Source: Thalassomonas viridans (GTDB lineage Bacteria > Pseudomonadota > Gammaproteobacteria > Enterobacterales > Alteromonadaceae). From it: 64,000 bases of DNA. Location of the stretch: positions 6,510,001-6,574,000 of the forward strand of contig NZ_CP059733.1 in the NCBI RefSeq assembly GCF_000948985.2. The letters run 5' to 3'. Position 1 is the stretch's first letter. Each line of letters begins with the position of its first letter. Position numbers and translations under genes: made by a program. Of this stretch, positions 1 to 64,000 are shown piece after piece. The notes below the pieces were generated by a model, which saw only the letters and a list, made by a program, of their open reading frames with translations, was not told the origin of the DNA and searched no databases.

Positions 1-645
1 GAAACCATCTGGCAGTATATTCAGGAATGCGTCGCCCAGAACCAGGGATTTTTGCTGCCCAATACCGCCGGCTGCAAAACCGCCAAAGAGGCGGTGACCC
101 TGGCGAGAATGAGCCGGGAAATTTTTGCCACCGACTGGATAAAACTTGAGGTGATCGGCGACGACTATAACCTGCAGCCGGATCCGTTTGAGCTGCTCAG
201 CGCCGCAGAAACCTTGCTCAAGGACGGTTTTAAGGTGCTGCCCTATTGCACCGACGACCTGGTGTTGTGCCAGCGCCTGTACGATCTCGGCTGCCGGGTG
301 ATCATGCCCTGGGCCTCGCCGATAGGCACGGGCAAGGGCCTGATGAATCCCTACAACCTGGAAACCATACGTTTACGGCTGCCGGACGCCACCCTGATCC
401 TGGATGCCGGTATCGGCAAACCCTCAGATGCCTGCCTGGCCATGGAGATGGGTTACGACGGTATCCTGCTCAACAGCGCCGTCGCCCTGGCGGATAACCC
501 GGTACAAATGGCCCGGGCCTTTGCCCAGAGCATAGAAGCCGGCAGCCTGGGCTATGTCGCCGGTATCATGCAGCCAAGGCAAACCGCCCACCCGAGCACC
601 CCGACCTTAGACACCCCGTTCTGGCATCAGCCGGGAGGGCAATAA
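1..645 (+). CDS. thiG: Thiazole synthase ThiG (5'-truncated)
   Basis: C-terminal part of ThiG, the enzyme that builds the thiazole phosphate ring of thiamine from deoxyxylulose phosphate, dehydroglycine and the sulfur carried by ThiS. The frame is open from base 1 and the true start lies outside the window. The segment [15 protein letters not shown], then [36 protein letters not shown] and [18 protein letters not shown] are typical of the ThiG TIM barrel, including its phosphate-binding glycines. The stop lies one base before the ATG of the thiD-thiE fusion, so the two genes form one thiamine operon. Only the 5' end is missing. Confidence 0.96.
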
Positions 646-646
646 G

Positions 647-2197
647 ATGGCTTTAGCAAACAAACCCGGACAAAAGCCCGTAGTCTGGAGCATATCCGGC
701 AGCGACTGTTCCGGCGGCGCCGGCATCGCCGCCGACATCAAAACCGGCCACGGCCTGGGGGTGGAAGTCTGCTGTCTGATCACCGCCAATACGGTGCAAA
801 ACTCGCAGCAGGTGTTGAATATCAACCCGGTCAATATCGATATTTTGCAGCAGCAGGTGGATATCCTGCTTGAAGACAAGCCTCCCGGCGTCATAAAAAT
901 CGGCCTGGTAGCCAACAGCTATCAGCTGAACTGGCTGGCCCTGACCCTGGGCAAACTAAAACAGCAACTGCCGGGACTTAAGGTGATTTACGATCCCGTG
1001 GGCCAGGCCAGCGCCGGCGGTGTCTTGTCTTCACTGACCAGCAGGGATATCAGCGCCCTGCTGCCGCTGGTGGATGTTCTCACCCCGAACTTGCAGGAAG
1101 CCCAGACCTTAACCGGGTTAAACCAGATATCGGCAGCGGAGCTGGCACAGGCAGTCACCCGCCTCGGCGCCAAGGCCTGCATCATTAAAGGCGGCCATAA
1201 GCCGGGCAACAGCTGTGATGACTATTGCCTGGACAGCGGAGTTAACTATGCGCCGCAAGCAGGCGAAAACGGCATCAGCTACCGGTTAACCTCCCCCCGT
1301 TACGACACCAGTTACTCCCACGGCGGCGGCTGCAGCTTTGCCTCGGCCCTTAGTGCCTTTATCGCCCATGGCTACCTGCTGCGGGATGCCCTTACCCTGA
1401 CAAAAGCCTTTATCAACCAGGGGTTAAGCGCCTGCCAGGGAATAAACGATTATTACGGCGCCTTCGAACAGCTGGGCTGGCCCGCCGGACCAGAATATTT
1501 CCCCAAGGTTATGTTCGACAACGGCGCCGGTCTCAACGGCGCCTTTGCCCCGCTGGGCATCAGGCGCCCCGCCCCCCGCGAAGCCCTTAAACCCGGCGGC
1601 AAAAGGCTCGGCCTCTACCCTGTCATAGATTCCCTGGCCTGGCTCGAACGCCTGCTGCCTCTGGGACTGGAGATTATCCAACTTAGGATAAAAAATACCG
1701 AGCCTGACCAGCTGGAACAGATGGTCGCGGATGCGGTAAAAATGGCCAGGGCCCATAATACCCGGCTGTTTATCAATGACCACTGGCAACTGGCCATCAA
1801 ATACCAAGCCTATGGCGTACACCTGGGGCAGGAAGATTTGCATGAGGCGGACCTGGCACAGATACAGGCCGCGGGATTGCGCCTGGGCATCAGCACCCAC
1901 GGCTGTTACGAGTTTTTGCTGGCGCAGCAGCTGAAACCTTCCTACCTGGCCATAGGGGCGATTTATGATACCCAAACCAAAGATATGACGGGACAAATCC
2001 AGGGACTGGAGAACTTGTCCCAACTGCTGACCCTGGCCACGGATATTCCAGTGGTCGCCATAGGCGGCATCAACCTGGAGCGGGCGGCCGACGTCTGGCA
2101 AACCGGCGTTGACTCCCTGGCCGTGGTAACCGCCATCACCCGGACGGCCGACCTGGAACAGGCGGTGAGGCACTTCCGGCATATCATGACAGGTTAA
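647..2197 (+). CDS. thiDE: Bifunctional HMP-P kinase / thiamine phosphate synthase (ThiD-ThiE fusion)
   Basis: A 516-residue fusion. Residues ~10-280 are a ThiD-type ribokinase-fold domain (ISGSDCSGGAGIAADIK near the start; DPV, LTPNLQEA; the glycine-rich anion hole SHGGGCSFASALSA), which makes HMP pyrophosphate. Residues ~320-516 are ThiE (LYPVIDSLAW, QLRIKN, LFINDHWQLA, GVHLGQEDL, AIGAIYDTQTKDM, VVAIGGI), which joins HMP-PP to thiazole phosphate. The ATG at 647 follows a GGGAGGG ribosome site at about 633. The stretch between the domains (~285-315) looks like a linker. The fused enzyme performs the last two steps before thiamine phosphate and sits directly after thiG. Confidence 0.95.
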   Translation: MALANKPGQKPVVWSISGSDCSGGAGIAADIKTGHGLGVEVCCLITANTVQNSQQVLNINPVNIDILQQQVDILLEDKPPGVIKIGLVANSYQLNWLALTLGKLKQQLPGLKVIYDPVGQASAGGVLSSLTSRDISALLPLVDVLTPNLQEAQTLTGLNQISAAELAQAVTRLGAKACIIKGGHKPGNSCDDYCLDSGVNYAPQAGENGISYRLTSPRYDTSYSHGGGCSFASALSAFIAHGYLLRDALTLTKAFINQGLSACQGINDYYGAFEQLGWPAGPEYFPKVMFDNGAGLNGAFAPLGIRRPAPREALKPGGKRLGLYPVIDSLAWLERLLPLGLEIIQLRIKNTEPDQLEQMVADAVKMARAHNTRLFINDHWQLAIKYQAYGVHLGQEDLHEADLAQIQAAGLRLGISTHGCYEFLLAQQLKPSYLAIGAIYDTQTKDMTGQIQGLENLSQLLTLATDIPVVAIGGINLERAADVWQTGVDSLAVVTAITRTADLEQAVRHFRHIMTG

Positions 2198-2204
2198 TGC
2201 CTGC

Positions 2205-2242
2205 GGCGGATAACCCGGCCTGTTTGACTGGGGTTATTCGCC
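2205..2242. terminator. Hairpin between convergent thiDE and letB
   Basis: Arms GGCGGATAACCC (2205-2216) and GGGTTATTCGCC (2231-2242) pair over 12 positions, one as a G-T wobble. The right arm overlaps the letB stop codon. No clear T-tract on either side, so its role as a bidirectional terminator is inferred from position and structure. Confidence 0.45.
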
Positions 2243-5200
2243 GGGCTCCTGTAAAAAGAGTTTCGGCTGCCACTCAAGCCATTCGTCCCGGGCCTTATCG
2301 TGCAAGGTGAATATGCCCTCTTGCCCCTGCCCGCCATTTTCAGCCGGCCCGGGGGTCGCAAAGGCGATACCGCCGGCAAGCATAGTTTCCAGGGATTCGG
2401 CATGGATATCGACGCCGGAAAAGACTCCGCCTTCCAGGGTAATGCCGCTGGCATTCCAGAATTTGCTCCCGGCGGTCACCAAAGGGGCATAACGCTGTGG
2501 CAGGTTGATAAAGATACTGACCTTGTCGCCGCCGGCAGCGAGATCTACCCCGATAACCTTGCCTACTTTCACCTGGCGGTATAACACGGGATCCCCCACC
2601 CGCACCGAGCCCAGCCGGTCGGCGGCCAATTCGACATTAAGGCCGTAGGGCAAGGCTTTTACCACGGGCGGCATCTGCTCGGCGGTAAATTCATGCTGCA
2701 CCGGATTATTGCTGTCGCCGGGCAAGACACTGATAAAGCCCCCTTCGAGTATGGCATCCAGGTGTTTGGTGCCCACCAGTCCCAGCTCGGGTTTGCTGAG
2801 CCAGAATTTCGCCCCGGCGCGGGTAAACCTGGTGCCATCGTCATTTAAAAAGGCGATCACTTTCGCACCATAACCGTTTTTATCGAAAATCACCCGCTCC
2901 GTCAGTCCCACCTGCTGGTCGTAATACTTGATCTTCATATTCGCCTTTAAGGCACTGACATCATCAAAATGCAGCACCACAGTACTGCCGGCAGACCTGG
3001 CATGTTCGATATTATGATGCAGGGTAAACCTGTCCCCTTCCGCCACCGGCAGGCCGGCAACCCGGCTTTTAGGATTATAAAAACTGATGCCGCCGGTTAA
3101 GATACTGTCCATGGACTCGGTTTTGACGATAAAGTTACCGAGATTGCCGCTGACGGTAATGCCGCCGGCATTATAAAAGCGGCTGTCGGCACGGATAAGG
3201 TGGCGGTAGTTTTCATCGATGGAAATGCTGATAACAACGCTTTTCCCGTCCTCCGCCAGGGAAACGTTATCCACCTGGCCCACGGTGATGCCCAGATAAC
3301 TGACCTGGCTGCCGGGCATGGCCGCCTGGGCATTATCCGCCGTCAGGGTTAACTGCAGCCCGGCGCTGCTGACGTGTTTTGCCGGCGGGCTATCCAACAG
3401 GGTAAAGCGTTTCTGCGCTTCCCCCTCCCCCGGGTTTAAACCTATATAGGTGCCGCCAAACAGGGCATCGGTATCTGTCAGACCCGACAGGCTTAAACTG
3501 GGCTCCACCAGCCAGAACCGGCTCTGCTGCCGGAGCACAAACTCAAACTCGGGCAAAATACCGGCCTCCAGCACCAGCTTGTCCTGATGGCTGTTGATTT
3601 CATGTACCGAACCGATCTGCTGTCCCCGGTACATAATGCGGGTTTGCGGCTTCAACCCCTTAAGCGACGAACTGCTGAGCTCAAACAGCACCCTTTGTCT
3701 GGCAATTTCGTCATTGGCAAACAGGGCAAAGAGATCGCCGTTTTTCACTGCCTGCTTGTCTTTGCCCAGCCCCTTGTCAAAGGTGATGCCGCCGGCCAGC
3801 ATGGTTTGCAGCGAATGGGCCTTCACCTCGAATTTCTGCAGGCCGCCGCTGATTTTTACGCCGCTGGCATTCCAGAAACGGCTGTCGGCGGCAACATAAT
3901 GCCGGTATTGGGGCTCGATAAAAATATGCACCAGAAACTCGTCCGGCCCCAGGGCCTCCACCGCCTGGACGCTGCCGACATGGTTCTTTTTATAGAAGAT
4001 ACCGGTACCGGCATGGATAGAGGCAACGTTAGTGGCGGACAATACCAGGTGCAGGCCCGGCTCGCTGTAGTTATAGGCGGGCTTGCGGTTATACACGGTA
4101 AAGCTCGAACGCGCCTTGCCCTCGGTGGACGGGCGTATGCCGATATGCGGCCCCAGGAGTATGGTCTGGATATTGGTCACTCCCTTAAAGTCCACCTCAG
4201 GCGAAACCACATAAAAGGCTGACTGCTCTTTCAGGTAAGGGATCACCCTGGGGTCAACCTTGGCTTTGGCGGTGATTTTTCTCTGCTCGGTGTCTATGTC
4301 GGTCACCGAGTCCACCACCCCTAAGCTGATGCCCTGGTACATGATAGCCGCGCCGACATCTATGCCGGAATCCCAGTTAAGGATCAGCTCGATTTCATGG
4401 GCTAATTCTGCCGCCTGGAAACTGGCAAACAGCGGAAATTCATCGCCGTTTGCGGCCGCAGGCAAAAGCTCTTCATGGGCGGGATCGTCAAAAGCCACCC
4501 CGCCGGAAATAATGGACGCCAGCGACTGGGTTCTCAGCTTAACCCCGGACGACAGCGACGCGCTGGCTTCGATACCGCTGGCGTTCCAGAAACGGGAGTT
4601 TTTCTTCACCAGATGGGCGTATTCAGGTTCGATATAAGCATTAACATTCACCAGCTGGTTGGCGTCATCGTAATTAAAGCCGGTAATATGGCCGACCTTA
4701 ATCTGCCTGAAGGTCACGGAAGAATCCCGGGCCAGGGAGCCAAGGGAATCTGTCTGTAGGGTGATATGCAGCCCGGGCATGGCCAGGTTCAGGGCCGGCG
4801 GCTGATCCAGGCCGATAAAATGGCGCTGCTCCCGCCCTTCTTCCTTAATGTCCGGCTGGAAATTAATATAACTGCCGGAAAACAGGGTATCCAGGCCACT
4901 GACCCGCTGCACCGAAACATCGGCGGTCACATACCAGAACAGGGCCTTGTCGGTAAGGGAGCGGGCGGATTTTTCAATCATTTCAATTTCCACAATCACG
5001 CTTTGCAGGTCTTCGGAAACATCTATGTCCGTCACCAGCCCGGCGGTAAGCCCCTTGTAGCGTACCTCGGTCTTGCCCGGCACTATACCCATGGCGCTGT
5101 CGAACTGTACCGTAATAAACACGCCGCGCTCAGAAATCGCCTTAAACAATAACCAGGCGCCGAACACCAGGGCGATCAGCGGCACCAGCCAGACCGCAGA

Positions 5201-5263
5201 AATGCGCTCCTTTTCCATGATCTCAAAACCCGATTCTTGGTGTTGTTCTTTTTCAGTCGTCAT
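2234..5263 (-). CDS. letB: LetB/YebT-like MCE protein with eight MCE domains
   Basis: Inner-membrane-anchored, periplasm-spanning MCE protein of about 1009 residues. One N-terminal helix (AVWLVPLIALVFGAWLLF) is followed by tandem MCE repeats. I count eight units, each with the VxYxGxxxG-like strand, a Y/F-AxLV or RxLVxxxSxFW segment and an ...GGIxF- or GxYIxxxP-like end; E. coli LetB has seven and PqiB three. The family forms a stacked hollow tunnel thought to carry lipids between the membranes. The start at 5263 (MTTEKEQ) is preferred over one 16 codons upstream because it gives an 11-base overlap with the upstream LetA-like gene, the same overlap seen between the two LetA genes. Confidence 0.9.
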   Translation of the reverse strand: MTTEKEQHQESGFEIMEKERISAVWLVPLIALVFGAWLLFKAISERGVFITVQFDSAMGIVPGKTEVRYKGLTAGLVTDIDVSEDLQSVIVEIEMIEKSARSLTDKALFWYVTADVSVQRVSGLDTLFSGSYINFQPDIKEEGREQRHFIGLDQPPALNLAMPGLHITLQTDSLGSLARDSSVTFRQIKVGHITGFNYDDANQLVNVNAYIEPEYAHLVKKNSRFWNASGIEASASLSSGVKLRTQSLASIISGGVAFDDPAHEELLPAAANGDEFPLFASFQAAELAHEIELILNWDSGIDVGAAIMYQGISLGVVDSVTDIDTEQRKITAKAKVDPRVIPYLKEQSAFYVVSPEVDFKGVTNIQTILLGPHIGIRPSTEGKARSSFTVYNRKPAYNYSEPGLHLVLSATNVASIHAGTGIFYKKNHVGSVQAVEALGPDEFLVHIFIEPQYRHYVAADSRFWNASGVKISGGLQKFEVKAHSLQTMLAGGITFDKGLGKDKQAVKNGDLFALFANDEIARQRVLFELSSSSLKGLKPQTRIMYRGQQIGSVHEINSHQDKLVLEAGILPEFEFVLRQQSRFWLVEPSLSLSGLTDTDALFGGTYIGLNPGEGEAQKRFTLLDSPPAKHVSSAGLQLTLTADNAQAAMPGSQVSYLGITVGQVDNVSLAEDGKSVVISISIDENYRHLIRADSRFYNAGGITVSGNLGNFIVKTESMDSILTGGISFYNPKSRVAGLPVAEGDRFTLHHNIEHARSAGSTVVLHFDDVSALKANMKIKYYDQQVGLTERVIFDKNGYGAKVIAFLNDDGTRFTRAGAKFWLSKPELGLVGTKHLDAILEGGFISVLPGDSNNPVQHEFTAEQMPPVVKALPYGLNVELAADRLGSVRVGDPVLYRQVKVGKVIGVDLAAGGDKVSIFINLPQRYAPLVTAGSKFWNASGITLEGGVFSGVDIHAESLETMLAGGIAFATPGPAENGGQGQEGIFTLHDKARDEWLEWQPKLFLQEPGE

Positions 5264-5882
5264 TATTTTGATTGTCCCATAACAGCCGGGGGTCAAAACT
5301 CTCCGCGGCAAACATAGTAAAGATCACCATAAGGGCAAAGTAGCTGGCCCCGGGGCCGGCTTCTATTGAAGTAATAAAACCTAAATTCACCACAGCGGCC
5401 ATCAGCGCCACCACAAACACATCCAGCATCGACCAGGGACCGAGAAATTCCACCAGATGATAAAGCTGGGTCCTGTGTTTGGGATCCACCTTAGAGCCGG
5501 TTTTTACGGTAACGATCAGGATAAGCAGGCCGAGCATCTTGCCCAGGGGCACGATAAAACTGGCGATAAACACCACCAGGGCCACCGGGTACATGCCGAG
5601 CTGAATAAAGGATTCGATACCGGATAAAATCGTCGATGCCTCGGGATTACCCAGTGAAGTGAAAATCATGATGGGGTATAAATTGGCCGGGATAAAAGCG
5701 ACTACGGCGGCTATGGTCCAGGCCAGGGTATATTCCAGGCTCCGGTATTTGCGCAGCGAAACCTTGGCCTGGCAACAAGTGCAGCGCTGATCTTTATGGG
5801 TGATCACATTGAGCTTATGGCATTTCAGGCATTGCCCCAGGCCCGCCTGCTTCGCCGTTTTTACTTGCGGGTTATCCTTCAC
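5253..5882 (-). CDS. LetA/PqiA-like membrane protein, C-terminal-half type
   Basis: A 209-residue PqiA-domain protein. An N-terminal zinc-ribbon-like part (CLKCHKLN, then CTCCQ) precedes about four hydrophobic helices containing ANLYPIM, VPLGKMLGLL and a WSMLDVFVVALMAA segment, all typical of the PqiA/LetA family. E. coli LetA holds two such domains in one ~430-residue chain; here each domain has its own gene. It overlaps both neighbours by 11 bases, which suggests translational coupling in letA1-letA2-letB. LetA is thought to act in the inner membrane as partner of the MCE tunnel LetB. Confidence 0.88.
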   Translation of the reverse strand: MKDNPQVKTAKQAGLGQCLKCHKLNVITHKDQRCTCCQAKVSLRKYRSLEYTLAWTIAAVVAFIPANLYPIMIFTSLGNPEASTILSGIESFIQLGMYPVALVVFIASFIVPLGKMLGLLILIVTVKTGSKVDPKHRTQLYHLVEFLGPWSMLDVFVVALMAAVVNLGFITSIEAGPGASYFALMVIFTMFAAESFDPRLLWDNQNNDD

Positions 5883-6501
5883 AGCCCGCCTCCAGCTGCT
5901 CCCAGATATAATGCTTGTCTAAAGTCACGGAAACCAGGGTCGAACAAACCAGTAACAGGATAAAGGCCACCAGTCCCAGGCCGACGGACAGCTCCGCCAG
6001 CGCCACCAGCTTATACATAGACACCATAATGCCCAGCAAAAACACATGTAACATGGTCCAGCTGTCGAGCTGGTGGTATGAACGGAAAAAGTGTACCAGG
6101 GCCGGGCTGATGCGTTTTACCTGGATGCACCAGGAAATATAAATCGCCGCCAGCAGGCGGATAACCGGCACGGCTATGGTCACGATAAAGACGCTGACGG
6201 CGATCAGATAATAACCGTTGGCGATCAAAATGGCAATGCAGTCAAACAAAGACGCCTGGTTAAACAAGCCCACGGCGCTGACGCCTATCAGGGGTAAAAT
6301 CATGGCCGGGATCAGCAGCAGCAAACCTGCCAGCGCTATTGCCAGCGTCCGCCGTATCGGATCCCGCTTGCGCTCCATCACCTTGCCGCCGCACCTTTTG
6401 CATACGGCTTTTTGTCCTTCCTTTAAACGCGGTTTAGGGGATAAACCGTCACACTGGGGACAGGCGATCATATGATCATACTTGCTTGGGGATGCGGACA
6501 T
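5872..6501 (-). CDS. LetA/PqiA-like membrane protein, N-terminal-half type
   Basis: First gene of the LetA-LetB operon, ~209 residues. It carries two CxxC pairs (CPQCDGL and CKRCGG) followed by about four transmembrane helices with IPAMILPLIGV, VPVIRLLAA and SWTMLHVFLLGIMVSM, the conserved PqiA-domain segments. The ATG at 6501 is preferred over a TTG one codon upstream. It and the next gene together correspond to one two-domain LetA of enterobacteria. Whether the split form is ancestral or a fission cannot be told from this sequence. Confidence 0.86.
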   Translation of the reverse strand: MSASPSKYDHMIACPQCDGLSPKPRLKEGQKAVCKRCGGKVMERKRDPIRRTLAIALAGLLLLIPAMILPLIGVSAVGLFNQASLFDCIAILIANGYYLIAVSVFIVTIAVPVIRLLAAIYISWCIQVKRISPALVHFFRSYHQLDSWTMLHVFLLGIMVSMYKLVALAELSVGLGLVAFILLLVCSTLVSVTLDKHYIWEQLEAGCEG

Positions 6502-6564
6502 CAACTGGCTTTATCGCAAAAAATCGTATCCTGAGTGTACGATAAGAACCCCTTGATGCCAATG

Positions 6565-6594
6565 CAAAAAAGCCAGCAATAGGCATTGCTGGCT
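6565..6594 (-). terminator. Terminator of the cytochrome c4 gene
   Basis: Perfect 10-bp stem AGCCAGCAAT (6571-6580) / ATTGCTGGCT (6585-6594) with a 4-base loop. Read on the minus strand it is followed by a run of six T (complement of 6565-6570), 44 bases after the cytochrome stop codon. A TTTT on the plus side would make it work in both directions. Confidence 0.85.
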
Positions 6595-6637
6595 TTTCAT
6601 ATGCCGGACTGAATCCGGCCCGATACCGGGACCGGGT

Positions 6638-7258
6638 TTATTTCAGTGACGCCATATACTCGGAAATCACAGCAATATCGTCATCAGACAATCTTACGGC
6701 GATATTACGCATCACATTATTATTGTCGTTGGCGCGGGTACCGTCGCGGAACTTGGTCAGCTGGCTTTTCAGGTAATCCAGGTTCTGACCGGCCACGGCA
6801 GGGAATCCGGCACTTGCCATGCCTTTACCGTCGGCACCGTGACAGGCGACACAGGCAGTGATCTTACGCTTAACATGACCGCCGAAATATAATTTTTTAC
6901 CCGCTTCATTCATGGCAGCCGTACCCGGCGTAGCTGTCTGGGCGGCATAAAAGGCGCCTAAGTCCGCCATGTCCTGCTCGGATAAGGCGGCAACCATACC
7001 CGCCATTACAGGATCATTCCGTCCTTGCTTGCCGGCTGTGGCCGCGCCGGTTTTAAAATCTGCCAGCTGTTTAGCAATATAAGCAGCACTTTGTCCCGCC
7101 AGCTTAGGGTAAATAGGTACAAGGCTGTTACCGTCGGCGCCGTGACAGGCTACGCATAGGGCGGATTTCGCTTTACCGGCTTCGGCATTACCTTCCAGGG
7201 CGGACGCCGTATTGACTAGACCTAAGCCTAACAAAAGTGAAAAGATCATTTTTTTCAT
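6638..7258 (-). CDS. Di-haem cytochrome c4
   Basis: A 206-residue periplasmic cytochrome. A Sec signal peptide (MKKMIFSLLLGLGLVNTASA) precedes two similar halves, each with a haem-c site: [10 protein letters not shown] at about residue 35 and CVACHGADGKG at about 137. Axial methionines are plausible in NDPVMAGM and NNVMRNIA. Cytochromes c4 pass electrons from the bc1 complex to terminal oxidases. It lies in tandem with a longer tetra-haem relative, and both stand beside engB, an arrangement also known for cytochrome c4 in Shewanella. It has its own terminator. Confidence 0.93.
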   Translation of the reverse strand: MKKMIFSLLLGLGLVNTASALEGNAEAGKAKSALCVACHGADGNSLVPIYPKLAGQSAAYIAKQLADFKTGAATAGKQGRNDPVMAGMVAALSEQDMADLGAFYAAQTATPGTAAMNEAGKKLYFGGHVKRKITACVACHGADGKGMASAGFPAVAGQNLDYLKSQLTKFRDGTRANDNNNVMRNIAVRLSDDDIAVISEYMASLK

Positions 7259-7470
7259 TATGTTACTCTCTGCTTGTTGTCAGCTGTTACTCACCTGCTC
7301 GCGGTTGGTCAGCAACAGCAATCTCTTTAGTTGACGGAAATGATGAAAAATTGACAGCATTTTACACTATTCCGGCCCCGGTGTAAGAACCGAAAGGGAA
7401 AAATCCTTTAAAACCAGCGGATCCCGGTAAAATTAGCGGGATTTTATCCTTCATTACCTTTCTTTAAAAG

Positions 7471-7502
7471 AAAAAGCCGGTTGCTTGCGGCAACCGGCTT
7501 TT
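7471..7502 (-). terminator. Terminator of the tetra-haem cytochrome gene
   Basis: Perfect 10-bp stem AGCCGGTTGC (7475-7484) / GCAACCGGCT (7490-7499), loop of five. A-run at 7471-7475 gives a T-tract on the minus strand; a TTTT at 7499-7502 would also serve the plus strand. Confidence 0.85.
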
Positions 7503-7531
7503 AATAACAGATCTGAGGTAAAACGGCAGCT

Positions 7532-8767
7532 TTACTTCAGTGAAGACATATACTGGGTTAATACCTCAATGTCTTTCTTAGACAGGTTCATGGCGATATT
7601 ACGCATCATGCCGTTTTTGTCGTTGGCACGCTCACCCTTGCGGAACTTCTCCAGCTGGGCCGTTAAGTATTCCACGCTTTGTCCGGCAATGGCAGGGAAA
7701 CCGGCATGAGGCATACCTTCACCCTTAATGCCGTGACAGGCAACACAGGCGGTAACTTCACGCTCAACATCGCCGCCTAAGTATAACTTCTGACCGGCAT
7801 CATTGGCTTTACCGTTACCCGGGCTGACTTTTTGCGCCGAGAAGTAGCTGGCCAGCTCCTGCATGTCCTGCTCGGATAAGGCAGCCGCCATAGGGGCCAT
7901 CACAGGGTCGTTACGGCCGTTTGCACCGCCCATTTTAAAGTCTGCCAGCTGCTTAACAATATAAGCCGCACCCTGACCCGCCAGTTTAGGATACATAGGC
8001 ACCAGGGCATTACCGTCGGCGCCGTGACAGGCGGTACAAGTAGCAGCCTTGGCTTTACCTGCGGCAACATCGGCAGCCGCGGCCAAAGGCGCCACCGGCT
8101 TTCTCGCCTTCAGGTGGGCAACCGCTTTGGTATCGGCAAAATAAGCACCGATATTGGCAATGTCTTCATCCGTCATATTTTCGGTGAAGGTATTCATGGC
8201 CAGGTTAACACGCTCTTTAGATCTGAAGTTTTTCAGCTGCTTCTCGATATACTGGGAATGCTGTCTTGACAGGTTAGGGTTAACCAGCACGTCACTGTTA
8301 CCGTCTTTACCGTGACAGTTAATACAGGCAACAATAGTACGGGCGTTATCACCGTATTCGTATAAACCTTTACCTACCAGGGGATCCGGCACAAAAGCAG
8401 GTGCGGCAGGAGCCGCCGGCGTTGCGCCGCCTGCAGCAACATCGGTTTCCGCCTTGTCGCCGCCACGGCTTTGCGCAGCAAAGTAAGCGCCAAGATCAGC
8501 CATATCCGCTTCAGATAAACCGGCGGCCATAGGCGCCATGACAGGATCTTGCCTGCTGCCGTCTTTAAAAGCTTTCAGCTGCTTAACGATATAGTCGGCA
8601 TGCTGGCCGGCAAGGTTCGGATAGTTAGGAGCGGTACCTATCCCGTTGGCGCCGTGACAGGCGGCACACATGGCTGCTTTCGCTTTACCCGCTTCCGCAT
8701 TACCTGCTGCCGATGCAACATTTATCAGGCTTAACCCGAACAATAGCGAAAAAATAATCTTTTTCAT
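7532..8767 (-). CDS. Tetra-haem cytochrome c (duplicated cytochrome c4)
   Basis: A 411-residue exported protein with signal peptide [20 protein letters not shown] and four CxxCH sites: [27 protein letters not shown] and CVACHGIKG. The C-terminal half (from about residue 230) closely matches the adjacent 206-residue cytochrome c4 along its length; the N-terminal half is a more diverged copy. An Ala/Pro-rich stretch lies between haem sites 1 and 2 and a second linker joins the halves. The simplest reading is a tandem duplication of c4 followed by fusion. Role in periplasmic electron transfer is inferred from the family. The four-haem size is unusual for c4, which is normally ~200 residues. Confidence 0.9.
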
Positions 8768-8982
8768 TAACTGGCTCTCTGCTTCCGGTTGATCAAATAT
8801 CCGGGCTGGTTTCCGGTAATTTGATAAAGTATATGATAAAAAAGTGGCAGCATTTTACACGAATATGCCCCGTGTGTAACGGCAGTAGAAAAAAAACTCA
8901 CAGGATTTCTATGGGAATTGCATTATTTAACGGCAAAAAAAAGATATAATGGCGTTTTTTGCAATTGTAATTGGATAATCCC

Positions 8983-9627
8983 TTGTCATCGTCAGCCATT
9001 AATCTACAAAAAGCCACTTTTACCATCAGTGCCCCGGACATTCGCAGTTTACCCGCTGAAGGCGGTATCGAAGTGGCCTTTGCTGGCCGGTCAAACGCAG
9101 GGAAATCCAGCGCCCTCAATACCCTGACCCGGCAAAAGAGCCTGGCCAGAACCAGTAAAACCCCCGGCCGCACCCAACTGATCAATGTCTTTGAAATTGC
9201 CGAAAACAAACGCCTGGTAGACTTGCCCGGCTACGGTTTTGCCAAGGTTCCGATGGAAATGAAAAAGAAATGGCAAAAAGCCCTGGGGGAATACCTGGAA
9301 AAACGCGAAAGCCTTAAGGGTCTGGTGGTGTTGATGGATATCCGCCATCCGCTGAAAGACCTGGATATGGACCTGATCCAGTGGGCCGCCGACTGCAACC
9401 TGCCGGTACTGGCGCTACTAACCAAGGCCGACAAGTTAAAGCAGGGCAAACGCAACAGCGAAGTATTGCAGGTAAGAAAAAAGCTTGCCGCCTTAAATGC
9501 CGACATCCAGGTACTGGCTTTCTCTTCCCTGAAACGCACCGGGGTGGAACAGGCCAACAATGTCATTTGCCAGTGGTTCGAGGATGACTTGGCCGAAGAG
9601 GAAAGCCAGGACGAAATAGAAGCATAA
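8983..9627 (+). CDS. engB: Ribosome biogenesis GTPase EngB (YihA/YsxC)
   Basis: Essential TRAFAC-class GTPase needed for 50S subunit assembly. G1 is [10 protein letters not shown]3 is DLPGYG, G4 is TKAD and G5 is FSSL; the [10 protein letters not shown] segment before G1 is typical. The TTG at 8983 is chosen over a TTG at 8971 because it gives a start (MSSSAINLQ...) of the length usual in related bacteria. Neither has a strong ribosome site. A TATAAT at 8945-8950 may be the -10 element, but no -35 at good spacing was found. It is divergent from the cytochrome genes and is followed by a convergent small-RNA gene. Confidence 0.94.
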
Positions 9628-9754
9628 GCCTCTACTCAATTGCCGCCCGGTAAAAATACCGGCGGCTCCTTAACCACCTGCACACTCCCCTCTGAAGAAG
9701 CTTTCTTTATCCGCGATACAATCAAGTTATCAAATACTACTTTTTAGCAGACAT

Positions 9755-9844
9755 AAAAAAACCGGTGATAAACATCACCGGCGTATTAGCTATGGGGAAA
9801 GCTAGAATATACAAATTATTACAACAGGCGTTCTTTTCGGAACA
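9755..9844 (-). ncRNA. Putative small RNA, copy 1 of 2
   Basis: Predicted ~90-nt transcript on the minus strand, convergent to engB. A promoter stands just upstream, and the 3' end is an intrinsic terminator: stem CCGGTGAT/ATCACCGG (9762-9769 with 9774-9781) and seven T. Inside, a hairpin TAGCT/AGCTA exposes the loop TTCCCCAT, which is complementary to ribosome-binding sites of the ATGGGGAA type. A 5' hairpin GTTC/GAAC is also possible. Positions 9787-9826 form a 40-nt core that recurs at 24002-24041 with three differences. The terminator stem of the other copy has different bases but the same shape. No match to an RNA family was recognised. The start point is inferred from the -10 element. 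Confidence 0.75.
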
Positions 9845-9849
9845 AAGCC

Positions 9850-9879
9850 ATTATAGAGTTGTTACTCTACAAAAGTAAA
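9850..9879 (-). promoter_or_regulatory. Sigma-70 promoter of small RNA copy 1
   Basis: On the minus strand: -35 TTTACT (9874-9879), 18-base spacer, -10 TATAAT (9850-9855). The same two hexamers at the same spacing precede copy 2. Confidence 0.75.
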
Positions 9880-10023
9880 GTACTTACTCTAAAAATATTT
9901 TGAGTTTTACCAAAACTTCCTTATTAGATCCAAACCCTATATTCATGACTATTGTTGCAAATAACTGCGGCTCCTATTGATAATAACTTCCAAAACTAGT
10001 TATCAACTTCTCACAAATCTGAC

Positions 10024-10938
10024 TCAGAATAACTCTGGTACAATCTCTTTTAGCTGGTTATAAACTAATACATTATTATGCTTAATTTGGTCTACTAATT
10101 GATAATGGCTCTTTTCTATAGGGGCGCCATAACCAATAAGCTTTTGGACATAATACACCGCATCATTTTTCACACTATATTTCAATGAAGCATCAAGTGG
10201 GTCAGGTCCATAACGGCTAGGTTTTACGCTTACTCCATGAGTTAGCAAGAAATTAAACATTTCCCTAGATTGAAAAGCCATTAAAGTATAACTAACTGCA
10301 TTTCTCCCTAAATGATCAATTTCATGTAGATTAAGCCCCAACGGTAATAATCGCTTCGTCAATTTCACATTATTTTTTAAGGCCAGAGAATGTATGATTC
10401 CAGGACTAAATTGAGCCCCTTTATTTAATAACTGCTCTATGATTTCAAAAGGAGCATTATTAGTGATCGCTTGCAGTAAAGCTAAATCCAACACTTTTGG
10501 ATCTATATCCTCTAATGGCGTTATTGTCTCTACAAAGTTATCCCACTCATGATTTGCAGCAGTTTTAAAAAGCCCTGTCATTTGAGCAGTCATTTTTTCC
10601 ATCTCATCAGCAGACAAACTTTGCTCTGTTACTTGTTTCCTATTTTCTAGAGCCTGTTTTTTCAATTCATCTTTTAATCGCTTTAGATACAACTCTTTTT
10701 GTTCAATATTGAAGTCACTTTCAGATGAAAACTGGCCACTAGACATTACTACAATATCTGCATCATTTTTTATAAGGTTATCTTGTTTACGTATCTCTAC
10801 ACTTTCATTTGGAAGATCTACCACTTGCTGAAAATCATATTTGTTTTCCACACTATCATCACTTTTAAATGATTTAGTATTATAAAAAATCAATAAGACA
10901 ACACTTGCAATGACTATAAAAATTAAAAACTTTTTCAT
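10024..10938 (-). CDS. Ankyrin-like repeat protein with N-terminal membrane anchor
   Basis: A 304-residue protein with a single N-terminal hydrophobic helix (FLIFIVIASVVLLIFY), probably an uncleaved anchor or signal. A polar, partly coiled region (~75-125, rich in K, E, Q) leads to degenerate ankyrin-type repeats from about residue 150: ALLQAITNNAPFEIIEQLLNKGA, SLALKNNVKLTKRLLPLGLNL, RNAVSYTLMAFQSREMFNFLLTHG and VYYVQKLIGYGAPIE fit the helix-turn-helix spacing, though consensus TPLH is lost. Function unknown; such proteins usually bind other proteins in the periplasm or at the envelope. It is the last gene of a three-gene minus-strand set (from 11944), in AT-rich accessory DNA. Confidence 0.7.
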   Translation of the reverse strand: MKKFLIFIVIASVVLLIFYNTKSFKSDDSVENKYDFQQVVDLPNESVEIRKQDNLIKNDADIVVMSSGQFSSESDFNIEQKELYLKRLKDELKKQALENRKQVTEQSLSADEMEKMTAQMTGLFKTAANHEWDNFVETITPLEDIDPKVLDLALLQAITNNAPFEIIEQLLNKGAQFSPGIIHSLALKNNVKLTKRLLPLGLNLHEIDHLGRNAVSYTLMAFQSREMFNFLLTHGVSVKPSRYGPDPLDASLKYSVKNDAVYYVQKLIGYGAPIEKSHYQLVDQIKHNNVLVYNQLKEIVPELF

Positions 10939-10972
10939 TTTATTAACCTAGAATATTAATTATGATGCCTAA

Positions 10973-11167
10973 TCAATTAGCATCATTGTCATCAAACTTT
11001 TTTCGGGAAGCAATACAACAAGAAAGCACTATATGAAAAATGAAAATATGGGCTGGAAGCTCTATCTCTCCTGAAATATACCAAGAAGAGAAAGCCTGTA
11101 GAGCAACAAAAATGAATAGATACAAAATAAAAAGTTTAAAATTTACTGATTTATATTTAGAAAGCAT
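10973..11167 (-). CDS. Small membrane protein, unknown
   Basis: A 64-residue protein with two hydrophobic segments (LFILYLFIFVALQAF and HIFIFHIVLSCCIA) and a charged tail (KKFDDNDAN). The ATG at 11167 is chosen because AGGAA stands five bases before it; an upstream ATG in the same frame has no such site. It lies 34 bases before the ankyrin-like gene and about 70 after the upstream one, so cotranscription is likely. No family recognised. Confidence 0.5.
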   Translation of the reverse strand: MLSKYKSVNFKLFILYLFIFVALQAFSSWYISGEIELPAHIFIFHIVLSCCIASRKKFDDNDAN

Positions 11168-11239
11168 ATTTTTCCTACTCACAGTTCCATTTTCACAACA
11201 GCACACAGCCCTCATAGTAGAAGGCTGTTGATACTCTAA

Positions 11240-11944
11240 TTAATCACACAAAGCTACAGCTTTAGCATAATCCACATCACATTGGGCTTTAGCATCTGAA
11301 AAAGCTACTAAAGCAGCCCCTTCACACGCCACTGTAGCTGGGGATGGACCAAATCCTAAACATAAGGCTGCTGCCGTGAAATGTAAGCCTTCAGCAACAG
11401 TGACACAATTACCCTTAGCTTCTAAAGCATTAATTTCACATTGCTCTTGTTCATCAATTTCATTTGGCTTAGGTGGGGTAGGCGTTGAGCTACCACCACT
11501 TCCAGATCCGCCAGAGCCACCACTGGTGCTCCCATAATCTTCAGTACTTTCATCAGGCACTCCTTGCCAAGGCTCTGTCGGCGGCCTTTGCCCTACAACA
11601 GGTATATGTTCGGTGGTATCCTCACCTTCCCCTACTTCGCAGTTGGTAATAAGGTTATTCGAACAAGTATTTGCGTTCGCTTTATTAAAGCCTAAACTCC
11701 AGCCCCAGCCGTTTTCCATAGAGGTGGAAACCTGGTGAAAACCTTCTTTATCTTCGTAATAATCTTGGCTTGTTTGGACATTGACATTCCCCATCATCAG
11801 GGCTGCTGCCAATACGGTATTGGAAAGCACCTTAGTGCTCGTTTTGATTGTTTTGTTCAACTTCAATTTCCTTTGAATTTCCGTGTCGATACAATTACTT
11901 CCTAAAATTGCCGGCGCATCATAACGCCTCAAAGAGAAAACCAC
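11240..11944 (-). CDS. Exported Gly/Ser-linker protein, unknown
   Basis: Up to 234 residues, start uncertain. The first ATG is at 11944, but a signal-like segment (KTSTKVLSNTVLAAALMMG) lies at about residue 35-52, and TTG codons near 11860 after an AAAGGA may be the real start. The mature part has a Trp/Asn-rich region, then a flexible linker of Gly/Ser repeats with a Pro/Thr tail (~residues 138-160). The C-terminal domain, rich in alanine, carries six cysteines in three spaced pairs, suggesting a disulfide-bonded helical domain outside the cytoplasm. No family recognised. It begins the minus-strand set leading to the ankyrin-like gene and is divergent from the HTH regulator at 12077. Confidence 0.6.
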   Translation of the reverse strand: MVFSLRRYDAPAILGSNCIDTEIQRKLKLNKTIKTSTKVLSNTVLAAALMMGNVNVQTSQDYYEDKEGFHQVSTSMENGWGWSLGFNKANANTCSNNLITNCEVGEGEDTTEHIPVVGQRPPTEPWQGVPDESTEDYGSTSGGSGGSGSGGSSTPTPPKPNEIDEQEQCEINALEAKGNCVTVAEGLHFTAAALCLGFGPSPATVACEGAALVAFSDAKAQCDVDYAKAVALCD

Positions 11945-11981
11945 AATTATTTAACATTACATGGCATTACACTGGCTAAAC

Positions 11982-11995
11982 ATCACAATTGTGAT
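11982..11995. promoter_or_regulatory. 14-bp perfect palindrome, possible operator
   Basis: ATCACAATTGTGAT is a perfect palindrome in the divergent intergenic region between the exported protein gene and the XRE-type regulator gene, 81 bases before the regulator start. Position and symmetry suit a dimeric repressor site such as one for the HTH protein itself; this is inference. Confidence 0.45.
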
Positions 11996-12076
11996 TTAAG
12001 ATTTTTGCTTTATACCGGGTTTCCTTTAACATTCCCCTGTATTCTTACGGAATAATAACAAGTAAAGGAATTATTA

Positions 12077-12433
12077 ATGTTAGAAGTTTACATTTCTGGT
12101 GAAGACTTGCGCAGAATGCGCTTGAGCCGCAACCTAACCACCGCCGAAATGGCAGAAATCATCGGGGTTTCCCGAATCACATACGAAAGCTATGAATCAG
12201 GCAAGACCAAAATAGAATTAAACGCCGGTCTGCAATTAAGCGAGCACTGCGGCATAGATGTCTCCCCTATTAAAAATCAGGTATTAGAGCTAAAAAATCT
12301 ATTCAGTCAATATAAGTACAAGGACCTTGATGATGAAACCAAACCAAACTCGCGCCGCGCATCTAAAAAGAAAAATCACCTCAAGCAACAAATACGAGTT
12401 AAAAATGCCGAACCTCACAAAAGCGGAGCTTGA
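12077..12433 (+). CDS. XRE-family HTH transcriptional regulator
   Basis: A 118-residue protein. Residues ~8-65 form a Cro/C1-type helix-turn-helix: LRRMRLSRNLTTAEMAEIIGVSRITYESYESGKTKI, with the recognition helix at GVSRITYESYE. The last ~40 residues are lysine/arginine-rich and low in complexity; there the gene overlaps, in another frame, the start of the repeat-peptide gene by ~100 bases. AAAGGAATTATTA just before the ATG supports this start. Likely controls the downstream peptide gene, the divergent set, or itself. It opens a plus-strand operon with the repeat peptide and a membrane protein. Confidence 0.8.
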   Translation: MLEVYISGEDLRRMRLSRNLTTAEMAEIIGVSRITYESYESGKTKIELNAGLQLSEHCGIDVSPIKNQVLELKNLFSQYKYKDLDDETKPNSRRASKKKNHLKQQIRVKNAEPHKSGA

Positions 12434-12824
12434 TTCTATTAATGGTGGTTCTGGTGGATATAAAGGCCCAGACCCTAAAACACTAACGATTAATGATTTA
12501 AAAAGTGTTATTGGTGGTAGTTCAGGACAAAAAGGTGTTGATCCTGAAGCATTGTCTATTGATATTCTGAAAAAGGTTAGCGGAGGTTCTGGTGGTGGTA
12601 AAGGTGTCCATCCAGCAACGCTGTCTATTGATATTCTGAAAAAAGTTAACGGTGGTTCAGGTGGTCATAAGGGGCCAGATCCTAAAGCACTATCTGTTAA
12701 TGATCTGAAAAAGGTTAATGGTGGCTCTGGTGGATATAAAGGCGTAGACCCTAAAGTAGCGGCTTTTATAGCTCCTATGGCGGATAGCTTTGCTCCAATT
12801 AAAAAAGAGGATACAACCCCGTAA
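12333..12824 (+). CDS. Repeat peptide with five double-glycine leader-like units
   Basis: A 163-residue protein made mostly of five contiguous 23-residue repeats (residues ~28-142). Each unit has the form L-[ST]-x-x-x-L-x-x-[IV]-x-G-G-S-[GS]-G-x-K-G-x-[DH]-P-x-x. The part up to GG matches the double-glycine processing motif cut by C39 peptidase exporters in bacteriocins and peptide pheromones. If each GG were cut, several near-identical 23-residue peptides would be freed. The tail (AAFIAPMADSFAP...) is unique. The ATG at 12333 follows AAGGA; an internal ATG at 12405, right before the first unit, is an alternative that would give a classical short leader. No exporter gene is nearby. It could instead be a structural repeat. 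Confidence 0.75.
   Translation: MKPNQTRAAHLKRKITSSNKYELKMPNLTKAELDSINGGSGGYKGPDPKTLTINDLKSVIGGSSGQKGVDPEALSIDILKKVSGGSGGGKGVHPATLSIDILKKVNGGSGGHKGPDPKALSVNDLKKVNGGSGGYKGVDPKVAAFIAPMADSFAPIKKEDTTP
12414..12758 (+). repeat. Five in-frame 69-bp tandem repeats
   Basis: Five units of exactly 69 bp (23 codons) run without gaps. Units 3 and 4 share long stretches of bases (for example the codons for LSIDILKK), showing recent duplication, while unit 1 is the most diverged. Every unit keeps the GG-SGG-KG-P frame. Confidence 0.9.
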
Positions 12825-12854
12825 CCGGGACAATATATAAGGAATTAAATTTAC

Positions 12855-13484
12855 ATGGTTAGGTTATTTCAGTTAACCCTCATATTTGCCGGGGTTATAT
12901 ATGCCATTGTCAGCCAAAACCCATTTCATGTGTCAATAATCATTAATGTATCACTATTGATAATTATGCTGATAAGTCGTGACAATATAAACGTGGTTCA
13001 TCTTTGCACGGCATTGTTATTTGTTTACGTTGTTGAAATGCTGGTTTTTCAAAATCTTATAGTAACAAAAAGCGATACCATGAGTTCAATGACAGTTAAT
13101 GCTATTATCTTTTCATTTAATTTCATTACTGATCTGGTGTTGTTCTTCCTGTTGATATTCAGAGCACCTATTACTCGGGCAATACTGGAATCTAAAGGCA
13201 AAGACAGCAGTCATATTTATAAATACAATGCTGAATTAGCCCTTATAAGTTTGATGACTCTTTTCATGGTCGTTGATTTGATGGCGCTTGTGGAAAACTT
13301 CTTAAGGCATTTAGATAAATTTGGAATAACCGGCCCCGTTGCAGAGTTCTTTGCTGATTGGACTTTAGTTTATAACCAATATGAAAACATGAAATTTACA
13401 CTGCTAGGTTTAACTATCCTGCTGGTGTGGATGATGGCGAGTAATATCGGTCAACAACCATACAAGGAACCGGATTCAGCATAA
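12855..13484 (+). CDS. Multi-pass membrane protein, unknown (candidate immunity or accessory)
   Basis: A 209-residue protein with about five to six hydrophobic helices (e.g. LFQLTLIFAGVIYAIVS, VSIIINVSLLIIMLIS, HLCTALLFVYVVEMLVF, IIFSFNFITDLVLFFLLIF, LISLMTLFMVVDLMALV, FTLLGLTILLVWMMAS). No family recognised. It starts 30 bases after the repeat-peptide gene and is followed by a terminator, so it is very likely cotranscribed with that peptide and the HTH regulator. A membrane protein beside a double-glycine peptide fits an immunity or receptor role, as in class II bacteriocin loci, but nothing in the sequence proves it. Confidence 0.65.
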   Translation: MVRLFQLTLIFAGVIYAIVSQNPFHVSIIINVSLLIIMLISRDNINVVHLCTALLFVYVVEMLVFQNLIVTKSDTMSSMTVNAIIFSFNFITDLVLFFLLIFRAPITRAILESKGKDSSHIYKYNAELALISLMTLFMVVDLMALVENFLRHLDKFGITGPVAEFFADWTLVYNQYENMKFTLLGLTILLVWMMASNIGQQPYKEPDSA

Positions 13485-13520
13485 CAACGAACCCCCAATA
13501 ATTTAATAAAAATTAACCCT

Positions 13521-13569
13521 GGAGAGCCATGAAGCTGTACTTAACAGCCTGTCATTGCTCTCCTTTTTT
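13521..13569 (+). terminator. Terminator of the HTH/repeat-peptide operon
   Basis: Outer stem GGAGAGC (13521-13527) / GCTCTCC (13557-13563), inner pairings ATGA/TCAT and GCTGT/ACAGC, then six T (13564-13569). A strong, long intrinsic terminator 36 bases after the membrane-protein stop. Confidence 0.85.
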
Positions 13570-13696
13570 ATAAGTATATGGATGTTATAGGGATATACCA
13601 TCGTCCTTGATGATTCCCACAGAATCCAGCAAAGGAAATGTTGAAAAACTCCAGATCCTGTATGCTCCATGCTTTCGGCGGGAGACTAATCCGCCG

Positions 13697-14194
13697 TTAA
13701 TGCTTGGTTGTCGAATCATTACTGTTTGGGGGCGTATACGACAGGTAAGCAAGATATTCTTTACTGCCGATTCTCTTACGAGCAGCAAGCTTTTTTTGTA
13801 CTGTTGACCGCTTCATAAATTTAGGTCGCCATACAGGTTCATTTTCGTCTGCCAGAGTTTTGAGCATATAGCCCAACTCGGTTAAATGACTGTATATTTC
13901 AGCTTCCTTATCTCCTTGAAAGTAATAGCGTAACTCACTTACCCGGAACACATCATAGTCAAATATTAAACCTTGTAAATTTTGTCTGAGTGTCCCGGGT
14001 TGGGAAATTCCCATACCTAACCCCGCATATATTTCCGCCCGGAACTCTGCCATTGCTTGTGGGCCAAGACCGTGGATACCGGATAGATTTAAGATCTGCT
14101 CAATAGTTAGCTGGGTTTCTTTAGGTTTTTGCGCCTGCTCTTTCAGTTGCTGACGGACTATACCTAATACTCTTTGAATTAATGGCTCATTCAA
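13697..14194 (-). CDS. Unknown protein, divergent paralogue A
   Basis: A 165-residue soluble protein of no recognised family. It is clearly related to the divergently transcribed 165-residue protein at 14348: both share [TI]-EQILN-x-[AS]-GI, an aromatic FR-[VW]-SELRY centre, an EL-x-Y pattern, and a basic C-terminus ending KLAARKRIG (here) or TLATRARIG. The two genes flank a 28-bp perfect inverted repeat. The basic C-terminal helix and the symmetric operator-like repeat suggest a DNA-binding role, but this is inference. It is convergent with the repeat-peptide operon. Confidence 0.6.
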   Translation of the reverse strand: MNEPLIQRVLGIVRQQLKEQAQKPKETQLTIEQILNLSGIHGLGPQAMAEFRAEIYAGLGMGISQPGTLRQNLQGLIFDYDVFRVSELRYYFQGDKEAEIYSHLTELGYMLKTLADENEPVWRPKFMKRSTVQKKLAARKRIGSKEYLAYLSYTPPNSNDSTTKH

Positions 14195-14244
14195 TGGTTC
14201 TTTCTTCCTTGGTTATTGACAGGTGCCCGAGATCTTAAAGAGTT

Positions 14245-14316
14245 AACTTGAAAAAATACTTTTCATTAAAAATTTCTGTTGAGTTTATTTTTTAATGAAA
14301 AGTATTTTTTCAAGTT
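14245..14316. repeat. 28-bp perfect inverted repeat between divergent paralogues
   Basis: Arms 14245-14272 and 14289-14316 are perfect reverse complements (28 of 28) around a 16-base spacer. The left arm begins AACTTGAAAAAATACTTTTC. It lies 50 bases from the start of the minus-strand gene and 31 from that of the plus-strand gene, so it covers the promoter zone of both. There is no T-tract logic for a terminator and no transposase. Confidence 0.95.
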
Positions 14317-14347
14317 GCATCAGTAGACTAGCGCCACAAGTAATCAA

Positions 14348-14845
14348 ATGCAGCAATTGAAATCAATGCACTCGCAAGGATACAAGGAAAAGGAATTGAC
14401 CACCGCCCTAGTTAGGATTGTAAACAACAGAAAGGACGAGAATATCCCTATAGAGCAAATCCTCAATGAAGCAGGCATCACCCGCCCGCCGGTAATAACC
14501 ATTTATGACATGGTAGAAGTTAGGGCGCTGGTTTTGTATGCACTTGGCATTGATAGCTACGGTGCAGAACTACGGGAAGCCCTGATTTACTTCATAGCGG
14601 CAGCCCCTGTATTTCGCTGGTCAGAACTTCGATACGGATGCAGTGATCCTGAGCAGGCCATAGCGGCAATATTGCATGAACTTAAATACATAGGCCAGGT
14701 AATTGAGATTGGCGGGGAACAGGAATATGTGTGGTCTTCCAGGTGGGTGTCCGTTCGCACTATCAGGAAAACATTGGCAACCCGGGCTCGAATAGGTAAC
14801 CCAGCTTTTTTTAAATATTTAAATTACAAACCAGGAGGTAATTGA
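14348..14845 (+). CDS. Unknown protein, divergent paralogue B
   Basis: A 165-residue soluble protein without recognised family, paralogous to the protein at 13697-14194 (shared EQILN-x-AGI, FRWSELRY, ILHELKYIG, TLATRARIG, KYLNYKPG). It heads a plus-strand set: the next gene starts four bases after its stop, with AGGAGGT (14833-14839) inside its 3' end. Together with the inverted repeat it forms a symmetric module, possibly an autoregulated pair. It may equally be part of a degenerate mobile element; no integrase, relaxase or replication gene was seen near it. Confidence 0.6.
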   Translation: MQQLKSMHSQGYKEKELTTALVRIVNNRKDENIPIEQILNEAGITRPPVITIYDMVEVRALVLYALGIDSYGAELREALIYFIAAAPVFRWSELRYGCSDPEQAIAAILHELKYIGQVIEIGGEQEYVWSSRWVSVRTIRKTLATRARIGNPAFFKYLNYKPGGN

Positions 14846-14849
14846 ACAT

Positions 14850-15062
14850 ATGAGTTATAGCCCTGTTGCATCAGCATTAATTGCATTGTCAGCTTGTCAG
14901 GATTCGGCTGTTTTGCAAATAGCTAAAGCCAGTAGCCAAGAAAAGAAAGCCTACCTTCAAAGGCAGGAAGCAAAAATTATGTGCTGCTTTCTGGAGCTGT
15001 TAGGGGAGCTTTCCGTAGACGACCAAGAGCAGGTATTAAAAGTTATAAAGGTAGAAATTTGA
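14850..15062 (+). CDS. Small protein, unknown
   Basis: A 70-residue, largely helical protein (SPVASALIALSACQDSAV at the start; a Gln/Lys/Glu-rich middle; LSVDDQEQVLKVIKVEI at the end). A near-perfect ribosome site AGGAGGT ends ten bases before the ATG. It starts four bases after paralogue B and its stop overlaps the start of the next gene (ATGA), so the three are translationally linked. No family recognised. Confidence 0.65.
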   Translation: MSYSPVASALIALSACQDSAVLQIAKASSQEKKAYLQRQEAKIMCCFLELLGELSVDDQEQVLKVIKVEI

Positions 15063-15370
15063 TGGACTGCCGGGATCGGTGGCTCAAACACCACTGGCGC
15101 AAATGGACATTAGGATTAGTGCTCAGCGGAGCGGTTGCCTGGTACTGGTATCTGTATTCAAAACACTTAAACACGGCAAAACTGGTGTCTGTGCAAATGT
15201 GCCTGATAGAGGGTGAACAGCTAGACCCGTACAGAAGTGACGAATTAATAGAGGTAATAGCTAATCAATTGATAAATAAAAAACTCGCTGGCGATACCTT
15301 AATAGAAAGGGTTGCTTTGAAAAATGCCATCACAGACGGCCTTACATGCGAACCATTAAAACTTTTGTAA
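15062..15370 (+). CDS. Small single-pass membrane protein, unknown
   Basis: A 102-residue protein with a basic N-terminus (RDRWLKHHWRKW), one transmembrane helix (TLGLVLSGAVAWYWYLY) and a ~70-residue likely periplasmic domain with two cysteines (QMCLIEG and LTCEPL). The start at 15062 overlaps the previous stop as ATGA; a longer form from 14981 would run through the previous gene and is less likely. Third gene of the set headed by paralogue B. Confidence 0.62.
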   Translation: MDCRDRWLKHHWRKWTLGLVLSGAVAWYWYLYSKHLNTAKLVSVQMCLIEGEQLDPYRSDELIEVIANQLINKKLAGDTLIERVALKNAITDGLTCEPLKLL

Positions 15371-15382
15371 CAGAGTCAACAT

Positions 15383-15392
15383 AAGGAGGTGA
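15383..15392 (+). other. Orphan perfect Shine-Dalgarno-like site
   Basis: AAGGAGGTGA is complementary to the 16S rRNA 3' end over ten bases, but no start codon with a usable reading frame follows it within normal spacing. May be a relic or a ribosome stand-by site. Confidence 0.5.
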
Positions 15393-15466
15393 CGAACTCA
15401 GTAGATCTTTAGTAGCAACTAGATGAATTTATGTTGTATGAATTTTAAACATCAAATATATATAAA

Positions 15467-15485
15467 CTGATACGGTCAGTATCAG
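15467..15485 (+). promoter_or_regulatory. Hairpin or operator before the exported CxxC protein
   Basis: CTGATAC (15467-15473) and GTATCAG (15479-15485) form a perfect 7-bp inverted repeat with a 5-base centre, 40 bases before the next start codon. Function unknown. Confidence 0.35.
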
Positions 15486-15524
15486 GGAGTTTATAACTAT
15501 TGAATAAACAAGGAATGTATTTAT

Positions 15525-16442
15525 ATGTTAAGAATAATACTAATAACTCTGCTCTCGCTGATAGCTTCAAACCTTTATGCCAAAACATCTAACTTTGATG
15601 TAATGATCCCCTGCCACGGATGCAGTGAATATAAAAAAGAATTGGAGGCGCTAAATGCTGCATTCCATGTGGGACAAACAATCTATGTTGTCGATAATCG
15701 CAATGGGGAATTCTTTATTCATGAGTACTACGTGAATTCTATAGATCCTGACAATATGTCAACTAGCAATGCCAATATGCGGCTAATGACAAAACACATC
15801 CCGGGAAGTGCAGTAAGCCAGGATTTTGCCCGCCATGACGCAATACTAAAAGGCTTAAGTAATAAGATCATCCAGCCTTTTACTATTGATGCCTCAGCAT
15901 TCCCTTCGGCATTCATCGGAACAGACGCCAGTGATTTTGCAGATTGGTTTTCAGCATACCACTACGAAAAGAACAAACAGGATTTTGATCTACTGGATGC
16001 CGAAATGGCTGATGCAGCAGCAACTCTTACTATTGCTGTGAACATTAAAGTGTTCTCAATGAGCTATACCTTCAACAGCACAAATTACCTTGAATATAGC
16101 TTTCCTGACGGCACAAGTGTTCAACTGAAATTTGAAGTAATGAAGAATGCAGTAACCGGTAAATATCATCTGCAATTTAAAGATCCGAAGTTTTTTGATA
16201 GCAAACGAAAACCTATCCCTAAATCAAAAATAACACTGACCGATTACATCAACAACGGCGGTAACCTGGAAGAGAAGGGGGATAATGATGCTATCAAACA
16301 GCATATCAACCTCGTTTTTGAGGGCAACGTACAGTACATTGGTTTTGGTGAAGGGCTTGTTCGCGAAGGTAGTGTTGAGGTTCTTGATTGCCGCATTGAA
16401 ACTATCAGGGGTAAGCAAGTTGTAGCTTGTTATCTACAGTAA
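15525..16442 (+). CDS. Exported protein with N-terminal CxxC motif, unknown
   Basis: A 305-residue protein with a clear signal peptide (MLRIILITLLSLIASNLYA). Just after it stands IPCHGCSEYKKELEAL, a CxxC motif followed by an aromatic-rich stretch ending TIYVVDNRNGEFFIHEY. The rest has no motif I know; the final ~130 residues look beta-rich (YLEYSFPDGTSVQLKFEV, YIGFGEGLVREGSVEVLDC). A similar start, CNYCTTYEQF... followed by FFVVNPKTGVY, occurs in the lipoprotein encoded next, so the two may be distant paralogues. AAGGAATG stands about 13 bases before the ATG. Confidence 0.65.
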   Translation: MLRIILITLLSLIASNLYAKTSNFDVMIPCHGCSEYKKELEALNAAFHVGQTIYVVDNRNGEFFIHEYYVNSIDPDNMSTSNANMRLMTKHIPGSAVSQDFARHDAILKGLSNKIIQPFTIDASAFPSAFIGTDASDFADWFSAYHYEKNKQDFDLLDAEMADAAATLTIAVNIKVFSMSYTFNSTNYLEYSFPDGTSVQLKFEVMKNAVTGKYHLQFKDPKFFDSKRKPIPKSKITLTDYINNGGNLEEKGDNDAIKQHINLVFEGNVQYIGFGEGLVREGSVEVLDCRIETIRGKQVVACYLQ

Positions 16443-16479
16443 CGCTTATTCTCTACATCCAGATAATAATATCATTACG

Positions 16480-16499
16480 AGCCCGCTTTTAAGCGGGCT
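16480..16499. terminator. Hairpin between the two CxxC-protein genes
   Basis: AGCCCGCT (16480-16487) and AGCGGGCT (16492-16499) form an 8-bp perfect stem with a 4-base loop, 38 bases after the stop at 16442. There is no good T-tract, so termination would be partial at best. Confidence 0.4.
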
Positions 16500-16541
16500 A
16501 TTAGGTCAAACTGTGGCTAGTTAACAAAACAATGTACTTGC

Positions 16542-17000
16542 ATGTTGAGAAATATTTTTTCCATGAATAGAGAACTGTTGATGATATCCGTTACCGTGCT
16601 GACCCTGTCTTGTTCGGTTCATAATGTGAAAACAGATGAATCTGCAAAAGTGGTTAGTCCTGAGAGTTATGAAGGTCATATCTGTAATTACTGCACCACT
16701 TATGAACAATTCAAAGCTATAGCCTATAACCGCGCCCCAGGCATTGATTGTGAAGATGAAAGTACATGCTGGCCGCTGGCACCCAAGAACTTTTTTGTGG
16801 TGAATCCTAAAACAGGTGTATATAAGATGCTGCACGCAAAGCGGGCAAGCTTTGCACCTCATGCAATAAGCGTTTACGAAAAGGAATTCCCGGAAGCTGA
16901 AAAGGCATCCTATGAAACGCTATACGAGTTCTACCAACTTTGGCATAACTATATCAGGGATTTGCCCTCGCTTAATGCCGCTGATGTTCCTGGCTTATAG
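16542..17000 (+). CDS. Small lipoprotein with CxxC motif, unknown
   Basis: Up to 152 residues. The N-terminus has a lipobox (VTVLTLSC), so the protein is probably lipidated at that cysteine and membrane-bound. The start may be 16542 or the ATG at 16563, which puts the lipobox at a more usual distance. The mature part carries HICNYCTTYEQFKA and a second cysteine pair (IDCEDESTCW), then FFVVNPKTGVYKML, resembling the exported protein encoded before it. Near the stop codon a ~17-bp direct duplication (GATGTTCCTGGC...TAT, 16982-17018) marks a recent local event. No family recognised. Confidence 0.6.
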   Translation: MLRNIFSMNRELLMISVTVLTLSCSVHNVKTDESAKVVSPESYEGHICNYCTTYEQFKAIAYNRAPGIDCEDESTCWPLAPKNFFVVNPKTGVYKMLHAKRASFAPHAISVYEKEFPEAEKASYETLYEFYQLWHNYIRDLPSLNAADVPGL

Positions 17001-17123
17001 ATGTTCCTGGCATATAAATGGGAAACTATGCCGAAACTTGTCCTGCTAATTACCAGCCCGGCTATCCTGACATGACCTGGATTGCTCCATGTGACTAGTT
17101 GAATTGGCTGTAGAATTAGCAAT

Positions 17124-17147
17124 AAAAAAAGGCCCGTAATGGGCCTT
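17124..17147 (-). terminator. Terminator of the SIMPL-domain gene
   Basis: Stem AAGGCCC (17129-17135) / GGGCCTT (17141-17147), five-base loop; on the minus strand it is followed by a T-run (A at 17124-17130). About 70 bases after the stop at 17218. Confidence 0.8.
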
Positions 17148-17217
17148 ACAGACTGTTCGTAGCAAGCTAGTATTAAATGTATTCAGCTAAAGCAAATTTT
17201 CTCCAACCTGCTCTCCC

Positions 17218-17922
17218 TTACTCAATCAGGTATACCGCATACACCACCTGTTCTATGGTGATAGAGCCGGGTTCAAACGCCCCTTCAACAATATTGGCAG
17301 GCGCCGAATCCCGCATCATGCTCTCCATGGCAACATAAGGCTGTTCACCGCGGATGGGTTCTTTAGCGGCGCGGTAGAGCCGGGCAACCTTAACGTCAAA
17401 GCCGTCCGCCAGCTCCTGGGCTGCCGCCCTGGCATCGGCAATGGCCAGCTTCTGCGCCTGTTTTTTCAGGTCTTCGGCATTAGACGCCATCATCTGGATG
17501 CCGTTGATTTGCGTGATGCCGGCATTTACCAGGCTTTGCATCAGGCGCGAATAGACATTAATATTTTTCAGGTAAAACTGAATGTTCCGGCTCACCTTAA
17601 AGCCGGAGATCACCTGCCTGCCCGATTCCCGGTCGTATTGCATTTCCTGCTGGATAAACAACTCGGAAGCCGAGATATCTTCTTTGGCAATCTCATATTC
17701 TTCGGCAATTTTAATAATATTGGCAGACAAAGTATCGGCTGCTTTTTTTGCCTGGATGAGATCGCTGTGGCGGCGGATCACGGAAAAAGAGATTTCCGCC
17801 AGATCCGGCAAAACGGAAATTTTACCCTGACCTTTAACATAAACATGGGGCGCATCGGGAATGGCGGTCGCAAGTGAAGAAAAACTGAAAAAAACCAAAC
17901 ATAACCATACTAGTTTACGCAT
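17218..17922 (-). CDS. SIMPL-domain (DUF541) periplasmic protein
   Basis: A 234-residue exported protein: signal peptide MRKLVWLCLVFFSFSSLATA, then a SIMPL/DUF541 domain (VYVKGQGKISVLPDLAEISFSV, the ISGFKVSRNIQFYLKNI strand, and a C-terminal ITIEQVVYAVYLIE). Family members, such as E. coli YggE and BP26 of Brucella, are periplasmic and linked to oxidative-stress tolerance or channel-like assemblies. The start at 17922 is preferred because AAGGAAT stands right before it; seven extra codons upstream lack one. It lies ~80 bases after the ECF/TonB operon and may be partly cotranscribed, but it has its own terminator. Confidence 0.85.
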   Translation of the reverse strand: MRKLVWLCLVFFSFSSLATAIPDAPHVYVKGQGKISVLPDLAEISFSVIRRHSDLIQAKKAADTLSANIIKIAEEYEIAKEDISASELFIQQEMQYDRESGRQVISGFKVSRNIQFYLKNINVYSRLMQSLVNAGITQINGIQMMASNAEDLKKQAQKLAIADARAAAQELADGFDVKVARLYRAAKEPIRGEQPYVAMESMMRDSAPANIVEGAFEPGSITIEQVVYAVYLIE

Positions 17923-18001
17923 TATATATTCCTTACTATTCATTTAATCTGCAAAAGCTGAAACTCATTCACCCTTTGCTTGTTTTAGTTGCTTTAGCGC
18001 A

Positions 18002-18790
18002 CTAACCGTCATTGAGACTGAACTCAAAAACCACCTGCTGTTGTTGCCCGGAGCTTATACCAGCCCGATAGCGCCATTTGGCCAGCGCCTGGCGGGACAG
18101 TTTTTGCAGTTCCCTACCGACACTGGCATCCAGCACCTGAATATCTGTCACCTGCCCGGCATCGTTAATTTTATAACTGAGCTTTACCTTACCCTCTTGT
18201 CCTTTTTTCCTGGCGTTCACTGAATATTCCGGCATCACTTTATAACTCGGGGTTAAGGTCACACTCGGCTGTTTCAGCTCAGGCAAAACCGTTTCCTGTG
18301 TGATATTCACCTGCCAGTGAAACACGCCGCTGTCATCCGGCTGCTGGTGGCGCTCTGCCGCAAGTGAAGGTGATGTTTCAGGCGCCTGGGGGACAACCTT
18401 AGGCGGCAAAGGTGGGATCAGGGGGATCACAGCCTCTTTTTCCACTGCCCGGGGTTCAGGCACCAGCTCGATAACCTTTTGCTCCGGCTCAGGCAGGCGC
18501 TGGCTATGCATCTGGTAACCGGCAAAATGGCTTACCAATGCCATCAGGCCAAATGACACCACACCGCCCCCCAATAATAGCATCAAGGGTCGTACCCCGG
18601 CCAAATAAGCCCTGCCGGGATGCTCCTGCCCTTGTCCTTGCAAGCGAATTTCCGGCGCCTGCAGCTGATTTTTTCTCTGCTGATAAAGCGCCTGTATCTT
18701 TTGTTCGTAAGCCAGCTCCACTTCATCTTCCCGGTCCTGCTTCATGGTTTTACCTTGCCCCTGTTCAAGCTTGTTCATTCCCCCTTTCAT
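18002..18790 (-). CDS. TonB-like protein with cytoplasmic N-terminus (possible anti-sigma partner)
   Basis: A 262-residue protein. Residues 1-65 are hydrophilic and probably cytoplasmic, residues ~66-88 form one transmembrane helix (RPLMLLLGGGVVSFGLMALV), a proline-rich spacer follows (IPLIPPLPPKVVPQAP), and residues ~175-260 are a TonB C-terminal domain (YKVMPEYSVNARKKGQEGKVKLSYKI, ALAKWRYRAG). Its ATG overlaps the stop of the ECF sigma gene (ATGA). An extended cytoplasmic domain on a single-pass protein encoded right after an ECF sigma factor is the layout of an anti-sigma factor, here joined to a TonB domain. That reading is inference; it could also be an ordinary energy transducer. Confidence 0.82.
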   Translation of the reverse strand: MKGGMNKLEQGQGKTMKQDREDEVELAYEQKIQALYQQRKNQLQAPEIRLQGQGQEHPGRAYLAGVRPLMLLLGGGVVSFGLMALVSHFAGYQMHSQRLPEPEQKVIELVPEPRAVEKEAVIPLIPPLPPKVVPQAPETSPSLAAERHQQPDDSGVFHWQVNITQETVLPELKQPSVTLTPSYKVMPEYSVNARKKGQEGKVKLSYKINDAGQVTDIQVLDASVGRELQKLSRQALAKWRYRAGISSGQQQQVVFEFSLNDG

Positions 18791-19353
18791 AACTCTGGCC
18801 CCAGTAATTTTTTGATATTGCTGCGGGCATAACGCAAACGGCTTTTCACCGTTTCAAACGTCTCCGAAGTAAGCCCGGCGATTTCCAGCAGGGAAAAACC
18901 TTCCTGCTGGAGAATAAATACTTCCCGCTGAAAAAACGGCAACCGGTTGATCGCCTGGTTAAATTTCGCCAGGGCATCTTTTCCGGCCATCTCCTGCTCC
19001 AATGGCTGCCCGGTTAGCTCCTCCTGCTCAACGTCCTGCCATTGCCACCTTTGCCGGCGGCGGAGTTCGTCGATCAAGGTATTGCGGGCTATGGTAAATA
19101 ACCAGCTTTTCACATTGGTGTGCTCCCGGGCAGCAGTTTTGACATTCATAACCTTTAACCAGCTTGACTGTAATACGTCTTCCGCCAGCTCTTTATCCGA
19201 CTGGCTCAATAAATAGTGATAAAGCGACAAATTAAACTGCTCCACCAACAACGCCAGATCCTGCTTGTTATTGGTGGCAATATAACTGGCCAGTAATTTT
19301 TCCGGGCTGGCCTTGGGATTAAACCAGCCCCTTATTTTTGATGGTAACTTCAA
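18787..19353 (-). CDS. ECF-type RNA polymerase sigma factor
   Basis: A 188-residue sigma-70 family protein. Region 2 spans about residues 35-105 (ELAEDVLQSSWLKVM, TNVKSWLFTIARNTLIDELRRR) and region 4 about 130-185 (INRLPFFQREVFILQQEGFSLLEIAGLTSETFETVKSRLRYARSNIKKLL). It binds core polymerase to direct transcription of a dedicated regulon. The gene lies between two tonB-like genes, one base after the first and overlapping the second by four bases. ECF factors with adjacent TonB genes often respond to envelope or uptake signals, so that is likely here. Confidence 0.92.
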   Translation of the reverse strand: MKLPSKIRGWFNPKASPEKLLASYIATNNKQDLALLVEQFNLSLYHYLLSQSDKELAEDVLQSSWLKVMNVKTAAREHTNVKSWLFTIARNTLIDELRRRQRWQWQDVEQEELTGQPLEQEMAGKDALAKFNQAINRLPFFQREVFILQQEGFSLLEIAGLTSETFETVKSRLRYARSNIKKLLGPEL

Positions 19354-19354
19354 A

Positions 19355-19954
19355 TCAGGTTTCCATATTAAAATCTAGTTGCACCGTCAAATTCTTTTGT
19401 ATGACCGCCGTGCCGTCGACTAATTTAGCACGGTACTTCCACTTCCTTAACGCTTGTTTCGCCGCCTTATCAAAAACCCGCTTCGGCTTAGCATCCAGTA
19501 CCTTAACGTTTTCCACTCCGCCGACAGCATTAATATCAAATGCCAGCAATACCCAGCCCTCAATGCCTTTACTTAACGCCTCCGTCGGATACTTAGGCGG
19601 CATCTGCACTACCGGCCTGGCATTGCTGTCGGGAGTGCCGCTGAAAACCGTCAGAGCGGCATTGCCCCCCAAATCTATCGCCGCCGGCTGATAGTCAAAA
19701 CTGGCGTCCATACTCACCTGGTCCGGCGCCATATTACTCCTGGGCATAGGCGTCGGCGGCACCGGCGGCTGCAATACCGGCTTAGGTTTAGTCTCAACCT
19801 TGGAGTCTTCCGGGGTCTGCGCCACCTCAATTACCGGCAGGGGCTCTTCTTCCACCGGCGCCAGCTGGTCATTGCGCACTAAAAAAGCCATAAAGGCAAA
19901 TAAGGCTGTGGTTATAACACTTGCCACCGACATCAGGGCGATTATTTTTTTCAT
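19355..19954 (-). CDS. Energy transducer TonB-family protein
   Basis: A 199-residue protein: an N-terminal membrane anchor (IIALMSVASVITTALFAFMAFL), a proline/lysine-rich periplasmic spacer (VETKPKPVLQPPVPPTPMP) and a TonB C-terminal domain (MPPKYPTEALSKGIEGWVLLAFDINAVGGVENVKVLDAKPKRVFDKAAKQALRKWKYRAK, residues ~118-190). TonB proteins pass proton-motive energy from ExbBD to outer-membrane receptors; no exbBD is in the window. It is the first gene of the tonB-sigma-tonB operon. The upstream region has a perfect 12-bp palindrome GTGTGATCACAC at 20022-20033. Confidence 0.9.
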   Translation of the reverse strand: MKKIIALMSVASVITTALFAFMAFLVRNDQLAPVEEEPLPVIEVAQTPEDSKVETKPKPVLQPPVPPTPMPRSNMAPDQVSMDASFDYQPAAIDLGGNAALTVFSGTPDSNARPVVQMPPKYPTEALSKGIEGWVLLAFDINAVGGVENVKVLDAKPKRVFDKAAKQALRKWKYRAKLVDGTAVIQKNLTVQLDFNMET

Positions 19955-20308
19955 GCTGCTTCCTCGTTAACTTTATTTTCAAGTAAGTCATGACGGTTAC
20001 TTCCTTTACACGTCAGGCGAGGTGTGATCACACGGCAAGCTCCCGGTTTTTATGCTTGCTTATCTGTTAAACGCATCACTAGGGCAAATGGGGTTAAATT
20101 ATTTTTATCTTTTTAATAAAAACTTATTGGTACAAATTAAAAACCAATAAATTAAGCAACTTAAGTACAAGTGACAATAAAACAAGCTGAATCCCTTACC
20201 TCAACTTCCGAATAGCGTCTAAACTTGCTTTTAGCATGGATCAGATAAAGCTTTCGACTCGTGTAGCTGTTAGATAACGACGACACTAACCGATAGAAGG
20301 GATTCAAT
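19955..20308. other. Divergent regulatory region, ECF operon / chemoreceptor
   Basis: 354 bp between the minus-strand TonB/ECF operon and the plus-strand chemoreceptor gene. It contains the palindrome GTGTGATCACAC (20022-20033), which resembles fused CRP half-sites without the normal six-base gap, and AT-rich DNA at 20095-20160. No open frame there that I can support. Confidence 0.5.
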
Positions 20309-22285
20309 ATGAAATTTTCAGATATTTCATTTAAGCTCAAAATCATCATGTTATTAACCTTGCCTTTGCTGGGTTTCTTATGGTTTAGCCTTTCCTCCAT
20401 TATCCAAAGTGCCGCCACCACAAATGAAGCCTCCCGGCTGCTCAAGCTCTCGCAACTTTCTGTGGTTTACAGTGAACTGGTGCACGAGCTGCAAAAAGAA
20501 CGCGGCATGTCGGCGGTTTTTCTCGGCTCACAGGGAACGCGCTTTGCCAGTGAACTCAGGCAACAAAGACAAGTCACCAATGAGAAAATTGACCAACACG
20601 CCAATTACTGGCGGGACAATGAATTCCAGCAAGGTGTCAGCCAGCTAAACTCAAATATCCTTAGTCAACTGGAACAACTTACCCGCCTCAGACAGAGAAT
20701 AGACAGCCAGTCCGTCAAAATCGCAGAGGCACTGGCCTTCTTTGGCCGTTTAAACGCTTCTTTGCTCGATGTTTCCACCCTGAACGCAGAAATCAGCACC
20801 AATTCAACCGTTACCCGGGAAACCATAGCTTATTATAATTTTCTCCAGGGCAAAGAAAGAGCCGGTATTGAACGTGCGGTGCTCAGCAATACCTTTTCCC
20901 GCGGCCATTTTGCCGACGGCCTGCAAGTTAAATTTATCACTCTGGTCTCGGAGCAGAATATTTATTTCACTAATTTTAATGCCTTCACCAACCCGGAAAA
21001 TCAGCGCTTTTACCAACAACAGCTGGACAATGCCTCGGTTAAAGAAGTTATACGCCTAAGGGGCATTGCCGAACAAAACTCAACCCCTTTTACGGTTGAT
21101 GCCGGACACTGGTTCACCCAGTCCACAAACCGCATCGGCCAGCTGAAAAAGATCGAAACCCAGCTCAGCGATTCCCTGATTGCACTCACCACAACCGTCA
21201 GAGACGACGCCAAACAGTCCATGACCCTGAATATTTTGCTCTGCACTATCCTTATTGTGGCTGCAAGCGCCATAAGTGCCTATATCGTAAAAGAATTAAC
21301 TGCCGGGGTTGTCGACCTGACTTCTGTTATGACCCAGATCAGAGATAACAATGATCTGACGGTACAGGCCAAGTTATCCAATAAAAGTGAATTGGGACAA
21401 ATATCTTCCAGCCTTAACCTCACCCTGGGGAAATTTACCGCCGCCATCAGGGAGATTTCCACCTCAACATCCTCCCTGGCCGCTACCGCACAACAGACCT
21501 CAACCACCTGTGAGCACAATTCAAACGCCATGGCGGAGCAGCAGGACGAAATCGGTGTGATCGCCACCGCCATAGAAGAGTTATCCTCAAACGTCAGTGA
21601 AATGGCCGCCAATACCCAGCTCGCGGCAGACTCGGCAAAAGCCAGCGATGAGCAGGCACAAGAAGGGGTGAAAACAGTTCAGGCGTCCTACCAGGCCATT
21701 GAAAGCCTAGCCAATGAAATCAACCACTTAACAGAAAGAATGACCCAATTGCACCAAAGCAGCAACAATATCACCCAGGTGGTGGATGTCATAAAATCCG
21801 TGGCAGAGCAAACCAACCTGCTGGCCCTGAATGCCGCCATAGAAGCCGCCAGGGCCGGCGAGCAGGGACGGGGATTTGCCGTGGTTGCCGATGAAGTCAG
21901 AACCCTGGCACAGCGCACCCAGGAGTCTACGACCGAAATCGAAAGTTTTATCGGTTCATTGCAGAATGACGTCAATTCCGCCTTCAGCGTGATTGAGTCC
22001 AGTAAAGGTAAAGCCGGCCAGGCGGTTGAAGGCTCTATGCAGGTAGAGCAAAGCCTGAAAGAAATCAGCGAGTCGGTCAGCGGCATTTTTAAAATGATCA
22101 ACCAAATCGCCTTTTCCGTCGAGGAGCAGGCAACCGTGAGTCAGGATGTGGCGAAAAATATTGTCAGCATAGAGCAAAAATCCATGGCCTCCACCACAGG
22201 CGCCAGCCAGATTGCCGCCACGGCAATAGAGCAAGCACAGCTGGCCACCACGTTGCAGGATGTCACCGGAGCCTTTAAAGTATAG
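20309..22285 (+). CDS. Methyl-accepting chemotaxis protein with NIT-type sensor domain
   Basis: A 658-residue chemoreceptor. TM1 is at about residues 10-32, a large periplasmic helical domain follows (~40-300), TM2 is near 305-325 ([19 protein letters not shown]), then HAMP (~326-380) and the signalling domain with the hairpin tip [34 protein letters not shown]. The periplasmic part has [26 protein letters not shown] and [14 protein letters not shown], hallmarks of the nitrate/nitrite-sensing NIT domain, so nitrate taxis is a reasonable guess. AT-rich DNA and TAGAAGGG precede the ATG. An unknown 151-residue protein gene follows 27 bases later. Confidence 0.92.
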
Positions 22286-22312
22286 GAGGGAAATCAAGAA
22301 AGGAATCCAACC

Positions 22313-22768
22313 ATGGAATTAGGCTATAAGATCGATGACAGCGGCCACAAGGTCCACGCAACCACTATTATTCCTACGCGCATAAAGGCGCAGGATGTTG
22401 AACTCCTGGTTAATGTTAACCGGGATGTCAGCTACCCCCTCAACAGCCCCCACAACCGGGGGCTGCACATAAAAGTCAGGGACAAAGACAAAACCTGCAT
22501 CACTGAACTCAACCTGGAACAGGTCACTACCGAGCAGGAATTGCTGACGGCCGTTAATGAGTTTTTTAACGATAACGATGAATACGTTATGATAGAAAAT
22601 GCCGCCGCCGGCGAAACCTTCCCCTACGACAGCCAGGTCTATAACCTGACAGCCATCAAAAACCACAGCTATAACGGCTGGGATGATGACCAGGAAGACC
22701 TGGAAGACAACGCCGAACAGCAGGTTAAGGTTTTCCTCAATGACAACCTGCGCTGGCAGGTAAAATAG
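22313..22768 (+). CDS. Unknown acidic protein downstream of the chemoreceptor
   Basis: A 151-residue soluble protein with a strongly acidic C-terminal part (WDDDQEDLEDNAEQQVKVFLNDNLRW). No signal peptide, membrane segment or family recognised; the first ~75 residues look beta-rich (TTIIPTRIKAQDVELLVNVN, GLHIKVRDKDKTCITELNL). It starts 27 bases after the chemoreceptor stop, shares its strand, and a terminator follows, so the two are very likely one operon. A role in chemosensory signalling would be guesswork. Confidence 0.7.
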   Translation: MELGYKIDDSGHKVHATTIIPTRIKAQDVELLVNVNRDVSYPLNSPHNRGLHIKVRDKDKTCITELNLEQVTTEQELLTAVNEFFNDNDEYVMIENAAAGETFPYDSQVYNLTAIKNHSYNGWDDDQEDLEDNAEQQVKVFLNDNLRWQVK

Positions 22769-22807
22769 AACACCTGTCCCGATATCGCAGCAACCGGCAA
22801 GCTTATT

Positions 22808-22834
22808 GCACAGACCGGGCCGGTTTGTGCTTTT
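22808..22834 (+). terminator. Terminator of the chemoreceptor operon
   Basis: Arms GCACAGACCGG (22808-22818) and CCGGTTTGTGC (22820-22830) pair at ten of eleven positions and are followed by TTTT, 40 bases after the stop at 22768. Confidence 0.7.
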
Positions 22835-22925
22835 CACCGGGAATCAGTATAGTAACTGGTAGTACCTGTTAACCATTCCCTGTTGCCCGCCGGTAACAGG
22901 GCTGAATATTACCTAAAACCCGGTT

Positions 22926-23864
22926 ATGTTATATCAATCACTTTACCTGCCCCTGCCCTGCGGCAGCCGGTTACACCTGATGTCTATCAACAAAGCGGAT
23001 CCCGCCCGGCAAAAAGGCCTGCCGATATTAATGGTGCACGGCATGGTGGAAGATGGCCGCATTTTTTATCATCCCAGCGGCAAAGGGCTCGGCAGCTACC
23101 TGGCGGACCAGGGCTATCAGGTATATGTAGCGGATTTACGCGGTATCGGCAAAAGCACCCCGAAAATCGGCAGGCACAGTTTACACGGCCAGACAGAAAC
23201 CATCTGCCAGGACCTGCCGACCATCATAGATTTTGTGCTGACACACAGCGGACAGCCCAGGCTACACCTGGCGGCCCATTCCTGGGGCGGGGTTTACCTC
23301 AATGCCATGTTGCTGCGCTTTCCCCGGCTGATCGATAAGGTGATCAGCGGCGTCTATTTCGGCAGCAAACGCCGGGTCCGGGTCAGGAATTTCGAACGTT
23401 TATTAAAGATAGAATTTTTCTGGAACCGTTTCAGCCCCCTGCTCAGCAAATCCTTTGGTTATTTGCCGGCAAAAAAACTTAAGTTCGGCGCCGACAATGA
23501 GACCTTAAAGACCCACAGGCAATGTGTTTCCTGGGTGAAAAACGATCACTGGCGCGACAGTGACGACGGCTTTGACTACGCTCAGGCCGCAGAAAACCTG
23601 GTGCTGCCGCCGATCCATTATTTTGCCGCCATCCGCGATTTCAGTCTGGGACACCGCAGCGACGTTAAGTTATTTATGTCTGAGTCTTGCCTGAAACACG
23701 CCAGCTACCAGCTGCTCAGCAAAAAAGCGGGCAATAAGCTCGATTATGACCACCTGAATATGCTCACTGCCCCGGAAGCGGTTGATGACCACTTTCCCCA
23801 GGTATTGCAGTGGCTGCAGCAAAAAGAATCAGCTCAGCCTCAGAACCAGGCGCAGCAGGGCTAA
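22926..23864 (+). CDS. Alpha/beta-hydrolase family protein
   Basis: A 312-residue alpha/beta hydrolase. The oxyanion region is MVHGMVEDGR, followed by VYVADLRGIGKS and the nucleophile elbow AHSWGG (serine near residue 122). DHLNM near residue 276 probably supplies the catalytic histidine. Substrate unknown; it resembles lipase/esterase-type hydrolases with a C-terminal lid. No signal peptide. The start at 22926 lacks a strong ribosome site. It stands alone between the chemoreceptor operon and the second small-RNA gene, towards which it is convergent. Confidence 0.85.
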   Translation: MLYQSLYLPLPCGSRLHLMSINKADPARQKGLPILMVHGMVEDGRIFYHPSGKGLGSYLADQGYQVYVADLRGIGKSTPKIGRHSLHGQTETICQDLPTIIDFVLTHSGQPRLHLAAHSWGGVYLNAMLLRFPRLIDKVISGVYFGSKRRVRVRNFERLLKIEFFWNRFSPLLSKSFGYLPAKKLKFGADNETLKTHRQCVSWVKNDHWRDSDDGFDYAQAAENLVLPPIHYFAAIRDFSLGHRSDVKLFMSESCLKHASYQLLSKKAGNKLDYDHLNMLTAPEAVDDHFPQVLQWLQQKESAQPQNQAQQG

Positions 23865-23969
23865 GAGTAAACTGCACAACAGGCAAGTCTCACCGCCTTT
23901 CTTCCTGCCAACGAATGTTTGTAATAAAACATCAAATCGAAACCCAAGCCGGTTAACTGAATTTCGGGC

Positions 23970-24059
23970 AAAAAAAAGCCGATAGTCATACTATCGGCCT
24001 ATAGCTATGAGGAAAGCTAGAATATACAAAAAATTACAACAAGCGTTCGCGTTAGGAAC
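23970..24059 (-). ncRNA. Putative small RNA, copy 2 of 2
   Basis: Predicted ~90-nt transcript on the minus strand, downstream of polA and in its direction. Terminator: stem GCCGATAGT/ACTATCGGC (23978-23986 with 23990-23998), 3-base loop, eight T. An internal hairpin TAGCT/AGCTA displays the loop TTCCTCAT, complementary to GAGGAA-type ribosome sites. The 40-nt core (24002-24041) matches copy 1 except at three positions. The terminator stems differ in sequence but keep length and shape. This is the chromosomal place of Spot 42 in enterobacteria, but the sequence does not resemble the Spot 42 I know. Start point inferred from the -10. Confidence 0.78.
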
Positions 24060-24065
24060 AAGTTA

Positions 24066-24095
24066 ATTATAGAGTAAGCACTCTAAGAAAGTAAA
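24066..24095 (-). promoter_or_regulatory. Sigma-70 promoter of small RNA copy 2
   Basis: Minus strand: -35 TTTACT (24090-24095), 18-base spacer, -10 TATAAT (24066-24071), identical in hexamers and spacing to copy 1. Confidence 0.78.
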
Positions 24096-24386
24096 GCAAA
24101 AAATGTAATTTTTTTACAGTTTCTGTTTTTTTATTACAAACCTAAGATAAACAAGGGCTTCAGACTGGATAAAAATATTCTATGCAAGAGAATTACCCAA
24201 AACCACGAACAGAAAAGAAACTATCCGGCATAAAAACGAACGGATATAAATATCACTCGGGATAAACTTTCAGGTTCAGGGGGCTGATTAAGCGATAGCT
24301 CCCGGGGTTGAGACCAAGGATACGTTCACCCGCCGAGGTCATCAAAGGAGGTTAACCCGGGTCTGGTTATGAATATTCTTTGCGGC

Positions 24387-24410
24387 AAAAAAAGCCCCAA
24401 AACGGGGCTT
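24387..24410 (-). terminator. polA terminator
   Basis: Stem AAGCCCC (24392-24398) / GGGGCTT (24404-24410), five-base loop, with a run of A (24387-24393) that becomes the T-tract on the minus strand; ~130 bases after the polA stop. Confidence 0.75.
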
Positions 24411-24539
24411 AGGAATACTTTCAGAGATAAAAGGTAGTGCATTTAATATGAACCGTGAACCGCCGGAATTATTTCACCTTAAATAAAATAATGTACCGGC
24501 GGCCTGTTATCCCTGCCGAGAATGAAAACCGGCAACGGT

Positions 24540-27275
24540 TTAGTGGGCCTGATGCCAGTTATCACCTATGCCGGCTTCGGCAATTAGCGGCACATCCAGA
24601 TCCACTGCATTATTCATGATCTCCACCAGTTTGGCGGTGGTTTCCTCAACGATATCCTGATGGATTTCAAATATCAGTTCATCGTGTACCTGCATCGTCA
24701 TCTTGATACGCGGATCATTTTGCTCGCGGATCCAGGCATCCACCGCCAGCATCGCCTTCTTAATAATGTCTGCCGCCGTGCCCTGCATAGGGGCATTGAT
24801 GGCGGCACGTTCGGCGCCTTTTTTACGCATCTGGTTTTTCGATTTAATATCCGGCAGGTACAGGCGGCGGCCAAACAGGGTTTCAACATAGCCCTGCTCG
24901 GTGGCCTGGCTCCGGGTATCTTCCATATAAGTCAGCACGCCGGGATAACGTTCGAAATATTTATCCATATACTGCTGCGCCTGGTGACGGCCAATATCCA
25001 GCTGCTTGGACAAGCCAAAGGCCGACATGCCGTAAATCAGGCCAAAGTTGATGGCCTTGGCGCTGCGGCGCTGATCACTGGTGACCTGGTCCAGATCTAC
25101 GGCAAAAATTTCTGCCGCCGTTGCCCGGTGGACATCACGTCCCTGGGTAAAGGCGCTCACCAGGCCGGGATCTCCCGACAGGTGCGCCATAATGCGTAAT
25201 TCAATCTGCGAATAATCTATGGCCACTATTTTATGGTTTTCAGGTGCGATAAAGGCTTCACGGATCTTACGTCCTTCTTCGCTGCGGATCGGAATGTTCT
25301 GCAGGTTAGGATCTGTGGAAGACAAACGCCCGGTGGCCGCCACCGCCTGGTGGTATGAGGTATGTACCCGGTTGGTTTTTCCCGCCACCATCAACGGCAG
25401 CTTATCCGTATAGGTGGATTTAAGCTTACTCAGGCCGCGGTTTTCCAGGATAATCTTCGGCAGCGGGTAATCCAGTGCCAGCTCCTGTAAGACTTCTTCT
25501 GCGGTAGAAGGGGCTCCCTTAGGGGTTTTCTTGATCACCGGGATTTTCAGTTCTTCAAATAAAATTTGCTGCAGCTGTTTCGGCGATCCCAGGTTAAAGG
25601 ACTTGCCTGCAATATTGTGGGCTTCCACCTCCAGCTCTTCCAGGCGTTTACCCAGTGCCCGGCTTTGCTGGTCCAGCAGGTCGCTGTCAATCAACACCCC
25701 GTGCTGCTCCATTTTCGCCAGTACCGGCATCAGCGGCAATTCAATGTTTTGGTACACGCTCAACTGGTTCGGGGACTTTTCCAGCTGCGGGTAAATAGCC
25801 TGGTGCAGGCGCAGGGTAATGTCGGCATCTTCGGCGGCATAAAAACCCGCCTTTTCGATGTCAATCTGGTTAAAGGTCAGCTGCTTGGCGCCTTTACCGG
25901 CAATCTCTTCAAAATGCATGGTTTTATAACCCAGGTATTTTTCCGCCAGTGCGTCCATATTGTGGCGGGTGGCCACACTGTTTAAACAGTAGGACTCTAT
26001 CATGGTATCAAACGCCACACCCTGCAGCTCAATATCATAATGGGCGAGCACGTTGGCATCGTATTTCAGGTTTTGTCCGACCTTGGCTTTGTTTTTATCT
26101 TCCAGCAAAGGCTTTAACTTGCCCAGCACATAATCTATATCCAGCTGCCCGGGGGCATCTTCATAATCATGCTTTAACGGCACATAAGCGGCTTTACCGA
26201 CCTCGCAGGCAAAAGACAAACCTACCAGCTCGGCTTTCATATAATCTATGCTGGTGGTTTCGGTATCAAAGGCGAAACAATCCGCCTCATCCAATTGCTT
26301 GAGCCAGCTTTCAAAAGCCGCCTGTTCATAAATAATATCGTACTCGGCGCTAATCTCCGGCTCGGCTTCTGCTTCCCCGGCGGCATCCGTACCGTCGCCC
26401 GCTACCTGGCCGGCGGTCAGCTCCGCCAGCAAACGCCGTAATTCAAATTTTTGGTACAGGGCCGTCAGGGCCTCAACATTAGCCTCTTTTGGCCGTAATT
26501 CGGCTACCCCCTGCTCCAGTGCGACATCAAGCTTGATTGTCGCCAGTTCATAAGACAAGGGCAGTTGCTCCAGCGCCGCCCGCAGGTTTTCACCTACTTT
26601 GCCTTTTACCTGATCGGCATTGGCGATAACCCCTTCTAAACTGTCATAGGCGGTCAGCCATTTCACCGCGGTTTTCGGGCCGCATTTCTCCACCCCGGGA
26701 ATGTTATCCACCTTATCTCCCATCAGGGCGAGATAGTCTATGATACGGTCAGGTTTTACCCCGAACTTCTCCAGTACCCCGGCTTCATCCATTTCCACAT
26801 CGGTCATGGTATTGATCAGGCGAACATTCGGGCTCACCAGCTGGGCCATGTCTTTATCGCCGGTAGAAATCACAGTTTCTATACCCAGATCGCAGGCCTG
26901 ACGCGCCAGAGTCCCGATAACGTCATCGGCTTCCACCCCTTCTATCACCAGCAAAGGCAGCCCCATGGCAGTGATAATCTCATGGATAGGGGCTATCTGG
27001 CTGCGCAGATCTTCCGGCATAGGCGGACGGTTGGCCTTATATTCAGGATAAAGATCATTACGGAAGGTTTTTCCTTTGGCGTCAAAAACCACCACGACAT
27101 TGCCCTGCGGATAATCTTTTTTCAGGCTGTTGATCATATTCAACACCCCGGTAATCGCCCCGGTCGGTTGGCCGTCAGCGGTCGATAATGCCTGGAGATA
27201 TGGAACATGATAGGCACGGAATAAATAAGAAGAGCCATCGACGAGAATAAGCGGAGATAATGAAGACGTTGTCAT
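24540..27275 (-). CDS. polA: DNA polymerase I
   Basis: A 911-residue, full-length PolA that fills repair gaps and removes Okazaki primers. The 5'-3' exonuclease domain covers residues ~1-290 (LILVDGSSYLFRAYHV, GVEADDVIGTLA, STGDKDMAQLV). The 3'-5' exonuclease domain keeps its metal ligands (FAFDTETTSIDYM), so proofreading should be active. The polymerase domain has motif A VAIDYSQIELRIMAHLSGD, motif B RRSAKAINFGLIYGMS and motif C MQVHDELIFE. Two perfect DnaA boxes lie upstream. The downstream small-RNA gene shares its direction but has a separate promoter. Confidence 0.98.
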   Translation of the reverse strand: MTTSSLSPLILVDGSSYLFRAYHVPYLQALSTADGQPTGAITGVLNMINSLKKDYPQGNVVVVFDAKGKTFRNDLYPEYKANRPPMPEDLRSQIAPIHEIITAMGLPLLVIEGVEADDVIGTLARQACDLGIETVISTGDKDMAQLVSPNVRLINTMTDVEMDEAGVLEKFGVKPDRIIDYLALMGDKVDNIPGVEKCGPKTAVKWLTAYDSLEGVIANADQVKGKVGENLRAALEQLPLSYELATIKLDVALEQGVAELRPKEANVEALTALYQKFELRRLLAELTAGQVAGDGTDAAGEAEAEPEISAEYDIIYEQAAFESWLKQLDEADCFAFDTETTSIDYMKAELVGLSFACEVGKAAYVPLKHDYEDAPGQLDIDYVLGKLKPLLEDKNKAKVGQNLKYDANVLAHYDIELQGVAFDTMIESYCLNSVATRHNMDALAEKYLGYKTMHFEEIAGKGAKQLTFNQIDIEKAGFYAAEDADITLRLHQAIYPQLEKSPNQLSVYQNIELPLMPVLAKMEQHGVLIDSDLLDQQSRALGKRLEELEVEAHNIAGKSFNLGSPKQLQQILFEELKIPVIKKTPKGAPSTAEEVLQELALDYPLPKIILENRGLSKLKSTYTDKLPLMVAGKTNRVHTSYHQAVAATGRLSSTDPNLQNIPIRSEEGRKIREAFIAPENHKIVAIDYSQIELRIMAHLSGDPGLVSAFTQGRDVHRATAAEIFAVDLDQVTSDQRRSAKAINFGLIYGMSAFGLSKQLDIGRHQAQQYMDKYFERYPGVLTYMEDTRSQATEQGYVETLFGRRLYLPDIKSKNQMRKKGAERAAINAPMQGTAADIIKKAMLAVDAWIREQNDPRIKMTMQVHDELIFEIHQDIVEETTAKLVEIMNNAVDLDVPLIAEAGIGDNWHQAH

Positions 27276-27376
27276 GATTTTTTTACGGTTGAAAATAAAA
27301 GTGACGCTAGCATGCCATATTCCGGAATTTGTCTCTACCGGCAGCAGGGAATTAGCTTGATATTCTCACCCATCCC

Positions 27377-27528
27377 TGTGGATAACTTTGTTGAAAAGAT
27401 GCAAGAGAATCCACACCGATTAAAAACCGATATGTTTATTAATGAATTAAACGCATGATTTTGTTGATAAAAGGTGGTAGGAGTAACCTTTTACCGCACA
27501 ATTATTATTCTTTTTTCTGTGTGGATAA
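27377..27528. promoter_or_regulatory. Two DnaA boxes upstream of polA
   Basis: TGTGGATAA (reverse complement of the consensus TTATCCACA) occurs perfectly at 27377-27385 and 27520-27528, 102 and 245 bases before the polA start. DnaA has been reported to stimulate polA expression in E. coli; the same control here is inferred. Confidence 0.6.
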
Positions 27529-27865
27529 AAACTTATTGCTTCCGATTTGCTTGTGCCCGCCATTGTATAAAAAACACTCAAAGTGAGTTCGGGCGAGCTA
27601 AAGATTACCAGATCACACTGTTATTACCAGCAAATTATTAAATTATTTTTTATCAAAAAAACCACTTCTGAAATAACAAAAAAACATAAGTCAGCTATCA
27701 GGGGGCTGCATAACTGTTTGACCAGTTGGTTAAGTAAATTGTCATTTTTTCGCAGAAAAAATATACAATATACATATAATATAACCTTATCCCTGTGGTT
27801 ATTTTCCCTGCAAAAAAATAATTAATACTTGATTTCAATCATAATAAACTGACTAAATGCTCAAT

Positions 27866-27903
27866 AAAAAATCAGCTCCCCCCGACCTGAGTCAGAGGGG
27901 AGC
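27866..27903 (-). terminator. Terminator of the metal-efflux operon
   Basis: Stem GCTCCCC (27875-27881) / GGGGAGC (27897-27903) with a 15-base loop; A-run 27866-27871 gives the T-tract on the minus strand, 34 bases after the pump stop codon. Confidence 0.75.
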
Positions 27904-27936
27904 CCAAATTTAATCATTAATCCGGATTCTGGTTAA

Positions 27937-30900
27937 CTAAGCCATATCCGCCAACTTGCCTTTCGAGAACCAGGTATAGAGCACAGGCAAGACAAACAGG
28001 GTCAATAAAGTTGCCGTCACCAGGCCGCCGACAATCACGGTGGCCAGCGGCTTCTGGATTTCCGCTCCTACACCGCTGGATAACAGCATAGGGATCAAAC
28101 CTAAGGCCGAGGTGATTGCTGTCATCAATACCGGGCGCAGGCGGGAGCTGGCGCCGTCAAAAACCGCGTCCTGCACCGCCAGGCCATCCTTCACCCTTTG
28201 ATTAATGCTTTCCACCATCACCACACCGTTAAGCACCGCCAGGCCGAACAGGGTAATAAAACCCACCGAACTGGGCACCGACAGGTACTGGCCGGAAAGA
28301 TATAAAGAGAAAATACCGCCGATCACCGCCAGCGGCACATTCACCAGGATCAGCATCGCCTGGCCCACCGAGCTAAAGGCAAAATAAAGCAGCAAGGCGA
28401 TCAGCGCCAGCGACACAGGCACCACCAGCGACAGGCGTTTTTGCGCCCTTTGCTGGCTTTCAAACTGACCGCCGATATCCACCGAATATCCCGGTGGCAG
28501 TTCCACCCGGTCAGCAATCACCCGACGGATATCCGCCACGACACTGCCCATATCCCGGCCATGGACATTGGCCTGCACCACCACCCGACGCTGGACATCA
28601 TCCCGGCGTACCTGCGGCGGTCCCGATTCTATGCTGACCTCGGCCACATCCGCCAGGCGCACCCAGGCGCCGGTGGGGGATTGCAACCTGAGTTCGGATA
28701 TCGCCTGCTGGTCTTTCCTGAAACTTTCCTCCAGGCGCACATAAATATCGTACCTTTCATTGGCATTGATGATCTGCCCGGCATCCCGGCCCCCTAAACC
28801 GTCGCTGACCACTGCCATCACATCCCCCACGGACAAACCGTAGCGGGACAGCTGGCGGCGCTTGGGTTTGATCACCAGCTGGGCTTCGCCGGCAATCTGC
28901 TCCATGGCGACATCTTTAGCACCGGTTACGCTTTTCACCGCCTGCTCGGTTTCCTGGCCTTTGGCCGCCAGCACCTTAAGATCCGGACCGAACAGCTTGA
29001 TCGCCAGCTGCGCCTTGACCCCGGATAACAGTTCGTCCACCCGGGTGGCTATCGGCTGGGAAAAGTTCAGCAATAGGCCGGGATACTGTTCCAGCTTCAT
29101 TTCCATCAAAGCCTGCAACCGGTATCTGTCTGGAGCGCTTGTCCACTGACTGACCGGCTTAAGCCCCAGATAAATCTCAATATTGTTCACAGGTTCGGGA
29201 TCGCCGCCGATTTCCGCCCGGCCAATGCGGCTCAGGGCGTAATTGACTTCCGGGAATTCCAGCAGCATTTTTTCCAGCTCGGGCGCCACCGCCAGCGCGG
29301 TTTCCAGGCTGGAAGACGGCGCCAGCGTCACCCTCAGGTTAATGGTGCCCTCTTCCAGCTCAGGCACAAACTCAGTGCCCAGCCTGGGCACCACAGCCAG
29401 CGTCGCCGCCAGTAAAACCAGGGCAAAACCGACCACCACTTTAGTTTTGCCCAAAGCCAGGGTCAGCGTCTTCCTGTATAGCTTGTCCAGGGGATTTAAC
29501 AGCAGACTTTCCCGCTGGGTTACGCCGTGCCGGAACATATAGGTGGCCAGGGCCGGCACCACTATCAGGGCCACCAGCACCGCCGCCACTATCGCCAGCA
29601 TAATGCTGACCGCCATCGGCTGGAATAACTTGGCTTCCACCCCTTCAAAACTGAACAGCGGCATAAACACCACCAGGATAATGGCGGCGGCAAAGAAAAT
29701 CGGCCTCACCACTTCCTGACCGGCGGCTTTTAAGCGCAGGCCTGTGCCTGAGGCGTCACCTTGCTCCCGGGTCAGGTGTTTAAACATGTTTTCCACCATC
29801 ACCACAGAGCCGTCCACCAGCATACCTATGGCCACGGCAATGCCGCCGAGGGACATCAGGTTCGCCGACAGGCCTGTCCAGGCCATGATCATCAGGGCAA
29901 TGCCTATGGAAACCGGGATGGAAATCAATACCAAAAAAGTCGCGCGCAAGTTCATTAAAAACAGCGCCAGCACCAGGATAATAAAAGCAAAGGCCAGCAA
30001 CAGGGCATTGACGACCGTATCCACCGCCTGGGTGATAAGGTCTGCCTGGTCATAAAAGACCTCAAAACGCACACCTTCCGGCAGGGCCTGGTTGATCAGG
30101 GTTTCCCTGGCTTTGATGCCGTCTATGGTGGCCTTGGTGTTGGCTCCCATACGCTTTAGCACGATACCGGAAACCACTTCCCCTAAAGGCGATATCCCGC
30201 CGTCACTATCCCGCCGGGTCATGGTCACCGCCCCCTGGCGGATTTCACTGCCCAGGGTCACCTTGGCGACATCATTCACGGTTACCACCACGCCATCAAC
30301 GGTTTTCACCGGGATCTGCCGGATCTGCGCCAGCCCCTGCTCCTGCGGGCTTAACCAACCCATGCCGCGGATCACCAGCTGCTCCTGCCCCCGGTTCATA
30401 TACCAGCCGCCGGCATTTTGGTTATTCTGCTCCAGCGCGGTAACTATATCTTCCTGGGTAAGCTGATAGGCCAGCATACGGGCCGGATTGACATTCACCT
30501 GGTATTGTTTGACGTCGCCGCCAAAAGACAAAACATCGGTAACGCCGTCCACCGGCATCAGCAAGAGTTTCACCACCCAGTCGTTAAGGCTGCGCAGCGC
30601 CATGGCATCATAGCCGGACTCAGGATCCGCCAGCAGCAGGTACTGGTATACCTGGCCCAACCCCGAAGTATTGGGGCCGATTTCCGGCGTGCCGACCCCT
30701 TGCGGGATCAGCTCTTTTGCCGTCTGCAAACGCTCGAACACCAGCTGTCGGGCAAAATAAATATCCGTGCCTTCTTTAAACACCACGGTGATGCCGGACA
30801 ATCCGGTTTTGGAAATAGAACGCACCTCTTCCACATCCGGCAGGGCATACATCACAGACTCGATCGGGAAAGTGATCAGCTGCTCCACTTCCTCCGCCGC

Positions 30901-31068
30901 CAGCCCGGGGGCCTCGGTATTAATCGCCACCTGGACATTGGTCACATCCGGAAAGGCATCCAGGTTTAACCTGGGAATAATAAAAACACTGCTCACTAAA
31001 AGCGTCAGTAAGGCAATCACCACCAGCAACCGGTTGCTGACTGCCCAGTCGATCAAACGATTCAACAT
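27937..31068 (-). CDS. Heavy-metal efflux RND pump (CusA/CzcA family)
   Basis: A 1043-residue inner-membrane proton/metal antiporter of the HME-RND family, full length with twelve expected helices. The TM4 segment AIGMLVDGSVVMVENMF carries the conserved aspartate and glutamate of the proton relay; the sequence is intermediate between the Cu/Ag type (AIG..VDAA) and the divalent type (DFG...DGA), so the substrate cannot be fixed. N-terminal NLDAFPDVTNVQVAINTEAPGLAAEEVEQL and C-terminal NVPLAVIGGIFSLYLSGQYLSVPSSVGFI are typical. It is the last gene of an OMF-adaptor-pump operon and starts 17 bases after the adaptor stop. The histidine-rich partner proteins favour Zn, Co, Cd or Cu. Confidence 0.93.
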   Translation of the reverse strand: MLNRLIDWAVSNRLLVVIALLTLLVSSVFIIPRLNLDAFPDVTNVQVAINTEAPGLAAEEVEQLITFPIESVMYALPDVEEVRSISKTGLSGITVVFKEGTDIYFARQLVFERLQTAKELIPQGVGTPEIGPNTSGLGQVYQYLLLADPESGYDAMALRSLNDWVVKLLLMPVDGVTDVLSFGGDVKQYQVNVNPARMLAYQLTQEDIVTALEQNNQNAGGWYMNRGQEQLVIRGMGWLSPQEQGLAQIRQIPVKTVDGVVVTVNDVAKVTLGSEIRQGAVTMTRRDSDGGISPLGEVVSGIVLKRMGANTKATIDGIKARETLINQALPEGVRFEVFYDQADLITQAVDTVVNALLLAFAFIILVLALFLMNLRATFLVLISIPVSIGIALMIMAWTGLSANLMSLGGIAVAIGMLVDGSVVMVENMFKHLTREQGDASGTGLRLKAAGQEVVRPIFFAAAIILVVFMPLFSFEGVEAKLFQPMAVSIMLAIVAAVLVALIVVPALATYMFRHGVTQRESLLLNPLDKLYRKTLTLALGKTKVVVGFALVLLAATLAVVPRLGTEFVPELEEGTINLRVTLAPSSSLETALAVAPELEKMLLEFPEVNYALSRIGRAEIGGDPEPVNNIEIYLGLKPVSQWTSAPDRYRLQALMEMKLEQYPGLLLNFSQPIATRVDELLSGVKAQLAIKLFGPDLKVLAAKGQETEQAVKSVTGAKDVAMEQIAGEAQLVIKPKRRQLSRYGLSVGDVMAVVSDGLGGRDAGQIINANERYDIYVRLEESFRKDQQAISELRLQSPTGAWVRLADVAEVSIESGPPQVRRDDVQRRVVVQANVHGRDMGSVVADIRRVIADRVELPPGYSVDIGGQFESQQRAQKRLSLVVPVSLALIALLLYFAFSSVGQAMLILVNVPLAVIGGIFSLYLSGQYLSVPSSVGFITLFGLAVLNGVVMVESINQRVKDGLAVQDAVFDGASSRLRPVLMTAITSALGLIPMLLSSGVGAEIQKPLATVIVGGLVTATLLTLFVLPVLYTWFSKGKLADMA

Positions 31069-31085
31069 AGCTGTCTCCCGGAATC

Positions 31086-32345
31086 TTAGTGGTTATGCGG
31101 GTCGAAACCGCCCTTGGCCAGTTGCGAGGCGATAAAAAACGCCCCTTTGGTCACGATACGGCTGCGGGCCGCCACGCCTTTGATTTCACGCCACTGGCCG
31201 GCAACATTGTTAAAGGTGCGCCCCAGCACCACTTCCTGCATCACGAACAAACGCGGTTCATCTTCAATAAAGACCACCCAGTCGCCGTCGCTGCTGCGCA
31301 TCAGGGCGGTTTCCGGCACCGCCACCACAGGCTCCCGGCTTTTCAGGGAGAAATAAACATCGGCAAACATACCGGAATGCAGCAAATGGTCGTCATTGGC
31401 CACTTCCAGGCGCACGATACGGGTACGGGTTACCAGATCTATGGTATGGGCTTCCTGGGTCACCTTGGCGGTAAAATAGTTATTGCCGACCTTGACCTTG
31501 GCCAGGGTGCCGACCGGCAAATCCAGCTGGGTATCCGGAGCCAGGCGAGCTTCCACCCACAAGGTATGTTCATCTGCAACCACCATCAGGGATTCGCCGG
31601 ACTCCACCCTTTGTCCCTGCTGGAAGTCATCCGATAGAATCGCCCCGCCGCTGATGGCGGACAAGGTATATTCCCCCAAAGGCTGGGAACTTTTTGCCAG
31701 GGAAGCGATAGCGTCTTTTGACAAACCATAAGCCTGCAAACGCCCCAGGGCGGCGTTGTAAGCAGACTGGCCGCTGATATAACGCTTGTCGCCGACAGAC
31801 TTCTTGCCGAGCTTCTGGATGCGTTGCCACTCGGAGCTGGCAACCCGGAAGGCCGCCTGGGCTTCGGCGACCGTTTCACTGAACAGGGTCACCAGGGGCT
31901 GGCCTTCTTCCACATGGTCCCCCAGGCCCACATGGCGGCGCAGCACCACGGAATCCACCCGGGGCGAGACCAGATAACTGGTATAACCGTTGGCCTTGAT
32001 TTCACCGGGCGCGTATAACTGGTAGTCCATAATGGCGGCATTGACGTTTGCCACTTCAATACCGGCCAGTTGGATTTGCTGCCCGGTCAGGCTGACTTCG
32101 CTGCCCTCGCCTGCTTCGCCGTGCCCGTGGCCGTCTTCTGCTTCATGATCTCCATGTTCATCGCTATGTTCGTCATCATGCTCATTCTCTTCATGTGCCT
32201 GATGGCCGTCGTGGTTATCTTGTTCAACCTGCCCGCCATGGTCATGTTCATGGCCATGCGGATCTTTTTGCTCTTGGGCATAAACGCCCGCGGTAAAAGC
32301 TAACAGGGACACTAGCGGGATCAGGGTTATTAATTTCATCTTCAT
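31086..32345 (-). CDS. RND efflux periplasmic adaptor, histidine-rich (CusB/CzcB family)
   Basis: A 419-residue membrane-fusion protein. After a signal peptide (MKMKLITLIPLVSLLAFTAGVYA) comes a ~55-residue segment packed with His, Asp and Glu (e.g. DPHGHEHDHGG, NEHDDEHSDEHGDHEAEDG), likely a metal-binding arm. The lipoyl and hairpin parts follow (YLVSPRVDSVVLRRHVGLGDHVEEGQPLVTLFS) and then the beta-barrel region (TLWVEARLAPDTQLDLPVGTLAKVKVG). It links the pump to the outer-membrane channel and may hand metal to it. Central gene of the efflux operon. Confidence 0.92.
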   Translation of the reverse strand: MKMKLITLIPLVSLLAFTAGVYAQEQKDPHGHEHDHGGQVEQDNHDGHQAHEENEHDDEHSDEHGDHEAEDGHGHGEAGEGSEVSLTGQQIQLAGIEVANVNAAIMDYQLYAPGEIKANGYTSYLVSPRVDSVVLRRHVGLGDHVEEGQPLVTLFSETVAEAQAAFRVASSEWQRIQKLGKKSVGDKRYISGQSAYNAALGRLQAYGLSKDAIASLAKSSQPLGEYTLSAISGGAILSDDFQQGQRVESGESLMVVADEHTLWVEARLAPDTQLDLPVGTLAKVKVGNNYFTAKVTQEAHTIDLVTRTRIVRLEVANDDHLLHSGMFADVYFSLKSREPVVAVPETALMRSSDGDWVVFIEDEPRLFVMQEVVLGRTFNNVAGQWREIKGVAARSRIVTKGAFFIASQLAKGGFDPHNH

Positions 32346-32373
32346 GATTAATCTTCCAAAATTCTTTACTTAT

Positions 32374-33666
32374 TTATCGGGCAGCAGCCAGCTGCTTGAT
32401 GGCAAGGTCGATTTCTCCGGTTTGCAATAACCAGTCGATTTTCGCCCCCTGATATGCGGTGCGTAATTCAATCCCCGCCTGTAAACCTTCACTGCGTTGC
32501 TGCAACGCCAGTAAATATTCCGAGGTACTGATATCACCGCTTTGCCATAACGCCGCCAGCAGGCGACTGGTGCGCTCAGCGCGCCCCTGCATCACATCCA
32601 GCCAGCGCTGGTATTTCTTTTGGTATTCAAGAAAAACCGCCTGTGATGCCTGTAAAGAAAATTGCTGTTTGCGGATCGCGCCGCGGTATAGGGCTTCCGC
32701 GGCGGCCGCCTCCAAATTGGCAGCCCGGGCCTGATCGCTGTAATCATTGTTGATATTCAGCGGCATGGAAAAACTTAACGCCACCACATCATCGCCGCCG
32801 GATTTACCGGCACTGATACCTAAAGTGGGATCTGCTTTGGTTTCCAGCTGCGCGATAGCCGCCTGCTGCTTTAATACCTGCCACCTGGCCTTAGCCGATA
32901 GTATCGCCGGATGTTTATCCAGGTTAGCCTGGCCGTCGATATTTCCCACAGTCCACAGACTTTCGGGGATCTGGCCGCCGGTAACAGACCAGCCGGGCAA
33001 CAGCTGGCGTAAATCCGCTTCCGCCTGCTTTAACTGCGCTTGCGCCTGTGCCGTGGTATTGAGCTTTTGCGACAGGCTAAGATAGGCAAGCTCGGCATCC
33101 ACCTGGCTTAAATCGCCGGACGCCTGGCGTTGCTCCACCAGGCTGAGCAGGGTATTGAGCTGTGCTTCCTGGGAGCGTGCCAACTCTGCCAGCGAGTTCA
33201 CCGACTGCCACTGAATCAGACTATGCAAAACCTCGGCGGTTTTTTGCTGCAGCAACAGCTTGTATTCCTGCCCTGCCGCCTGGCGTTCATAATCCCCCTG
33301 CCGCATACGCACGCTGCGCTTATCCCACCAGTCCAGGGTTTGGTTGATCCCCAGGCTGAAATTGTCATCGGCCCCTTCCTGTTCAAACTCGGTGGCCAGC
33401 TCGGGATTGTATAATCTTTTGTTTTTACCTTCGGCCATCGACAGCCGGGCGTTCACCGCTTCTTTTGCGGCAATAATATCCGGATGCTGCTGAATTTGTT
33501 GTTGTAACCATGCTCCCCAGGAAGCCGGGGATTGCCCGCCGGTTTCTGCCGGGCTGAATGTTTCTGCCGCACTGTTTTCCAATGCTGACGGCCCGACCGC
33601 GCCATACGCAGGAACCAAAGCTCCCGCCAGCAGCAAGGCCAACGCCGTTTTTTTATGAAATTTCAT
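32374..33666 (-). CDS. TolC-family outer-membrane efflux channel (CzcC/CusC type)
   Basis: A 430-residue TolC-like protein with a signal peptide (MKFHKKTALALLLAGALVPAYG). It shows the long helical repeats of the OEP family: HPDIIAAKEAVNARLSMAEGKNKRLYNPELATEFE, then DQARAANLEAAAAEALYRGAIRKQQFSLQASQAVFLEYQKKYQRW and SEYLLALQQRSEGLQAGIELRTAYQGAKIDWL. It forms the exit duct of the metal-efflux complex. First gene of the operon proper; the histidine-rich small protein gene lies about 100 bases upstream on the same strand. Confidence 0.9.
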   Translation of the reverse strand: MKFHKKTALALLLAGALVPAYGAVGPSALENSAAETFSPAETGGQSPASWGAWLQQQIQQHPDIIAAKEAVNARLSMAEGKNKRLYNPELATEFEQEGADDNFSLGINQTLDWWDKRSVRMRQGDYERQAAGQEYKLLLQQKTAEVLHSLIQWQSVNSLAELARSQEAQLNTLLSLVEQRQASGDLSQVDAELAYLSLSQKLNTTAQAQAQLKQAEADLRQLLPGWSVTGGQIPESLWTVGNIDGQANLDKHPAILSAKARWQVLKQQAAIAQLETKADPTLGISAGKSGGDDVVALSFSMPLNINNDYSDQARAANLEAAAAEALYRGAIRKQQFSLQASQAVFLEYQKKYQRWLDVMQGRAERTSRLLAALWQSGDISTSEYLLALQQRSEGLQAGIELRTAYQGAKIDWLLQTGEIDLAIKQLAAAR

Positions 33667-33771
33667 CGAATTTCATCCTCAAAAATGAAAATAATTCCGG
33701 GTAAAACCTAAAGATTTAACCCTGTAAGCGATTATTTTTATTCCGGAAATAGAATAGTTCCGGTAAGAGGA

Positions 33772-34170
33772 TTAAGCTATCGGAGGTCGCTGATCCGGCG
33801 CCAGCAGCGCAGACAGGTAACCCGAAGGGATTTCCGCCATTTGCTGGGAGGTTGAGGTAAGTTTAAGTTTTTCCGTTTGCAGCGCTAAAAATACCTGTAC
33901 CGGATGATGGCAATGGCCGTGGTGGCAATCCGGGTGCGCCGCGTCGTTCTCTTGTCCCTGGCTTAAATCTGCCGGGGAAAACGAGTCCTGGTGTGAGAGC
34001 CCATCAGCATGCTGATGTAAAGAAAAATCGGGAACTTGAGCCGAGTGACCATGGATTAGTTCGAAACGCTCATCTTGCTGCTGGTGGCCTTGATGGCTGT
34101 CGGCGATAGCAACCACAGACTGCAGGGCAATCAGGGCGGCAAACAGATAAGACATCCAAACTCTCAGCAT
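33772..34170 (-). CDS. Histidine-rich periplasmic protein (CzcI-like), metal-resistance associated
   Basis: A 132-residue exported protein with signal peptide MLRVWMSYLFAALIALQSVVAIA. The mature chain is full of histidines (SHQGHQQQ, IHGHSAQ, LHQHADGLSHQD) and has a dense site DCHHGHCHHPVQVF with two cysteines. Small His-rich proteins like this often head RND metal-efflux operons and are thought to bind or sense the metal; the CzcI name is an analogy, not proven homology. It lies upstream of the channel gene on the same strand, with ~105 bases between that could carry a promoter. Confidence 0.75.
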   Translation of the reverse strand: MLRVWMSYLFAALIALQSVVAIADSHQGHQQQDERFELIHGHSAQVPDFSLHQHADGLSHQDSFSPADLSQGQENDAAHPDCHHGHCHHPVQVFLALQTEKLKLTSTSQQMAEIPSGYLSALLAPDQRPPIA

Positions 34171-34339
34171 GAAAAAACGCTTCCTAAATATTTGTTAAAC
34201 CAGGTTAACAGCTCAAAAATAATGAACAGAATACAGTCATTACCGGTGGATAATACGCCACTTTCAGCCAAAAAGCGACACCTGGCGCATAAATCCGGCA
34301 GACACAAAGCACCTTAACCTAGAACTTAAGCCACAAACA

Positions 34340-34385
34340 AAAAAGACGCCGCCCGGTTCAGGATTTACACCCCAGGCAACGCCTT
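34340..34385 (-). terminator. Probable terminator of the graspetide locus
   Basis: On the minus strand GGCGTTGCC pairs with GGCGGCGTC over nine positions including three G-U wobbles, followed by TTTTTT (A-run at 34340-34345). Lies just after the precursor-peptide stop. Confidence 0.5.
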
Positions 34386-34406
34386 TAACCGCTATTTAGT
34401 TAACAA

Positions 34407-34562
34407 TCACAGCGGACACTCGACATCGGTGCCGTCCGGCTCAACACAACCGTCTTTACTCGGGGTACAGGCGCCGGCGGCGACTTCCGCCAGATCTTCC
34501 ATCGACAGGGTCCGTCCCAGTACCCTGTTTTCAAGCAGTTCACAATTTTCATCGGGTTTCAT
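34407..34562 (-). CDS. Candidate graspetide precursor peptide
   Basis: A 51-residue peptide encoded 101 bases after an MvdD-family ATP-grasp gene on the same strand. The ATG at 34562 follows a strong site AAGGAGAAG. The first ~30 residues look like a leader with a helical LSMEDLAEVAAG segment, a degenerate double-glycine-type ending. The C-terminal part (CTPSKDGCVEPDG, then TDVECPL) offers Thr, Ser and Lys donors and Asp/Glu acceptors for the ester or amide side-chain links made by such ligases, plus three cysteines. The microviridin leader motif PFFARFLE is absent, so this is not a microviridin. Actual modification is inferred from context. Confidence 0.72.
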   Translation of the reverse strand: MKPDENCELLENRVLGRTLSMEDLAEVAAGACTPSKDGCVEPDGTDVECPL

Positions 34563-34621
34563 ATCACTTCTCCTTAAGTTAAATGATGCAGCCAAATGCT
34601 GCGTTTTTATGACCTGCACCG

Positions 34622-34668
34622 AACACCTGAATCAGGTGTTACAGATAAGGCATAAAACCTGATTCAGG
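34622..34668. promoter_or_regulatory. Pair of palindromes between ATP-grasp and precursor genes
   Basis: AACACCTGAATCAGGTGTT (34622-34640) is a perfect 9+1+9 palindrome. A shorter palindrome CCTGATTCAGG (34658-34668) overlaps the ATP-grasp stop codon. The cores CCTGAATCAGG and CCTGATTCAGG differ only in the central base. They could be two copies of an operator or RNA hairpins that shape read-through to, or stability of, the precursor message. Confidence 0.55.
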
Positions 34669-35734
34669 CGGTATACAACTGCAAATCAAAGTGGTAATCG
34701 TCCAGCACATCGGCAAGTTTTCTCGGCTGCAATACCCGCCGGTAAGTAAAATTGTTATCTCTTGCCACCAGGCACTTACAAAAAGCATCCAGCACAGGCA
34801 ATTCAGGACACCATTGTTCGAGAAACAAAAACTGCCCCGACTCGTTCACCTCCAGAAAAACCCAGTCATTATCCGGCGTCACAATAAAGTCAAAGGCGCC
34901 GAAAACCAGCCCGAGCTCGTCCATCAGGGCACAGGCAGCCTGATATATCTCATCCGGCAACTCCACCGGCTCTGACATGGTTCCCTGGTGCTGGTGTAGC
35001 CGCCAGTCGAGCTCGCCGTACTGCAACCGGTTGGAGTCTATGCTGACGGCAAAATAACTGCGGCCGAAAAACTGCGCCCGCACCTCATATTGCTTGGGCA
35101 CCAGGCGCTGGTATATGCCGGGGGAAGCGCTCAACAAGGTATCATTGGGCAAATGCTGCGCCGTCACCCGCGCGGTATAGGTAGCATAGTTTCTCCCCTG
35201 TTCATGCCAGACAAAAGCATTGAGGGGTTTATAGATGGTATCTTGTCCGGACCCGATAAAAGCTTTAATCCCCTTGGGATCATTGCTGATCAGGGTTTCC
35301 GGTATGGTAAGCCCCGCCTTGCCGGCAAGGTTAAGCTGCAGGGGTTTTAAATTCGCCCGGGTAGCCGCCGCCTGGGGATTCAGCCAAAAAGCATGCTCAA
35401 GCAGCGCCAGGCATGCCTGGTTAGTGCAGCTCAGCTCCTGTTGTACGAAGCTTTTATCCTCCGACACTACATAACCCGGCACCAGAGGTTTTTGCGGCCG
35501 CCGGTGCCAGACCACCTCGACCTCAGACAGCTCGGTAACCTGATTCCTCCCCCAATATTCCAGCTGGGTATCTTGCTCATCAAGTTTAAGGTTTATCGCC
35601 GAACTGACCGCCAGTTTTTCACTCTGGTATAAGGTTACCCGGCAATCCATTTCTGTTAACACTTTCGTGACCACATCTGAGTGCAGATCATTGTCTTTGG
35701 TGTTAATCAGTACATTTTTTGCTTTATTGTACAT
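34664..35734 (-). CDS. MvdC/MvdD-family ATP-grasp peptide ligase (graspetide maturation)
   Basis: A 356-residue ATP-grasp protein. Its N-terminal region has the MvdD pre-ATP-grasp signature (DNDLHSDVVTKVL, VEVVWHRRPQKP, AFWLNPQAAATRANLKPLQLNLAGKAGLTIPETLISNDPKGIKAF). The C-terminal ATP-grasp part has IYKPLNAF, YEVRAQFFG, LVFGAFDFIVTPDNDWVFLEVNESGQFLFLE (Mg/ATP ligands DF...EVNESGQ). Such enzymes make omega-ester or omega-amide links between side chains of a precursor peptide using ATP. The small gene that follows is the likely substrate. No second ligase, acetyltransferase or transporter is adjacent, so this is a minimal locus. A MITE-like repeat stands ~30 bases before its start. Confidence 0.9.
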   Translation of the reverse strand: MYNKAKNVLINTKDNDLHSDVVTKVLTEMDCRVTLYQSEKLAVSSAINLKLDEQDTQLEYWGRNQVTELSEVEVVWHRRPQKPLVPGYVVSEDKSFVQQELSCTNQACLALLEHAFWLNPQAAATRANLKPLQLNLAGKAGLTIPETLISNDPKGIKAFIGSGQDTIYKPLNAFVWHEQGRNYATYTARVTAQHLPNDTLLSASPGIYQRLVPKQYEVRAQFFGRSYFAVSIDSNRLQYGELDWRLHQHQGTMSEPVELPDEIYQAACALMDELGLVFGAFDFIVTPDNDWVFLEVNESGQFLFLEQWCPELPVLDAFCKCLVARDNNFTYRRVLQPRKLADVLDDYHFDLQLYTA

Positions 35735-35762
35735 AGCTTTAACATTCCTTGTTAAAACGGAT

Positions 35763-35926
35763 TTATGCCAAACGTAATAAAGAAGTGACCAAGGTTCAAT
35801 GAGGATAAATAATCAAGTTCAAGGCGCGTGATTGAGCAATAGCAAGCTATTGGGATTGAGCGCAACGAAGAAATTGATGATTTAGACCATTGAAAGTGGT
35901 TAATTCATTATTTCGTTTGGTATTAT
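35763..35926. mobile_element. MITE-like palindromic element, ~164 bp
   Basis: Ends 35763-35801 and 35888-35926 are imperfect inverted repeats: TATGCCAAACGTAATAAAG... on the left against ATACCAAACGAAATAATG... read inward from the right, with the inner limits TTCAATG and CATTGAA matching. The centre carries a further inverted repeat CAATAGC/GCTATTG. There is no coding capacity. Size, structure and intergenic position fit a non-autonomous miniature element or a large REP. Only one copy was seen in the window. Confidence 0.65.
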
Positions 35927-36140
35927 ACAGCTTGCCGCATTAGATCAACATTATTGAAGCTAACACAACCTAAGGGATAAGCAACCGGGAATTTATAAAA
36001 ACGGAGAAAAAACAGCTAATTCCACAAGAAATAACAGAAAAGGCGGACAATAGCGGCCAAAAAACGATTCAGGACAAATCTATAATTGACGTTGTGATTA
36101 GTGCCGCTATCAGGATTGCAGGCACCGGGGTGGAAAGACA

Positions 36141-36163
36141 TCCCGTGCCCCTCGGACACGGGA
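36141..36163 (-). terminator. Possible gor terminator
   Basis: TCCCGTG (36141-36147) and CACGGGA (36157-36163) form a 7-bp stem, 21 bases after the gor stop on the minus strand. The T-tract after it is weak. Confidence 0.4.
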
Positions 36164-36183
36164 ATAATAAAAGCTTTACCCTA

Positions 36184-37551
36184 TCAGGTCAGAGTAACAA
36201 ACTCTTCCGCCGAGGTGGGATGAATGGCCACGGTATTGTCAAAATCATTTTTGGTGGCCCCCATCTTCATCGCCACGGCAAAACCCTGCAGCAATTCGTC
36301 GCTACCGAAACCTATACTGTGGATACCGACGATTTTCTTTTCCTTGCCGACACAAATCAACTTCATGCGGGTCGGATCCCGGTGCTCTTCGGTGATCGCC
36401 TGGTAGAGGGCGGTAAACTGGGAGTTATATACTTTTACCTGGTCCTCGCCGTACTCGGCAATGGCTTCCGGCTCCGTCATACCTACTGTACCTATCACGG
36501 GATGGCTGAACACAACCGTGGCGATATTGGAGTAATCCAGGTGCTCATGGGGTTTGTTGTTAAACAAACGCTCACATAAACGGCGGCCCGCAGCCACGGC
36601 AACCGGGGTCAGCTGGGCGCGGCCGGTATTGTCGCCGACCGCATAAATGCCTCCAATATTCGTGTTCTGGTATTTGTCGGTGGGGATAAACCCTCTTTCA
36701 TCCACTTCCACGCCAGTGGCTTCCAGGTTGAGGTTATCGGTAGCCGGTTCACGGCCTATGGCCCATACTATCTGCTGCACCGGCCCCACGGTTTTGCCGT
36801 TGTTAAGGTGGATCACTAAAGTGCCGTCAGCCAGTTTTTCCACCCGCTCAGGTATGCTGTGGGTGTGCAGGGTCGGCCCGTGTTTGGCCATCTGCTCCAC
36901 TAAAGTATCTTTTAACACAGGGTCAAAGTTGCGCAACGGCCCTTCTTTGCGCACCAGCAAGTGAGTTTCCGTGCCTAAGGCATTAAACACCCCCGCCAGC
37001 TCAACCGCGATGTATCCTGCGCCGACTACTGCCACAGATTCCGGCTGCTCGGTCAGGGCAAAAAAGCCGTCCGAGTCTATGCCGTATTCCGCCCCTTCAA
37101 TCTGAGGGATCTGCGGGCGACCACCGGTGGCTATGGTAATGTGATCTGCAGTATACAAGGTACCGTCCACTTCCACGGTATTTTTATCGACAAAACGGGC
37201 AAAGCCGCGGATCACGGTAACGTCGTTATTATCAAAACCACGCTGGTAGGCGGCATGGATACGCTCGATATAGGCTTCACGGTTTTTCACCAAACGAGCC
37301 CAGTCAAAACTCGGCTTTTGTTCAGTTAAATAACCGGCAAAACCATAGTCGGGACCATAAGCCATGGCATCGGCGATCTGCCCGGCATACCACATGGCTT
37401 TTTTCGGCACACAACCAACATTTACGCAGGTACCGCCAATATATTTGGCTTCAATCACCGCAGCTTTTTTACCGTGTTTTGCCGCCCGGTTGGCAGATGC
37501 AATACCGCCGCTGCCGCCGCCTATGGCGATATAGTCAAAATGTTGTGTCAT
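36184..37551 (-). CDS. gor: Glutathione reductase
   Basis: A 455-residue NADPH-dependent flavoprotein that reduces glutathione disulfide. FAD motif [15 protein letters not shown], redox pair [17 protein letters not shown]-binding [17 protein letters not shown], second FAD segment [13 protein letters not shown], and a C-terminal interface with the active-site histidine [13 protein letters not shown]. All catalytic residues are present and length is normal. It stands as a single gene divergent to none; the c-di-GMP enzyme lies upstream on the same strand with a 170-bp gap. Confidence 0.96.
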
Positions 37552-37724
37552 CTTGTTGCCCTTAAAATTTGTCGAATATGCTGTTAGAAAATGAAAAGAC
37601 CGCCGAAAACAGCCGCCGCTTTCACTGACGCTATAGAGCTATAATGTGGGCGCAGCGGCTGCAGGATTCAAGCAGTTAATAAAAGAAAACCGGGTAAGCT
37701 TGTGTATCAAAGCCTTGACAGTTG

Positions 37725-40103
37725 TCAGACAAACTCCAGCTCAGGCGCGGTGACTTCGATATTGTTGATCATCAGCATTTCCATCAAAGTCTCGGCTTCT
37801 ACCGGCTTGCTGTACAAATAGCCCTGAATAAAGTGGCACTGGCGGTCCACCAGGTAAAGCATCTGCTCCTTGGTTTCCACCCCTTCGGCAATACAGGCCA
37901 TATTCAGGCTTTTCGCCAGTACCAGGGTGGCATCAACAATGGCCTCGTCGGTTTTATCCCGACCAATACCGGAAACAAAGCTGCCGTCAATTTTAATGAT
38001 ATCCAGCGGCATTTGCTTCAGGTAAGACAGGGAAGAATAGCCGGTGCCGAAATCGTCCAGCGCCAGTTTCACGCCAAGTTTAGATAAGGCATTCATAGTA
38101 CGGATAGCCTTTTGCGGCTCGGAAATAAAGGCGCTTTCGGTAATTTCCAGCTTTAACGCCCCCGGCGGCAGCTCATACTCTTCCAGCAATCTTTTCACAT
38201 AAGGTAGCAGGTTGTCCTGGGCGAAATGCTGGGGCGCCAGATTCACCGACAAAAAGATCCCCGGGCGTATGGCATGCCAGCGTTTCAAATCTGCCAGCCC
38301 CTTAGACAGCATGCTTTCCGTCATGGGAATAATCAATCCCAGTTCTTCGGCCAGCGGAATAAAGTCCATCGGCGGCACCAGCCCCTCGTCGGTACGCCAG
38401 CGCATCAGCAACTCAACACCAATCGCCTTACCGGTAAAGGCATCCACTATCGGCTGGTAATGGTTAATCAGCTCGTTATTGGCAACCGCCGTCTTCAGCT
38501 CAGACTCCCTTCTTAACCTTTCCTTGGCTTCAAAGTTCATGCGCGGGGTAAAGAACTGGAAAGTATTGCGGCCAATCTGCTTGGCGTGATACATGGCGAC
38601 ATCGGCATTTCTTAACAGCTCACTGGAATTGGCGGCATCTTCCGGATACAGGGCGATACCTATACTAGCGCCTATGCTGACTTCGTTGTTGTTGAGCATA
38701 ATCGGCTTTTCCACTTCGCGGATCACCTTTTCCGCAATCCGCCCCAAATGGCTGTTGCTGCGGAAAGACTCCAGCAGCACCACAAATTCATCGCCGCCGA
38801 TACGGGCCACGGTATCGTCGCCGCGCAGAATTTCCGTCAGCCTGGCGGAAATTTCCTTAAGCAGCAAATCGCCGCAGTCGTGCCCCAAAGAATCATTAAT
38901 CTGCTTAAAACGGTCCAGGTCGATAAAAAACAAGGCTATCGAGTCTTTCTTGCGGATGGAATAGTCAATGGCATGCTTTATCCTGTCCAGCAATAACGCC
39001 CGGTTGGGCAGCTCGGTCAGGTGATCATAATTGGCCAGGTATCTCAGCTCTTTTTCGGCGTTTTTCTGGGCGCTGATATCGGTAAGCACCAAAATATAGT
39101 GCAAACGGTTATTGGTGCGGTTGCGGCTGACACTGATATTGATGATCACATGATATTCCTGGCCGGTTTTGGTGGCGATCAGTTCCTCGCCGCGCCAGTG
39201 GTCGTTCTCATGCAGGGTGGAAAACAGCTCCCGGTAAAAGGCCAGGCGTTTCGGACTTATGCCCAAACTGTTCGGCTCAAAAGAAAACTCTTCCGCTTCC
39301 CAACCGAACACATCCCTGAGCGACTGGTTGGCGGTTACCTGGTTGAAATGCTCGTCGATAATCAGCACCCAGTCCTTGGTGAGTTTAAAGGCGTCACCGT
39401 AATACTGGGCGCGTTCTTCGTCCGCCCGCGACTGGGTGATATTGGTATAGGAACCTGTGATCCGGGTCGGCTCCCCGACGGTATTAACGGCGACTATCTT
39501 GCCGAGGTCTTTATACCAGAGCCACTGGCCGTTACGGCTTTTTAAACGGTAAGTACAGGAAAACGTGGCATTGAGATCGCCGTTATCGATAAAGAGTTGC
39601 CACATGGTTAAGAAGGTATCTTTATCTTCGGGATGGATCAAACTGATATGCTGGTCAAAAGCATAAAACGGGCTGTCCTGACCATAACGCAGCTCGGCGG
39701 TATAACGTTTGCCGAACATCTGGTTTTGCGCCGACAACCAGTCCCACACCTCACTGTCGCTGCCCCTTAACGCCAGTTGCAGCCTCTGTTCGCGAAATTT
39801 CACCTGTTCATGGGCTTCCAGCAGGCGCTGCCTTTGCCTCTGGCTGCGGTAATGCCATACTCCTGCCAACAGCAACAACACCAGGGTATAAATGACATAA
39901 ACCGAGAGACTGTTAAACTGCCCCAGATCCGTATCGATTTGTTGCCCGGCCCCCGTCAGCTGCTCCTGCGCCACCACCAAAAAACCATAACCGCCGCCAA
40001 GCAGCAAGGCACAGGCAACAAACTTCAGCACTTGAAGCAAGCGATGTTTAAACAAAACTTTAGGCGCAACTGACTGACTCATATTCACAACTATATCTAT
40101 CAT
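37725..40103 (-). CDS. GGDEF/EAL cyclic-di-GMP enzyme with PAS domains
   Basis: A 792-residue membrane sensor. Two N-terminal helices (LLQVLKFVACALLLGGGYGFLVV and VYVIYTLVLLLLAGVWHY) flank a short periplasmic loop. Two PAS domains follow (~100-230 and ~235-350), then GGDEF (~365-520; ARIGGDEFVVLLE intact, so cyclase activity is possible) and EAL (~540-790). In the EAL domain the name motif reads ELL, but the other metal and catalytic residues remain (KLEITES, LALDDFGTGYSSL, IKIDGSF, AEGVET, QGYLYSKP), so phosphodiesterase activity is plausible. The start at 40103 or the ATG at 40082 are both possible; neither has a strong ribosome site. Confidence 0.93.
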   Translation of the reverse strand: MIDIVVNMSQSVAPKVLFKHRLLQVLKFVACALLLGGGYGFLVVAQEQLTGAGQQIDTDLGQFNSLSVYVIYTLVLLLLAGVWHYRSQRQRQRLLEAHEQVKFREQRLQLALRGSDSEVWDWLSAQNQMFGKRYTAELRYGQDSPFYAFDQHISLIHPEDKDTFLTMWQLFIDNGDLNATFSCTYRLKSRNGQWLWYKDLGKIVAVNTVGEPTRITGSYTNITQSRADEERAQYYGDAFKLTKDWVLIIDEHFNQVTANQSLRDVFGWEAEEFSFEPNSLGISPKRLAFYRELFSTLHENDHWRGEELIATKTGQEYHVIINISVSRNRTNNRLHYILVLTDISAQKNAEKELRYLANYDHLTELPNRALLLDRIKHAIDYSIRKKDSIALFFIDLDRFKQINDSLGHDCGDLLLKEISARLTEILRGDDTVARIGGDEFVVLLESFRSNSHLGRIAEKVIREVEKPIMLNNNEVSIGASIGIALYPEDAANSSELLRNADVAMYHAKQIGRNTFQFFTPRMNFEAKERLRRESELKTAVANNELINHYQPIVDAFTGKAIGVELLMRWRTDEGLVPPMDFIPLAEELGLIIPMTESMLSKGLADLKRWHAIRPGIFLSVNLAPQHFAQDNLLPYVKRLLEEYELPPGALKLEITESAFISEPQKAIRTMNALSKLGVKLALDDFGTGYSSLSYLKQMPLDIIKIDGSFVSGIGRDKTDEAIVDATLVLAKSLNMACIAEGVETKEQMLYLVDRQCHFIQGYLYSKPVEAETLMEMLMINNIEVTAPELEFV

Positions 40104-40504
40104 TTATCTGACAAAGGATGATAAGGATCAGTAGTCGCCGGTTACGGAGCCGCTTTGCGGTCACAGGCTGGAACAAAAGATTAAATCTACCGATTCATCC
40201 ATGAAATAACACCAGGTGGAGCAAGGCAAAAGCCTCAGGCCAGGCCGCAACTTACAGCGCAGTACCCGTTCCACGAATATAACTTTCTGGTTAATAATCT
40301 CTCTTATTTACCGTAAATTTACAAACAATATTTAAGACAAAAAAAATATATTACCTTGCATTAACATCTATTTTTTTGATCTGGTTGGAAATTTTTATAA
40401 AAGACATGAATTTAGACTAATTCCCGGGCAAATAACCACCGGGGCTTGAATAAAGTGCCAATAGGTATTACATCTAAGGGAACACTCGCCAATAACTGAA
40501 TATT
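40104..40504. other. Divergent region between c-di-GMP enzyme and prlC
   Basis: 401 bp. The half near the GGDEF/EAL gene is GC-rich and has several short hairpins on its transcribed strand (CCGCAAAGCGG; GAGGCTTTTGCCTT), so a structured 5' leader is possible. It does not fit the c-di-GMP-I riboswitch consensus. The half near prlC is AT-rich and probably promoter DNA. Confidence 0.45.
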
Positions 40505-42547
40505 ATGAGCAACCCATTATTGTCATTAAAAGGACTTCCCGAATTTTCCAAAATTAAACCTGAGCATGTTAAACCTGCGGTTGAGCAGGCCATACAGGCA
40601 TGTAAGGACACCATAAGCCGGGTATTAAACGAGAACGATAATTACACCTGGGACAACCTGGTGGCGCCGATAAATGAAGCGGATGACATTCTGAACCGTT
40701 TATGGTCGCCGGTGTCCCATATGAATTCAGTGATCAGCAGCGACGAATTACGCGAAGCCTATGAATCCTGCCTGCCGCTGTTGTCGGAATACGGCACTTT
40801 TGTCGGCCAGCACGAAGGTCTGTTCAAAGCCTACCAGCAGGTGTCGCAAAGCGGCGAATACCAAAAGCTGGATACCGCCCAGCGCAAGGTGATCGACAAC
40901 GCCTTAAGGGATTTTAAATTATCCGGTATCGCCCTGAACGAAGAAAACAAAAAACGCTACGGCGAAATCTCCACCCAGCTGTCGGAACTGGGCTCGAAAT
41001 TCAGCAACAATGTTTTAGACGCCACCCATGCCTTTAGCGTTTTGATCACAGACGAACAGGAACTGGCGGGCCTGCCACAGAGCGCCCTGGATGCCGCCAA
41101 AGCCCTGGCGGAATCCCAGGAAAAATCCGGCTGGTTATTTACCCTGGACATTCCCAGCTACCTGCCGGTAATGATGTACTGCGATAACAAAGAATTACGT
41201 GAAAAACTCTACCGCGCCTACGTAACCCGGGCATCGGAACTCGGCCCCAACGGCGGCGAGTTCGACAATACCGGCGTGATGGCGGAATCGCTGAAACTAC
41301 GCCATGAACTGGCGCAGTTACTGGACTTTAACAACTATGCGGAAAAATCCCTGGCCACTAAAATGGCCGCGTCCACCGCTGAGGTTTTACAGTTTTTAGA
41401 AGACCTGGCCACTAAATCCAAGGCCCAGGGTGAGCAGGAAGTCAAAGAGCTGCACGAGTTTGCCGAAAAAGAATTCGGACAAAGCCAGCTGCAGGCCTGG
41501 GACCTGCCCTATTACAGCGAAAAATTAAAGCAAAGCCGCTACGCCATCTCAGACGAAGACCTGCGCCCCTACTTTCCGGAAAGCACAGTAGTCAAAGGGC
41601 TGTTTGAAGTGGTACACCGCCTGTTCGGCGTCAGCATTGAAGAACGTAGCGGTGTCGACGTCTGGCATAAAGACGTGAAGTTCTATGATGTCTTCGACAA
41701 AGACCACAAACTACGCGGCAGCTTCTACCTTGACCTGTACGCCCGCGCGAAAAAACGCGGCGGCGCCTGGATGGACGACTGTGTCGGCCGCCGTGCCCTG
41801 GCAGATGACGCCGTGCAGCTGCCGGTGGCCTACCTGACCTGTAACTTCAACCAGCCGGTAGGCGACAAACCCGCGCTGTTTACCCATAACGAAGTGGTTA
41901 CCCTGTTCCATGAATTCGGTCACGGTATCCACCATATGCTGACCCAGATCGACGCCGCCGACGTTGCCGGCATCAACGGCGTGCCCTGGGATGCGGTAGA
42001 GCTGCCAAGCCAGTTCCTGGAAAACTGGTGCTGGCAGCCGGAAGCGCTGGCGTTTATTTCCGGCCACTATGAAACCGGCGAGCCCCTGCCGCAGGAAATG
42101 CTCGACAAGATGCTGGCGGCGAAAAACTACCAGTCGGCGATGCAGATGTTACGCCAGCTGGAATTCAGTATTTTTGATTTCCGTATGCATGCCAGTTACG
42201 ATCCCGCCAAAGGTGATGAAATCCAGCAGGTACTGGATCAGGTACGGGAAAAATACGCCGTAATCCAGGCACCTGAGTTTAACCGCTTCCAGCACAGCTT
42301 CAGCCATATTTTCGGCGGCGGTTATGCCGCAGGCTACTACAGCTATAAATGGGCGGAAGTTTTGTCTGCCGACGCCTTTGGCCGCTTCGAAAAAGAAGGC
42401 ATCTTTAACGAACAGGTGGGCCGGGACTTTTTAACCAACATATTGGAAAAAGGCGGCTCGCAGGAGCCAAGCGAGCTGTTTAAAGCCTTCCGTGGCCGAG
42501 ATCCGGAAATTGACGCCCTGCTGCGCCACAGCGGCATCACCGGTTAA
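40505..42547 (+). CDS. prlC: Oligopeptidase A
   Basis: A 680-residue M3-family zinc metallopeptidase of the cytosol that degrades peptides, including cleaved signal peptides. The zinc site is FHEFGHGIHHML, with the third ligand expected in ELPSQFLENWCWQPEAL. Full length compared with E. coli PrlC. It begins a run of plus-strand housekeeping genes and ends with an intrinsic terminator. E. coli also has prlC directly before rsmJ; here a 3-methyladenine glycosylase gene stands between them. Confidence 0.97.
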   Translation: MSNPLLSLKGLPEFSKIKPEHVKPAVEQAIQACKDTISRVLNENDNYTWDNLVAPINEADDILNRLWSPVSHMNSVISSDELREAYESCLPLLSEYGTFVGQHEGLFKAYQQVSQSGEYQKLDTAQRKVIDNALRDFKLSGIALNEENKKRYGEISTQLSELGSKFSNNVLDATHAFSVLITDEQELAGLPQSALDAAKALAESQEKSGWLFTLDIPSYLPVMMYCDNKELREKLYRAYVTRASELGPNGGEFDNTGVMAESLKLRHELAQLLDFNNYAEKSLATKMAASTAEVLQFLEDLATKSKAQGEQEVKELHEFAEKEFGQSQLQAWDLPYYSEKLKQSRYAISDEDLRPYFPESTVVKGLFEVVHRLFGVSIEERSGVDVWHKDVKFYDVFDKDHKLRGSFYLDLYARAKKRGGAWMDDCVGRRALADDAVQLPVAYLTCNFNQPVGDKPALFTHNEVVTLFHEFGHGIHHMLTQIDAADVAGINGVPWDAVELPSQFLENWCWQPEALAFISGHYETGEPLPQEMLDKMLAAKNYQSAMQMLRQLEFSIFDFRMHASYDPAKGDEIQQVLDQVREKYAVIQAPEFNRFQHSFSHIFGGGYAAGYYSYKWAEVLSADAFGRFEKEGIFNEQVGRDFLTNILEKGGSQEPSELFKAFRGRDPEIDALLRHSGITG

Positions 42548-42597
42548 CTAAATCAGGGGAAAGCTGTAAGGTTTTCCCCGGCGATAACTGAACCGAG

Positions 42598-42633
42598 AAG
42601 ATAACCGCTGAATACGGTTATCTTTTCTTTTTT
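42598..42633 (+). terminator. prlC terminator
   Basis: Stem AAGATAACCG (42598-42607) / CGGTTATCTT (42615-42624), 7-base loop, followed by TTCTTTTTT. A second hairpin GGGGAAA/TTTCCCC (42556-42579) lies just before it. Confidence 0.88.
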
Positions 42634-42650
42634 AGAAGAATATAAAAATT

Positions 42651-43346
42651 ATGACCTTAGAAAGTTTCGACTCCCTGTACCAGCGCGCCCTGGAGCGCAA
42701 AGGCGGCGAAAAGCGCCTCAAACAACTGCTCGACATTTCAGCCCCGGAATTGCCGCTGGAGCAAATCACCGACGACAGGGTTCTGGCCGCCTTCACCAAA
42801 AAAGTGTTCCAGTCCGGCTTTGTCTGGCGGGTGGTGGAAAACAAATGGCCGCACTTTGAGGAAATCTTTTTTAACTTTGATATCGAAAAAATCCTGATGA
42901 TGCCGGAAGAAATGCTGGAGCGTAAAGCGGCAGACCCCGGCATTATCCGCAACTACAACAAAGTAAAAACCATCAAGGGCAATGCCCAGATGATCTTTGA
43001 GCAGCAGACCCCGGACTGCTCCTTTGCCGAATTTATCCGCCAGTGGCCAAGCACAGACATTATCGGCTTATGGGCCTACCTGAAAAAGCACGGCCAGCGT
43101 CTCGGCGGCAATACCGGCCCCTATGCCCTGCGCGCCCTGGGTAAAGACACCTTTTTGATCACCCGGGACGTGGAAGCCTACTTCCGCGCCCACGACATCA
43201 TCACCGGCGGCGTACAAAGCAAATCCAGCCTCAAGGCGATACAGGACAGCTTTAACCACTGGCACCAGCAAAGCGGTTTATCCCTGGGCCAGCTCAGCCG
43301 TTTGGTGGCCATGGCAACCGGCGACAACCATATCCAGGCAGAATAA
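42651..43346 (+). CDS. DNA-3-methyladenine glycosylase I family protein
   Basis: A 231-residue member of the Tag family of HhH-type base-excision glycosylases. Typical segments are [58 protein letters not shown] and [28 protein letters not shown]. It is somewhat longer than E. coli Tag (187 residues), with an extra C-terminal stretch. It presumably removes alkylated adenine from DNA. It starts 18 bases after the prlC terminator and ends five bases before rsmJ, so it forms an operon with rsmJ. Confidence 0.85.
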
Positions 43347-43351
43347 GTTTT

Positions 43352-44170
43352 ATGTCAGAAACCCCAGCAGTACAGGACATGCTCGGCAAAGTCGCCGTTG
43401 CCTACATCCACAGCGAAGATGCCGCTTATGCGAAGAAAATCGCCGCCAAATGGCAGCTGAAATACATCGGCGATGCCAATGCCGCCAAACAGCACCCGGA
43501 ACTGGCATTTTTGCTGCAGGTAAACTGCCACCAGCTGGAACTGAGCAAGCTGGACGAACCTAAGCTCGGCGCCATCAAAGTCGATTTTGTCGAAGGAGCA
43601 GTGGCCCACAGGCGAAAATTCGGCGGCGGCCGCGGCCAGGATATTGCCAAAGCGGTGGGCCTGAAACACGGTTTTACCCCGCATGTGGTAGACGGCACCG
43701 CAGGCCTTGGCCGCGATTCTTTTGTGCTTGCCAGCCTCGGCTGCAAGGTAACCATGCTGGAACGCATGCCGATAGTGGCTGCCCTGCTGGAAGACGGTTT
43801 GGAGCGCGCCCGCCTGAACAGCGACGTCGGCGACATTGCCGGCAATATGGATTTAATCCATAGCTCGTCGCTGGAAAACCTGGACGCCGCCTCGGCCCCG
43901 GACGTAATTTATCTCGACCCTATGTATCCGCACCGGGAAAAGTCGGCACAGGTGAAAAAAGAAATGCGTATCTTCCAGACCCTGGTGGGCGAAGATCTCG
44001 ATGCCGACGGTTTACTGGAACCGGCTTTGGCGCTGGCGAAATACCGGGTGGTGGTGAAACGTCCCAGCTACGCGCCGCCGCTGGCCGGTAAGAAACCGTC
44101 TACCAGTATCAAGATGAAGAAGAACCGTTTTGATGTTTATGTGAACCAGGCTATTCCCAAGCCGGGATAA
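43352..44170 (+). CDS. rsmJ: 16S rRNA (guanine-1516 N2) methyltransferase RsmJ
   Basis: A 272-residue SAM-dependent methyltransferase that modifies G1516 of 16S rRNA. Motif I is [19 protein letters not shown], the acidic motif II is TMLERMP, and the catalytic motif IV is [15 protein letters not shown]. The C-terminal [28 protein letters not shown] is a family hallmark. It begins five bases after the glycosylase gene. Full length. Confidence 0.95.
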
Positions 44171-44317
44171 GGTAATTTTCTTATAAATATTTTCTTTTAT
44201 ATTTTAACAATTAACACCGCTACCCCCTAGCCTGCTTGTGTTTGCGCACGGTAGATTATTGCTTTTCAGAATTTCGAAATGATATAATTCGTAGCGATAA
44301 ATATTCAAGGAATTGAT

Positions 44318-44353
44318 ATGCAGTTATTTAGAAAGGAAGCTATCCCCACCTAA
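44318..44353 (+). pseudogene. Twelve-codon open frame, possible relic of an HlyD/CvaA-type adaptor gene
   Basis: ATG at 44318 follows AAGGA and a TATAAT-type promoter, but the frame ends after 11 residues (MQLFRKEAIPT). The start LFRKEA is like the N-terminus of HlyD/CvaA-family secretion adaptors. After the TAA the same frame stays open for another 25 hydrophobic codons. It may be the truncated head of a lost bacteriocin-export gene. The match is short, so this is weak. Confidence 0.3.
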
Positions 44354-44494
44354 GCTTTTCCCTATATCTTCTACTTAACAATTTATGTGCTATTAGACTA
44401 CTTTGTACGGCAAAGTGTCTTTATGGCATAAAAAAACTTAACAATATCTGAATATTATCTTTATTGAAGTACGCACGGACACCTTAAAGGGTTC

Positions 44495-44532
44495 TTCTTG
44501 ATAAATTTTAAATAATATATATTTATCAAGAA
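44495..44532. repeat. 12-bp perfect inverted repeat
   Basis: TTCTTGATAAAT (44495-44506) and ATTTATCAAGAA (44521-44532) are perfect reverse complements around a 14-base AT-only centre. Could be an operator or a transcript hairpin upstream of the bacteriocin gene. Confidence 0.5.
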
Positions 44533-44629
44533 AATAAGGGAGGCTGACTTGAGTTGACTTTGAGCGGAAAATTCAAGCCAGCCTAATAACTGTCATCTCG
44601 TTACAAAAACGAATAAGACAATTAACACA

Positions 44630-44643
44630 TCCGATATATCGGA
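44630..44643. promoter_or_regulatory. 14-bp perfect palindrome before the bacteriocin gene
   Basis: TCCGATATATCGGA is a perfect palindrome ending 20 bases before the bacteriocin ATG. A repressor bound there would block transcription or initiation. Confidence 0.5.
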
Positions 44644-44663
44644 CACGAATAGAGTATAACATT

Positions 44664-44855
44664 ATGATTAAAGAATTAGACATAAAAGATGTTGAAAAAG
44701 TAAGCGGTGGAAATCCATTCGCGCTTGGTGTTGCTGGAGGCATTGTAGGTAATTATATCTATGAATCAATGGGGGGAGCTGAAGGTATCAATAGTTTTTT
44801 CTCTACCGCATGGAATAATGATCCTGTAGTGAAATGGGTCAGAAGCATCGAATAA
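44664..44855 (+). CDS. Class II bacteriocin-like peptide with double-glycine leader
   Basis: A 63-residue peptide. Residues 1-16 (MIKELDIKDVEKVSGG) form a textbook double-glycine leader, cut after GG by C39-peptidase ABC exporters. The 47-residue mature part begins NPFALGVAGGIVGNYIYES, with GxxxG-type spacing suited to helix packing in a membrane, and ends in VVKWVRSIE. This fits a pore-forming bacteriocin or microcin II-like peptide. Its leader resembles the repeat units at 12414-12758 (LSIDILKKVNGG). The gene is followed 22 bases later by a small membrane protein. Very AT-rich, unlike flanking genes. Confidence 0.8.
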   Translation: MIKELDIKDVEKVSGGNPFALGVAGGIVGNYIYESMGGAEGINSFFSTAWNNDPVVKWVRSIE

Positions 44856-44877
44856 TTTCCCTCAAATAAGAATAAAT

Positions 44878-45231
44878 ATGAAAATATATCTGCGTATTTT
44901 TATTGCACTTATTTTGGTCTCTTTAGTTAATATTGAGCAAAGTGCAACATCAATAGACTCTGTTTATTATTCAGCGATAATGGGTAGTTTGCCCAATTTA
45001 CTCTCTGTTGTAATATTAGGGTCATTAGGCCAAATATTCATTAAGTCCGATTTAACTTTTTATAAATTTATCAATGGTATTCTAGTGGGAACCATTATCT
45101 ATGAGTTCATGCAAATTAATATTGATGGTCGGGTATTTGACTGGTTAGATCTTTTATTTTCTATCTTAGGATGGCTTTTAATACGGCTACTTTATCAAAG
45201 AGATAACTATAATATTTATAATAAAGTTTAA
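44878..45231 (+). CDS. Small membrane protein, candidate bacteriocin immunity protein
   Basis: A 117-residue protein with about four hydrophobic helices (IYLRIFIALILVSLV, LPNLLSVVILGSLGQIFI, FINGILVGTIIYEFM, FDWLDLLFSILGWLLIRLLY). The DWLDLLFSILG segment recalls VanZ-like small membrane proteins. It lies 22 bases after the bacteriocin-like gene on the same strand, the usual place for an immunity gene that protects the producer. The role is inferred from position and topology. Confidence 0.65.
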   Translation: MKIYLRIFIALILVSLVNIEQSATSIDSVYYSAIMGSLPNLLSVVILGSLGQIFIKSDLTFYKFINGILVGTIIYEFMQINIDGRVFDWLDLLFSILGWLLIRLLYQRDNYNIYNKV

Positions 45232-45311
45232 TAAAAGGGGGTTAATATTCCCTATAGCTTTCATTATCAATTTATATCATTTCGCAGATTAAAGTAATAA
45301 ATAAACGCATA

Positions 45312-45343
45312 CAGCTTAGCTTTACAACATTAAAGCTAAGCTG
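45312..45343. terminator. 13-bp perfect hairpin after the bacteriocin locus
   Basis: CAGCTTAGCTTTA (45312-45324) and TAAAGCTAAGCTG (45331-45343), 6-base loop. No T-tract, but the place after the immunity gene suits a terminator. Confidence 0.5.
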
Positions 45344-45455
45344 ATAAAACTTATCATCATCACCCTGCTGTCATAAAACAGAAACCTAACCGTCATCTAA
45401 CCGTAACAATAAACCTTGAGAATCTGGCCATCTAGAAATCTACGGATATACCCAG

Positions 45456-47393
45456 GTGCGCGCTTCCAGCTTTTTTAAATTATCGACAGTGGCCATAGTC
45501 GCCTTTGCCGTTATGTTCCTGGCAACCTTATACTGGGTTGCAACTACGCTTAATACCAGTCGACAGCATTACCAGAATTACCAGAAACTGAAATCCCTGG
45601 TGGTGGTGGACATCAACCGCCTGATTAGTGACTACCTACTCACAGGTGATGCCTCGTTGTTGGGAGAGTCTACTCAGGTATTTGCCAAAGTCAATGCCGC
45701 GATAGACCTACAGCCGCAAAGCGAGCTGAACCAGCGCATCAAACAACAAAACAAGCAGTTGCAGCAATTGCTAGACACCCGCTTCCGCGCCCTGGGCAAA
45801 CTCAGCGGCGATCCGCAAATTCTGGTGCGCAACAGCGAACAGGGTATGCTGGCAATAAACGATCAGCTGGCCGCTTACGCCGAACAAAGCCAACAGCTAA
45901 GCGCGGCCCAGCAACAAAGCTATATCCGCACCAGCCGGCAGCTGGCCTCTAACCTGTCGCATTTGATCCATAGCCGGGAGCTGGCATCAAGTTCAGGTAT
46001 TCAGCAAAGCCTGAAGGACATTAAAAACAATTACCGCCAACTGGCGCAATTCCCCCCGCTGGGCATAATGGCGCAGGAAGAAGACGAAGATGACTTGCTG
46101 GCAGAAGACGACTTGCTGCTGGATGAAATTGAGGCGGAAGACCTCAGCGAAGAAGCCATGGACGAGCTTAACTCGTTAATCAACCGCTACGGCGATGAAG
46201 TGAAAAAAGTTGCCCAACAGCAGCAACAACTGGCCGAGGGGCAAGCCCTGCTTAAAGCCACCCTGGAGGAGTTGGAACAACTGATCTTTAAAGGGGAACA
46301 AGCCATAGACAACGAACAGCAGGCGATTTACCAGCAGCTGAAACAGATTGTTTACGCCCTGGCGCTGTTCTTACTTGTGTACCTGATCAGCAACCACTAC
46401 CTGCAACACAAAATCATCCTCAAGCCCCTGCGCCTGCTGCGCAACAGCTTCGTGCTGCTGGTAGAGCAGGGAAAAATCACCAATATTACCGGTATCAGCG
46501 AGCGCACCGAACTGGGGGAAATCTCCGTTAGCTTCAACAAAATGGTGGACAAGCTGGCCGCCGAAGACAAGCAAAAAGCCAAGCAGCTCAACCTTGTGCA
46601 TAACGCCCTGCACAACATGCAGCAGCAGGCGGATAATATTCACCGCTCGTCCGACAATACCCATGAACAGCTGCTGTCGGTGAGGGAAATTATGGACGCC
46701 CTGGGGCAGGCCACAGACACGGTAAACGAACTGTCGCAGCAGGTGGCGGAAAACGCCCGGGCCACCGAACAGGCAATGTTCGACAGCCAGGAAAAGGTTG
46801 GGCAGGTATTGCAGGCCACCGAGTCTACCAACAGCGCCGCCCGTTCGGGTAAGGAAGCCATTGAAGTGCTGGAACAGTCGGTAGACAGTGTCGGCACTAT
46901 TGTCGATGTTATCAGCGCCATTGCCGACCAGACCAATTTGCTGGCATTAAATGCCGCCATTGAGGCAGCGCGCGCCGGCGAACATGGCCGCGGCTTTTCG
47001 GTGGTAGCGGATGAAGTACGCCAGCTGGCGGGTAAAACCCAAAGCTCGCTGCAACAAATCACTACCCGCCTGAGCCAGCTGCAACACGCCAGCCAGACCA
47101 TAAATACCACCATTACCGGTATTGAACAGGCGTCACAGGAACAGCAAAGCATAGCCGAGCAACTGACCGGCAATGCCGCCGACGTGGTAAAACAGGCCCA
47201 GGCTTCCGCCAGTGTCGCCCAGGACACATTGACGCAAATCAAAGATCAGCGCGGCCACTACCAGGCCTTTGAACAGGCCATGGCCAGGGTTAACGACGAA
47301 GTAAAACAGTCGAGCGAGCTGGCAGAAAACATCTCGCTGGACGTTTCCGGTCAGGTGAAAGATATCAACACCACCCTAAAACTTGCCAGCTAA
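45456..47393 (+). CDS. Methyl-accepting chemotaxis protein with acidic sensor insert
   Basis: A 645-residue chemoreceptor starting at GTG 45456. TM1 ([19 protein letters not shown]), a long helical periplasmic domain (~35-290), TM2 ([19 protein letters not shown]), a HAMP-like segment and the signalling domain ([47 protein letters not shown]). Residues ~205-240 of the sensor are extremely acidic ([23 protein letters not shown]), a possible cation-binding or salt-sensing insert. The ligand is unknown. Single gene with a GC-rich hairpin GCCGGGGC/GCCCCGGC (47406-47433) after it. Confidence 0.9.
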
Positions 47394-47405
47394 CTAAAAC
47401 CGCCA

Positions 47406-47433
47406 GCCGGGGCACTGCACCACAAGCCCCGGC
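47406..47433 (+). terminator. Hairpin after the chemoreceptor gene
   Basis: GCCGGGGC (47406-47413) and GCCCCGGC (47426-47433) form an 8-bp GC-only stem 12 bases after the stop. No T-tract follows. Confidence 0.45.
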
Positions 47434-47551
47434 AACCTCCACATAAACAGCAAGGGCGCCGGGAAAAAATAGCGGAAAATTCCCTGTGATCTGCCCGCTT
47501 TATCCCCTACTATAAGTTTTTAACTTCCACAGCGGCCAATAAAGGACTGTT

Positions 47552-48025
47552 ATGATTAAAGTAAACGACAAAATCCCCCAGGGTGAACTACAACAACTGG
47601 TTGGCGGCAGCGCCACCAGCCACAGCACAAACGACTTATTCAGCGGTAAAAAAGTGGTGATGTTTGCCGTACCCGGCGCCTATACCCCCACCTGCTCTGC
47701 CGCCCACCTGCCCGGCTTTGTGGTAAATGCCGACACCATCAAGGCCAAAGGCGTAGACAGCATTATCTGCCTGTCGGTAAACGACGCCTTTGTTATGAAC
47801 GCCTGGGGCGAGGCACAAAATGCCGACGAAGTTATGATGCTGGCAGACGGCGACGGCAGCTTCACCAAAGCCATGGGCCTGGGCAAAGAAACCGGCAGCT
47901 TCGGCGGCTACCGCTCGGTACGTTACGCCATGATAGTTGAAGACGGCGTAGTCACCAGCTTACAGGTTGAACAGCCAAAAGAATTCAAAGTAAGTTCGGC
48001 TGAGGCAATACTGGCGCTGCTGTAA
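47552..48025 (+). CDS. Peroxiredoxin, Prx5 type
   Basis: A 157-residue thiol peroxidase. VVMFAVPGAYTPTCSAAHLPGF carries the peroxidatic cysteine with the PxxxTxxC motif; FVMNAWGEAQNADEVMMLADGDGSFTKAMGL and RYAMIVEDGVV are Prx5 features. The only other cysteine (SIICLSVND) may or may not resolve the disulfide, so a glutathione- or glutaredoxin-coupled cycle is possible. AAAGGA precedes the ATG. It is followed by a ferritin gene on the same strand but 180 bases away, which makes sense as iron and peroxide control. Confidence 0.92.
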   Translation: MIKVNDKIPQGELQQLVGGSATSHSTNDLFSGKKVVMFAVPGAYTPTCSAAHLPGFVVNADTIKAKGVDSIICLSVNDAFVMNAWGEAQNADEVMMLADGDGSFTKAMGLGKETGSFGGYRSVRYAMIVEDGVVTSLQVEQPKEFKVSSAEAILALL

Positions 48026-48111
48026 CGCCGTAACCAGGCATGAGCCGAAACCTGAATGAAAACAATTAGCGTTAACTATCTCGTTGTTTTTAAATGAATT
48101 TATTTTGATTT

Positions 48112-48132
48112 CGATCAATAAAAGCTTGATCG
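48112..48132. promoter_or_regulatory. Inverted repeat upstream of ferritin
   Basis: CGATCAA (48112-48118) and TTGATCG (48126-48132), perfect, with a 7-base spacer, 77 bases before the ferritin ATG. Possible operator; it is not a Fur box by sequence. Confidence 0.35.
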
Positions 48133-48208
48133 CGGCAGGTTTAACAGGCAAAATTCGCAACCTATACCGCATGCAGATAAATGCGACAAAGCAGCACGAG
48201 GCAATACT

Positions 48209-48733
48209 ATGTTAAAACCGGAAATGGTTCAGTTATTAAACGCTCAAATTAACTTAGAGTTTTATTCTTCCAACCTGTACCTGCAAATGAGTGCCTGGTG
48301 CGAAGAAAAGGGCTTTGAAGGCGCCGCAGAATTTATGCGCAAGCATGCGGTGGAAGAAATGACCCACATGAACCGTTTATTCACTTATGTTAGTGAAACC
48401 GGCGCTATGCCAATTTTAGGCGCCATAGAAGCGCCGCCGCACGAGTTTGCTTCATTAGGCCAGGTGTTTGAAGCCACCTATGAGCACGAATGCCTGGTAA
48501 CCCAAAAAATTAACGAGCTGGCCCACGCCGCCTTCATCAGCCAGGATTACTCTACCTTCAACTTCCTGCAATGGTATGTTGCCGAGCAGCACGAAGAAGA
48601 GAAGTTGTTCAAAGGCATACTCGATAAAATCGAGCTGGTGGGCAACGACGGCAAGGCCCTGTTCTTTATTGATAAAGATCTGGCTGAACTGGCAAAAACC
48701 GGCTCTCCGAGCATTATGACCGAAGCGGGTTAA
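48209..48733 (+). CDS. ftnA: Non-haem ferritin
   Basis: A 174-residue four-helix ferritin that stores iron in a 24-mer shell. The ferroxidase centre residues are in place: [35 protein letters not shown], and [11 protein letters not shown] with [14 protein letters not shown]. Length and helix order match bacterial FtnA. A GAGG site precedes the ATG. The 7+7 inverted repeat upstream may be a control site. Confidence 0.95.
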
Positions 48734-48768
48734 TTGCCGGCTTAACCATTAATAAAGGGCCTTGCGGC

Positions 48769-48801
48769 TAATGCCAGTCAGCTGAGTGCTGACTGGCATT
48801 A
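48769..48801. terminator. Bidirectional hairpin after ferritin
   Basis: Perfect 14-bp stem TAATGCCAGTCAGC (48769-48782) / GCTGACTGGCATTA (48788-48801), 5-base loop, between the convergent ferritin and unknown genes. No long T-tract. Confidence 0.65.
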
Positions 48802-48809
48802 AAACACTA

Positions 48810-49145
48810 CTACTCTTTATCCTCCCGGTTTTCTTGTACTTTTTCCTGTATTTTTTCCAGTTCTGCGGCTTGTTTATTGTGGCTGTAGGCTTCCTGGTAG
48901 AGATCGTCGATTCTCTGGTAATACTCCTTTGCCTGGCATTTGAGCCAACAACTGAGATGGCGTATGCCTTCGCTGGTTTCCTCACTGATGCACTCAGGCT
49001 CCTGAGCTACGGCGGCGAAAGCGTCGCAAAGAAAGGCGCATTCCTGGTGGAACTGAGAAAAGTCGTCGGTTAGGTCGACAAGCGCCGACAGCTGGGCTTT
49101 CCTTCTGGCGGCTTCACTTTGCGGGGTTGAAGTTGATTCAGACAT
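48810..49145 (-). CDS. Unknown soluble protein
   Basis: A 111-residue, highly charged, helical protein, with three cysteines in the centre (FHQECAFLCDAF, PECISEE, HLSCWLKCQA) and a coiled-coil-like, Glu/Lys-rich C-terminus (YSHNKQAAELEKIQEKVQENRED). No family recognised. The ATG at 49145 is followed here because the next upstream gene's stop (49138) then overlaps it by eight bases. Likely cotranscribed with that small gene. Confidence 0.55.
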   Translation of the reverse strand: MSESTSTPQSEAARRKAQLSALVDLTDDFSQFHQECAFLCDAFAAVAQEPECISEETSEGIRHLSCWLKCQAKEYYQRIDDLYQEAYSHNKQAAELEKIQEKVQENREDKE

Positions 49146-49383
49146 GAGCTTGTCCTCCTGCAAAAGTTAACGGTACGTTTCTATCAATAAAGCTACTACC
49201 TATAAAGCAAACAGCGATAAAACCGCTGACGATAGAACAGCCTGTGAAGCCGTGGGGGGAATGTAGACCGGCATTACTGGTATTACTAGTATTAGCAAAG
49301 CCGTGCCGGCGGCGGGGTGGCGTGTTTTCTGTTACAAAAACTTTAACCGAGTGCAACTCTGGCATATCATAAACGTTAGCCAT
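49138..49383 (-). CDS. Small protein with one hydrophobic segment, unknown
   Basis: An 81-residue protein starting MANVYDMPELHSVKVFVTEN; a basic stretch PPRRRHG precedes an Asn/Ser/Gly-rich part and a hydrophobic segment (CSIVSGFIAVCFIGSSFI). It may be a membrane peptide or a short precursor. The ATG at 49383 is preferred over one 24 codons upstream. Its end overlaps the next gene by eight bases. No family recognised. Confidence 0.45.
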   Translation of the reverse strand: MANVYDMPELHSVKVFVTENTPPRRRHGFANTSNTSNAGLHSPHGFTGCSIVSGFIAVCFIGSSFIDRNVPLTFAGGQAHV

Positions 49384-49840
49384 AATTGATACCTCACGCG
49401 TATCTATTTTGGTTAGCTGTCTCCGGGTGTTGCGAGCACTCGGGGATAGCGCCAAGTTTGTTTAAGTAAAGATTCAAATAAAAGTGTTCAGGTAAAAACC
49501 TTAGGGTTAACGGGCCTCCTCTGGTGATTGTTTGCCCTTTAATACATAGTACAAAAACCGGAAAAAATCCGGTGATTTTTGCAATTAAAATCATGTTAAT
49601 TTTTGAATACTGTACAGATAGTTATACACTCTATAACCAACTGAAAAGTATAAAAATAAACAGTCGTATTTATGGGTGCTAAGCGTGGATATTTTCCGAT
49701 AGGAAATGAAAGCCAGAACTATGCCAGCTGAGTCTCCGTTGTGATTTCTCTATAAAACTGCCCGCCGCTGATGGCCCCCCGGTTTTGATCTCTTTATAAT
49801 AGCCGCCATAACCGACCCACAGCTGTTTGAGTAAGAAACC
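49384..49840. other. Intergenic region before the YhiN-like gene
   Basis: 457 bp, AT-rich. Contains a short hairpin ACCGG/CCGGT (49557-49573) next to a TTTTT, and presumably divergent promoters. No further gene supported. Confidence 0.5.
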
Positions 49841-51031
49841 GTGAATGTATTAAAAACTGATGTCCTGATCATAGGCGCCGGCGCTGCCGGCCTGATGTGC
49901 GCCGCCACCGCAGGCTACCGCGGCCGCCAGGTAACCATAGTGGACATGGGTAAAAAAGCCGGTCGTAAAATACTCATCAGCGGCGGCGGCCGTTGCAACT
50001 TCACCAACGAAAACGCCAGCCCGGAAAACTACCTGTGCCAGAACCCGCACTTCGTAAAATCCGCCCTGAGCCGCTACACCCAGCAAGACTTTATCGACCT
50101 GGTAGACAGACACGGCCTGAACTACCACCACAAAACCCTGGGCCAGCTGTTCTGCGACGAAAGCGCCCAGGACATAGTGGACATACTGCAAACCGAATGC
50201 GAATGGGCAGGCGTGGAAACCAAGCTGCGCAACGAAGTACTGAGCGTAGAGCCAAACGATGCAGGCTATCTGGTAAAAACCACAGAGCAAACCTTCCAGT
50301 GCGAATCCCTGGTAGTAGCCTCCGGCGGTCTGACCATGCCAAAACTGGGCGCCACCTCCATCGGCTATAAAATTGCTCAACAGTTCGGGTTGAACATACA
50401 CCCCACCATGGCGGCATTAGTACCGCTAACGTTGCACGACCACGACAAAAAACGCTTCGAAGGCTTATCCGGCATCAGCCTACCGACAATTGTCAGCAGC
50501 GAAAACGGCACAGAATTCAGAGAAAACATCCTCTTCACCCACCGCGGCCTCTCCGGCCCGGCAATACTGCAAATATCTTCCTTCTGGCGCGCCGGACAAG
50601 CAGTAACCATCAACCTGCTGCCGGATCACAACCTGAATGAAGAAATTGAACAGGGCCGCAAAAATCACAGCCAGAAATCACTAAAGAACACTCTGGCACA
50701 GCTAATGCCGAAACGTTTCATTGAAGCCATGGTAGGCGGCAATGAAATCCCGGATAAAACCCTGGGCCAGCTTAGCCATGGTGAAATAAAAGATCTGCAT
50801 GACTACATTCATAACTGGACCATAAAGCCCAATGGCACCGAGGGTTACCGCACTGCTGAAGTGACTCTGGGCGGCGTGGATACTGATGAATTATCGTCGA
50901 AAACCTTTGAAGCGAAAAAGGCACCCGGGTTGTATTTTATCGGTGAAGTAATTGATGTGACCGGCTGGCTTGGCGGTTACAACTTTCAATTTGCCTGGAG
51001 CAGCGGCTGGGCTTGTGGAGGTGTTTGTTAA
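49841..51031 (+). CDS. NAD(P)/FAD-dependent oxidoreductase, YhiN/HI0933 family
   Basis: A 396-residue flavoprotein of the HI0933 family, starting at GTG 49841. The dinucleotide motif is VLIIGAGAAGLMCAATAGYRGRQV, followed by KILISGGGRCNFTNENASPENYL, a signature of the family, and GLYFIGEVIDVTGWLGGYNFQFAWSSG at the C-terminus. The biochemical role is not established; members are widespread in gammaproteobacteria. It is the last core gene before the restriction-modification island, which begins 67 bases after its stop on the other strand. Confidence 0.92.
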   Translation: MNVLKTDVLIIGAGAAGLMCAATAGYRGRQVTIVDMGKKAGRKILISGGGRCNFTNENASPENYLCQNPHFVKSALSRYTQQDFIDLVDRHGLNYHHKTLGQLFCDESAQDIVDILQTECEWAGVETKLRNEVLSVEPNDAGYLVKTTEQTFQCESLVVASGGLTMPKLGATSIGYKIAQQFGLNIHPTMAALVPLTLHDHDKKRFEGLSGISLPTIVSSENGTEFRENILFTHRGLSGPAILQISSFWRAGQAVTINLLPDHNLNEEIEQGRKNHSQKSLKNTLAQLMPKRFIEAMVGGNEIPDKTLGQLSHGEIKDLHDYIHNWTIKPNGTEGYRTAEVTLGGVDTDELSSKTFEAKKAPGLYFIGEVIDVTGWLGGYNFQFAWSSGWACGGVC

Positions 51032-51098
51032 AAATACTGATATATTAACGTTTGACACAATCTAGTTAAAAAGAGACAAAGTTCAGTTTTCCTCTTTT

Positions 51099-51794
51099 TT
51101 ATAAATTCATATCCGCACCATTATGCTTTAGCCACTTCACATGCTTAGCATAATCAGGCATAACTTTATCAACAGCATTCCAAAAGTTATTATCATGATT
51201 ACGGTATAACAAATGAACAAGCTCATGAACCACGATGTAATCTAAAACAGAAACAGGAGCCATTAAGCATTTCCAATGAAAATTTAAATTGCCATTATCA
51301 CTACAAGACCCCCAACGATTTTGTAATTCCAGCACCTTAACCTTATTAACTTTCACACCAATTTTGGGAGCATATAACGCTATACGCTCATTAATTTTTT
51401 TCAGGCCTTTTTGCTTATAAAAGGCTTTAAAAATATCAGCGCCTTTGTGGATTTTATCTCTTCTTAATAAAAACCGGCCTCGTTTCAACAGTAAATCGGT
51501 ATTTTGTTTTTCTTCCAAACTTAAACGATAGCTTCGACCTAAATAAACAAAACCTTCACCGTTAACAAATTCTCTTTGTAATTGGGTACGATTCAAGTCT
51601 TCCCATTCTGCAAGGTTACGATAAATCCAGCTACGTTTTGCCTCTATTACCTGCTCTATTTTTTCTAGCTGATAAGGCGCAGGTGCTAAAATACTGACAG
51701 AGCCATCGCGTTCAATAAAAATACTGATGGTTTTACGGTTACTCTTTTTTAATGAGTAGCTTATATCTTTATAACTCAGCTGCTCTATCATCAA
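51099..51794 (-). CDS. YgjP-like zinc metallopeptidase (DUF45/M48-like)
   Basis: A 231-residue protein of the YgjP family. The zinc site is VVHELVHLLYRNHDNNFW, a HExxH with a downstream histidine; VLELQNRWGSCSDNGNLNFHWKCLMAP is the other conserved block. The start overlaps the hsdR stop as ATGA, so it is the last gene of the restriction operon. YgjP-like genes often accompany type I restriction-modification genes; their function there is unknown, though a proteolytic role has been suggested. Confidence 0.88.
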   Translation of the reverse strand: MMIEQLSYKDISYSLKKSNRKTISIFIERDGSVSILAPAPYQLEKIEQVIEAKRSWIYRNLAEWEDLNRTQLQREFVNGEGFVYLGRSYRLSLEEKQNTDLLLKRGRFLLRRDKIHKGADIFKAFYKQKGLKKINERIALYAPKIGVKVNKVKVLELQNRWGSCSDNGNLNFHWKCLMAPVSVLDYIVVHELVHLLYRNHDNNFWNAVDKVMPDYAKHVKWLKHNGADMNL

Positions 51795-54700
51795 CTTTCA
51801 TCATCGGTTTTCTTTGTCGAGGAAGCAGTAGGAATATAAGCAGTAGTCCCATCATCTAACAGCCGGGCTTGATAACGTGCTTTGGATTCTCTAACCGCTT
51901 TTTCTCTAGATTCTTCAGCTGATTCATTGCTATCAATAGAATCACTGGTTGCTAAAATATTATAATAACCATCAACAGTAGGCTCTATACGTTCTCTGAT
52001 ATCTTTATTTTCTTTTAATGCCGGTAAATAATTGCCAATAGTTTTAACCGACCACCGTAAAGCCGTCCATAAATCTGTAAGAATTGCCACTGCACCAGGG
52101 TATGCCGACAAAGCACCCAGGCCAATCATAATCAACTCTACGGATATATCTGTACTACCTTTTTCAGCTTTACGAATTGCCCAAAGTAACTTAACAGGCT
52201 GCTCATTCAGCTCAGTAATCTGCTCAATACCCACCTTATCACCAACAATTAAATGCTGGTTACACAATTGAATTAAATCCGTACATCCCTTAAGCACATT
52301 ATCGTTATGAATACCGTAACGGGAAAATGTTTCAGGTACTAACTGTCGGGACTGATGCGACGCATCATATTCAATATCGGTTTTAATTTTTAATTCGCCA
52401 ATTGATATATAAGGAACATGTAGGGCCAACTCTTCGACAAAATATAAATCAGTGCTGTTAATATGTGTTTTCAAGCGATCCCAATCTATGGAAGTATCAC
52501 TATCCATCTCAGGCAAGTTAATAAACTCTTTGATTTTCTGATCGCGTTTTTTAGCTAAATTTAATACTTCTGTGGCAAGTAACTCAGCATGCTCATTGAG
52601 TTGGGGTACGTCACTTAAAATAAAGTGCTCCCTAAATTTTTGAAAAAGAGGTTTAACGAGTTGCTCTTCCCTCTTCCAAAAATTAACACCATTAATATGC
52701 TGAATAATATCCTGCATAATGCCCTTACTGATAGCCTGCACTTCTATAATGTGCTCGGCTAAACCGCCATCTTTAAAGGCAATATCAGTAATTAAATCGT
52801 AAAAAGGTTCATCCTGCCCTGCGCTTGGTCCGCGCCCCTGCATTACCTCAACCCGTAAATCGCCAAGCAATAATGACATTTGCTCCCAATTACCGGCGTG
52901 CTTACGTATGACTTCTTCTAACTTATCACTCATTTTTTTATAAAAAACCGGATCGCTATCCATTTCTACTTTTAAATGTTTACGAATAGCATGTTCCATT
53001 TCACTGGCGGTAGATTTTTTATCTTCGCTATGCACGCGCGTTTTTATATTGCTTTCAAACTGCTTACTTAATAAATCAACGGGAGGTATGGTCGGATTGA
53101 TCCCCAAGCTAATTAAATGCTCATTGGTTAACTGGCGGATTTTAGCACCGACACCCAAAAAATTAAGGCTGTCGTCGCGATAGCGCAATTTTGCCAATTG
53201 CTGAATACGAGCAAACTGATACATAGGGATTTTATATTTATTCGCCTGCGGATGCGGCACAATAACATCCATGCTTTGCAGGAACTTTTTATAAAAAACC
53301 GTAAATTGCTCCCTTAAGCGAATATCTTCCAATAAATCAATCGCAGCCGTTTGTATTTTATAGTGCGGTTCACTATCAAGCGCTTGTGTTACCAGCAATT
53401 CAATATCAGCCACTTTATTTTCAATAAATAGCTGTAAAATACGCTGATATCGCTGCGCTAAAATAGGCTCTTCGTCTTCAATACTGCCTAGCTCTGAGCG
53501 GATATCAGCTTGGTCATCAGCATTGTAAAGCTTCAAGGCATCATCAAGTGCATTGGTTAAGCCAATATAGTCAACAATAAAACCGTGGGTTTTATTGGCA
53601 TAAGTTCGGTTAACCCTGGCAATAGTCTGCAATAAATTATGCTCTTTTACTTTTTTATCGATGTACATCACCTGTTCAATAGGTGCATCAAAACCGGTTA
53701 ACAGCATATCACAAACAATTAAAATACAAATGCCGGTATCAGGTTGGTCAAAATCTATCGGCCGTTTAAAGTTTTCAATAGCATTATGTTCTGCACTGTA
53801 TTTTCTGGCGGCAATCTGCGTTGCCGTCTCATTATTCTCACCCGATGAAATAATGACTGCTGTTTTAACAAACTTTAATAATGCGAGCTGTTCATCTTCA
53901 GCCTCACTGTTTGCAACTTGCTGCTTTTGTTCGATTAACTCAGCTAATGCTTGCTCAAAATACTCTTGATAATAAATAGCCGCCTGCCTGGTTGAACAGA
54001 CAATTTGCGCCTTAAGGCCTGCCGGTAGTATACGGCTGGTGTAGTGCTCAACAATATCTTGAGTGATCGCTTTTATACGTTTTTCGGCTTCTAAAATATC
54101 ACCTTCAGCACCATATTTACGCCGTATTTCGAGTAACTCCTGCTCACTACGCTCTTTAAATAAATCTTCAAATTTACGATCAAATTCAGCTTTATTTTCG
54201 AGCGCATTATCAGCAGTTTTTCCTTCGTAGATAATCGGTAAGGTGGCGCCATCGATTACAGCATCTTTCAGTTTATATTTATCGATATATGCCGTGTCTT
54301 GATCAACTCCGAAGCGTTTCCATGTTGGCTCTTTGTGATGCTCGGCAATTAACGGCGTGCCGGTAAAAGCAATGCGAGTTGCTTGCGGGAAAGCATCCAT
54401 CAGGTTGTCTGAAAGGCTAGGTTTTTCTTTACCACCTCTTTGGGTACGGTGTGCCTCGTCAACCAAAATCAAAATACGATGATCTTTGTTAATAACATCA
54501 AAAGGTTTAAATAACTGAATGTCTAATTCAGCATCATACTCACCTTTTTCTTCCTGTATTGCCAATTGCTTTCTAATGGCGGGTGGTAAATGTTTAACCG
54601 CTTCATCCCTGAACTTATGCATCATCACCAAATTTACATTAGAGCTGGTATTTGCCAACTCTTTTTTGGCTTGTGCCAGTGTAGTTATTTTAGTGATATG

Positions 54701-55798
54701 TTCATTGGTTAATAATGCGGTTTCACCCAATTGCGCTTCTAAATCACGCCGATCATTCACCATTAATACTTTATACTGCTGCAAGGTTTTGTCGGTGCGT
54801 AATTTACGCACCAGAAATACCATAGTTAAACTTTTACCGCTTCCTTGGGTATGCCAGACAACACCAGAGCGCGCCAACCCTGTTTCACCTTGGTGCATAC
54901 GGGCTAATATTTTATTCACCGCACGGTATTGTTGGTAGCGACAAATTACTTTTACTTGCTTACCCGCTGCCCCCATAAATAAGGTGAAACTTTTAGTAAT
55001 ATCAAGCAATTGTTCCGGGTGCAACATGCCTTCGACCAAAGCTTGTTGTGATGTTAGTTTTCGTTCCTTTGCATCTTCTAATTTCCAATCAAAATAATGT
55101 TCTTGTTTTGACGTTATCGTGCCATATTTTGCGTGTTCACCGCAGGTGCTGATCATTAACTGGTTGGTATAAAAAAGCTTAGGCTCACCCTCGCGATTAG
55201 CACTATGGGCAGGTTCACGTAAATCAGCATAACGGCGCAATTGTTCTATGCCTTCATAAATAGGGTTAGCGCTATTGGCATCGGGAGTTTTGCATTCAAC
55301 GACCACTAAAGGTAAGCCATTAACAAACAGCACAATATCAGGGCGGATCTGAGTTTTACTACTGCCTGGGGTATCGAGTCGAAACTGGTTAATGGCGTAT
55401 AAGCTATTGGCTTGCCAGTGTTCAAAATTAATAATGGTAACGCGCGGATTACTCTCACCTGTTAAATGGTTTTTATCAACTTGATAATCGACCAACCATT
55501 TTAAGAATTGTTGATTCGCTGCCAACAGTTTGTCTGTGCCAAAACGGATAAAGTCTTCATAAATAACTTCTAGCTGCTCATCCGTAAGCCAGGGCTTGCC
55601 CTTATGCTCACCCTCATCAACCAGATTCAACTGATAAACCGCCTTAATAAACACCGTTTTTAATACCGTTTGGCGAAAGTTATCGCGTAGGCTAGTGGCC
55701 GGATCTTGTGGTACTCCTTCCCCTAAATCTAATACCTTCCAGCCTAATGTAGCCAATTGGGCTAATAATGGTTTTTCGACAAACTGATACTCTGACAC
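51791..55798 (-). CDS. hsdR: Type I restriction enzyme, HsdR subunit
   Basis: A 1335-residue motor/nuclease subunit. The N-terminal PD-(D/E)xK nuclease centre is RPDIVLFVNGLPLVVVECKT (near residue 160). The helicase part has Walker A VWHTQGSGKSLTMV, motif II ILVDEAHRTQRG, motif III AFTGTPL and motif VI LLQTIARVNRTY. It translocates DNA and cuts unmethylated sites together with HsdM and HsdS. Overlaps ygjP by four bases and begins nine bases after hsdS. Full length, no frameshift seen. Confidence 0.95.
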   Translation of the reverse strand: MSEYQFVEKPLLAQLATLGWKVLDLGEGVPQDPATSLRDNFRQTVLKTVFIKAVYQLNLVDEGEHKGKPWLTDEQLEVIYEDFIRFGTDKLLAANQQFLKWLVDYQVDKNHLTGESNPRVTIINFEHWQANSLYAINQFRLDTPGSSKTQIRPDIVLFVNGLPLVVVECKTPDANSANPIYEGIEQLRRYADLREPAHSANREGEPKLFYTNQLMISTCGEHAKYGTITSKQEHYFDWKLEDAKERKLTSQQALVEGMLHPEQLLDITKSFTLFMGAAGKQVKVICRYQQYRAVNKILARMHQGETGLARSGVVWHTQGSGKSLTMVFLVRKLRTDKTLQQYKVLMVNDRRDLEAQLGETALLTNEHITKITTLAQAKKELANTSSNVNLVMMHKFRDEAVKHLPPAIRKQLAIQEEKGEYDAELDIQLFKPFDVINKDHRILILVDEAHRTQRGGKEKPSLSDNLMDAFPQATRIAFTGTPLIAEHHKEPTWKRFGVDQDTAYIDKYKLKDAVIDGATLPIIYEGKTADNALENKAEFDRKFEDLFKERSEQELLEIRRKYGAEGDILEAEKRIKAITQDIVEHYTSRILPAGLKAQIVCSTRQAAIYYQEYFEQALAELIEQKQQVANSEAEDEQLALLKFVKTAVIISSGENNETATQIAARKYSAEHNAIENFKRPIDFDQPDTGICILIVCDMLLTGFDAPIEQVMYIDKKVKEHNLLQTIARVNRTYANKTHGFIVDYIGLTNALDDALKLYNADDQADIRSELGSIEDEEPILAQRYQRILQLFIENKVADIELLVTQALDSEPHYKIQTAAIDLLEDIRLREQFTVFYKKFLQSMDVIVPHPQANKYKIPMYQFARIQQLAKLRYRDDSLNFLGVGAKIRQLTNEHLISLGINPTIPPVDLLSKQFESNIKTRVHSEDKKSTASEMEHAIRKHLKVEMDSDPVFYKKMSDKLEEVIRKHAGNWEQMSLLLGDLRVEVMQGRGPSAGQDEPFYDLITDIAFKDGGLAEHIIEVQAISKGIMQDIIQHINGVNFWKREEQLVKPLFQKFREHFILSDVPQLNEHAELLATEVLNLAKKRDQKIKEFINLPEMDSDTSIDWDRLKTHINSTDLYFVEELALHVPYISIGELKIKTDIEYDASHQSRQLVPETFSRYGIHNDNVLKGCTDLIQLCNQHLIVGDKVGIEQITELNEQPVKLLWAIRKAEKGSTDISVELIMIGLGALSAYPGAVAILTDLWTALRWSVKTIGNYLPALKENKDIRERIEPTVDGYYNILATSDSIDSNESAEESREKAVRESKARYQARLLDDGTTAYIPTASSTKKTDDES

Positions 55799-55807
55799 GG
55801 ACTTTCC

Positions 55808-57157
55808 TTATTTTTGTGCTGCTTCTTCGGATGAAAATACGGGGGATGAAATACTATCGGGCAAACTATCAACAGATTTCTTACCCGTTAATAGGTCTTG
55901 CATTAGGCCTTTTTGTTTTACTTGGTATTTATGTTTTTCCTGCTTAAATATTTTAACTTTTTCATCAATAGCAATTAATTTTTCCGCAATTAATTTTTGC
56001 TCAGTAACTTCAGGAACTATTGTCAAAAAAGCTTTAACATCAGATACGTTTAAATGAGGCGTTGTTGTTCCACCAACTTTGTTAGCTATCAAGTTCTTCG
56101 ACGTGTGGGAATATATGTATTGAAGCATATAATGCGAGATTAATTTTTCCGAGTCTGTCCTAATCAACATTACCCGTTGACCAAGGCATATCTTCATACC
56201 TTCAGGTATTACAAAGGCCTCACCAACAGGAGCTTCTCTTGTGAATACAATATCAAGCGCCTTTGGTTCCAATCTACTACATCTATCCTTATAGCCTTGT
56301 TCATCAACAAAACTTGCATTTTTATTAGAGAAGACACCATTAGAAATATTAAAAGTTCTAGCAACCAAAAAACCTTCATCTGTAAACTTTGGTGTACTAT
56401 GAGGGCAATCAATAATTTCAGAACAGAAACTTTGTAGTTCTCCAACTTTCCACTCGATAGGAATCCAACCTAAAGCAGTTTCATGATAAATCTCAGGCGC
56501 TTGCTGATAACTAGGCCGTAGTTTTTTTGTCTTAACATCAATACCTCGGCTAAATAAATCCGCCATCAGCCCTTGTTTAATTGCAGTATATTTATCAATT
56601 AATGACTGTGTTTGTTCTATTTGATTATCTAGAGTTGATAGAACTTTCGCTATTTTTTGCTGAATTAATAAACCAGGCGCTTTTATCTTTATTGTTCGTA
56701 ATAATTCGATACCTAAAGAAGAGCGTGTTGAACCGGTTAACAGTTTATCAATTTGTTCTTTGACATATTCACTTTTGAGGTAGTGGAGTAAATAATCTCT
56801 ACATATATTTCTTTTTGGCTCTAGTAAGGCCATTGTTGGCGAAATAGTAAAAATAAAGTCTGTATCTTTAAAGTCAATAACTTTCCCTATTGTTGCAACC
56901 CTTCCAAAACCGATAGTATTTGAAGTAACTTTGTATCTTTTGGCATGTTCATCATAAATAGATGGAGAGACTAACCTCACCTTATTTAAGCGGAAGGTAC
57001 CATTTTCGTTAATATCACCGATTCCGCAAAACGGAATACCTTTATTCACTTCATCAGGAGCACGATGACTAGGATGAGGATCTATTATTTGAGCAACATC
57101 AAAAAGTAATGTTATTGACCAATCTGATAAATTATATTTTGAATCTCCTTTATTCAT
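55808..57157 (-). CDS. hsdS: Type I restriction-modification specificity subunit HsdS
   Basis: A 449-residue specificity protein with two target-recognition domains. TRD1 is about residues 1-150; the central conserved helical spacer is [37 protein letters not shown]2 is about 225-370; the second conserved helix [41 protein letters not shown] ends the chain. The target sequence cannot be read from the protein. It overlaps the hsdM 3' end by eight bases. Confidence 0.92.
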
Positions 57158-59849
57158 ATCCCAACCCCAGCATAAATTCTGTCAATAACTGAGCTTGTTG
57201 TTCACGCTGCTGAACTATCTGCTTTAAGGTAACAGAATATTTAACGAATAAATTTTCTATGGCAGCAATCAGTTTTAGGGTATTGCTACGAATATAGGTT
57301 TGATATTCAGTAAATAACGCTTGTTTAACATCCTTTAAAATTAACGCTTTAGCTTCTGTTAGACTAATTTTTTCTCTGGCAGAGACAACTAAGTGATCTC
57401 TTTGTTTTTCTATCGCATTATTTTGTTGCTTTAAGGTTTTAAGTTCATTTTCTAACATTAAGTGTTGTTCAAGCTGTTGTTCAATGTTTTGTAGCTGCTC
57501 GTGTTTACTTTCACCTAACTGTTGTAGCTCATTAATACGAGCTTGATTACTTAATTGCACTTGCTGATGTTTAGCAATATTGATGATTTGTTGGCTTACA
57601 GCAAAATTCATTTCTTTTGCGGTTAAACCTTTGGTTAAATCGCCCTTTTTAGTGCCTTTAGGTAAGGTGTGATTGGTTGTATATTCAACTAGCGCATCAG
57701 CTATTTGGCTTTTTAAGCGTTTAATAGTATCGGTTATTTCCGCTTTTAGCTGCTTTTGTTGCTGCTTTAACTGACTCACTTGCGCTTTTGGTAAAACACT
57801 AATGAACTCGATGTCGTCTGCTGTTTGGTCCTCTGTCTGACTTTCCACTTGCGCAAACAATGCAGTTAACTGGTCAATTCGTTGCTGGTTTTGTTGTAAT
57901 TGCTCAATAATTTCAGGGCACTGGCTGTTAAATAACACATCGTCAGGGATCAGCTCGACATTCCAACCACTGGCAGCAATCGATTTAAAGTCTGCTTCAC
58001 GGTTTTTAAACCAGTTAGCCAGTGCTCCCCTGATTTGGTACTTATTAAGTAATGCTAACGGTGTTAATTGGCGTTCAATGCTGTTTAAGGCATGTTTTCG
58101 AGTTTGAAAAACTCCACTATTACCTTGCTTTTCGTCGCCAATTTTAACAAATAAGGCTTGCTCTGCTTGCCACCAGTTTTCCAGTTGCTCGGTAAATTTT
58201 TGATGCTTAGCGATGACACTGGTTGAGTTTTTAATTATATTTTTAATATCGCTGCTATCACAGATCAACTCACTAAATTGTAAAAATTCTGGCGACGGGT
58301 TGATAGCGTCAGCCGCTCGCTCAGTGAATAACTCATCTTTTAGGGCGGGATAGTCGTGCCAGTATTTCCCCAGGGCATCAATTTCGTCGCCAGGGATGCC
58401 ACCATTTAAATGGGCTTGAACATTTTGCGGCTCTGGTTCCGGGCTATTGTCAACATAACGGCGAATATTCAGGTTGTAATTTTCTTTTGCCAGTGTGTCT
58501 TGATGAATCAGTTGCGCATATTTTTCTACTTTGCTTTCACTATTGTCATCGCTTAGTAACTGTTTGTATACGCTGGTGATTTTTTCAATATCTTCAGGGC
58601 GTAAACTGTTTTGATTTTTGCCTTCTTTATACTCTCGATCCGCATTAATAAACAAAACGTGTTTACGCTTATCGGCAGCTTGTTTATTGATCACCAAGAC
58701 ACAAGCAGGAATACCTGTACCGTAGAACAAGCCTGAAGGTAAACCGATCACCGCCTCTAATAAGCCATTGGTAATTAAACGCTCACGATAACTGGCTTCT
58801 TCGCCGCCACGGAATAGAACACCGTGGGGTAATATAACAGCGGCTTTACCATTACCTTTAAGCGAGGCAATCATATGCTGTAAGAACATAAAGTCAGCTT
58901 TGCCTTTTTCTGGCATAAAGGTATTAAAACGTTGTTTGTCTGACTCTATATCGGCTTCAACATAGTCTTGTGAAAATGGCGGATTGGCAATAACGCGATC
59001 AAATGCTTGTAAGGTACCATCTTGGTCATGATGCTGCGGGCGTAGTAAGGTGTCTTCATTTTCTATACCGTCGCCCTTAATACCGTGTAATATCATGTTC
59101 ATTTTACAAATAGACCAGGTACCGCCATTGTCTTCCTGGCCGAATAGGTCAATCTCACTAATATCACCACCAGATTCCTGCACATAGCGCAAACTCTGAA
59201 TCAGCATACCGCCTGAGCCGCAGGTAGGATCATAAATCTCCATATTTTCTTTCGGCTCTAATATCTCCACCAATAAACGCACAACTTCAGAGGGCGTATA
59301 AAATTCACCGCCTTTTTTACCGGCACTATCGGCAAAATATTTAATCAGGTATTCGTAAGCAGCCCCTAACAAGTCAGGGAATTCAAAGCAGTCGTTAGTT
59401 AGGGGGATATCATTAAAGTGCTGAATAAATCGGATCAACGTTTTGTCGTTAATGGTGTTTTTACCGACTTTCTTTTTAAAGTCTATATGTTTAAGTACGC
59501 CTTCCAGACCTTTATTGTTATCTTCAAGGGCTGAAAGTGCTTTATTTAAACCGTCGCCAACCCGTTCTTTTAAATGTTCAATTTTATGCCAGCGGGCTTT
59601 TTCTGGAACAAAGTAATCAAATGCTGATGGTTCCAATAACTGAGCAATTTTTTCTTCGCTGGCCCCTTTGTCTCGGTATGCTTGTGCTTGGTCATTGTAG
59701 TCTTTTTCAAACTGATCAGACATACGCTTTAAAAATAAAACACCAAAGATAAATTCTTTATATTCGGAGGCATCCATTTTACCGCGCAGTATGTCACAGG
59801 CCTCAAATAAGGCGGAGGATAATTTTTGTAATGTTAATTTTTGGGTCAT
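57150..59849 (-). CDS. hsdM: Type I DNA methyltransferase HsdM with long C-terminal extension
   Basis: An 899-residue N6-adenine methyltransferase. Residues ~1-480 are standard: HsdM N-terminal domain, motif [17 protein letters not shown] and motif [12 protein letters not shown]. Residues ~480-899 are an added, mostly helical region with Gln/Glu/Lys-rich coiled coils ([40 protein letters not shown]). Classical HsdM of E. coli is about 529 residues, so this is a long-form variant. It overlaps hsdS by eight bases. Confidence 0.93.
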
Positions 59850-59924
59850 TGGTTATATACTTAATTCTCAAAACTATGATTTAACTGATTTAATTTTCTT
59901 ATAAAAATCAGCTGATAAATGATG

Positions 59925-60962
59925 TTATTTTAATTTCTGATTACTATATTTTTCTTGGGCATGGCTAATAGCTTGCTGTAGGCGGTGATGTAAGATCTCA
60001 CGTTTTGGTAGTACCGCTAAGTATTCAGCAACATGAATACCTGCACTATCCATTTCCAGCAACTCTATTTGTTCTTGATTCTTTTCTGCACATAAAATAA
60101 TGCCTAATGGTGGCTGTTCACCTTCTTGTCGCTCATATTTGTCTAACCAGCGTAAATACAATTCCATTTGGCCTTTATAGTGCGGCTTAAATTTACCCAA
60201 TTTAAGGTCAATAGCTACCAAACGTTTGAGTTGCCGATTATAAAATAATAAGTCTATATAAAAGTCATCCCCGTCTAGTTGAATGCGCTTTTGCCGGGCA
60301 ATAAAAGAAAAGCCAGCGCCTAATTCCAATATAAATTGCTCTAGTTCACGTAAAATGGCGTCTTCTAAATCTTTTTCCAGATAGCGGTCATTGAGTCCTA
60401 AAAAATCTAATACATAGGGGTCTTTAAGCACTAAGTTTTCAGTAATAAGCCCTTGTTGAGCTAATTGTTGTAGCTCTATTTTGATTAGTTCTTCTGGTTT
60501 TTTAGATAAGGCCGTGCGTTCGAATAACATGCTATCGATACGTTCGTTTAATGTGCGAACGCTCCAATTTTCACTGGCACACATTTGCGCATAAAAATCA
60601 CGAGCCGATGCCTCTTTTAATGAAATAAGTAGTTTAAAGTGACTCCAACTTAATTGTCGCCACAGTGTAGCGACAATCTCTGCGTCAGGAAAAACCTCAG
60701 AAAATTTCATGATCCTACGTAGTTGTTTCTCTGAAAACCCTTTACCAAATTCATTGGTTAACTGCTGCGCCAAAGTAGCCACAACTTGTTTGCCATATGC
60801 TGCACGCTCACCCTGTAATACTTCCTGATTGATGCGCTGACCAATTTTCCAGTACATCATAGTTAAGGCAACATTGACTGCAGCCGAAGCTTGCTGCTTA
60901 GCTTGAGCGATTAAATTTTTAATGTCAGACAGTAGCTGAGCTTCTTTTTTTAATTCAGCCAT
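59925..60962 (-). CDS. YhcG-family PD-(D/E)xK nuclease-domain protein (DUF1016)
   Basis: A 345-residue protein. The N-terminal DUF1016 domain (VALTMMYWKIGQRINQEVLQGERAAYGKQVVATLAQQLTNEFGKGFSEKQLRRIMKF) is followed by the nuclease-fold domain with the DLLFYNRQLKRLVAIDLKLGKFKPHYKGQM active-site block. YhcG proteins occur next to restriction systems and are suspected to aid defence or DNA repair. It precedes hsdM by 75 bases and is overlapped by eight bases by the HTH gene upstream. Confidence 0.9.
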   Translation of the reverse strand: MAELKKEAQLLSDIKNLIAQAKQQASAAVNVALTMMYWKIGQRINQEVLQGERAAYGKQVVATLAQQLTNEFGKGFSEKQLRRIMKFSEVFPDAEIVATLWRQLSWSHFKLLISLKEASARDFYAQMCASENWSVRTLNERIDSMLFERTALSKKPEELIKIELQQLAQQGLITENLVLKDPYVLDFLGLNDRYLEKDLEDAILRELEQFILELGAGFSFIARQKRIQLDGDDFYIDLLFYNRQLKRLVAIDLKLGKFKPHYKGQMELYLRWLDKYERQEGEQPPLGIILCAEKNQEQIELLEMDSAGIHVAEYLAVLPKREILHHRLQQAISHAQEKYSNQKLK

Positions 60963-61143
60963 TCTCTGCCACCTTATCCTTTTGTTGTTCTATCCATTCT
61001 TCTAAATCAGTACTTTTGAAGCGCCAGCTACCGCCCACTTTAAAGCCAGGAAGTTTTTTCTCGGCAGCCAAACGATAGGCAGTTTTTTCTGTCAGTTTTA
61101 AATACTCAGCAACCTCTTTCAAGGTCATGATTTGATCAGTCAT
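60955..61143 (-). CDS. Excisionase-like HTH_17 DNA-binding protein
   Basis: A 62-residue MerR/Xis-type winged helix protein: IMTLKEVAEYLKLTEKTAYRLAAEKKLPGFKVGGSWRFKSTDLEEWIEQQ. Such proteins bind DNA and can be excisionases or small regulators. It is the first gene of the island operon, so it may regulate the restriction-modification genes. No integrase lies beside it. Confidence 0.88.
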   Translation of the reverse strand: MTDQIMTLKEVAEYLKLTEKTAYRLAAEKKLPGFKVGGSWRFKSTDLEEWIEQQKDKVAENG

Positions 61144-61460
61144 TTTATTACTCTCAAAAGCTTGGTGGGAGAATATGGGAAAATTGGGGAATAAACAAGA
61201 AATTGCTTTTTTCGTATTATGAAAATCAGTGTATGCGACCTTGAAGATGAATTATTAATCATCTCACTTACTATAAAAATACAATTAAGGCTTAGGTAAC
61301 AGATTAATTTATAACAAAAATTATAAATATCTCAGTATCAAACCTATTCTGTAACCATACTACCTTTGCAATATATAGAATCTATGAATCAAAATAATAA
61401 GCTGTATACTTTGTAGACAAGGGATTTTGTAAGCAATGAATATCTGTGGAGGTTATTCAT
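61144..61460. other. Promoter region between the RM island and the next gene
   Basis: 317 bp of AT-rich DNA serving the divergent island operon and the plus-strand membrane-protein gene. No gene, att-site repeat or tRNA end was recognised. Confidence 0.5.
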
Positions 61461-62114
61461 TTGTTAAAGGATTATTTTCAGAGAAAACAGGATGCTCCCA
61501 CAAGCCTGATTATTTATTCCCGCAAACTTCTACTTATCGTCAGTATAGTTATCGTTTGTACTTTATTACTGGTGCTATTGATTTGTTCACAGAAGGTGCA
61601 AGCTATGTTTGGCATACTTAAACGTTATGAAGTAGAAATGTCTCCCGAAGTACGCGGTCGTATTACTGATGGCAACAAACCTGTTGCGGGTATGCAAGTA
61701 GCACGTAGCCTTTCTTATGAAGGGTATCAAAAGGGCAAAGAGCTGTTGGAGCACACCCTGACCGATGCCGACGGTCGGTTTTCATTTAAACCAGTAGTAG
61801 TAAAATCACGCTCCCCCGGAGGTTTATTTAGCCAGAATATGCTTGTTTGGCAGGCGGTTTATGTTGAACGTGATGAGCAACTCTATCATCTTTGGTCTAC
61901 CCATAAAATCTGGCATCCGGTAAAGCCCATGTCCGATTTATTGATACAACTTAATTGCGATTTACAAAATAAAAAAGTTCAGCATGAAATCAATACCCTT
62001 GACTATGGCGGAATGTCTTCCCAGGTAGTTAGTTCTATCTGTCACTGGCAGGGAGAACTAATTTCAACCTATTATAACAATGAGCTGATTTCTTCTTATG
62101 ACGAAATAAAATAA
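61461..62114 (+). CDS. Membrane-anchored protein with carboxypeptidase-regulatory-like fold, unknown
   Basis: About 217 residues. The TTG at 61461 is chosen because GGAGG (61448-61452) stands eight bases before it. One transmembrane helix (LLLIVSIVIVCTLLLVLLI) follows a short cytoplasmic part; the rest is probably periplasmic. YEVEMSPEVRGRITDGNKPVAGMQVARSLSYEG...TLTDADGRFSFKPV matches the beta-sandwich regulatory domain pattern of CarboxypepD_reg-like proteins. A shorter form from the internal MFGILKRY is possible. Function unknown. Confidence 0.65.
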   Translation: MLKDYFQRKQDAPTSLIIYSRKLLLIVSIVIVCTLLLVLLICSQKVQAMFGILKRYEVEMSPEVRGRITDGNKPVAGMQVARSLSYEGYQKGKELLEHTLTDADGRFSFKPVVVKSRSPGGLFSQNMLVWQAVYVERDEQLYHLWSTHKIWHPVKPMSDLLIQLNCDLQNKKVQHEINTLDYGGMSSQVVSSICHWQGELISTYYNNELISSYDEIK

Positions 62115-62225
62115 CCGTTAATGGCAATAACCGAGTATTTGAAGGGCAAAATATACCAGCCACATTCCCCAGAGCCGCCTCAAACTCAGCCTTAACTTCC
62201 TATGAAATCATTTTCTTAATACATC

Positions 62226-62411
62226 CATAATAACTCAGGCACATACTTATTCTTTTCCCGCTGGTCGGGAGATTTACTGAACTGCGCTGCAATCAGGAAT
62301 CACCTGAAAATAAAGGAAACTGCACAAGTCCCCCTGGATAAGTTCGAATATCAGGGAGATGACAACTATGAGATTTTGTGCGAGCAGCTGAATTTCGCTT
62401 TCACCGTATAA
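62226..62411 (+). pseudogene. Possible 61-codon gene relic
   Basis: An open frame without start codon runs 62226-62411 and reads like a protein C-terminus (SGTYLFFSRWSGDLLN, then KFEYQGDDNYEILCEQL). Codon and residue use look real, but no family was recognised. Probably the tail of a deleted gene. Confidence 0.35.
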
Positions 62412-62420
62412 CTTAAATAA

Positions 62421-62445
62421 AAGTCCGGCTAAGCGTGCCGGGCGA
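62421..62445 (-). terminator. Possible terminator
   Basis: CCGGC/GCCGG stem (around 62425-62441); on the minus strand it is followed by ACTTTTATTT. It would end transcripts reading through the relic at 62448. Confidence 0.45.
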
Positions 62446-62447
62446 AA

Positions 62448-62552
62448 TCAGTAACCAGCCTGCCCTACTCGGTTGGCGTATTTAAGCACTTGCTGAACGG
62501 CTTCTTTATTGGGGTGTTTTTGCAGGCCGCTGTGTTCGGACAGTAAAAAGCA
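62448..62552 (-). pseudogene. Possible 35-codon C-terminal gene relic
   Basis: On the minus strand a frame without start reads FLLSEHSGLQKHPNKEAV and on to KYANRVGQAGY-stop, with natural-looking helix composition. An in-frame stop cuts it off upstream. Likely the last part of a lost gene. Confidence 0.35.
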
Positions 62553-62569
62553 GAATTAGTTACTGTTAT

Positions 62570-63337
62570 CTAACCAGCTCGGCTGGCCTCGGAGTAAAAC
62601 TTTTGCAGCAACTGCTGATATTCATCGGTGTGGAAGATTTTGGTCAGCGCCTGTTGAAACTGCTGCACCAGTGCCGGATCAACCCCTTTACTGAAGGCAA
62701 AACAGGTAAAAGCGGTGGGAAAGACAAACACGGTTTCATAATCGTCGAGATCGCCTCCCCATTGAATAATCATGTTATTGGCCGCCTGCAGGTCGTAGGC
62801 GATCATTTGAATCCGGCCTTTCGCCATCAATTCCAGGTTAGGTTTCATGGTGACATTGCTGAAAATATTAATGGTGGAAGACAGCTGCTCCATCAGCACC
62901 TGCTCGGCAATATCGTAACGCACGGTCCCTATGGCATATTGGGACAATTCATCAAAGCTGTTGACTTTAATCTTGCTTGATTTCAGGGCGATCAGGGCAT
63001 TGGTATCGCTATTTTCTATCGGACACGCCCACTGGAACTTGTCCTTGCGCTGCTTGGTCTGGGCTATGGCAAACAAGACGACATTATCCTGCTGTTCCAG
63101 GTTGCGGTAGGCACGCGCCCAGGGCTGCACTATGATTCGCTGTGGCTTTACCTTGAGTTCCTGCCAGATTTTATTCAGCAGCACCACAGACAGGCCGGTG
63201 ACTTTATCGTTTTCCGTGTAGTTTAACGGCGGATATTCTTCGGTGAGGTAACTAAGCTGCTCAAAAGACGAAGCCAGGCAAGGTTTTGCCAGTAAAGGTA
63301 AGATAAACAATAAAAAAAGAATAACCGGTTGTCGCAT
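62570..63337 (-). CDS. Periplasmic amino-acid-binding-like protein (SBP_bac_3 family)
   Basis: A 255-residue exported protein: signal peptide MRQPVILFLLFILPLLAKPCLA, then a type II solute-binding fold (LSYLTEEYPPLNYTENDKVTGLSVVLLNKIWQEL, VQPWARAYRNLEQQDNVVLFAIAQTKQRKDKFQWACPI, YAIGTVRYDIAEQVL, AYDLQAANNMIIQ). Orphan members without transporter genes are common in Shewanella and Vibrio; ligand unknown. The start at 63337 is chosen since it begins the signal peptide; 17 codons upstream are open but add a basic stretch. Confidence 0.85.
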   Translation of the reverse strand: MRQPVILFLLFILPLLAKPCLASSFEQLSYLTEEYPPLNYTENDKVTGLSVVLLNKIWQELKVKPQRIIVQPWARAYRNLEQQDNVVLFAIAQTKQRKDKFQWACPIENSDTNALIALKSSKIKVNSFDELSQYAIGTVRYDIAEQVLMEQLSSTINIFSNVTMKPNLELMAKGRIQMIAYDLQAANNMIIQWGGDLDDYETVFVFPTAFTCFAFSKGVDPALVQQFQQALTKIFHTDEYQQLLQKFYSEASRAG

Positions 63338-63530
63338 CTGGATATTTTTTCTTTTAAGCCTGGCATTAAGTATAATGAATCCAAGCATAAAAGTCCGCTT
63401 TTCCTTTTTTGCTCCAATTTGGCTTTTGCTCCTGTCTCCGGTGGCGTTTCATCTTAGCCCGGTCTTGCTCTGGAGCTTGCTTTAACCTTGTGCTAGTATC
63501 CTGCCCCTTTTAAAAACCAGAACAATAAAC

Positions 63531-64000
63531 ATGGATATTTCAATCTTAACCTATCTGTCTAATCTGGCCTTTGTCGGTGTATTTTTGATTGTAATATTTG
63601 CCTCCAAATGGCTTTACCATTTCACTACCCCCTACAGTACCTTTAGCGAGATTATCGACAAAAAGAACCTCGCCCTGGGAATTTCTGTTATGGGGTTTAT
63701 CGCCGCCAATACTATTATTTACAGCGCCGTGCTCACCGGCCCCAGCCCGGGTTTAAAGGCGGATTTACTCGATGTTGGCCAGTATACGCTTTTGGGCATG
63801 GCACTATTACTGGTATCACGCCTGATTAATGACAAGATTTTGTTGCATTCGTTTTGCAACCACAGGCAAATTATCACCAAACAAAGCATAGCCGTGGGCC
63901 TGGCGCAGGCAAGCTGTTATATCACCTCTGGCCTGGTGATTGGCGGCGCTCTGACCGGAGAGGGCGACTTTAGCTCGGCCCTGGTGTTTTACACCCTGGG
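63531..64000 (+). CDS. DUF350 (UPF0719) inner-membrane protein, 3'-truncated
   Basis: Begins at ATG 63531 and runs off the window after 156 codons. Helices at NLAFVGVFLIVIFASKWLYHF, LALGISVMGFIAANTIIYSAVL, VGQYTLLGMALLLVSRLI and IAVGLAQASCYITSGLVIGGAL, with the N-A-L-A-xxx-G-like pattern NLALGIS of the YjfL/DUF350 family. In other bacteria DUF350 genes go with YjfM- or spermidine-synthase-like neighbours, which would lie outside. Confidence 0.85.
   Translation, partial: MDISILTYLSNLAFVGVFLIVIFASKWLYHFTTPYSTFSEIIDKKNLALGISVMGFIAANTIIYSAVLTGPSPGLKADLLDVGQYTLLGMALLLVSRLINDKILLHSFCNHRQIITKQSIAVGLAQASCYITSGLVIGGALTGEGDFSSALVFYTL

Follow-up and report, generated by a model that had tools for sequence, protein, structure and literature searches.

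The window analysed here (a stretch of 64,000 nucleotides from Thalassomonas viridans) holds two paralogous small RNA genes of about 90 nt, both read on the minus strand: an E-type gene (loop CCCC; predicted transcript 9755-9843, its 5' end placed from the -10 box) and a P-type gene (loop CCUC; predicted transcript 23970-24059, 5' end likewise predicted). Both units carry a promoter, a 5' hairpin, a near-invariant core, a seed hairpin with a CCCC or CCUC loop and a covarying terminator. The promoter that an earlier note on this DNA had described reads as claimed in both units, with -35 TTTACT (9874-9879 in E, 24090-24095 in P), an 18-nt spacer and -10 TATAAT (9850-9855 and 24066-24071), and the 40-nt cores at 9787-9826 and 24002-24041 show the three differences that it had counted. 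An AGAGT-N4-ACTCT palindrome lies in the promoter spacer of each gene (9855-9868 and 24071-24084, minus strand); these are the two matches of a pattern scan of the window, against a mean of 0.00 in 100 shuffles. Further upstream, on the same strand, E has a AGAGTAAGTACTTT element at 9877-9890, centred near -41, and P has a HexR-like box, TGTAAAAAAATTACA, at 24104-24118, centred near -52. Among direct repeats of at least 30 nt between 9700 and 24200, a 47-nt repeat of 91% identity links the two units, and the only other is a five-copy array at 12439-12755. By BLAST within its own genome, the second copy matches the first with an E-value of 5.7e-16.

The two copies flank a split polA-engB locus. 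P follows polA (DNA polymerase I; 24540-27275, minus strand; Pfam), its upstream neighbor on the same strand, and E converges with the gene of an engB/yihA-type GTPase (8971-9627, plus strand; Pfam MMR_HSR1, the name engB being given from fold and place). About 14 kb of other genes separates E from P in the window, with ORFs that include a NIT-domain chemoreceptor and an alpha/beta hydrolase (Pfam). This location, which the earlier note missed, tells most about the nature of the pair: according to excerpts of the published reports, the polA-engB interval holds Spot 42 in Escherichia coli and Aliivibrio (PMC3295665) and ErsA in Pseudomonas (PMC8575079). Five of the ORFs between E and P, within 10024-16442, have no Pfam match. 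A small ORF at 12327-12824 encodes repeated LKKV-GGSGG motifs, its DNA holding the five copies of the 12439-12755 array at 69-nt spacing; the GG motifs recall double-glycine leaders.

Both units fold into stable structures (z = -4.3 for E and -3.5 for P, with 0 of 200 shuffles as good for either). The TAGCT/AGCTA hairpins pointed out earlier, with loop TTCCCCAT in E (9787-9804, minus strand) and TTCCTCAT in P (24002-24019, minus strand), are present in both minimum-energy folds. Intrinsic terminators also end both units as described, with stems at 9761-9782 (T run to 9755) and 23978-23998 (T run to 23970), both on the minus strand, but the stems do not differ fully, as had been stated: CCGGTGAT and CCGATAGT have five of eight bases in common. 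Across 33 aligned copies (in an alignment with one misaligned row, G042_E), seven of the nine terminator pairs have changed on both sides, 96.6% of the cells are paired, and the cells with double changes number 48, against a shuffled mean of 12.3. The case that would speak against an RNA gene, an element found in one genome only and without compensation, is not what we observe, since the pair recurs across a family. This recurrence and the compensatory changes across many genomes support a structured RNA gene pair, and the P and E units are almost certainly real sRNA genes. Because it follows polA on that gene's own strand, P could be seen as the mere transcription end of polA, its RNA being the processed 3' end of the polA message; P has its own promoter and an upstream box, however, and the same body occurs far from polA as E, which makes this account very improbable.

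A scan of the window against Rfam at gathering level gave no match, consistent with the earlier statement that no RNA family fits. The best weak matches of the E unit are to P26 (RF00630; 24.3 bits, cut-off 36) and frnS (RF01796; 21.2 bits, cut-off 60), and the P unit has a few unrelated sub-threshold matches; all of these weak matches (P26, frnS, suhB, snoRNAs and others) were rejected as below cut-off. The Spot_42 model (RF00021) gives no match up to an E-value of 10 at either unit, scans of the window and of ten more loci gave no Rfam match for the E-like family, and a search of the literature found no published RNA recognizable as this family. At least two highly similar sRNA genes with a common seed, as in sibling sRNAs, are present here. 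The P/E RNAs are thus a new family, absent from Rfam, within a known kind, the sibling trans-acting sRNAs.

We scanned one genome per species, for 84,980 species, with a pattern of the core. Since the pattern is strict and closer to P than to E, the 51 stretches matched are an undercount. Forty-eight of them belong to Colwellia, Colwelliaceae, Thalassotalea, Thalassomonas, Litorilituus or Cognaticolwellia; the other three are from an "uncultured Alteromonadaceae", an unplaced gammaproteobacterial MAG and a Bdellovibrionota MAG. The last of these (L096) has neither promoter box and was taken as a chance match. A search of relatives with a covariance model had been proposed as a check. A model built from 33 copies (R1) gave matches at E<=0.001 in 10 of the 394 genomes searched in the order, every one in the window's family; in the window it matches 9753-9850 with 103.2 bits and 23970-24065 with 101.2 bits, both copies having been in its training set. 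A wider model (R2), whose training set included the outliers G020 and G038, matched, at E<=0.01, 128 of 395 family genomes, which represent 23 of 52 genera. Genomes with strong R2 matches mostly carry two copies, and some genera match weakly (E-values of about 5e-5 to 0.008); in both large searches, the filters applied miss weak matches. The 33-row alignment (A1) leaves out near-copies from genus mates (L004, L006, L040, L041), a duplicate (the first copy in L033, equal to L010) and L023 and L028. Among 98 relatives, 59 are in the window's family, and 22 of these 59 carry the RNA; two family genomes outside the 22, G020 and G038, have an E-like relative. BLAST found matches in 33 genomes, eleven of them only in the 3' part around the terminator; these eleven (G017, G018, G019, G066, G067, G077, G085, G090, G091, G096, G097) were not counted. 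The BLAST match L023 of G048 is also the terminator part only, the real copy in that genome being L165.

Typed by loop, 39 copies from the 22 genomes comprise 18 P (CCUC) and 21 E (CCCC). Both types occur in 16 of the 22 genomes, with no typed P copy in four and no E copy in two. Most P copies carry a palindrome, TGTAA-N5-TTACA, just upstream of the -35. At a fixed offset, a HexR-like box with at most two mismatches to TGTAATNNNATTACA is present in 16 of 18 P and 2 of 21 E copies (0.18% of shuffles); of the two P copies without it, G032 has a box 10 nt further up. The element TTAGAG(T/C)AA is found in 18 of 21 E copies and in none of the 18 P copies, and the spacer motif AGAG(T/C)-N4-(A/G)CTCTA in 12 of 18 P and 18 of 21 E copies. 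Some E copies show TGTAA-N5-TTAGA remnants at the position of the box. In the 55 copies of the named scan, a set that includes the chance match L096, 44 have a CCTC loop (36 with a box by pattern) and 11 a CCCC loop (one with a box); the exception, L069, combines a P-type box with a CCCC loop. On a tree of the transcripts, P lies on one side of a weakly supported branch (53/75), the E label needs two changes, and the labels are far more clustered than in shuffles. Given the two types and this clustering, the P/E duplication probably predates the genera. In G004, the RNA at the P site is degenerate. L175 (297-382) holds, near polA, a P-type copy in decay, with its HexR box kept and the CCUC loop lost; the same genome has two E-type copies. 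Tandem copies within 600 nt occur three times over in L073 (3764-4316) and as pairs in L059 and L070, where both E-like copies lie between polA and engB; the gene therefore does duplicate in place.

In place and orientation (polA > sRNA ... < engB), P resembles Spot 42 (spf, RF00021): it lies downstream of polA and points towards engB, which converges beyond E. The Spot_42 model matched 31 of the 98 relatives at E<=0.01, eight of them above the cut-off. All 30 loci that we fetched are at polA; the 31st match, in the window's own genome (E-value 0.009), is away from polA and not at either copy. The filters of this search lose weak matches, and it missed ten short forms with GTAGGGTACA, which came to light when we read the DNA that follows polA at 35 other places (29 in the family, 6 elsewhere). 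Short forms of Spot 42 are seen downstream of polA in Alteromonadaceae (L150, L151, L152, L154, L156-L159, L170, L171; L132-L136, L139, L142-L144, L146), as model matches of 81-86 nt or through their start motif alone; they score under the Rfam cut-off or escaped the model search. Spot 42 stands at polA in 24 of the 37 family genomes that do not have the P/E RNA; none is shown in the other 13, which include G020 and G038, with their E-like RNA, and G030, whose stretch was not read. None of the 22 genomes with the P/E RNA has a match to the Spot_42 model at polA, and in 21 of them, those whose polA end could be read, the start motif GTAGGGTACA is absent up to 1500 nt after polA (best matches with 2-4 mismatches). 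A HexR-like box near -50, as in P, precedes Spot 42 in most relatives examined: 29 of the 40 loci have it with at most two mismatches, compared with 1.8% of shuffles, and at 37 of the 40 the best match has its end 41-47 nt upstream of where the Spot 42 transcript starts, close to its position in P. P thus very probably occupies the place of Spot 42. Searching the literature for Spot 42 together with HexR, we found only work on Neisseria.

A second RNA between Spot 42 and engB was found when R2 was run over the 30 Spot 42 loci. Reading the intervals, we observed a hairpin with a CTCCCC loop in 8 of the 30, in four families of the order: the window's family (G019, G044, G047), f6 (G063, G087), f15 (G072, G096) and f20 (G077). 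The seed stems of these E-like RNAs differ and compensate (ATAGC/GCTAT, AAAAGCT/AGCTTTT, TTTAGCTT/GAGCTAAA and ATATTAGCTT/AAGCTAATAT, with TAGCT/AGCTA in Thalassomonas), and all eight loci have TTAGAG(C/T)-N-CTT(T/C)A 88-109 nt before the loop; in the E gene of the window the distance is 92 nt. The four best R2 matches are weak (33.8-38.3 bits), and the remaining scores are lower (G077, 25.9 bits; G063, 19.2; G087, 18.8; G044, 14.3). Since these scores are modest and G020 and G038 were in the training set, several loci are supported by having box, hairpin and place together; the assignment of G077, G063, G087 and G044 rests on motif, box and place. Rfam at gathering level gave one Spot 42 match and nothing else in ten of these loci.

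Eight of the 30 loci hold Spot 42 and an E-like RNA together, so that the E body seems to have existed before Spot 42 was lost; judged from sequence, it is probably also older than P. We suggest that the ancestral interval would have read polA > Spot 42 > E-like RNA < engB. In the line of Colwelliaceae, to which Thalassomonas belongs, a copy of the E gene would have come behind a Spot 42-type promoter, with Spot 42 displaced and lost, and later gene insertions would have driven the two copies apart, to 14 kb here. Against this account, the E-like RNA is present at only the 8 of 30 Spot 42 loci and the P branch is weakly supported. The alternative is that P is Spot 42 itself, changed past recognition, and E its duplicate with the HexR box lost. 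The place, orientation and HexR-like box of P would fit this, as would the core and spacer palindrome common to E and P, the box remnants in some E copies and the two E-like copies between polA and engB in L059 and L070. However, neither copy matches the Spot_42 model up to an E-value of 10, the short forms of Spot 42 retain GTAGGGTACA whereas this motif was not found after polA in pair-bearing genomes, and the E-like RNA stands alongside Spot 42 in the eight loci. That other genomes have an E-like body next to Spot 42 makes a stepwise conversion of Spot 42 to P the less likely course, and we regard this alternative as unlikely.

The box of P resembles the sites predicted for HexR in Vibrio parahaemolyticus, where excerpts of the report give a consensus TGTAATTAAATTACA and sites such as TGAAAAAAAATTACA (PMC11906056); TGAAAAAAAATTACA is exactly the box sequence at the P copy of G015. 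The window's genome (G000) has one HTH_6 gene at E<=1e-5, with the NCBIfam name HexR. A loose pattern of the box finds 47 sites in this genome, against 21 for the reversed control. The fifteen sites that we read all belong to a dispersed palindromic repeat, which many others resemble; eleven of the 47 have a TGTAA half. Besides P, genes could be named at six of the sites with this half. Two sites lie between zwf and hexR and one precedes gapA; gltB and leuA each have one about 300 bp upstream, and a weak one lies past gapA between convergent genes. The strict form TGTAATNNNATTACA occurs once in G000, before gltB. Control of P by HexR is likely, judging from the motif: P would be tuned by HexR, and so to sugar-acid flux, and E by a factor acting at AGAGT-N4-ACTTT near -41. 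HexR bound upstream of a promoter is viewed as activating (PMC11906056), and in Aliivibrio glucose increases Spot 42 (PMC3295665). The dispersed repeat of G000 (e.g., L186-L200) is about 65 nt long, contains CCTATCGGCGTTAGAAAAATGTCATGTAGAATAACTACACGTCCATTTTTCTGCCTTGATAGG, appears MITE-like and has at least 15 copies.

Each RNA of about 90 nt would combine an Hfq-type, U-tailed terminator, a CCYC hairpin loop and an unpaired TTGTTGTA stretch, and, paired with an mRNA at its ribosome-binding site or close by, would block or destabilize that message. Through the C-to-U difference in the loop, P would be shifted to GAGG-type and E to GGGG-type sites. TGTTGTA is present in 33 of 33 rows of A1 (G048 has CGTTGTA), and much of the loop is constant; hfq is present in the genome. 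The constancy of TGTTGTA and the loop, hfq and the U-tailed terminators together argue for pairing with ribosome-binding sites through the loop, which we consider reasonably likely. The presence of hfq and some complementarities to ribosome-binding sites make the Hfq-type, Shine-Dalgarno-pairing role proposed earlier plausible. The rival reading, that the pair mainly titrates a protein such as CsrA or Hfq rather than pairing with mRNAs, is improbable. Short, structured, duplicated RNAs can act in this manner, and the AU-rich linker could bind Hfq; yet the loops do not contain GGA, unlike those of CsrB-type RNAs, and CCYC and TGTTGTA rank with the most constant positions, as seeds would.

In eight genomes, the target pattern GAGGAAAGC-N2-9-ATG has 36 matches and GGGGAAAGC-N2-9-ATG 51, against 4 and 11 for the reversed controls, which ignore the natural Shine-Dalgarno sequence before ATG, so that the counts are inflated. 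When 30 matches per pattern were examined, 15 of the 60 rows started an open frame of at least 60 aa; they represent 14 sites, 12 of the first pattern and 2 of the second. The candidates, catabolic genes among them, include an ExaC-type aldehyde dehydrogenase (scanned in G000, recognized by its start in G001), a TauD-family dioxygenase (scanned in G000, by its start in G003), PutA (G010), an iron-sulphur subunit of aldehyde/xanthine dehydrogenase type (G000), an alpha/beta hydrolase (G000) and, for the second pattern, 3-hydroxyisobutyrate dehydrogenase (G032); several were scanned as 400-residue pieces, with ExaC and PutA below their cut-offs. Having been selected by the search, with duplex energies that have no background set, these candidates are leads only.

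Taken jointly, these lines lead us to lean, on the strength of sequence comparisons, towards a pair of sibling trans-acting sRNAs in which a copy of E displaced Spot 42 in Colwelliaceae, which would act by pairing with ribosome-binding sites and of which P would be tuned by HexR. A broader version seems to us evenly balanced: that a duplicate of its neighbor, placed behind a HexR-type site, displaced Spot 42, one of the best conserved gammaproteobacterial sRNAs, throughout Colwelliaceae; that the siblings, with seeds differing by one base, take two inputs, HexR for P and the AGAGT-box factor for E; and that Spot 42 itself is widely controlled by HexR in addition to CRP. If true, a core sRNA has been replaced by a copy of its neighbor with place and control box kept, so that an sRNA circuit would have been rewired by swapping one RNA body for another. 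In many Alteromonadaceae, the HexR-like box upstream of Spot 42 offers a simple, testable link from sugar-acid flux (KDPG) to Spot 42; this link and the displacement of Spot 42 are what make the pair interesting.

Several known systems resemble the pair in part. Spot 42, the classic RNA of the sugar response, with expression under glucose and CRP control, shares with P and E a terminator-ended RNA of about 100 nt with a likely role in carbon use, but P and E have no match to its Rfam model, another seed hairpin and two copies. VSsrna24 of Aliivibrio salmonicida, as excerpts of PMC3295665 describe it, is like E a second sRNA in the polA-engB interval, downstream of spf, and is reported to be repressed by glucose; it is about 60 nt long, whereas the predicted length of E is about 89 nt, and the region after polA showed no spf here. 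At L121 and L122, Spot 42 loci taken as Vibrio-like, the promoter reads GAACTA...TCATAAT, and R2 gives no match up to an E-value of 1. ErsA of Pseudomonas aeruginosa also lies in the polA-engB interval (PMC5819304, PMC8575079) and is bound by Hfq (PMC8545117); going by its description in excerpts of these sources, it is 132 nt long and sigma22-dependent, whereas P and E have TTTACT-N18-TATAAT instead of a sigma22 (GAACTT-type) promoter. The sibling sRNAs NgncR_162/163 of Neisseria (PMC9973317) are, like P and E, two close copies with three stem-loops, and have metabolic targets and a middle loop that pairs with ribosome-binding sites, as P and E would; Neisseria belongs to another class and its two genes are adjacent, whereas P and E are 14 kb apart with different control boxes. 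At L119 and L120, Spot 42 is followed by a TTAGAGTAATTACTTTA promoter element and then by an RNA body that does not resemble E. In many other genera the interval holds a different second unit with a GAACT-type promoter. It is seen near engB in L149, L158, L166, L169, L132-L136, L139, L142-L144 and L146, has a pyrimidine-rich stretch before its terminator, and is perhaps sigmaE-dependent and VSsrna24- or ErsA-like.
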